Below, piece after piece: positions 1-23,431 of a DNA stretch of 23,431 bases. Made by a program: the position numbers and the translations under genes. The notes under the pieces are model-generated. The model was not told where the DNA came from. It worked only from the letters and a program-made list of their open reading frames with translations, and did no database searches. The stretch covers positions 1 through 23,431 of the IMG/VR virus record IMGVR_UViG_3300024895_000019; one strand, 5' to 3'. The DNA is from a virus. The stretch's first letter is position 1, and every line of letters starts with the position of its first letter.

Positions 1-148
1 CGATAAAAAAAAAGTTCTTCACCCCATTCTTTCAAGGCATTTGCCCCAAACTTCATAGAACCAAAAACAATTAAGTAATCAATACCCGCTTTTTTATTTT
101 GGCAGTCTTTGATTCCCAGGCTACTAAGCGCGAAAGTATTCTGCTTTT
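1..148 (-). CDS. Candidate frameshift extension of the tail assembly chaperone, partial
   Basis: On the minus strand, the frame +1 (equivalently -2) to the tail chaperone is open from a TAA just upstream of position 154 to the window edge. It has no ATG until position 56. It reads through sensible coding sequence (for example AGIDYLIVFGSMKFGANAL). Because no start codon precedes most of this stretch, it is best read as the out-of-frame part of a G/GT-type fusion made by ribosomal frameshifting on the GGGGAAAAAAG run at 144-154, as known for Mu and lambda tail chaperones. The alternative is a separate gene starting at the ATG at 54-56. The 3' end lies outside the window, so the product cannot be completed. 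Confidence 0.45.
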
Positions 149-528
149 TTCCCCTCCAGGATGTTGTTTATTTGAAGAAAAACCGAAATGAATTTTTCCT
201 CATCATCAATAAGGGCGATGTCGCCATCCAACCAAAGCTGTTCCATTACCATAGCCACGGCTTTACTCAAGCCATTAGTTCCAATAGCGGTCATATAGTC
301 GCCTAAATCGTCAGCTGTTGGAGGTCGTAATACCGCTAAATCATCATCGTGCTTCAGGTAGATTAATTTACGGTCACCGTTTGCGGCTTTCCATTCATCC
401 AGTTTAGCTTGACCAAATTTTTCAATAAATGGCGTGATGTCATTTTCTTGAAGTTTTTCAACTTCTTTAGCCTTACGGTTAGCGAATGCGGCTTTTAGAT
501 TGCCGGCAGGTTGTTCATTTTTTTTCAT
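124..528 (-). CDS. Tail assembly chaperone (gpG-like)
   Basis: A 134-residue acidic/helical protein with no membrane segment, lying directly downstream of the tail tube gene. That is the position of the tail assembly chaperone that coats the tape measure protein in myophages and siphophages. The middle part (about residues 30-125) has the look of the phage tail chaperone family, including the motif LRPPTADDLGDY around residues 67-80. The gene ends at TAG 124-126. About 18 bases before this stop, the G4A6G run at 144-154 precedes an alternative open frame, which supports a G/GT-style frameshift. A strong GC hairpin at 566-584 separates it from the tube gene. Family assignment is by position and general character, not by a strong motif. 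Confidence 0.6.
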   Translation of the reverse strand: MKKNEQPAGNLKAAFANRKAKEVEKLQENDITPFIEKFGQAKLDEWKAANGDRKLIYLKHDDDLAVLRPPTADDLGDYMTAIGTNGLSKAVAMVMEQLWLDGDIALIDDEEKFISVFLQINNILEGKKAEYFRA

Positions 529-565
529 CTTGTTTGTTTTTTAATTATTTTATTTACTCCTTATT

Positions 566-584
566 CCCTCCCTGAAAGGGAGGG
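566..584. terminator. GC-rich intergenic hairpin
   Basis: An 8-bp perfect stem (CCCTCCCT / AGGGAGGG) with a 3-base loop, lying between the tail tube and tail chaperone genes. There is no clear T-run immediately after it on the minus strand, so it is more likely an attenuator or mRNA-processing hairpin that lowers chaperone expression relative to tube than a full terminator. Confidence 0.45.
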
Positions 585-596
585 TTGGGGATGGGA

Positions 597-1037
597 TTAC
601 GGTAATTGTACATTCATTGCCAAATAAGGCAACGAGATTTCTCTCATTTTGGCATTTTGCTCCAAATCGACACCCGCTTCGCTAAAAGCTACACCAGAAG
701 CGATATACGTTTTGATAGGATCAGTCATTCTTTTTTTGAAAGCACACGTGATTACGATAGCTTCGTGAGGAACGTCAGTAATATCATCATAGCCGGCAGT
801 TCGTGCCGCTTTGTTCATCAAGTCGGCTTCAAAGCCTAAAACCTTGATACTTCCAGAACCTTTTTTGTTCCCGGACTGAATATCGATAGGGTCGTCACCG
901 GCTCCGTAAATGTGTTCTTTTTCAACTTCTTTCTTGAAGCCAAAACCACGAAGGCCTTTAATGGTTCTTCCTAGTATTTTAATCTCAAAGCGTGACCAAG
1001 CACACTCATCGGATGTTATGTTTACATTTTGTGCCAT
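597..1037 (-). CDS. Tail tube protein
   Basis: A 146-residue protein directly downstream of the sheath gene (3-base gap), the conserved sheath-tube order of contractile tails. The N-terminal half has glycine-turn-rich beta character (GRTIKGLRGFGFKKEVEKE, then an IYGAGDDPIDIQSGNK stretch), typical of the Bacteroidota Mu-like tube family. The C-terminal half continues in alternating beta-like segments and ends LPYLAMNVQLP. It would polymerise as hexameric rings inside the sheath. Gene order and length support the call; no catalytic motif is expected. Confidence 0.75.
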   Translation of the reverse strand: MAQNVNITSDECAWSRFEIKILGRTIKGLRGFGFKKEVEKEHIYGAGDDPIDIQSGNKKGSGSIKVLGFEADLMNKAARTAGYDDITDVPHEAIVITCAFKKRMTDPIKTYIASGVAFSEAGVDLEQNAKMREISLPYLAMNVQLP

Positions 1038-1040
1038 TTT

Positions 1041-2195
1041 CTATAAATTAGCGGTTAATCCTATCGTTACTTTTATCCAGGTTAAATAACCTAGAGGCAA
1101 CACTTTTACTTCAATTCCTCCGGTACTCGTATTGATAATATTCGCATCCGTAGGAACGTTCACGTCAACATCACTTACTTGACCCGCCAATTGTGATTTC
1201 AATTGTTGTTTCACAATATTCTCCAAGTGTTTGGCATCGGCATCGTTGATGGTACCGTCAGCATTCACACGTACTGTTGTTTCCAATAGAGGTGCAGCAG
1301 TTGCAGCGGCAACACGTTGTGCTTTATCAATTATTCGACCGTGAACCAAGATGTTGAAGTCATCAGCTGTAGCCATATTGTCTCTGCCAAAATAATATCC
1401 GGCAGCACCATCACGACGGTGCATTATGATGTAACCAGCATTAGCAAAAGCATCCAACTCTTCAGGAAAATAATCTTCAATAGCTTTGTTCCCAATGTAT
1501 GCCTGTGGAATTGTCAAAGCTCCGTTTTGTCCATTACCCAATTTAATGTGTGATGGATATTTTACAGCTCTGGCCAATGCCAAGGCAACAGCTCCAGAAC
1601 CATCGTTCAAATTACTTCCAAGTACAACACCGGCAAAACCGTTGGCAACTGTATTTGGCGCAAACAAAGCGTGGGTTAAATCGTTGGTTCTACCTTCAAT
1701 CAACATACGTACTGGTTTGTTGATAGATTGCTGATATTGGCCCAATGTTTTAGACGCCAATAAAGCGTCTTCGACATCTTTATCCAAAAAGTGGGCGGCT
1801 TCCATTACATAAGCTACTCCAGGTTTACGAATTAATCCAACCACTGTAATGGCTCCTTGAGCCGAAAGCAATAGTTTTTTCAATCCGTTAACATTAGTTG
1901 AAGTTGCCATTTGTGTTAAAGTCATCGTATCTTCTACACCAAGAATAGTCAAGGCTTGATTGCCTCCTAATTCTTTATAAAATAATTCGATTGCTTTATT
2001 CAAAAAAGGTTCACCAACAACAGTATAACCTTTAGCAACAGCATCGTCATAATTATAAACCGTTACAATCTCTCCGATTTTACCAACCGAAGTTCCTACG
2101 ATTCCCGCAACACCATCAATTACTTGAACTTGACGTTGCAAGTTGCCAGACGTTACTTCTACGTTAACCTTTGGCGTTCCAGTTCCTTGTAGCAT
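1041..2195 (-). CDS. Contractile tail sheath protein (DUF2586-like)
   Basis: A 384-residue protein resembling the DUF2586 sheath family of Bacteroidota Mu-like phages and contractile injection systems. The N-terminus contains the typical stretch IDGVAGIVGTSVGKIG (about residues 27-42). The middle is rich in Ala/Gly helices and includes a LIEGR motif. The C-terminal domain (about 285-384) has the sheath-like helix KHLENIVKQQLKSQLAG followed by beta strands ending GYLTWIKVTIGL. It forms the outer contractile layer around the tube encoded immediately downstream, so this phage is a myophage. Its start overlaps the stop of the upstream gene by one base (2195). Confidence 0.8.
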   Translation of the reverse strand: MLQGTGTPKVNVEVTSGNLQRQVQVIDGVAGIVGTSVGKIGEIVTVYNYDDAVAKGYTVVGEPFLNKAIELFYKELGGNQALTILGVEDTMTLTQMATSTNVNGLKKLLLSAQGAITVVGLIRKPGVAYVMEAAHFLDKDVEDALLASKTLGQYQQSINKPVRMLIEGRTNDLTHALFAPNTVANGFAGVVLGSNLNDGSGAVALALARAVKYPSHIKLGNGQNGALTIPQAYIGNKAIEDYFPEELDAFANAGYIIMHRRDGAAGYYFGRDNMATADDFNILVHGRIIDKAQRVAAATAAPLLETTVRVNADGTINDADAKHLENIVKQQLKSQLAGQVSDVDVNVPTDANIINTSTGGIEVKVLPLGYLTWIKVTIGLTANL

Positions 2196-2551
2196 TAGTC
2201 TTTGATTTCGGTGTTAATAACTGCTTTATAGGCTTCGAATGCGGCAACCAAATCAACTTGTTTCTGACTAGCAGACTCAAGCTTCAAAGCTTTTACCAAA
2301 TCTTTAAGTTCTGCATAAGTAGCCTTTTCAGAGTCGAATGCGTTCAACTCTTCTAAAGTGAAAACTTTAGTTTCCTCTTTAGGTTTTTGTTCTTTGGATT
2401 CTCTAGTATAAGATTCTACCTTATTGTCCTTTAATCCGTTTGCAAAACTGTCTGCTGATCCTTTGGTATGAAAAACACGACCATCGGAAGTGATGTGACA
2501 TTCATTGCTTGTGTGTCTTGCGAAATAATCCGCTGCTAATTCTTTTGACAT
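2195..2551 (-). CDS. Small phage structural-region protein, function unknown
   Basis: A 118-residue charged protein immediately upstream of the sheath gene and overlapping it by one base, so the two are translationally coupled. The N-terminal ~45 residues include a short segment (SNECHITSDGRVFHTKGSAD) seen in small head-tail region proteins of Bacteroidota phages. The rest is low-complexity Glu/Lys followed by a helical C-terminal part (about 68-115) that resembles a small SAP-like or HeH helical motif (ATYAELKDLVKALKLE). A head-tail connector or accessory role is only an inference from position. Confidence 0.6.
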   Translation of the reverse strand: MSKELAADYFARHTSNECHITSDGRVFHTKGSADSFANGLKDNKVESYTRESKEQKPKEETKVFTLEELNAFDSEKATYAELKDLVKALKLESASQKQVDLVAAFEAYKAVINTEIKD

Positions 2552-2574
2552 ATTAATTGGTATTTAATTAGTGT

Positions 2575-3096
2575 TTAAACGTATTTGAAGTACTTCAGAA
2601 CTCCCAGTGCTGTAAAAATTAGAATCAGCCCTAAAAATATTCGTCCCAGGATAATTTCAGTTTTTTGCCACCAACTCAATGGTTTTTCAACTGCGTATGG
2701 AATTCTTTTAATATCGCTTTGGTGTTCTTTAGTATAGGTATCTTTCCATTGGGCAAACAGTTTTTGCGCCTCGGCCTTGCAGTTTATTGTAAGTATATTG
2801 TCTTTTAAATTGACCTTTGGCGGTTGCAGGAACTTGCCGGGTTTTACAATAGGCTTGGTGTCCGATTTCAACACGACTTTCCCGTTGACACATTCGAGAT
2901 AGGCCTTGTAATAGCTGCTATCTTTTTTGGTCTCAAAAACGGTGTCTCGAACGACTTCTTTAATTGTAATTATCTTGGTGGTTTCGGTTGTTGCTGGCGG
3001 AACAACACTAGTACTTTTGCAAGAACTGAGTGTTGTAGCCAACAAAACAAACAAAAACAAAAAAGACAAGAAATGTGTGATTTTAAATTGTTTCAT
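2575..3096 (-). CDS. Candidate u-spanin (lipoprotein with C-terminal membrane segment)
   Basis: A 173-residue protein with an N-terminal lipoprotein signal: a hydrophobic run at about 9-22 followed by the lipobox LSSC with Cys26. A periplasmic region of about 115 residues follows, then one C-terminal transmembrane segment at about 149-168 ending in a short basic tail. An outer-membrane lipid anchor plus an inner-membrane anchor in one chain is the architecture of unimolecular spanins, which fuse the two membranes in the last step of lysis. The position directly after the endolysin (4-base overlap at 3093-3096) in a holin-endolysin cassette supports this. Sequence similarity to a named spanin was not tested. 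Confidence 0.7.
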   Translation of the reverse strand: MKQFKITHFLSFLFLFVLLATTLSSCKSTSVVPPATTETTKIITIKEVVRDTVFETKKDSSYYKAYLECVNGKVVLKSDTKPIVKPGKFLQPPKVNLKDNILTINCKAEAQKLFAQWKDTYTKEHQSDIKRIPYAVEKPLSWWQKTEIILGRIFLGLILIFTALGVLKYFKYV

Positions 3097-3572
3097 TTTA
3101 TTGGTGTTAAATAGATTTTACTTTCTTTTTTTCGGCGATTTGTTAATCCCGTGCTAATCATTCCGTTTGCCTTATTCCATTTTAGGAACTCATTGGCAAT
3201 AGTTTTGTCGTTTGGGTTAGCATTTACTTTTTTAAGCAAAGTGCTGTCCCCTAATCCTTCAGGAATATCATCGGCATCAATGTCAGTTCCCAAGTTATAG
3301 GCAAAATCAACCAGGGTATTAAATTGGTTTTGATTTACATTAGATTTAATGAGACCAGAAACATCTTTAGCAAATAAATCAGCGGTTGTGCGAAACATTT
3401 GTTCAGCAAATTCTTTTGTTATTGGTGCGTCTTTTAGAGTTACTTTTTTGCCGTTTGGATAAACGGTATTACCATAACCAATGGTTGGAACTCCAGCACT
3501 ACACAAATAAGGTTTTAGACTTAATCCTTCAAATTCTTGGATTAACTTATATCCCGCTTGATCTAACTTCAT
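3093..3572 (-). CDS. Phage endolysin, lysozyme family (GH24)
   Basis: A 159-residue muramidase that cleaves the MurNAc-GlcNAc bond of peptidoglycan. The N-terminus carries the GH24 signature: EFEGLSLKPY, then a Cys, then the PTIGYG motif. The catalytic E-8-D/C-5-T spacing is present as Glu15, Cys24 and Thr30; Cys in the second position is known in the lambdoid R-type branch. A second conserved block (NQNQFNTLVDFAYNLG) and a C-terminal LTNRRKKE motif complete the domain. There is no signal peptide or signal-arrest segment, so release should depend on the upstream candidate holin. It overlaps the holin stop by one base and the spanin start by four. Confidence 0.9.
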   Translation of the reverse strand: MKLDQAGYKLIQEFEGLSLKPYLCSAGVPTIGYGNTVYPNGKKVTLKDAPITKEFAEQMFRTTADLFAKDVSGLIKSNVNQNQFNTLVDFAYNLGTDIDADDIPEGLGDSTLLKKVNANPNDKTIANEFLKWNKANGMISTGLTNRRKKESKIYLTPIK

Positions 3573-3856
3573 TATGCTTTTCCGTTAAGTTGCTTGAATT
3601 TTTGTAATTCCTCAACTAAATGCTGATTGACACCCATTAATTCACGGTGTTGTATTTCTAGCGACTTAATAGTTTCAGTTGCAGCGGTTAATCGGGTTGC
3701 CATATCATCGAGCAAATCACGATAATATTTAACAGCCGTTACAGCGTTGTCTAATTCAGCAGCTCTGTCTTCAGCTAGGTTTTTTCGCTTAGAAAAAAGC
3801 CATGTTATCAATGCTGAGAAAAAGGCGGCTAATGTTGGATATACAAATTGTTCCAT
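3572..3856 (-). CDS. Candidate holin (one membrane segment plus coiled coil)
   Basis: A 94-residue protein if started at the ATG at 3854-3856 (MEQFVYPT). It has one N-terminal transmembrane segment at about residues 5-21, a basic stop-transfer KRK, and a long heptad-like coiled coil over about 30-90. A longer start at 3886 exists, but that extra stretch lies inside the terminator hairpin at 3867-3903, so the shorter start is preferred. Position immediately before the endolysin suggests a holin or holin accessory that permeabilises the inner membrane. With only one membrane segment and no family recognised, the role rests mainly on context. Confidence 0.55.
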   Translation of the reverse strand: MEQFVYPTLAAFFSALITWLFSKRKNLAEDRAAELDNAVTAVKYYRDLLDDMATRLTAATETIKSLEIQHRELMGVNQHLVEELQKFKQLNGKA

Positions 3857-3866
3857 AATAATGTTT

Positions 3867-3903
3867 AAAAAAAAGGCTGCCATCACTAAAGAGACAGCCT
3901 TTT
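3867..3903 (-). terminator. Rho-independent terminator after the major capsid gene
   Basis: The inverted repeat AAAAGGCTG (3871-3879) / CAGCCTTTT (3895-3903) is followed on the minus strand by a run of eight T residues. It sits just downstream of the capsid stop at 3925 and separates head from lysis genes. The symmetrical T-runs could allow weak bidirectional function. Confidence 0.75.
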
Positions 3904-3924
3904 ATATATAATTCAACTTTTGGT

Positions 3925-4887
3925 TTATGCAGTTGCAGCTTGAACTACAAGCCCAACACCTTTCCAGTCCTCACGACGGCAACGACCACCCATTTTTACT
4001 AATCCTGAATGAATATCACCATAGTACAATGGGTTATCGAAATCTTGGAAAAGTTTAGTGTCTCCGAGTGCTTTGGTCACACTGTCTTTTTGCCAAAAGA
4101 AGCTAGCCAAGTTATCAGTGGCAGCCAATGCCTCCCCAGGTAATCTAAACACACCCGCAGAAGTCAAAGCCAAAACGGAGCTTCTTTCAAGAAAAGTAAA
4201 TCCTGCAAACTTCCCGACAACACCGTTAGCTAAATCAGCAGTTGCTTGAAAAGCCGCCATTTGATTAGCAGACAATGAGTCCAGAAATTCTTGCTCCATA
4301 TAGCTTTCTAACATCGCATAACGATTTTGTTTCGCCACTTTATCCTTATTAAACTTCGCTTGCATTTTTTGAGCTTCTTTATAAGTCATTGCTTTACGAG
4401 TTCCGGTTTGACCATCTTCAGCATTTACAGCTGTTGCCGCTCCACTAGTAGGAATTTGTCGTCCAGCTGGCAAAAACTCAACTGTAGTACCACCACCAAC
4501 GGCTGGTTTCAAACCTCTAATCCAGTTGTATGTCAACTCGTCTCCGATGCTTTCGGCTAAAGTATCGGTATGATCGGCCAATAAGCTATCTTGTTTTTCG
4601 TAACTGATTTCCAATTTTTCAGAAGTCAACAACGCTGTTGGATCTGTTGTGAAGACGTCAAGAACATACGCGATTGCTGTATCTCCACGTTGTACTGCTG
4701 TTGCAGCTCCAAAGGCTCTGTTTTTTACAACACTCGGACTTGCTCCAGCTTGTGGAATATAAACAACCGAACCACCTGCAATGTGCTTGCTTTCATCGTA
4801 ACAAAGTGCGATGTGCGGATTTGTTTTACGTAGTTTTTCTACGATGTAGGAGTTCCAAAACTCCTGTGGTATTTTAGGATTTGCCAT
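3925..4887 (-). CDS. Major capsid protein (Mu gpT-like position)
   Basis: A 320-residue protein directly downstream of the protease/scaffold gene, the position of the major head protein in Mu (I-Z-T order). The sequence has the alternation expected of an HK97-fold capsid protein: an N-terminal arm, a long helix (about 110-125, DTLAESIGDELTYNWIRG), an Ala/Gly-rich middle with a helix KAMTYKEAQKMQAKFNKD, and a C-terminal beta region with a YYGDIHSGLVKMGGRC segment. There is no enzyme motif. A strong terminator follows, consistent with a highly expressed late gene. The call rests on order and length; the sequence has little obvious resemblance to Mu gpT. Confidence 0.75.
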   Translation of the reverse strand: MANPKIPQEFWNSYIVEKLRKTNPHIALCYDESKHIAGGSVVYIPQAGASPSVVKNRAFGAATAVQRGDTAIAYVLDVFTTDPTALLTSEKLEISYEKQDSLLADHTDTLAESIGDELTYNWIRGLKPAVGGGTTVEFLPAGRQIPTSGAATAVNAEDGQTGTRKAMTYKEAQKMQAKFNKDKVAKQNRYAMLESYMEQEFLDSLSANQMAAFQATADLANGVVGKFAGFTFLERSSVLALTSAGVFRLPGEALAATDNLASFFWQKDSVTKALGDTKLFQDFDNPLYYGDIHSGLVKMGGRCRREDWKGVGLVVQAATA

Positions 4888-4893
4888 AATTTT

Positions 4894-5403
4894 TTAAATA
4901 TTAAGGTTAGGGTATTTCTCTTTTCTCAAAGTTTCGTACAAGTCAGGAAAATTGGTTCTCACGCCTTCCAATTCATTGGAAGCATACAAATCATCCCATT
5001 TTTTGCCAGCGAATGAAGCCGCATCTTTAGACTTATCGCCCAACTGATCGGTAACTAATGTTTGTGCTGGCATAGCATCAATCAAGTTTTTCAATCCTGC
5101 TGGATTTCCTGCAAAACTTTCCGCCAAGTTTTTTGACACTTCTTTTGTCAATTTTTTGTCGGTTTCGCCTTTAGCCAATAAGTCTTGAACTTCTTTAGCT
5201 ACTCCAGCTGTTTTCAAGTCGGCCAACTCTTTTTCTTTTTCAGTCAAAGCAGTTGTTTTGTCAGCCAAATCTTTTTCGAGTCCGGGAACTTTGTTAGCGT
5301 TGTCAATCAAGTCCTGAAATGCTTTGTTGGCATCTTCTTCAGAGGACTTGTCACTTAAATTTAAAGCCGTCAACATCACGGCTGTTAAAAGGATTTTACT
5401 CAT
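4894..5403 (-). CDS. Candidate nested scaffold protein (internal in-frame start, Mu Z-like)
   Basis: In the protease gene, Met164 (ATG 5401-5403) lies exactly at the junction between the protease domain and the coiled-coil region. It is followed by SKILLTAVML, preceded by a Lys/Glu-rich linker, and by AAAACT in the DNA, an A-rich leader of the kind used in these hosts. Translation from here gives a 169-residue scaffold without the protease, as Mu makes Z from inside I. This is inferred from the domain boundary and the Mu precedent only. Confidence 0.45.
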   Translation of the reverse strand: MSKILLTAVMLTALNLSDKSSEEDANKAFQDLIDNANKVPGLEKDLADKTTALTEKEKELADLKTAGVAKEVQDLLAKGETDKKLTKEVSKNLAESFAGNPAGLKNLIDAMPAQTLVTDQLGDKSKDAASFAGKKWDDLYASNELEGVRTNFPDLYETLRKEKYPNLNI

Positions 5404-5892
5404 AGTTTTTTCTTTAGGTTTTACAAAATCAGCGAGATTCAACTCGTTATCGTTAATGTCATAGAGATTGGCCAATGCGTTGTGATTGCCAGGGATGTCA
5501 ACAAAGGATATTTCACGAGGAAACCACTTGGTTACGGTAGGTCCTGTTTGCCCTTCCATTTTTAGACTGGCATCGTCGGTGGCAGCCAAACAAATTATTT
5601 TACCCATCGATGCAGCATTGATAAAACCGTTTTCGACTTGTGCCGCAATATCTTCCCCTTTTGGATGTGATAAATTAATCACGGGTTTGCCATAAAGTTT
5701 ATCGCCTTCAGTCCTGAAATCTTCCCATTTTACCAATACACCGCCTTCACGTTCGTGCATCATAAAACCAATGGGATTTTTTTTGTACTGAGCCAAATCC
5801 AAGCCTTCGGTTAACAAACGATAGCCATACACATTGACGCTATTATCAGTCAAACAAAACTCTTTGTCAATCTTTTTAAACTTGTCGCTCAC
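4894..5892 (-). CDS. Prohead protease with C-terminal scaffold (Mu I-like)
   Basis: A 332-residue two-part protein. Residues about 1-160 look like the phage capsid maturation protease: a conserved His in GFMMHERE (His46) and a Ser in the NAASMG motif (Ser95), followed by the WFPREISFVDIPGN block (123-136), which matches the protease active-site layout. Residues about 164-332 are a highly charged coiled-coil scaffold (Glu/Lys/Leu heptads from 185 to 235) with a C-terminal WDDLY...LRKEKYP segment. Scaffold fused to protease and removed after head assembly is known from Mu gpI/gpZ. An internal ATG at 5401-5403 probably gives the scaffold alone. Confidence 0.75.
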   Translation of the reverse strand: MSDKFKKIDKEFCLTDNSVNVYGYRLLTEGLDLAQYKKNPIGFMMHEREGGVLVKWEDFRTEGDKLYGKPVINLSHPKGEDIAAQVENGFINAASMGKIICLAATDDASLKMEGQTGPTVTKWFPREISFVDIPGNHNALANLYDINDNELNLADFVKPKEKTMSKILLTAVMLTALNLSDKSSEEDANKAFQDLIDNANKVPGLEKDLADKTTALTEKEKELADLKTAGVAKEVQDLLAKGETDKKLTKEVSKNLAESFAGNPAGLKNLIDAMPAQTLVTDQLGDKSKDAASFAGKKWDDLYASNELEGVRTNFPDLYETLRKEKYPNLNI

Positions 5893-5943
5893 TTGCTAAT
5901 TTTTAGGTTATCTCTTAAAGTGAGTACAAACTTGCGAATGTTT

Positions 5944-5977
5944 GCAAAGCCTTGAAAATAAAGGCGCAAGGCTTGCA
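5944..5977. promoter_or_regulatory. Imperfect inverted repeat in the divergent region
   Basis: GCAAAGCCTTG (5944-5954) and CAAGGCTTGC (5968-5977) form an inverted repeat with one bulged A, and the right arm contains its own palindrome GCAAGGCTTGC. It lies between the divergent capsid-protease and terminase operons. It could be an operator for a late activator or an RNA hairpin of a leader. Confidence 0.35.
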
Positions 5978-6015
5978 TAGATATTTTAAAATGGTGGTGG
6001 TTTTGGTCAATTTTG

Positions 6016-6032
6016 TCTCGTTTTAAACGAGA
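6016..6032. promoter_or_regulatory. 17-base palindrome upstream of the terminase operon, candidate operator
   Basis: TCTCGTTT-T-AAACGAGA is a perfect palindrome with a single central base, ending 6 bases before the terminase small-subunit ATG at 6039. A dyad this close to the start could bind a dimeric regulator or fold in the mRNA to block initiation. No consensus TAnnTTTG box was found at the expected distance, though an AATTTTG lies at 6009-6015. Confidence 0.45.
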
Positions 6033-6038
6033 TAGTTA

Positions 6039-6527
6039 ATGGGAATTTCCAAAGCACAGGAGCGAGAGTACGCTCGAATTCTATATGTAAGCGAGCGTAT
6101 TACCTTCAAGGAAATAGCGGAACGCACTGGTACAACCGAAAAAACAATCGGCAAATGGGCTGTAGCTGACAATTGGGACAAACTCCGAAAAAGTTTATTG
6201 ACCACAAGACAATCGCAACTGGTTCACGCTTACAATCAATTGGAGGCAGTTAATGAAGATATTATGAACCGCCCAATGTTACCAGATGACGAAGGAGTTT
6301 TAAAACCTCGAAAAGAGCGTGTTGGAATGCCAACGAATAGCGAAGCCGATATTATGAGTAAAATATCCTCTAACATCAACAAGCTAGAAAGCGAAGTGAA
6401 TTTGGGTGAATATGTTGAAGTGTCCAGAAAGCTCTTGACGTTCATTCAAGGAATCGATTTAAGCGAAGCAAAAAGATTCAAAAATTACATTGATGAGTTT
6501 ATCAATGAGAAACTAAAAAATGGCTAA
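6039..6527 (+). CDS. Terminase small subunit-like protein with N-terminal HTH
   Basis: A 162-residue protein with an N-terminal helix-turn-helix (about residues 20-45, containing TFKEIAERTGTTEKTIGKWA), the form used by many terminase small subunits and DNA-recognition adaptors. The rest is helical with a C-terminal basic end. Its stop overlaps the start of the large terminase by 8 bases, so the two are coupled. The expected role is recognising phage DNA at the left end for headful packaging of the transposed genome. It starts the plus-strand head operon opposite the capsid operon. Confidence 0.75.
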   Translation: MGISKAQEREYARILYVSERITFKEIAERTGTTEKTIGKWAVADNWDKLRKSLLTTRQSQLVHAYNQLEAVNEDIMNRPMLPDDEGVLKPRKERVGMPTNSEADIMSKISSNINKLESEVNLGEYVEVSRKLLTFIQGIDLSEAKRFKNYIDEFINEKLKNG

Positions 6528-8052
6528 AAAAGTAAGCAATAAGGAGTACTTGGATATATGGCGGGAGTTCTGTGAAAATATGGACAATGCCACACCTATT
6601 GACTTATCCGAAAGCCACGGGGCAAAGATTAAAAGAATTGCTCATTTAGAAGCCCATCCCGAAGAGTGGTTTAAATACTACTTTCCAAATTATTATACCA
6701 GCGAACCCGCTGAATTTCATATAAAAGCAACCAAGCGTGTATTAGCCAATGCCGAATGGTACGAAGTACGATCGTGGGCGAGAGAACTATCCAAGTCAGG
6801 TCGCACCATGTTCGAAGTTCTTTATCTGGCAATGACTGGCAAAAAGAAAAACATTCTTTTAATATCCAACTCAGCTGACAATGCAGAAAGGTTGCTTTTA
6901 CCTTATAAGGGAATCCTAGAGCGTAATAATAGAATTATTGCAGATTATGGTACCCAAAAGAAAATTGGTTCTTGGGAAGCCAACGAGTTCAAAACTCGTA
7001 AAGGTGTTTCCTTTAGAGCCATTGGTGCGGGACAATCCCCTCGTGGAACTCGTAACGATGCCAGCCGTCCCGATGTTATCTTGATTGATGATATTGATAC
7101 GGACGAATTTTGTAGAAACATCGAGCTCGTAAAAGAGCGCGTGAAATGGATTGAACAGGCTTTAATTCCAACCCGATCTATTTCAAACGGCTTATTGCTT
7201 ATTGCCTGTGGCAACATCATTTCCAAATACTGCTGTATCACTGAAATGGGCAGGAAAGCCGATAAATGGGAAGTGGTTAATATTCGAGATAAGGAAGGCA
7301 AAAGCACTTGGCCACAAAAAAATAGCGAAGTAAATATCGATAGGGTTCTTTCGTCTATCAGTTTTGAAAGTTACCAAAAAGAGTATTTCAACAACCCAAT
7401 GGATGGTGGCGACACCTTCAAGGATATTCTCTTTGACAAATGCCCTCAGTTACGCCATTGCGATACCGTGGTTATTTATGCAGACCCTGCACCGTCGAAC
7501 TCCGATAAAACGAATGCAAGTAGCAAGGCAATTGTTATTGTGGCTCAAAAAGGCATCGATTACTATTTGTATAAAGTGTGGGTAGATCAAATGAGCAACT
7601 CCCAATTTTGCGAGTATTTATTTGAAGCGCATGACTTGTGCAAAAAGGCAGGTGTTGACCCGATTTACATTTGGATTGAAAACAACTCACTCCAAAATCC
7701 TTTTTATGAACAAGTTATTTTGCCACACATTTATAGAATTGGCAACGAAAGAAACACCTTTTTGCCGATACGACCGGACGATAGAAAAAAGCCTGAGAAA
7801 TATGCCAGGATAGAAGGAACTCTCGAGCCATTAAACCGACTACAACATCTGACTTTTAACGTGATGGAAAAAGATAATCCACACATGGAAAGAATGGTGG
7901 CACAGTTTACCAACTTTAGCCGAAAGGCAAAATTAATGGATGGACCCGATGCCGTGGAAGGAGCCGTTAAAATTGCTCAAGACATAGCCATAAGCAAATC
8001 AACCGGAAGCATTGAAAGCTTCAAAAGAACCGCTAATAAACACCGATTATAA
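6520..8052 (+). CDS. Terminase large subunit (Mu gp28-like)
   Basis: A 510-residue packaging motor. The ATPase half has a deviant Walker A-like segment (SKSGRT, about residues 91-96, after an RSWAREL arginine-rich element) and a Walker B DVILIDD (about 185-191). A motif III-like ACGN follows near 230. The C-terminal half carries the RNase H-like nuclease: Asp322 in VVIYADPAPSNSD and a second acidic site in IWIENNS. The enzyme translocates DNA into proheads and cuts it at headful length. It overlaps the small subunit by 8 bases, and its stop overlaps the next ATG (TAATG). Confidence 0.9.
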   Translation: MAKKVSNKEYLDIWREFCENMDNATPIDLSESHGAKIKRIAHLEAHPEEWFKYYFPNYYTSEPAEFHIKATKRVLANAEWYEVRSWARELSKSGRTMFEVLYLAMTGKKKNILLISNSADNAERLLLPYKGILERNNRIIADYGTQKKIGSWEANEFKTRKGVSFRAIGAGQSPRGTRNDASRPDVILIDDIDTDEFCRNIELVKERVKWIEQALIPTRSISNGLLLIACGNIISKYCCITEMGRKADKWEVVNIRDKEGKSTWPQKNSEVNIDRVLSSISFESYQKEYFNNPMDGGDTFKDILFDKCPQLRHCDTVVIYADPAPSNSDKTNASSKAIVIVAQKGIDYYLYKVWVDQMSNSQFCEYLFEAHDLCKKAGVDPIYIWIENNSLQNPFYEQVILPHIYRIGNERNTFLPIRPDDRKKPEKYARIEGTLEPLNRLQHLTFNVMEKDNPHMERMVAQFTNFSRKAKLMDGPDAVEGAVKIAQDIAISKSTGSIESFKRTANKHRL

Positions 8053-8225
8053 TGAAAGAAACTACAACTACAATCAAAATAGTAAGTTATCAAACGGGAG
8101 TTGATGTTTTGGGATTCCCGATATATCAAGAACACACCATTATAAAAGGAGAAACCCAGTCAAAGTTTAATTCAAAACCTAAAGAATGGGTAACGGTTGA
8201 GGAAAAAATAATTAAACAACATTAA
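8052..8225 (+). CDS. Small conserved-position protein, 57 aa, function unknown
   Basis: An ATG at 8052 overlaps the terminase stop (TAATG), and the frame runs for 57 codons to TAA at 8223-8225, one base before the next gene's ATG at 8227. The tight packing on both sides and the absence of another explanation for the 175 bases support a real gene. The product is basic and Thr/Lys-rich, with a beta-like middle part (VDVLGFPIYQEHTIIKG). There is no membrane segment and no known motif. It is probably a head-region accessory protein. Confidence 0.65.
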   Translation: MKETTTTIKIVSYQTGVDVLGFPIYQEHTIIKGETQSKFNSKPKEWVTVEEKIIKQH

Positions 8226-8226
8226 T

Positions 8227-8700
8227 ATGTTAGTACAACCTTCAGAATTAAACACCGAGCTATATCCGGAAGTCCAAGCCGCCATCACTAGAAACAATAA
8301 CGACGAAGTTGTTTCACAAATAAAAGCAGCTGAAGCTTTCTGTAAATCCTACTTGTTTAAATACGATTTAAAAGCCCTTTTTGGAGACGACACAGCCAAC
8401 CCGGTTGTAGCTCCAACGGTAATTGATGAAAATCTAAAAAAAACTATCAAGGTCATTGCTTCCTATTGGCTGGTTCGAAAAGCTAATCCAAACGTAAACT
8501 TGGAATTGTTTCGTGACGATTGGGAATTAATGATTGGTAACAAAGAAGTTCCGGGATGGCTGTATGACATCAAAGAGGGAAACATAAGCCCTGATTGGCC
8601 ATACAAAGCTGACAATCCCAACACCACAGACACGGACGAAAGTACTCAAAACGATGGCGTTTTTTGGGGTTCAAATACTAAACGCATGCAAAGATTTTAA
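8227..8700 (+). CDS. Head-tail connector / DUF1320-like protein (Mu gp36-like)
   Basis: A 157-residue protein between terminase and portal. The N-terminal part matches the DUF1320 style: an opening 'LVQPSELNTELYPEVQAAI', then an acidic helix with IKAAEAFCKSYLFKYDL, and a helix with IASYWLVRKANP (about 75-90). The C-terminus is a PDWPY / Thr-Asp-Ser tail that is probably disordered. DUF1320 proteins are head-completion/adaptor proteins in Mu-like phages, where they usually lie a little further downstream. The assignment comes from pattern and context. Confidence 0.6.
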   Translation: MLVQPSELNTELYPEVQAAITRNNNDEVVSQIKAAEAFCKSYLFKYDLKALFGDDTANPVVAPTVIDENLKKTIKVIASYWLVRKANPNVNLELFRDDWELMIGNKEVPGWLYDIKEGNISPDWPYKADNPNTTDTDESTQNDGVFWGSNTKRMQRF

Positions 8701-8703
8701 ATT

Positions 8704-10026
8704 ATGGCAGTTAAAAAATATAAACCCGACACCGCTGAGCCGTTTATCATACATGATCTAACGTTGGTTTCGCCAGACCGTTCCAGTAAAGACATTGGCA
8801 AACTCAAAGAAAGTATTATTAGTGCCGAAAGCATTTACTTTCCTAATCGAGTAGCTCTTTATGATTTGTACCATGACGTCCTGTCTATGGATGGTTTTTT
8901 GCGTGGAATTATTCAAAAAAGGATTGATGCCGTTTTAAACAAAAAAATCAAATTTATTAAAAAAGGCGGCAAACAAGACGATGATTTAACGGACTTAATC
9001 AAAAGCGAAAAAGGTCGTGACATGATTACGTTATTGATGGAATCCAAGCTTTGGGGAACTTCGGGAATGGAGTTTGTTATTGGCGAAGAACTTAATTTTA
9101 AAGAAGTTCCTCGCAAACACATCAAGCCTGAAAAAGGAGTGATTACAAAGTCTCAATATGCCGTTTCGGAAGAAAACGGGTTCGCTTATGAAGATATGCC
9201 TTTTGTGTGGGTAGTGGGAAAAAAGAACGATTTAGGATTGCTTTTAGCTTGCTCAATGTATGCCATATACAAGCGCGGAGGCTTTGGAGATTTCGCGCAA
9301 TATGTGGAGATTTTCGGGCAACCTGTCCGCATTATGAAGTATGATGCCTATGATACCAAAACCAAGCAAGAACTTAAAACCTTATTAACTGACAGCGGTT
9401 CCTCATTAGCTATGATGATACCCAAACAAGCCGAATTTGAAATGTTGGACGGCAAAACCTCCAATGGCGACGGTAAACTCCAAATCGGTTTAAAAGATGC
9501 CTGCAACGAGGAAATGGCTATTGCCATATTGGGTAATACCGAAACTACTTCATCCAGTAAGTCGAGTGGTTATGCCCAATCGAAAGAACACGGCGAACAG
9601 CAAGATGAGTTGACAGTTTCGGATTTAATATTTGTAGAAAACTTATTGAATAGCAAAAAGTTTAAAGCGATTTTAAAATCATACGGTTATGATGTTGATG
9701 GGAAGTTTGAATTTGAATTAGATCTAAATCTAACCAAGTTAAAGCTCCGTATTGAAATTGATATGGTGGTGTGTACCAAAGTGCCTATTGGAGACGATTA
9801 TTGGTATGAAACCTATCGAATTCCAAAGCCTGACAATTACGACGAACTAAAGGCAAAAATGGAAGCCGACAAGGTGCAACCGGAGGCAGAACCAACGCCA
9901 GCCAATTCCAAAAAAGCACCAGGACAAAATCCAAAAAAAGGACAGCTAACCGAAACCAAAAAGCAAAACCTTATGGATTTACTTTTCAAAGGTTTGGCGG
10001 ATTTTTTCGACCCCGCCCAACACTAG
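8704..10026 (+). CDS. Portal protein, DUF935 (Mu gp29-like)
   Basis: A 440-residue portal, the dodecameric ring at the capsid vertex through which DNA is packaged and ejected. Features of DUF935 portals are visible: the N-terminal LYDLYHDVLSMDGFLRGIIQKR (split here by no gap), a central WGTSGMEFVIGEE and RKHIKPEKG block, YVEIFGQPVRIMKYD around residue 200, the ILGNTETT segment near 278 followed by the Ser-rich GYAQSKEHGEQQDEL loop, and a helical C-terminal domain with a Pro/Lys linker. Length and order (terminase, portal, MuF) fit Mu. It ends 17 bases before the TTG start candidate of the MuF gene. Confidence 0.85.
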   Translation: MAVKKYKPDTAEPFIIHDLTLVSPDRSSKDIGKLKESIISAESIYFPNRVALYDLYHDVLSMDGFLRGIIQKRIDAVLNKKIKFIKKGGKQDDDLTDLIKSEKGRDMITLLMESKLWGTSGMEFVIGEELNFKEVPRKHIKPEKGVITKSQYAVSEENGFAYEDMPFVWVVGKKNDLGLLLACSMYAIYKRGGFGDFAQYVEIFGQPVRIMKYDAYDTKTKQELKTLLTDSGSSLAMMIPKQAEFEMLDGKTSNGDGKLQIGLKDACNEEMAIAILGNTETTSSSKSSGYAQSKEHGEQQDELTVSDLIFVENLLNSKKFKAILKSYGYDVDGKFEFELDLNLTKLKLRIEIDMVVCTKVPIGDDYWYETYRIPKPDNYDELKAKMEADKVQPEAEPTPANSKKAPGQNPKKGQLTETKKQNLMDLLFKGLADFFDPAQH

Positions 10027-10043
10027 TTGGGCAATTAAATGAT

Positions 10044-11204
10044 TTGTATGGCAGTCGTTGTGATTGTTGCGGTGGCGAACTGCACGACCTAGCCGACGAC
10101 ACTGAAGACTGGGATAAAATATACGACGATATTGCCAGGCAATTGCTTAATGGCGAAGACTTGAATACCGATGCTGTTTATAATAAAACAGCTACGCAAT
10201 TAATTTCCGCAATGAATAAAGGCCTCGGAGGAACTTCCTTCGATGACAATGACAGCCGTCTGGCTTTGCAAAACGCATTCAAAGCCAATTTAGAGCAATT
10301 CAGCTATGCTAAAACCTTAACGCAATTTCATTTGTTCAAGGATTCGATGTTTAACGACAAAGGACAAATTCAATCCTTTGCCACGGTAAAAAAAGCCGTT
10401 GCCGACATAGGCGAAGTATTCAATAAAAACTATCTCGCAGCCGAACACCAATTCGTTACCCAATCCGCAATTATGTCGCATAAATGGGACACATTGGATT
10501 CGGAATATTTAGAATTTACCACCGTTGGAGATAGTCGAGTGCGACCAGAACACAAGATTTTTGACAAGTTCACGGCTCTTAAAACTGATCCTATTTGGAG
10601 ACGGTTGTACACGCCATTGGATTGGGGTTGTCGTTGTACTGTTATTCCTGGCATAAGTAAAAATATAAGTAAGGAATATGACAGCGAATGGGCAAACAAG
10701 ATGGTTGACCCCTTGATAAAAGGAACGATATTCGATAACAATGTGGGGATTAGCAAAGTGATATTTACGGACAAACACCCTTATTTTAAAGAGACCGTAG
10801 CGAAAAATGATAGTTATGATTATGGTATTAGTTCTAGTAAGATTGAAGCCAATAAACCACTAAAAGAACAACGGATTGAAATTAGAGATTGGGTAAAAGA
10901 AAATATTATAGGTAAAACCATAAATCATCCTAATATTGAAAATCCAATTCATTTTACCGTTACTGGTATAAAAGAAGCTTTAAATCAACCGCATAAGTTT
11001 ATTGTAGAGAAGAATGAAGCTATTAGAACAATTAAAAAGAGAATCAAAGAAGCAGAATTCATAAAAACCGTTAAAGATAGTAAGGGGAGAGAAATTGAGT
11101 ATCATTACTTAAAAACAAGTATAAATAACGAGGATTCATTTATTGTCATAAAAATGGAAGCTAATAGAAATTCGTTCTACTCAATAGTAGATAAATTAAA
11201 ATAG
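10044..11204 (+). CDS. MuF-like head morphogenesis protein with C-terminal candidate toxin domain
   Basis: A 386-residue protein. Residues about 1-215 are the MuF minor head protein: a CxxCGG segment near the N-terminus, a helical middle, and the conserved FTTVGDSRVRPEHKIFD and PLDWGCRCTVIPG motifs. Residues about 260-386 are an extension with a helix KPLKEQRIEIRDWVKENI, the block PIHFTVTGIKEALNQPH, and an alternating C-terminal beta part. This resembles the Barnase/EndoU/RelE-like nuclease domains (PBECR type) found on MuF proteins. The extension is markedly more AT-rich (hand count: 16/60 GC at 10861-10920 against 30/60 at 10081-10140), suggesting domain acquisition. No ATG exists near the start; TTG at 10044 is the best candidate, and the frame is open further upstream. 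Confidence 0.75.
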   Translation: MYGSRCDCCGGELHDLADDTEDWDKIYDDIARQLLNGEDLNTDAVYNKTATQLISAMNKGLGGTSFDDNDSRLALQNAFKANLEQFSYAKTLTQFHLFKDSMFNDKGQIQSFATVKKAVADIGEVFNKNYLAAEHQFVTQSAIMSHKWDTLDSEYLEFTTVGDSRVRPEHKIFDKFTALKTDPIWRRLYTPLDWGCRCTVIPGISKNISKEYDSEWANKMVDPLIKGTIFDNNVGISKVIFTDKHPYFKETVAKNDSYDYGISSSKIEANKPLKEQRIEIRDWVKENIIGKTINHPNIENPIHFTVTGIKEALNQPHKFIVEKNEAIRTIKKRIKEAEFIKTVKDSKGREIEYHYLKTSINNEDSFIVIKMEANRNSFYSIVDKLK

Positions 11205-11226
11205 CCCTACCAGTGTGGAGAAGGAT

Positions 11227-11844
11227 ATGCAATCCAACGCACTAGTAAGACTATTTCAATACAAATATACAAAACTTTTTAATATGTCACCCGAAGAGTT
11301 CGAAAAAAACCTAAATACCAAAGCATCAGTCATAAAAAACTATGCAATGACTCGCTTTCCATCGACAGCGGGAAACATTGCTTTGCGATTTATCAATGGT
11401 AATTTTAGAGCTGGAGGGTTTCAAGGACAAACTTTTGAACGTTGGAAAAAAGGGAAAAAGAAGTCAGGCACAACCCTTGTAAAAGATGGCTACTTGCGAG
11501 GAGGTAATTATTACACTACACAACCGGGGCAAACGACTGTAAAAAACGACATGCCTTATGCTAAAGTACATAATGAAGGTTTTGATGGAACAGTAACGAT
11601 ACCAGCGCACACTCGCAACAAGTATAGCAAAAGTAAAAAAGGCACCGGGAAGTTTACTAAAAAAGGTAAAGAGCGAATGCAAACAGTGACATCCAAGTCT
11701 GGCGAAAGTGACGTGAGATCACACAGCCGAAAAATGAAAATACCAAAACGCCAGTTTATGCCAACCAACGAAAACGACAGTCCGGTGTTGAACAATGCCA
11801 TTGAGAGACAAGTCGCACGAGATATTAAACAATTAATGAATTAA
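11227..11844 (+). CDS. Phage virion morphogenesis / tail completion protein (Mu gpG-like)
   Basis: A 205-residue basic protein if started at the ATG at 11227 (a GTG at 11215 would add four residues). The conserved pattern of the phage virion morphogenesis family is visible: a helical N-terminus, the FQGQTFERWKKGKK segment, LVKDGYLRGG, the beta hairpin MPYAKVHNEGFDGTVTIPAH, and near the C-terminus a KRQFMP motif followed by a helix. The family functions in head-tail joining or tail assembly. A Lys/Ser/Thr-rich insert (about 135-175) is specific to this branch. The gene follows MuF, as in Mu (F then G), and is spaced 2 bases from the next start. Confidence 0.75.
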   Translation: MQSNALVRLFQYKYTKLFNMSPEEFEKNLNTKASVIKNYAMTRFPSTAGNIALRFINGNFRAGGFQGQTFERWKKGKKKSGTTLVKDGYLRGGNYYTTQPGQTTVKNDMPYAKVHNEGFDGTVTIPAHTRNKYSKSKKGTGKFTKKGKERMQTVTSKSGESDVRSHSRKMKIPKRQFMPTNENDSPVLNNAIERQVARDIKQLMN

Positions 11845-11846
11845 TT

Positions 11847-12341
11847 ATGGAAAGTCCGTTAGCCAACTTATTCCTGGCAATACAAGCCCGAATTATGCAG
11901 GAAGTACCCGCAATAAAATATATTGACCAAAACATGGGGCAATATATGCACGAAGACTTTAGAAAGAACATGCTTTTTCCGTGTGTGTTGATTGACTTCC
12001 CAAATACCGATTGGAGCGAAATGCAGGGCTTCAGCCAGTTTGGCGATGTTACCATCGTAGCAACCTTGTTTCACGATGTTTGGAACAACACGAGCCACAT
12101 TACACCAACAGACATCAAAGTGGCAGGATTACAGTATTTAGAAACCAATCAAAAACTATTTATGTCGTTGCAGGGATGGAACCCTGATTATTGCGAAGCA
12201 TTGATTCGTAAGCAATCGAAAAGCCATAATGCAAACGAAACTGGTTTGAGAGTACAAGAAACTACGTTTACTACCCAATTTGAAGACCGTAGTTGTGATG
12301 ATGCCACGCCACAAATAAGCTTGGGATTACGCACCGAATAA
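11847..12341 (+). CDS. Tail terminator-like protein (Mu gp37-like position)
   Basis: A 164-residue protein at the end of the plus-strand operon, two bases after the morphogenesis gene. It has an N-terminal amphipathic helix (LANLFLAIQARIMQEV), beta-rich central blocks (FPCVLIDFPNTDWSE and GDVTIVATLFHDVW), and a beta C-terminus ending in an ETTFTTQFEDRS segment. This arrangement matches the gp37/DUF1834-like and tail terminator families of Mu-like phages, which cap the head-proximal end of the tail. Its last 15 bases overlap the convergent minus-strand gene ending at 12327. No terminator is visible behind it. Confidence 0.6.
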   Translation: MESPLANLFLAIQARIMQEVPAIKYIDQNMGQYMHEDFRKNMLFPCVLIDFPNTDWSEMQGFSQFGDVTIVATLFHDVWNNTSHITPTDIKVAGLQYLETNQKLFMSLQGWNPDYCEALIRKQSKSHNANETGLRVQETTFTTQFEDRSCDDATPQISLGLRTE

Positions 12342-12539
12342 GGATAGTTGCTGCTCGTGTTCTTTAGGAATTGGCATTCCTTTGATGTTCATCCATTGAC
12401 GGTAACTAATATAGATATTGAACTTTGGAAAAACGGTACGAATAATTTTGGTATCTGGCACGTCAGAATGTTTGGCGTTTTTGTAAACGTCAATAATAAA
12501 TTGAGCTCGCTTATTGTAGTTCTTTTTATTATATGCCAT
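12327..12539 (-). CDS. Small basic protein of unknown function, convergent to head operon
   Basis: A 70-residue protein with an N-terminal Lys/Asn-rich part and a helical middle (AQFIIDVYKNAKHSDVPDT). A segment ISYRQWMNIKGM follows, which may be part of a small winged or HTH-like fold, and the C-terminus ends in EHEQQLSLFGA, a QLSLF-type peptide like those that bind the beta sliding clamp (consensus QLSLF). A candidate promoter ends only five bases before its ATG. It is transcribed towards the head operon and overlaps it by 15 bases. The clamp-binding idea is inference from the QLSLF match alone. Confidence 0.6.
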   Translation of the reverse strand: MAYNKKNYNKRAQFIIDVYKNAKHSDVPDTKIIRTVFPKFNIYISYRQWMNIKGMPIPKEHEQQLSLFGA

Positions 12540-12543
12540 AAGG

Positions 12544-12574
12544 CAAATTTAACTTACAATATTTTATTGTGCAA
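12544..12574 (-). promoter_or_regulatory. Candidate Bacteroidota promoter, near-leaderless
   Basis: On the minus strand, a -33 TTG (12572-12574) is followed after 20 bases by TAAATTTG (12544-12551), a perfect match to the TAnnTTTG -7 box of Flavobacterium/Bacteroides. The -7 box ends five bases before the ATG of the 70-aa gene at 12539, so the transcript would begin at or next to the start codon. Confidence 0.4.
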
Positions 12575-12591
12575 CACGATTTTTTGGGCAT

Positions 12592-12615
12592 AAAAAAACC
12601 TCCGTTAAGAGGTTT
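12592..12615 (-). terminator. Rho-independent terminator of the accessory gene block
   Basis: AAACCTC (12596-12602) pairs with GAGGTTT (12609-12615) around a 6-base loop. On the minus strand the stem is followed by a T-run from the A residues at 12592-12598. It overlaps the stop codon of the zinc-ribbon gene (12614-12616) and ends the operon that reads leftward through the accessory genes. Confidence 0.75.
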
Positions 12616-12802
12616 AAAATGTTTTTTTACAGTTTATACAGACTCTCTGGATTTTGTCTGATTTTGTAAACCCTAAGAGGACAAATGGCAGAAAAATTAA
12701 TCCTAAAATACAGCCCCTACCACAACCAAATCTTTTCTTATTAAGTAATTGAATTTGGTCACTTCCACATTTTGGACATTTTACTTTATCTTGGTTTTCC
12801 AT
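12614..12802 (-). CDS. Small zinc-ribbon membrane protein
   Basis: A 62-residue protein with an N-terminal CPKCG knuckle (Cys9/Cys12) and a C-terminal CINC knuckle near residues 56-59, together a complete four-Cys zinc ribbon. Between them are a Cys/Gly-rich FGCGRGC segment and one hydrophobic stretch (about 32-46, ILGLIFLPFVLLGF). The ribbon is thus interrupted by a membrane-like hairpin, a form found in small membrane-anchored zinc-ribbon proteins. It lies between the secreted-protein gene and a strong terminator. Function unknown; part of a block of host-directed or accessory genes. Confidence 0.65.
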   Translation of the reverse strand: MENQDKVKCPKCGSDQIQLLNKKRFGCGRGCILGLIFLPFVLLGFTKSDKIQRVCINCKKTF

Positions 12803-12829
12803 CTTTTTATTTTAAATTTAACTTAAATG

Positions 12830-13411
12830 TTATTTGAACTCATTTAGTCGAGAAGACATATTTTTCAAGTACCAGGACCCATCTTCACGAATGAAGTTAT
12901 ACCAATAACCATCTTTATCTTTTCGAACGCTATAGATGCCTGTTGTCATCGTTTTTTCAGTTGTAGCTGTTGGCTCGATTTCCTTTTGATAAAAAGGAAA
13001 TAAGTCCAAAAATGCACCCTTCACAACATCAAAAGCATATTCTTTTACCCCTTTGATTTCTAAGTCCGGATTTGCTCCAACTTCATTTATTTTGAAATCT
13101 ACACATAGGCAATTTTCATTTATAAAAGAATATCTTCCCGTTGTTTTATACCTATAAACATAAGCCTTGACTGATTCTTTTTCAACATCACTTAACCCTT
13201 CTTTGATGTATATAAATGAGTAAGTAAGGGCATAGCCAGATATAGCACTGTCAAGAAAAACAAACTTTGTTTTAGCTCCAAAGGCTATTTCATCTGAAAG
13301 TTTTCGAGCAAATTCCAAATTACATTTATTGGCTTTATTTAACAAATCAATATTTTGCGCTTGGACAAACAATCCAAACAGCAGTGCGATGAGTAGTAAT
13401 ATTTTTTTCAT
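12830..13411 (-). CDS. Secreted protein of unknown function
   Basis: A 193-residue protein with a clear Sec signal peptide (MKKILLLIALLFGLFVQAQ, cleavage predicted around residue 19). There is no lipobox and no second membrane segment. The mature part contains a few Cys and a C-terminal block GIYSVRKDKDGYWYNFIREDGSWYLKN. This may fold as an SH3- or GW-like small beta domain, but no family is recognised. It is not a structural phage gene by position. It lies 12 bases after the Cys-rich protein gene and is probably transcribed with it from the promoter near 13625, suggesting expression in the lysogen. Confidence 0.6.
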   Translation of the reverse strand: MKKILLLIALLFGLFVQAQNIDLLNKANKCNLEFARKLSDEIAFGAKTKFVFLDSAISGYALTYSFIYIKEGLSDVEKESVKAYVYRYKTTGRYSFINENCLCVDFKINEVGANPDLEIKGVKEYAFDVVKGAFLDLFPFYQKEIEPTATTEKTMTTGIYSVRKDKDGYWYNFIREDGSWYLKNMSSRLNEFK

Positions 13412-13423
13412 AATCTCTTAATT

Positions 13424-13597
13424 TTATTTACAAACACCACATTCTCCACCATCTTTAGCACAGTGCTTACAATATTTACAATTTTTACAAGCAGAACAGT
13501 TTTTTGAACCCGTACACTTCTTGCCGCTATACTCATAAGCAATTGATGCGCCAGCTAATAAAAGACCGAGAGTGCTAAAAAGGATAATTTTTTTCAT
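13424..13597 (-). CDS. Small secreted Cys-rich protein
   Basis: A 57-residue protein if started at the ATG at 13595-13597 (MKKIILFST); a longer start at 13624 would place non-signal residues first. It has an N-terminal signal peptide of about 20 residues, then a mature part of about 37 residues with eight Cys in regular CxxC spacing (CSACKNCKYCKHC, then CGVC). Such Cys repeats fit metal binding or a disulfide-rich peptide. A periplasmic or outer-surface role is inferred. It is first in the accessory block, behind a TACATTTG promoter box. No phage structural role is evident. Confidence 0.6.
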   Translation of the reverse strand: MKKIILFSTLGLLLAGASIAYEYSGKKCTGSKNCSACKNCKYCKHCAKDGGECGVCK

Positions 13598-13621
13598 AGT
13601 ATTTATTTTTAAGTTATTGTC

Positions 13622-13654
13622 CAAATGTATGAATAATATTAAGTGAATTCTAAA
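13622..13654 (-). promoter_or_regulatory. Candidate promoter for the accessory (moron) block
   Basis: TACATTTG on the minus strand (13622-13629) is a perfect TAnnTTTG -7 box about 25 bases before the ATG of the Cys-rich gene. The -33 element is weak (TTTA at 13651-13654, 21-base spacing). It overlaps the 3' end of the DGR accessory gene, giving the accessory block its own start of transcription. Confidence 0.4.
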
Positions 13655-13935
13655 TATTCATTTCTCTTTACTATTGTTGTGGTAAATGGAAATTTGTCTT
13701 TTGGTACTTTTTTAATAACTTGGATCAATATTGTTGCTCCTGTGAACACTACTCTTTTTCGGTCATCAATTACAATCTGTAAAGTCAAATAATCGGAGTT
13801 GAGTTTCTTTTTGGATGGTTCTATTTTGAAGTCGTGGACTGTTATCGGAACATTCAATATTTCGTCTATTTTTATGCTTTTTCCTGCGAAGTGCATTACT
13901 TCGGTTTCTATTCCTAAATCCGAGAACTTGGTCAT
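13639..13935 (-). CDS. DGR accessory protein (non-Avd), 98 aa
   Basis: A 98-residue protein encoded directly behind, and overlapping, the DGR reverse transcriptase. It begins MTKFSDLGIETEVMHFAGK, has a central beta-rich region (about 28-75, including TLQIVIDDRKRVVFTG), and ends VPKDKFPFTTTIVKRNEYLEFT. The beta-rich, OB-like character and the aromatic C-terminus suggest a nucleic-acid binding fold; this is inference. As remembered, similar short proteins follow DGR RTs in Bacteroidota elements, where they would replace the helical-bundle Avd. It is not an Avd homologue by length or composition. Its ATG lies in the 3' part of the RT frame just after an A7 run. Confidence 0.75.
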   Translation of the reverse strand: MTKFSDLGIETEVMHFAGKSIKIDEILNVPITVHDFKIEPSKKKLNSDYLTLQIVIDDRKRVVFTGATILIQVIKKVPKDKFPFTTTIVKRNEYLEFT

Positions 13936-14881
13936 TTGAGTTGAATTTTTTTAATAAATGTTTTGAATCGCAGTGTTTGAGCCAACCCCAATAGGCGGCT
14001 TTAACTGCTTTGTTGTTTTTGGTAAATGCTTTGGCAGCACGTTTTTTGATTGTTTTGCGAAGTCTTGTGTGGGTGTGGTAGAAAACATATCCCACAAAGT
14101 CAATCCCTCTTTTCTCGACTGGAAAAACTTGGTAATTACCTTTTACGTGTAGTTTTAAATTATCGTTTAAATACTGTTTAATCTCCGATAAAAGAGCGTG
14201 CAAATCTTGTTTATTGTCGGTGAGTACGACAATGTCATCAGCATATCTGAAGTAGTATTTTACTTTTTTGGTTTCCTTGATCCAATGGTCAAAACCTGTA
14301 AGGTAGAAATTAGCAAAATATTGACTCAAGTAGTTGCCAATGGGTATACCGTCGGAACTGTCAATGATTTCATCCAGTAACCACAATAGGTCTCTGTCTT
14401 TAAATTTACTACGGAGTTGATTTTTTAAAATTTGATGATTTACCGAAGGATAAAATTTGGTAATATCTAGTTTCAAACAGTAAGTAGTACCAGGTACATC
14501 GGCCAAAGCTTTTTTAACTGCTTTGGCAGCCGAATGTATCCCTTTTCCTTTTATTGAACTGTAGGTATCAGTTGTGAATAGTTTTGTAAATATTGGCTCC
14601 AGAACATTCATTATGGCGTGGTGCGTAATACGATCAGGAAAGAACTTTAATTTTGAAACTATCCTTTCTTTTGGCTCATACACTTTGAAATTGATATAAG
14701 GAGATGTTTTATACTCTTTATTCTTCAATATCTCGTGAAGCTTCAAAATATTACTTTCCTTATTCCTGTTGTGAATCATCACACCTCTTTGTTTTGATTT
14801 GCCTTTTTGTGCCTTTGCATCGGCAATGACAAGGTTTTCAATACTGATTATTTCGCTATATAGATTGTTGTATCTTTTCAA
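13766..14881 (-). CDS. DGR reverse transcriptase
   Basis: A group II-intron-like retroelement RT of the DGR class that copies the TR RNA with errors at adenines. Palm-domain catalytic aspartates are Asp139 (CLKLDITKFYPS) and Asp215/Asp216 in FRYADDIVVL. The DGR-diagnostic motif [IVL]GxxxSQ is present as IGNYLSQ (residues 181-187). The thumb ends near GWLKHCDSKHLL (299-310). No maturase or endonuclease domain follows, as expected. The start is TTG at 14879-14881, as no ATG exists in frame before TGA; MKRYNNLYSEI is a good DGR-RT N-terminus. The last ~57 residues (315-371) overlap the accessory gene out of frame and look non-homologous, probably because of the A7 run at 13946-13952. Confidence 0.93.
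   Translation of the reverse strand: MKRYNNLYSEIISIENLVIADAKAQKGKSKQRGVMIHNRNKESNILKLHEILKNKEYKTSPYINFKVYEPKERIVSKLKFFPDRITHHAIMNVLEPIFTKLFTTDTYSSIKGKGIHSAAKAVKKALADVPGTTYCLKLDITKFYPSVNHQILKNQLRSKFKDRDLLWLLDEIIDSSDGIPIGNYLSQYFANFYLTGFDHWIKETKKVKYYFRYADDIVVLTDNKQDLHALLSEIKQYLNDNLKLHVKGNYQVFPVEKRGIDFVGYVFYHTHTRLRKTIKKRAAKAFTKNNKAVKAAYWGWLKHCDSKHLLKKFNSNDQVLGFRNRNRSNALRRKKHKNRRNIECSDNSPRLQNRTIQKETQLRLFDFTDCN
13946..13952 (-). other. A7 homopolymer at the RT-accessory junction
   Basis: In the RT frame this reads TTA AAA AAA TTC, a perfect A AAA AAA slippery heptamer. With 8 A (or a -1 slip) the RT would end after IQLK at a TGA overlapping the accessory ATG (ATGA). With 6 A (or a +1 slip) it would fuse in frame to the accessory protein. 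As written, the RT runs 57 residues into an unrelated frame. Confidence 0.7.
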
Positions 14882-15106
14882 AGCCTTTGTATTATTGGGT
14901 CACTTTCTTGACAAAAAAGAATACTAATGACCCGTTAAAAATTGTGATTTTTTGCCATGATGGCACGGTTTGCATCGAAATAATATTTTTACATGGTGGG
15001 AGCTGCAGTTCGTATTCGTATTCCAGTTATCGACATTGTTCAACGACCAGCCCGAAGAGGGAGACCGAACAAGAAACCACAGCTTTCAATGCACAACCTT
15101 TATGAT
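14882..15106 (-). ncRNA. DGR template RNA region
   Basis: The 225 bases between target gene 1 (ends 15107) and the RT (starts 14881) hold no protein gene on the minus strand but contain the template repeat. In a DGR this transcript folds and is used by the RT as primer-template for mutagenic cDNA synthesis. Sequence downstream of the TR (14882-14994) is presumably the structured part needed for RT binding. The boundaries of the RNA are inferred. Confidence 0.75.
14995..15064 (-). repeat. DGR template repeat (TR)
   Basis: 70 bases that match VR1 and VR2 except at adenines (minus strand). There are 17 adenines in this interval; 13 of them differ in at least one VR, and no other base differs. 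Read in the VR frame the TR would encode S-P-S-S-G-W-S-L-N-N-V-D-N-W-N-T-N-T-N-C-S-S, with Asn codons (AAC/AAT) at the positions that vary, the usual design of a DGR template. The left 23 bases of the minus-strand TR contain no adenine and are invariant. Confidence 0.95.
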
Positions 15107-15481
15107 TTATAAAATTTCTTTTATCAAATTAGAGAAGTTTTCCCAAAAGAAACGTCCTATCGCTCTCGTTCTAAACACACGGCGGGAGCCGCAGTACGCA
15201 GCCGTACGCCAGTCATCGACAACGTCCAACGACCAGCCCGAAGAGGGAGAGTTGTAGTAGACATTCTCGTACTTAGTCTGATTGCCGTCTAAATAGTCAG
15301 CAATCCACGGAGTTTCTTGTCCTTCGTTATTCAAAGCCCTAATTACAACGTCTAGTTTGTAGTTATTAATTACGGCGTTTTTGTCAGCTTCATTTTGAAG
15401 ATGGTCAACGATAGGCATTAATGTAATATCTAATCCTTCAGCGATAAATGCTTTTTCAATTGTGTTAATTGTTGATTCCAT
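15107..15481 (-). CDS. DGR target protein 1
   Basis: A 124-residue protein whose residues 78-100 are encoded by VR1. The N-terminal ~75 residues are helical and variable; a segment YKLDVVIRALNNEG...YLDGNQTKYENVYY is shared in pattern with target 2. The variable part reads SPSSGWSL (invariant), then D-V-V-D-D-W-R-T-A-A-Y, then the invariant C-G-S-R, in a scaffold recalling the C-terminal CLec-type fold of DGR targets (GW...W...GSR). About 24 residues follow the VR, ending in an amphipathic helix. There is no signal peptide, membrane segment or tail-fibre repeat. The ligand is unknown. Its gene is directly upstream of the TR. Confidence 0.88.
   Translation of the reverse strand: MESTINTIEKAFIAEGLDITLMPIVDHLQNEADKNAVINNYKLDVVIRALNNEGQETPWIADYLDGNQTKYENVYYNSPSSGWSLDVVDDWRTAAYCGSRRVFRTRAIGRFFWENFSNLIKEIL
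15181..15250 (-). repeat. DGR variable repeat 1 (VR1) in target 1
   Basis: 70 bases aligned without gaps to the TR at 14995-15064. The 12 differences are all at TR adenines on the minus strand (+ strand TR positions 14997, 15004, 15010, 15013, 15015, 15016, 15021, 15022, 15028, 15036, 15037, 15040). New bases are of all three kinds (G, C and T). The last bases of the coding-strand VR, GGCTCCCGCC, are the likely IMH. Confidence 0.95.
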
Positions 15482-15486
15482 TTGTT

Positions 15487-15963
15487 TTATTTAATTAAGT
15501 TGATATAAATTTCTTTGAATGTATCCCAAGCGTATTGTGCGTGTTCGGGGTCGAAGAACGCAAGGCGGGAGCCGCAGTACGTATGCGTATTCCAGTAACC
15601 GACAAAGTACAACGACCAGCCCGAAGAGGGAGAGTAAATGTACACAAGTTGGTACTTTCTTTGGTTGCTATTGCCCCAGTCCATAACCTCTTTTTTGTCT
15701 GCATTGAAGCAACGACTAATTAAAAGTGCCTGACGTAGTGCATTGGCCGCTATGTCATCTGGATCATCGCTAGTGCAGATGTAATCTTTTGGATTTTTAC
15801 CCATTTCTCTACATACATCATCGAATTCTGAAATTCGTTTCATAATGTCTGGTTGGAATGTTTTGATTCCGAAAAGATTTTCTAACATTACTTTTCTTGG
15901 AGATTTGGCTTTAGAATAAGCCTCTAATACTTTGTCCTTTGGGACGGTTAATGTGTCATTCAT
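15487..15963 (-). CDS. DGR target protein 2
   Basis: A 158-residue protein, paralogous in its C-terminal half to target 1. The N-terminal ~60 residues contain the segment FGIKTFQPDIMKRISEFDDVC, which I recall from Bacteroidota DGR target/hypothetical proteins. Residues 111-133 are encoded by VR2: SPSSGWSL, then Y-F-V-G-Y-W-N-T-H-T-Y, then CGSR. The scaffold around it (a YQLVYIY strand before, LAFFDPEHAQYAWDTFKEIY after) is typical of the small DGR target family with a CLec-like C-terminal fold. No secretion or membrane signal is seen. The gene is 5 bases upstream of target 1, in one operon with it, the TR and the RT. Confidence 0.88.
   Translation of the reverse strand: MNDTLTVPKDKVLEAYSKAKSPRKVMLENLFGIKTFQPDIMKRISEFDDVCREMGKNPKDYICTSDDPDDIAANALRQALLISRCFNADKKEVMDWGNSNQRKYQLVYIYSPSSGWSLYFVGYWNTHTYCGSRLAFFDPEHAQYAWDTFKEIYINLIK
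15564..15633 (-). repeat. DGR variable repeat 2 (VR2) in target 2
   Basis: 70 bases aligned without gaps to the TR. There are nine differences, all at TR adenines (+ strand TR positions 14997, 15004, 15010, 15016, 15028, 15030, 15036, 15037, 15040). Seven of the variable sites are shared with VR1 but several carry different bases, so the two VRs were mutagenised separately. Confidence 0.95.
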
Positions 15964-15980
15964 TTTATTGTTGTTTTAAA

Positions 15981-16502
15981 TTATTTAATTTTTCTATCGG
16001 TTTTCATTTTTGCTAAATCATCCAACATTGGATTAAAATTCTTTGTGCTTACGGGTTCGGCGTATTCATCATTAAATCTTTGCTTATTAATCCAAGTGCC
16101 TAATAGAGCTTGTGCTATTGTAGATTGAGCCAGTTTCTTTTTGTATTTTGGAACCTGGATAAAGCATTTTATTTTTTCCTGTTCCGTGAGCTTGTTAAAG
16201 AATTTTTCTGCATCTTTTCGAGCCTCTTTATAGTCGTACAATTTCCAAAGAGCTTCAAAACTTAAATCGGCTGGCGACTTTTCGATGGTAAATACTTTGG
16301 TGTATTTTTCATTTTTCATCCAGAGCGTGGTCATATCATTCTCATTGACCGGAAACCGACTGAAAAGCCATTTTAGTTGGTCGTCCCGCAATTGTCCGGC
16401 ACTTACTTCAAAGAGTTTTAAATTGCTGTTTAAATCGTATTTAAACAGCAATACAATATCTATTTTTTTGCCTTTGGCTCGGTAGGTTGTTAGCTGTTCC
16501 AT
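15981..16502 (-). CDS. Early-operon protein of unknown function
   Basis: A 173-residue charged protein with Lys/Glu helices. The N-terminal half is beta-rich (KKIDIVLLFKYDLNSNLKLFEVSAGQL, about 12-38), and the central part has a Phe/Trp-rich helix pattern (LSFEALWKLYDYKEARKDAEKFF). No motif or domain is recognised. It overlaps the upstream DUF4406-like gene by 13 bases and precedes the DGR targets, so it is part of the same leftward transcript. A DNA-metabolism role is only suggested by its neighbours. Confidence 0.6.
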   Translation of the reverse strand: MEQLTTYRAKGKKIDIVLLFKYDLNSNLKLFEVSAGQLRDDQLKWLFSRFPVNENDMTTLWMKNEKYTKVFTIEKSPADLSFEALWKLYDYKEARKDAEKFFNKLTEQEKIKCFIQVPKYKKKLAQSTIAQALLGTWINKQRFNDEYAEPVSTKNFNPMLDDLAKMKTDRKIK

Positions 16503-16831
16503 TCACGTTTCATTTTTGATAATTTCCTAAAATAATCTACCTCATAAACAATAGATATTCCGAGCGTTTTGGCTAAATCCAATTCTATTTTCGCACCAGG
16601 AGAATCATCGTAATTATCTAGCATCAAAATCAAGTCGCATTCCATAAGTGATGCGATACATTTTCGCATTGCTATTTTCCAAGGACATTTCCAGTCATTG
16701 ACAACTAGCAAGGGATTGACAGCTTCGTGTCCTAATTTTTCGATGGCTATTTGTGCCAGTCCAAAGTTCATTGTGCATTCTGCGATTGGCAATCCGGTAA
16801 CTTTCCCGGCGATGTATATTTTCTTTTTCAT
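16490..16831 (-). CDS. DUF4406 / nucleoside 2-deoxyribosyltransferase-like protein
   Basis: A 113-residue protein with the DUF4406 opening KIYIAGKVTGLP (about 4-15), an Asn-Pro segment (EAVNPLLV), and MECDLILMLDNYDDSPGAKIELDLAKTLGI (about 63-92). The last part resembles the conserved 'D-x-[ILV]-x-x-[ML]-x-x-[WYN]-x-x-S-x-G-A' motif of nucleoside deoxyribosyltransferase-like Rossmann folds. These phage proteins are thought to act on nucleotides or DNA precursors, but activity is unproven. Overlaps the neighbouring genes by 4 and 13 bases in one early operon. Confidence 0.75.
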   Translation of the reverse strand: MKKKIYIAGKVTGLPIAECTMNFGLAQIAIEKLGHEAVNPLLVVNDWKCPWKIAMRKCIASLMECDLILMLDNYDDSPGAKIELDLAKTLGISIVYEVDYFRKLSKMKREWNS

Positions 16832-17163
16832 ACTAATTGTTGGTTTAAGGTGGATTGAATAAAACGAATGACGTTGCGGTCGTAGTCGTTGAGCGGATGC
16901 TCGTCTGCAAGGATGGTAAACTGTTCTAAATAGTGCGCCTCATAATATTCGAGAGTGAAAAGATGCTTTTTACTTTTGGTGAAAAGGTCTGAGCCCATTT
17001 GGACTTCGAGTTGTTTTTTGCGGAATTTCAGCACGACTCTGTCCAGAACCGACCGAGCTACTTTTACAGAGCGGTCTTTGTTGGGATGTTTATCTAGAAA
17101 GCCAAAGGAATAAACTAAGGAGTTCAAATGTTTTTCGGAGATTTTTAGTTTTACTTTTAACAT
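16828..17163 (-). CDS. Early-operon protein of unknown function
   Basis: A 111-residue basic, helical protein (KLKISEKHLNSLVYSFGFL at the start; VARSVLDRVVLKFRKKQLE in the middle). No known motif is seen. It is coupled by a 7-base overlap with the Cys-rich protein before it and by a 4-base overlap with the DUF4406-like gene after it. Confidence 0.6.
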   Translation of the reverse strand: MLKVKLKISEKHLNSLVYSFGFLDKHPNKDRSVKVARSVLDRVVLKFRKKQLEVQMGSDLFTKSKKHLFTLEYYEAHYLEQFTILADEHPLNDYDRNVIRFIQSTLNQQLV

Positions 17164-17387
17164 TCGGTTTTAGGTTTGGTTAATTGTTCGCCGCAGGCTG
17201 TGCAAAATTCTACGGTGGTTTCGCATCCGCATTCAGCGGCTATAGTTCGTAATATGGCAATAGTATGAGGACAATTACATTCACCATCTTTGCAGTAGTT
17301 ATTTTCATTTCTAAGGCAATATCCATCCTCTGTATATTTACAAGGTGAGGAGGTTAAGTCTTCGGTGATGCTAAATTTTTGTTCCAT
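17157..17387 (-). CDS. Small Cys-rich early protein
   Basis: A 76-residue protein if started at the ATG at 17385-17387 (MEQKFSIT); the longer frame to 17477 lies inside the upstream gene. It has about ten Cys residues in two groups: a CKYTEDGYCLRNENNYCKDGEC-type cluster (about 16-38) and a C-terminal ECGCETTVEFCTACGE group, resembling paired zinc knuckles. A zinc-binding DNA/protein adaptor is plausible; no function is known. Overlaps the upstream zinc-ribbon gene by 17 bases. Confidence 0.55.
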   Translation of the reverse strand: MEQKFSITEDLTSSPCKYTEDGYCLRNENNYCKDGECNCPHTIAILRTIAAECGCETTVEFCTACGEQLTKPKTEC

Positions 17388-17598
17388 GATACGATCCGCA
17401 ATTTGAACAATAGAAACGGCCATTTTTTTCTTTGACTGGCATTTCGATTTCGCATTCAAAACAATAGAGGTCATCACCTATTTGGTTATCAGATTCTACA
17501 ACATCTAATGCACTGACAACACCCATAAAAAAACCTATAAAAAACACGATAATGAGTACCATTAATACTCCTGAAGTCAATATTATATTTTGCAACAT
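17371..17598 (-). CDS. Small membrane protein with zinc ribbon
   Basis: A 75-residue protein with an N-terminal transmembrane segment at about residues 5-30 (rich in Ile, Val and Phe). It ends in a C-terminal zinc ribbon, CFEC...CSNC (about 46-49 and 64-67). It belongs to the early transcript, between the GemA-like and Cys-rich genes. It may be a membrane-anchored metal-binding protein acting on the host; this is inference. Confidence 0.6.
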   Translation of the reverse strand: MLQNIILTSGVLMVLIIVFFIGFFMGVVSALDVVESDNQIGDDLYCFECEIEMPVKEKNGRFYCSNCGSYHGTKI

Positions 17599-17599
17599 A

Positions 17600-18070
17600 T
17601 TACTTATATTTAGATTTTACTATTCCTTTAAATGCTTCTATAATTTTTGAAACTTCCCACGGATCCATTTGTTTGAGTGGCTTATTTACTGGCGATAAAT
17701 TACCTTTTAACCAATTACTCAGGCGGTCGATATCTGCCACTTCGCCGTGTTTACCGTTTGGGGTTGTCCATTGTGCCGTGCGCATATAAGCAAGTAGCGT
17801 GAGGTGTTGGCGGTTGTCCTTGTCAAATAATCCCCAATTGTCCTCTTGTGGTTCTGTGCCCGTTTGTGCCTTTATAATGCGAACCGCTTGCGCTTGGGTG
17901 ATAGGAATTGGTTTGGTTAGACTGGTTCGTTTAACGTCTCCAGTTACCCATTGCACCCATTCCTCTTTTATGTCTTCTTGAAAGTTGGCGTTCTTGCGGA
18001 TTTCCTTGATTTGATGGGCGGTGATGGGTAGGTTATCGCCATATACTGGTGCGGGTTTAGTTTTTTTCAT
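17600..18070 (-). CDS. GemA-like early regulatory protein (Mu gp16 / DUF1018-like)
   Basis: A 156-residue protein in the early operon downstream of the transposition genes. The N-terminal part has a helix-rich IKEIRKNANFQEDIKEEWVQWVTG region and the ITQAQAVRIIKAQTG helix (about 57-71). The C-terminal half has HLTLLAYMRTAQWT, IDRLSNWLKG and WEVSKIIEAFKGIV, in the order of the conserved C-terminal part of GemA (alternating helices ending in a 'vIeaLK' motif). Mu GemA modulates host gyrase and gene expression. The similarity is at the level of pattern, so the label is tentative. Confidence 0.5.
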   Translation of the reverse strand: MKKTKPAPVYGDNLPITAHQIKEIRKNANFQEDIKEEWVQWVTGDVKRTSLTKPIPITQAQAVRIIKAQTGTEPQEDNWGLFDKDNRQHLTLLAYMRTAQWTTPNGKHGEVADIDRLSNWLKGNLSPVNKPLKQMDPWEVSKIIEAFKGIVKSKYK

Positions 18071-18607
18071 CTAATACTCCTCTATAATTATTCTTTTCAC
18101 AGTTACCTCAAGCCCTAATTGCCTCATCCATTTAACGAGCTCACCTACATCGTCTACAGTCATTGATTTTATTTTATCAATGATTGGCATTTTTTTAAAT
18201 GCCTCTAAAATTGGAACTAGGTTATTATTTTCTTGGGCTTTGTTTGTAAATCTTATTTTTTTACATTTTGCATTTTTACCTGTTGATTTTCTTGGTAATC
18301 CTAATTTTTCAGTATTAAGTTTTTCAATTATTTCAAAAATTTCAACCTCTAAAAACCCCTCCTTTAACTCACATTTATTTCCTTTAAATAATAGGAGCTT
18401 CTTATTGTCTAAATAATCAACAACTTTATCCTTGTATGCAGTAATCATAGCTTTTTTACATTGCTCGTCATATACTTTTTTAAAAGTTGACTTATTATGT
18501 GCTAAAAATGTTTTGTTTCTATTTTCTTGAAGAAAATTAAAAATACCTTGGGCAGCTTTTTTATATACTTCCTTTTTTTGGTCTAGTGTTTTATTGTTAT
18601 TGCTCAT
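18071..18607 (-). CDS. Early-operon protein of unknown function
   Basis: A 178-residue, Lys-rich helical protein (about residues 1-60 and 140-178 are predicted helix-rich by eye), with a basic centre (GLPRKSTGKNAKCKKIRF, about 103-120) that could bind nucleic acid. No recognised family. It is directly followed by the GemA-like gene (adjacent bases) and preceded by the 118-base stretch that carries the tRNA-like element. Confidence 0.55.
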   Translation of the reverse strand: MSNNNKTLDQKKEVYKKAAQGIFNFLQENRNKTFLAHNKSTFKKVYDEQCKKAMITAYKDKVVDYLDNKKLLLFKGNKCELKEGFLEVEIFEIIEKLNTEKLGLPRKSTGKNAKCKKIRFTNKAQENNNLVPILEAFKKMPIIDKIKSMTVDDVGELVKWMRQLGLEVTVKRIIIEEY

Positions 18608-18628
18608 TTTGTTGTTGTTTTAAATTTG

Positions 18629-18703
18629 CTCCAGAGGCAGGATTCGAACCTGCGTACCTCCGTATTTTACCACGACGCTCCACCAAAACTGAGCTACTCT
18701 GGA
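18629..18703 (-). tRNA. tRNA-like gene with abnormal anticodon arm
   Basis: On the minus strand this folds as a tRNA: acceptor TCCAGAG/CTCTGGA perfect (7 bp), D-arm GCTC/GAGC, T-arm GCAGG-TTCGAAT-CCTGC perfect, T8/A9 and 5-base variable loop in register. The anticodon arm, however, has only two canonical pairs in the standard register, with loop GTAAAAT. In the alternative, five pairs including two G-T wobbles leave a 6-base GTAAAA loop. The loop would give an AAA anticodon, which is unusual in bacteria. No CCA is encoded. It may be a decayed, divergent or regulatory tRNA; which, the sequence alone does not say. Confidence 0.65.
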
Positions 18704-18725
18704 AACCGAATTAACTAACCTTGTG

Positions 18726-18950
18726 TTATTCAGCCTTTGTAAAGTCAAGGTAATATTCTTGACCCGGCTCAAAGAATGATGAGGCTACAGCATCATTCAT
18801 AATTGAAATTTCGAGCTTACCATTTGGAGTATATTTGGTAAAGTCTTTGTTTTCGTCTGAAGTGCTACATACAGCATTTAAAGTTGCTGTTTTACTCCCT
18901 TCATAATTCACTATTGAATTACATTTAAATTTTGCTCTTACTTGTGCCAT
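18726..18950 (-). CDS. Small conserved early-phage protein
   Basis: A 74-residue protein starting at the ATG at 18948-18950 (MAQVRAKFKCNSI). It shows a recurring small phage/Bacteroidota pattern: RAKFKCNSI at the start, an ENKDFTKYTPNGKLEISI block (about 35-52), and a FFEPGQEYYLDFTKAE C-terminus. The pattern predicts a small beta-barrel-like domain, but no biochemical role is known to me. It lies between the tRNA-like element and a 66-aa gene in the early operon. Confidence 0.7.
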   Translation of the reverse strand: MAQVRAKFKCNSIVNYEGSKTATLNAVCSTSDENKDFTKYTPNGKLEISIMNDAVASSFFEPGQEYYLDFTKAE

Positions 18951-18987
18951 TTTATTTAATTTATGAGTTCTACCAAGCCGCTCAAGG

Positions 18988-19188
18988 CTATCCTTTATAT
19001 TCTGCTTTTGTGTGTTTCTTGAATGCTGGATTATCAATGACTAATTTTTCATATCGCTTGAATGCTCTCAATTCACTATCTGATAAATCAGTCTTGCAAG
19101 ACCAGTTTCCTAGCGTATCTTTGAAAACTATGTGGCTATTAAGGTTATAGCTTTCGTGGTCAATTATCGGGGTTATGATTACGCTCAT
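18988..19188 (-). CDS. Small early protein, function unknown
   Basis: A 66-residue protein (SVIITPIIDHESYN...WSCKTDLSDSELRAFKRYEKL) with one Cys pair absent and no membrane segment. Its position after the structured 119-base intergenic region, and before the small conserved protein, suggests a member of the early operon. It may be a DNA-binding or anti-restriction accessory protein, but nothing in the sequence says which. Confidence 0.5.
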   Translation of the reverse strand: MSVIITPIIDHESYNLNSHIVFKDTLGNWSCKTDLSDSELRAFKRYEKLVIDNPAFKKHTKAEYKG

Positions 19189-19230
19189 TTTCTAGTTGTT
19201 TGAAATAGGTTCTTATTTTGAATCGAAGCC

Positions 19231-19256
19231 AAAGGATGTACGTGTATATATCCTTT
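19231..19256. repeat. Imperfect hairpin in the intergenic region
   Basis: AAAGGAT (19231-19237) pairs with ATCCTTT (19250-19256) around a 12-base interior containing further short pairs. It is 6 bases from the stronger hairpin at 19263-19292, so together they form tandem stem-loops in the leader of the 66-aa gene. Confidence 0.4.
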
Positions 19257-19262
19257 CCGTTG

Positions 19263-19292
19263 AATACTATTAGCGCAATGGCTAATAGTATT
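19263..19292. repeat. 12-bp perfect inverted repeat
   Basis: AATACTATTAGC (19263-19274) and GCTAATAGTATT (19281-19292) form a perfect 12-bp stem with a 6-base loop, lying between DUF3164 (ends 19308) and the 66-aa gene. No T-run follows on either strand, so a regulatory structure or operator is more likely than a terminator. Confidence 0.6.
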
Positions 19293-19307
19293 ACGGTACT
19301 GTGGTCG

Positions 19308-20063
19308 CTACTCGGTTGCATCGGCTTGTGGAATTACTTCGCTGAAAAAATCAAACTTATAATTTCCTGAAAATCCAACGGAAGACATTGATAAAGGAAC
19401 AGGCGTTTTAGATCCATCTTCATTAATCAATGAAGCTTCGATAAACCAAGATGAGCGAACTGGCTTATAAGATGCAGCGATGATGCCAACACCATCGGTA
19501 AACTCTTCATTGTCAAAATCCTTGGTTAGTTTTTGAAGTTCCAAAACTCGGGAGCCTTTCAAGTTGCCTTTTGCATCTTTTTTCAAAAGGTTGAAAACTA
19601 CATTTACCAGTGCTGCGGTTTCGTCATTAGTGGCCAAAGAGGATATGTAATTATTTACCTTTTCTACTCCTGCGGTCACGGTGTCGTCCCAACCGTCGTT
19701 AATTCTGTACCCGATTGTGATTTCTTCCCTGTCGGTCGAAAAGGTATGAGACTGTTGTTTTTCTTTCAATCCATAAACCTGATTTTTCAAGGCCAAAATA
19801 TTCTCAAAGAATTGGAATGTTTCGGTCTTGGCATTGCTGATTATTTCCGAAGCGTGGCAAAGTTTAAACATTGCTTTTGGTACCGCTTCGGCAACTAATG
19901 CTTTGTAAGATCCACGGTCTTGGTCTTTTTTGGCTTCAATTTTTGCAAGTTGAGCCTTTAGTTGTTCTGGAGTCGCTTGACTCAAATCGATTACGGGTTT
20001 TTCTAATGTTTCTGTGTTCATAATTATTGGTTCATTTACTGTTATGTTATTAATATTCTCCAT
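19308..20063 (-). CDS. DUF3164 protein (early, Mu-like phage)
   Basis: A 251-residue protein of a family usually found near the transposition genes of Mu-like phages. Visible features are an N-terminal Gln/Lys helix (about 30-50, ATPEQLKAQLAKIEAKKDQD), a central beta-like stretch (TDREEITIGYRINDGWDDTV), and a C-terminal part with a VRSSWFIEASLINEDG segment. The function is unknown. The exact start is uncertain; the ATG at 20063 is used here, and a second Met at residue 15 is also possible. It overlaps the upstream gene by 14 bases and is followed by the hairpin-bearing intergenic region. Confidence 0.75.
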   Translation of the reverse strand: MENINNITVNEPIIMNTETLEKPVIDLSQATPEQLKAQLAKIEAKKDQDRGSYKALVAEAVPKAMFKLCHASEIISNAKTETFQFFENILALKNQVYGLKEKQQSHTFSTDREEITIGYRINDGWDDTVTAGVEKVNNYISSLATNDETAALVNVVFNLLKKDAKGNLKGSRVLELQKLTKDFDNEEFTDGVGIIAASYKPVRSSWFIEASLINEDGSKTPVPLSMSSVGFSGNYKFDFFSEVIPQADATE

Positions 20064-20325
20064 TTTGTTCGTTTGCTTCTTTTGCGGTCATTGGCTTCCA
20101 GTTGAGCATTTCAATGCGGCGATTAATTTCTGTTAGTTTGGCTTCGACCGTTTCGGGAACCGGTCGGGGTTCCGTGTTTGGCTCATCCAATTCTCTTAAT
20201 AATTGTCCTCGCTCCTGGTTGATTAACATCCTGTCCAGGATAGATAGCGTTTCTTGTTTTTGGCTTGAATATTTTAAACATAAATGAAGAAACTGGAGAC
20301 GGTATTGTATGATACTAATTCTCAT
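20050..20325 (-). CDS. Small early protein, function unknown
   Basis: A 91-residue helical protein (QKQETLSILDRMLINQERGQLLRELDE, then a TVEAKLTEINRRIEMLNW coiled-coil segment). It overlaps its neighbours by 11 and 14 bases, so the three genes from 20503 to 19308 are translationally coupled. No family is recognised. Confidence 0.55.
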   Translation of the reverse strand: MRISIIQYRLQFLHLCLKYSSQKQETLSILDRMLINQERGQLLRELDEPNTEPRPVPETVEAKLTEINRRIEMLNWKPMTAKEANEQNGEY

Positions 20326-20503
20326 TGTTGTAGACGTTTAAGAGTTCCTGCAATTGGCGTTTTTCGGAAAGCAGACCTACAACGGCGGAAATCAGTACTT
20401 CTTTTTTTATCTTGATGTCGATGTGCAGCAATTGGCTTTCGATTTCTCTTTTAATGGCAAAGGTTTCGGAGGTGTTAGACTGTAATGTTTGTGTGTCGCT
20501 CAT
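20315..20503 (-). CDS. Small early protein, function unknown
   Basis: A 62-residue helical protein with a long central amphipathic helix (AIKREIESQLLHIDIKIKKEV) and a second helix (GLLSEKRQLQELLNVY). No cysteines or membrane segment. Probably interacts with a partner protein; unknown role in the early operon. Confidence 0.5.
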   Translation of the reverse strand: MSDTQTLQSNTSETFAIKREIESQLLHIDIKIKKEVLISAVVGLLSEKRQLQELLNVYNNEN

Positions 20504-20506
20504 TTT

Positions 20507-20911
20507 TTAGTTAAGATTAGTTAATGAAAATTCTATTTTGATTCCCGCTACTTTTGTGGTTTGTCGTTTTAGCTCTCTTTTTTTTGCATCTTGCAAAAGT
20601 GATATTGGGAAGCGTGACATTAGCTTATAGACACACCTTGCATATAAGGCATTATTGTCGTTAGCTGTCAAATTATTGTATCTGGAGGAAAGTAGTTTGA
20701 ATTCATATTCTTCCTTCTTTAGCTCAACTAAAAACCACTTATTTATTGCTGAACTAGCGATGACTTTTTGAAATTCTCTAGCAGTTAGTGTCACATTTTC
20801 CGTCCAGAAAATCCAAAAGGATAAAATAAATTCCTCTTTGGTTTTGCAGATTTCCAATTCATTCTTTAAAAACTCAATGCCTGACTCTTGTGTAATTGTT
20901 GTTTTGCTCAT
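20507..20911 (-). CDS. Early protein of unknown function
   Basis: A 134-residue protein starting at the ATG at 20909-20911 (MSKTTITQ); the longer start at 20947 overlaps the ATPase end. It has a helical N-terminal half with FWTENVTLTAREFQKVIASS (about 34-53) and a basic helix (LLQDAKKRELKRQTTK) in the second half. No conserved domain is recognised. It is next to the RecA-like ATPase gene, so a role in replication or recombination is possible but unproven. Confidence 0.55.
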   Translation of the reverse strand: MSKTTITQESGIEFLKNELEICKTKEEFILSFWIFWTENVTLTAREFQKVIASSAINKWFLVELKKEEYEFKLLSSRYNNLTANDNNALYARCVYKLMSRFPISLLQDAKKRELKRQTTKVAGIKIEFSLTNLN

Positions 20912-20928
20912 GACTGTTTTGTTTGTTT

Positions 20929-21567
20929 TTATACAATTTCTTTCCAATATTTAGCGGCTTTTTGAGCCCAAATAACGAATGGTTCACCACCACCGTTTAA
21001 CCTTCCATCAGGGAATAACTTGAATCCCTCTACCCATAATTTTAAATCAACATCAAACATTATATCGTCAGCCAATGCACCTTTTGGCAAGCTTCCTTTG
21101 GCTTGGGAAACCCAAATAATTCCTTTTCCTTTTTTAATCATCAACTCCTTGATTTGATAGTATTGTACTTTAGTTATCCTGGTGTATTGCACCGAGTCGA
21201 TAAACAAAAAGTCTGGCGATTTGGGTTTACTCATTCTAATTATCAGCTCATCAAAAGGTTCACGATCTAAAAGCATAAAAGAATTACCACAAGTGTCCAT
21301 GTGATTTCTTATCAATGCAGCTTGAATAGTTGCCGAAACTCCTTGCTCTAAAGAGTTATAAGCCACTTTTCCAAAATTGGTCAGGCACTTAGCAAACTTG
21401 ATGGCGGCTTCTGTTTTTCCATTACTGGTATTACCAAAAATGATTGCAGAAAATGCTTTGTCCGGTTTTCCTAGAGTGGCTTCCCATTCACTGGAAAACT
21501 CTAAAGGATTGAATTTTTTTGAAAGAACGTTTGATACTGAGTAAGCTCTATTAATTTTTTTCGGCAT
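20929..21567 (-). CDS. RecA/DnaB-like P-loop ATPase
   Basis: A 212-residue NTPase if started at the ATG at 21565-21567 (MPKKINRAY); the longer start at 21594 gives 221. Near residue 45 is a Walker A GNTSNGKTEAA, and near 115-125 a Walker B DFLFIDSVQ with a following helix. A WVSQAKGS sensor-like strand end (about 145-155) follows. This is the RecA-fold arrangement of DnaB/RadA-type ATPases. It lacks the N-terminal domain of true DnaB. It may act in phage DNA replication or repair after transposition, as an accessory to MuB. It overlaps the upstream HNH-like gene by about 17 bases. Confidence 0.75.
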   Translation of the reverse strand: MPKKINRAYSVSNVLSKKFNPLEFSSEWEATLGKPDKAFSAIIFGNTSNGKTEAAIKFAKCLTNFGKVAYNSLEQGVSATIQAALIRNHMDTCGNSFMLLDREPFDELIIRMSKPKSPDFLFIDSVQYTRITKVQYYQIKELMIKKGKGIIWVSQAKGSLPKGALADDIMFDVDLKLWVEGFKLFPDGRLNGGGEPFVIWAQKAAKYWKEIV

Positions 21568-22015
21568 GCGCTTTTTTATATTTATAATACACACCTGTGC
21601 TTATCTTTAAATCAGCCAAAATGGGGACGATATTTTCTAATTCTTGACGCTTTTTAATTTTTGCATACAATTTGGCTGTCATTTTTATGCCTCTTGTATT
21701 CCAAGAGTTGGTTTTAACAGCACTCAGTGTCATACCTTTTTTACCCCAACACAAATTGCTGTAATGATCTCCTTTATCTTCATCAACTCTGCGGGCGGCG
21801 TGTTCGCCTGATGGAGCAATACCGTGCCACGCTTCACAAACCAATCGAATGGTATTTACCGTTTTAGCACCTACATATACTATTTTTCGGGGTCTTCTTA
21901 AATGTGGCAATTTTTGCTCTTTAATATTCATCGGTTCGCCGTTTAACTCGATTACGGTGCCGTCCTCATTAATTTTGAGGTTTTCAATGATGGGATGGTA
22001 TCTGAATTGACTCAT
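21551..22015 (-). CDS. HNH-fold-like protein with degenerate active site
   Basis: A 154-residue protein. The middle (about 45-95) follows the HNH-endonuclease order of phage proteins (NTIRLVCEAWHG, then EHAARRVDEDKGDHYSNLCWGKKG), but the position of the usual catalytic His is Arg in this reading (ARRVDEDK). So it looks degenerate or is a DNA-binding relative. A C-terminal helical segment (ILADLKISTGVYYKYKKAH) resembles a helix-turn-helix. It lies one base after the MuB-like gene and is coupled to the RecA-like ATPase. A role in DNA recognition near the transpososome is inferred only. Confidence 0.55.
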   Translation of the reverse strand: MSQFRYHPIIENLKINEDGTVIELNGEPMNIKEQKLPHLRRPRKIVYVGAKTVNTIRLVCEAWHGIAPSGEHAARRVDEDKGDHYSNLCWGKKGMTLSAVKTNSWNTRGIKMTAKLYAKIKKRQELENIVPILADLKISTGVYYKYKKAHAEKN

Positions 22016-22016
22016 T

Positions 22017-22862
22017 TTAAGCAGCTCTTTTGTTGGCGAATACTAATCTTTTTACTCTTCTAAGATCACCGTCGCAATCTTTAGATATTCCTCTAATAGC
22101 TTGCTCATCGGTCAATCCATTAATCTCACAAACAGCCTTTACATCTGCATAAGTGGTTGGGTCTAACTCTATGAAGCGAAGCCCTACACGGCTATAGATT
22201 TCGCGGTATCCTTTTTTCTGTTGGGCGATACCACGACGGATTCTTTTTTCAAGGTATTGGGTTGCCATTATTATAATTCCGCAATGTCCTTCTAGCTCGT
22301 TGTATAGAGTGATAAAAAACAACAGTACTGCATCGGCCAGTTTATCGGCTTCGTCTAAAATAATTATAGGGTTAGCGGCTGATTTTAAAGAGATAATTGC
22401 TTTTTGCATCATTTCCGGCATTGTCATACCGTCGGTTTCTTTACCCATTTTTGAAAGTAGTTCACGTAAAAACCATTTTTTATCCCAATATTCATTGCAG
22501 GACAAACGGAATACGTTTTTATTTTCGCTTTCATAGTTTTTAGCCGCTGCCGTTTTACCACATCCTGAAGTCCCTGTGATTGCCAGAACCAAGGCGAAGT
22601 TTTGAGACTCAGAGTATAAATTTAAAAGCAATTTATAGTTTCCAGTTTCAGCAAGCTTCCATTCATTGGTTCCAACTCCTAGAAAGGCTCCAACCTTGCG
22701 CCACATTTCTTCAGCTATGTTTTCCCAGTTGTGATTTCTCATTTGTGAAAGCGTGGCAGCTGATACTGATTTCATTTCAGCAGCCACTTTGTTTTGAGAG
22801 CCTTTTTGTGCAATGTAACGTTCTAGGTTTTCTACTATTGTTAATTTGTCTTGGTGTGTCAT
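22017..22862 (-). CDS. MuB-like AAA+ transposition activator
   Basis: A 281-residue ATPase of the MuB family, which binds DNA, delivers target sites to the MuA transpososome and provides target immunity. The N-terminus (about 1-65) is a lambda-repressor-like helix-turn-helix with QNKVAAEMKSVSAATLSQM. Walker A is GTSGCGKT (residues 97-104), Walker B is IIILDEAD (about 167-173), a sensor-like IIMATQY follows near 207, and there is a C-terminal helical lid. Length and domain order match MuB and related AAA+ partners. It is the gene next to the transposase, in the Mu A-B order. Confidence 0.9.
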   Translation of the reverse strand: MTHQDKLTIVENLERYIAQKGSQNKVAAEMKSVSAATLSQMRNHNWENIAEEMWRKVGAFLGVGTNEWKLAETGNYKLLLNLYSESQNFALVLAITGTSGCGKTAAAKNYESENKNVFRLSCNEYWDKKWFLRELLSKMGKETDGMTMPEMMQKAIISLKSAANPIIILDEADKLADAVLLFFITLYNELEGHCGIIIMATQYLEKRIRRGIAQQKKGYREIYSRVGLRFIELDPTTYADVKAVCEINGLTDEQAIRGISKDCDGDLRRVKRLVFANKRAA

Positions 22863-22904
22863 TTTTATAGATTTAATAAGGGTTTAAATAGTTTTTAAAG
22901 GGTT

Positions 22905-23431
22905 TTAAAATCGGGAATGAAAAGAAGTTTTATCCGTTTCCATTTGCTCCTCTTTGGGTAAATGGCCTTGAAACTTAATCATCAGTTCCTGTTCCTCGAT
23001 TAAGCTTTCACGGGATATTCCTGAACGGTTAATCAATCTTTCGTAGGCTTCTTGGTCTCGTTTTAATTCGGCATCGCGAACGGCAATGTCTTGGAGTAAT
23101 AATGCTTTTGAATTTTCTTTCATTAACACTGGAATCGACTCGTGCATTCTTTTGGATTGTGCATAGGCAACAAATCTTTTTTCACCTGAAGGTGTCAACT
23201 CGTACAGTCCTATAAATTCATCCAATCGCTCAGGATCATATCGAACAATTAAGTTCTCTCCAACAAACTTTCTTCTGAAATTCAAATCGACATTGTTTAA
23301 TTCGTCATATACTTCGTAGATGTAATCACGGCCGTCAACAGTAAGAGGTATTCCGTGAGCATAGTATTTCTTAGGTTTTGACTCATCAATCCAAAATAAT
23401 GATAATTGATCCATAATGTCGATTTCTTCTC
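22905..23431 (-). CDS. MuA-like transposase, C-terminal part, truncated by the window edge
   Basis: The minus frame is open to the right edge (upstream codons read E-E-I-D-I before Met at 23412-23414), so the Met there is internal and only the C-terminal ~175 residues are seen. The visible part has the MuA beta-barrel pattern after the catalytic core: SLFWIDESKPKKYYAHGIPL, VDGRDYIYEVYD, and FRRKFVGENLIVRYDPERLDE, followed by the helical C-terminal tail (about 95-169) that in Mu contacts MuB and ClpX. The DDE residues are outside the window. It is separated from MuB by 42 bases. Confidence 0.85.
   Translation of the reverse strand, partial: EEIDIMDQLSLFWIDESKPKKYYAHGIPLTVDGRDYIYEVYDELNNVDLNFRRKFVGENLIVRYDPERLDEFIGLYELTPSGEKRFVAYAQSKRMHESIPVLMKENSKALLLQDIAVRDAELKRDQEAYERLINRSGISRESLIEEQELMIKFQGHLPKEEQMETDKTSFHSRF

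Follow-up and report, generated by a model that had tools for sequence, protein, structure and literature searches.

Results of our analysis indicate that the 23,431-base virus fragment of record IMGVR_UViG_3300024895_000019 (the window, i.e., the whole stretch of DNA that was analysed) carries on its minus strand a diversity-generating retroelement (DGR), which probably represents an Avd-less reverse transcriptase (RT) lineage in a Mu-like Bacteroidota phage, works with an accessory protein, reads adenines of the 5'-YAG-3' context as G, and diversifies two early, intracellular targets. As a DGR, the element belongs to a known kind; it is set apart by its rule for adenine contexts, by the family of its accessory, and by the location of its targets in the early region. 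According to the explanation that we favour, the RT, probably helped by the OB-like accessory, would copy an RNA comprising the template repeat (TR) together with ~110 nt of spacer. Most template adenines would give rise to random bases and the adenine of 5'-YAG-3' almost always to G, and the cDNA would replace the variable repeats (VRs) of two tandem paralogous target genes, which are encoded beside early transposition genes and whose products probably act inside the cell. Since YAG would be read as G and the other adenines at random, one TR would encode both random and fixed positions.

The order of the DGR features, all of which are on the minus strand, is from 5' to 3' target gene 2 (15963-15487), target gene 1 (15481-15107), TR, spacer, RT gene (14881-13766), and an ORF of 98 aa (13935-13639). 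The TR (14995-15064; 70 nt, 17 adenines), which is located next to the RT gene, aligns without gaps with VR1 (15181-15250) and VR2 (15564-15633), each of them inside an ORF. Realignment agreed with the preliminary description of three 70-base repeats: 12 substitutions in VR1 and 9 in VR2 fall exclusively on TR adenines, with none at the other 53 positions. Under random placement, the chance of all mismatches landing on 17 of 70 sites is 5.8e-10 for 12 mismatches and 3.7e-7 for 9, and the same three copies were recovered by a repeat search, over 73 nt. The adenine-only change claimed in that description thus holds with respect to the sites of substitution, but the change is not completely random, and one adenine context is nearly deterministic. 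Thirteen of the 17 TR adenines vary in at least one VR and four (three AAC and one TAC) are unchanged in both, while the adenines of the single CAG (15004) and of a CAC (14997) are replaced by G in both VRs. The 3' end of the TR (14992-15006, minus strand) is IMH*-like in the TGCAGCTCCCACCATG region, where the VRs read TGCGGCTCCCGCC and are IMH-like; in the relatives, fixed TR/VR differences near this end are CAC to CGC and TAT to TTT. The spacer between the TR and the RT gene (14882-14994, minus strand; ~113 nt, and ~105 nt in the relatives) contains a TGCC/GGCA hairpin at 14953-14965, which is kept in the relatives, and is likely a part of the template RNA. The stem-loop just after the VR was weak (mean z -0.77; 20 of 138 below -2).

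The RT, whose gene has a TTG start, contains IGNYLSQ and YADD, in accordance with the [IVL]GxxxSQ and YxDD motifs of DGR-clade enzymes. In the comparison of its profile with solved structures, the DGR RT of phage BPP-1 (8ub7, 9e-68) was far ahead of other RTs, the best group II intron RT scoring 2.5e-30, and PHROG 1423 reverse transcriptase was matched at 3e-122; the previous assignment of this gene as encoding a DGR RT is supported by these results. The RT ORF runs past its usual end into the next gene (the 98-aa ORF), which is read in another frame. A programmed frameshift joining the two products was considered and appears unnecessary, since they are encoded by separate, overlapping genes in most relatives and are truly fused in 19 loci.

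The 98-aa protein, which matches phrog_19665, is linked to the RT. Its relative is encoded 3' of the RT gene in 113 of 117 loci of this phage's group, in 39/47, 59/102, and 24/52 loci of three other groups, and beside the RT gene in 0/58 loci of the BPP-1 set. Avd is encoded in 64 of 68 BPP-1-type loci, never together with the accessory. No bAvd match was found among the window proteins scanned, and an iterated profile started from BPP-1 Avd detected none in the close relatives. The accessory model (pLDDT 88.9) has a weak likeness to OB folds (RuvB-like, HIN, RPA, and SSB domains), all at E above 0.1, and a sequence-profile search of solved structures gave chance-level matches only. We infer that the accessory may be a nucleic-acid-binding partner of the RT and may stand in for Avd.

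The window encodes proteins of Mu-like families, namely a MuB-like DNA transposition protein (22017-22862, minus strand, phrog_296 match), whose gene belongs to the early block on that strand, as well as an ATPase, terminase, portal, head proteins, and tail sheath. No MuA gene was seen in the 23.4 kb fragment. Among named relatives, the nearest one to share this gene order is a Flavobacterium suncheonense prophage, the locus of which (L129) is identical over 11 kb to a viral locus of our set (L006). The proposed identity of the source as a Mu-like Bacteroidota phage is supported by these genes and by this gene order. Three minus-strand genes in the neighbourhood of the DGR are worth recording: one directly downstream of it (13424-13624), for a small, exported-looking, very cysteine-rich protein (CKNCKYCKHC...CGVCK); an adjoining one (12830-13411), for a 193-aa protein with an apparent signal peptide and with homologues near the DGR in five relatives; and one in the early gene block (16490-16831), for a DUF4406 / nucleoside 2-deoxyribosyltransferase-like protein, which recurs near related DGRs.

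The two target genes encode proteins of one family, of 124 aa (target 1, with the VR in the C-terminal third, followed by a helix) and 158 aa (target 2, model pLDDT 91.5). No convincing Pfam or NCBIfam match was found for this family, and 51 of its 56 members match phrog_11581 of unknown function. Among solved folds, the target model had no counterpart at E <= 0.001, C-type lectins included (best TM 0.23), and a sequence-profile search of solved structures gave chance-level matches only; the counterparts of the model are uncharacterised phage proteins, several of them crAss-like. The target protein used as a query against viral contigs retrieved 0 relatives, and those studied here came via RT loci. 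In these relatives, the DGR is located downstream of MuB-like and ATPase genes of the same strand, and MuF-like and portal genes follow further on, on the other strand. Target homologues in annotated phages are encoded away from tail genes, in the case of phage Versailles among recombination and replication genes. The gene position suggests early expression of the targets, which are small proteins that probably act inside the cell; their participation in an arms race with variable host factors is no more than a guess.

Relatives were fetched with the RT as 45 close viral loci, 80 more viral loci, and 80 genomic loci, and three further locus sets were fetched with RTs from BPP-1, from a Bacteroides genome, and from a Nitrospirota genome. 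Adenine-biased TR/VR pairs were present in 179 of 206 first-set relatives and in 189 of 228 others. In the group of this phage, the TRs are of ~75 nt, and upstream of them lie as a rule two VR genes, occasionally three, at about -190, -590, and -1000. A Dysgonomonas locus (L164) has a third VR at 554-626, ~7.3 kb upstream of the TR, i.e., a remote target within the contig, and in another locus (L008) a target end is duplicated in tandem, so that two identical VRs are found at a distance of 113 nt (3558-3746). In pairs of near-identical phages (RT genes at least 95% identical and nearly the same TR), all of them relatives, as this phage itself is represented by one record, the VRs differ at 450 of 863 TR-A sites vs. 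18 of 2808 other sites. Such a concentration of differences is what continuing mutagenic retrohoming predicts.

Four target homologues carry a VR of the distant TR of their own phage, tens of kilobases away. In phage Versailles (ON453897.1, gene at 10181-10762), this VR is of 107 nt and has 14 mismatches at adenines and 0 others. Small early-region genes of three crAss-like phages contain the other such VRs (NC_055890, 5070-5477; NC_055891, 14118-14525; NC_055888, 83524-83928). Of these phages, cr52_1 has a VR of 63 nt with 12 and 0 mismatches, cr56_1 one of 65 nt with 16 and 0, and cr60_1 one of 63 nt with 14 and 2. The scores of these VRs were 39-93, vs. at most 18 in shuffled sequence. In all four phages, a tail-type target is also encoded beside the RT gene, and the genes with remote VRs are apparently unannotated second DGR targets. 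We read them as cases in which a small protein, probably an intracellular one, is the target of retrohoming from a distance. Such remote targets escape surveys that consider only VRs close to the RT gene, a limitation stated in PMC8144416 itself.

The analysis of adenine contexts included 421 distinct TR/VR pairs of 194 TR lineages. In the part of the RT tree that excludes the BPP-1 side, 848 of 879 YAG adenines correspond to G in the VR (31 not G), compared with 39 of 80 RAG adenines (41 not G; Fisher 2.7e-30), and adenines before A are near random. With one VR per TR lineage, the YAG value is 95.6% of 429. YAG sites at the 3' end, and many at the 5' end, may be outside the converted tract (IMH), so that only interior sites, i.e., those with an adenine changed to C or T on either side, count fully; at these, CAG corresponds to G in 99% and 96% of cases in the two groups nearest to the window and in 87% and 92% in two others. 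In near-identical phage pairs, YAG sites were G/G in 56 cases, A/G in 3, and A/A in 1. The BPP-1 set behaves differently, with 4 G and 7 A at YAG in only 11 observations, and its TRs avoid YAG (5 YAG vs. 134 YGG, 0.04 of YRG), while YAG makes up 0.30-0.64 of YRG in the TRs of the other groups; RAG is 0.09-0.21 of RRG in all groups. A branch with 98% local support in a quick RT tree is in line with this split. A dependence of the rule on the accessory was rejected, as the rule holds both with and without it. In nine annotated phages, mostly crAss-like, G replaced adenine in 41 of 46 YAG but also in 15 of 15 RAG, which indicates that the 5' requirement varies from lineage to lineage and is not universal.

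The fixation of G at YAG might be ascribed to purifying selection on the target proteins, in which random variants are lost where glycine codons (GGN) are needed. Most YAG adenines are indeed first codon positions, at which G gives glycine, and the 3' YAG sites fall in a conserved GSR motif. Nevertheless, at fourfold-degenerate third positions within the converted tract, interior YAG outside the BPP-1 set still corresponds to G in 48 of 51 cases (3 A), whereas non-YAG contexts are mixed, so that amino-acid selection is not the main cause, and protein-level selection as the sole cause is rejected. RAG, moreover, is much less biased towards G, and a TR that needed several simultaneous chance changes of A to G would rarely yield a working copy; we regard such selection as improbable. 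Another scheme would be faithful copying of YAG by the RT, followed at integration by mismatch repair of the host, which turns T:G mismatches back to the G of the old VR. It would require no special RT, and the old VR has nearly always G at YAG, but the repair would have to be 5'-CTR-specific in Bacteroidota, Bacillota, and other hosts. Repair of the CpG type would act on CAC too, where interior first-position adenines became G in only 49 of 120 cases, and is disfavoured by these sites. This scheme seems to us as improbable as the former one. A slipped template whose 3' neighbour is used again, as proposed for BPP-1 (PMC12875486), fits the change of A to G before G, but the change of A to C before C that it also predicts is rare here. 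The latter change is more frequent in the BPP-1 set (14% in AAC) than in well-sampled contexts elsewhere (0-10%), which suggests that natural VRs reflect the enzyme bias. The VRs have passed selection, and the mutation spectrum is therefore seen only indirectly in them. The RT itself would be the most plausible source of the YAG rule.

Concerning the targets, they might be virion adhesins which are merely encoded apart from the tail genes. Known phage DGR targets are mostly tail proteins (PMC8144416), and one relative, in phage Versailles, is annotated by HHpred as 'tail protein'. On the other hand, the targets are small and match no solved C-type lectin, the MuB-like gene is upstream on the same strand in the relatives with head genes on the other strand, and the Versailles homologue is encoded beside NinB, SbcC-like, and replisome genes in a phage in which a separate tail protein is the other DGR target. 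We consider adhesins unlikely, albeit less so than the two alternatives to the RT discussed above. The view of the element as an inactive relic with repeats that are old duplicates, to which the overlong RT ORF overlapping the next gene could point, is highly improbable: every mismatch is on adenines, the RT is open and has its catalytic motif, loci L004 and L005 retain the same overlap, and near-identical relatives differ at TR-A sites.

In previous studies, substitutions in 155 surveyed DGRs were called essentially random (PMC3521204), and bases were described as incorporated in roughly equal proportions (PMC8144416). All NAN contexts were mapped for BPP-1 in E. coli, with G misincorporation raised before C, and the text of that report mentions no fixed YAG outcome (PMC12875486). 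Our search of the openly licensed literature revealed no earlier report of the YAG rule. If true, a near-deterministic adenine context changes how repertoire sizes are counted, explains the retention of TR adenines at invariant residues, and provides a way to protect residues when such RTs serve as tools. Early-gene targets, if true, mean that phage DGRs serve not only host attachment but also events inside the cell, abundant gut phages included. We tentatively put forward, as a possibility to which we give somewhat less than even weight, that a two-symbol template code (YAG to G, other adenines random) is built into the majority of DGR RTs outside the BPP-1 side and that one branch of them diversifies small intracellular early phage proteins, which might, e.g., bind variable host factors. 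In Mu-like phages this would take place in cis; in crAss-like gut phages it would take place in trans, with the small protein as a second target.

The DGR of BPP-1 (bRT, Avd, Mtd) is similar to that of the window in the order of target, TR, and RT, in the adenine-specific transfer from TR to VR, in the RT family, and, as it seems, in the IMH/IMH*-like 3' end. It differs in having Avd, in place of which there is an OB-like accessory here, and in its target, which is a tail fibre and not a small early-region protein; its relatives lack the YAG rule, while YAG adenines are fixed to G in the lineage described here. DGR accessories listed by Wu et al. 2018 include Avd, HRDC, MSL, and one protein to which, as mentioned in PMC10053308, neither Pfam nor CDD assigns a family; this last one could be of the family of our accessory. 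The preliminary comparison with hankyphage is apt insofar as the latter is also a Mu-like Bacteroidota phage (of Bacteroides) with a DGR. It fails, however, for the targets and for Avd: the hankyphage VR covers C-terminal residues 2188-2225 of its target, a large C-type lectin tail protein, and an Avd-like gene is present in that phage (PMC6199706, PMC12135933), while the targets here are small and early and Avd was not found. The DGRs of crAss-like phages (crAssphage LMMB lineage 3; cr52_1, cr56_1, and cr60_1) encode a related RT (~50-55% identity) and convert YAG and RAG to G. Avd has been reported absent from crAssphage LMMB (PMC7290462), the C-terminus of the cr55_1 RT is accessory-like, and cr52_1, cr56_1, and cr60_1 have a small target homologue far from the RT gene. 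Their main target, however, is a tail protein encoded next to the RT; the small gene, which lies tens of kilobases from it, serves as a second one.
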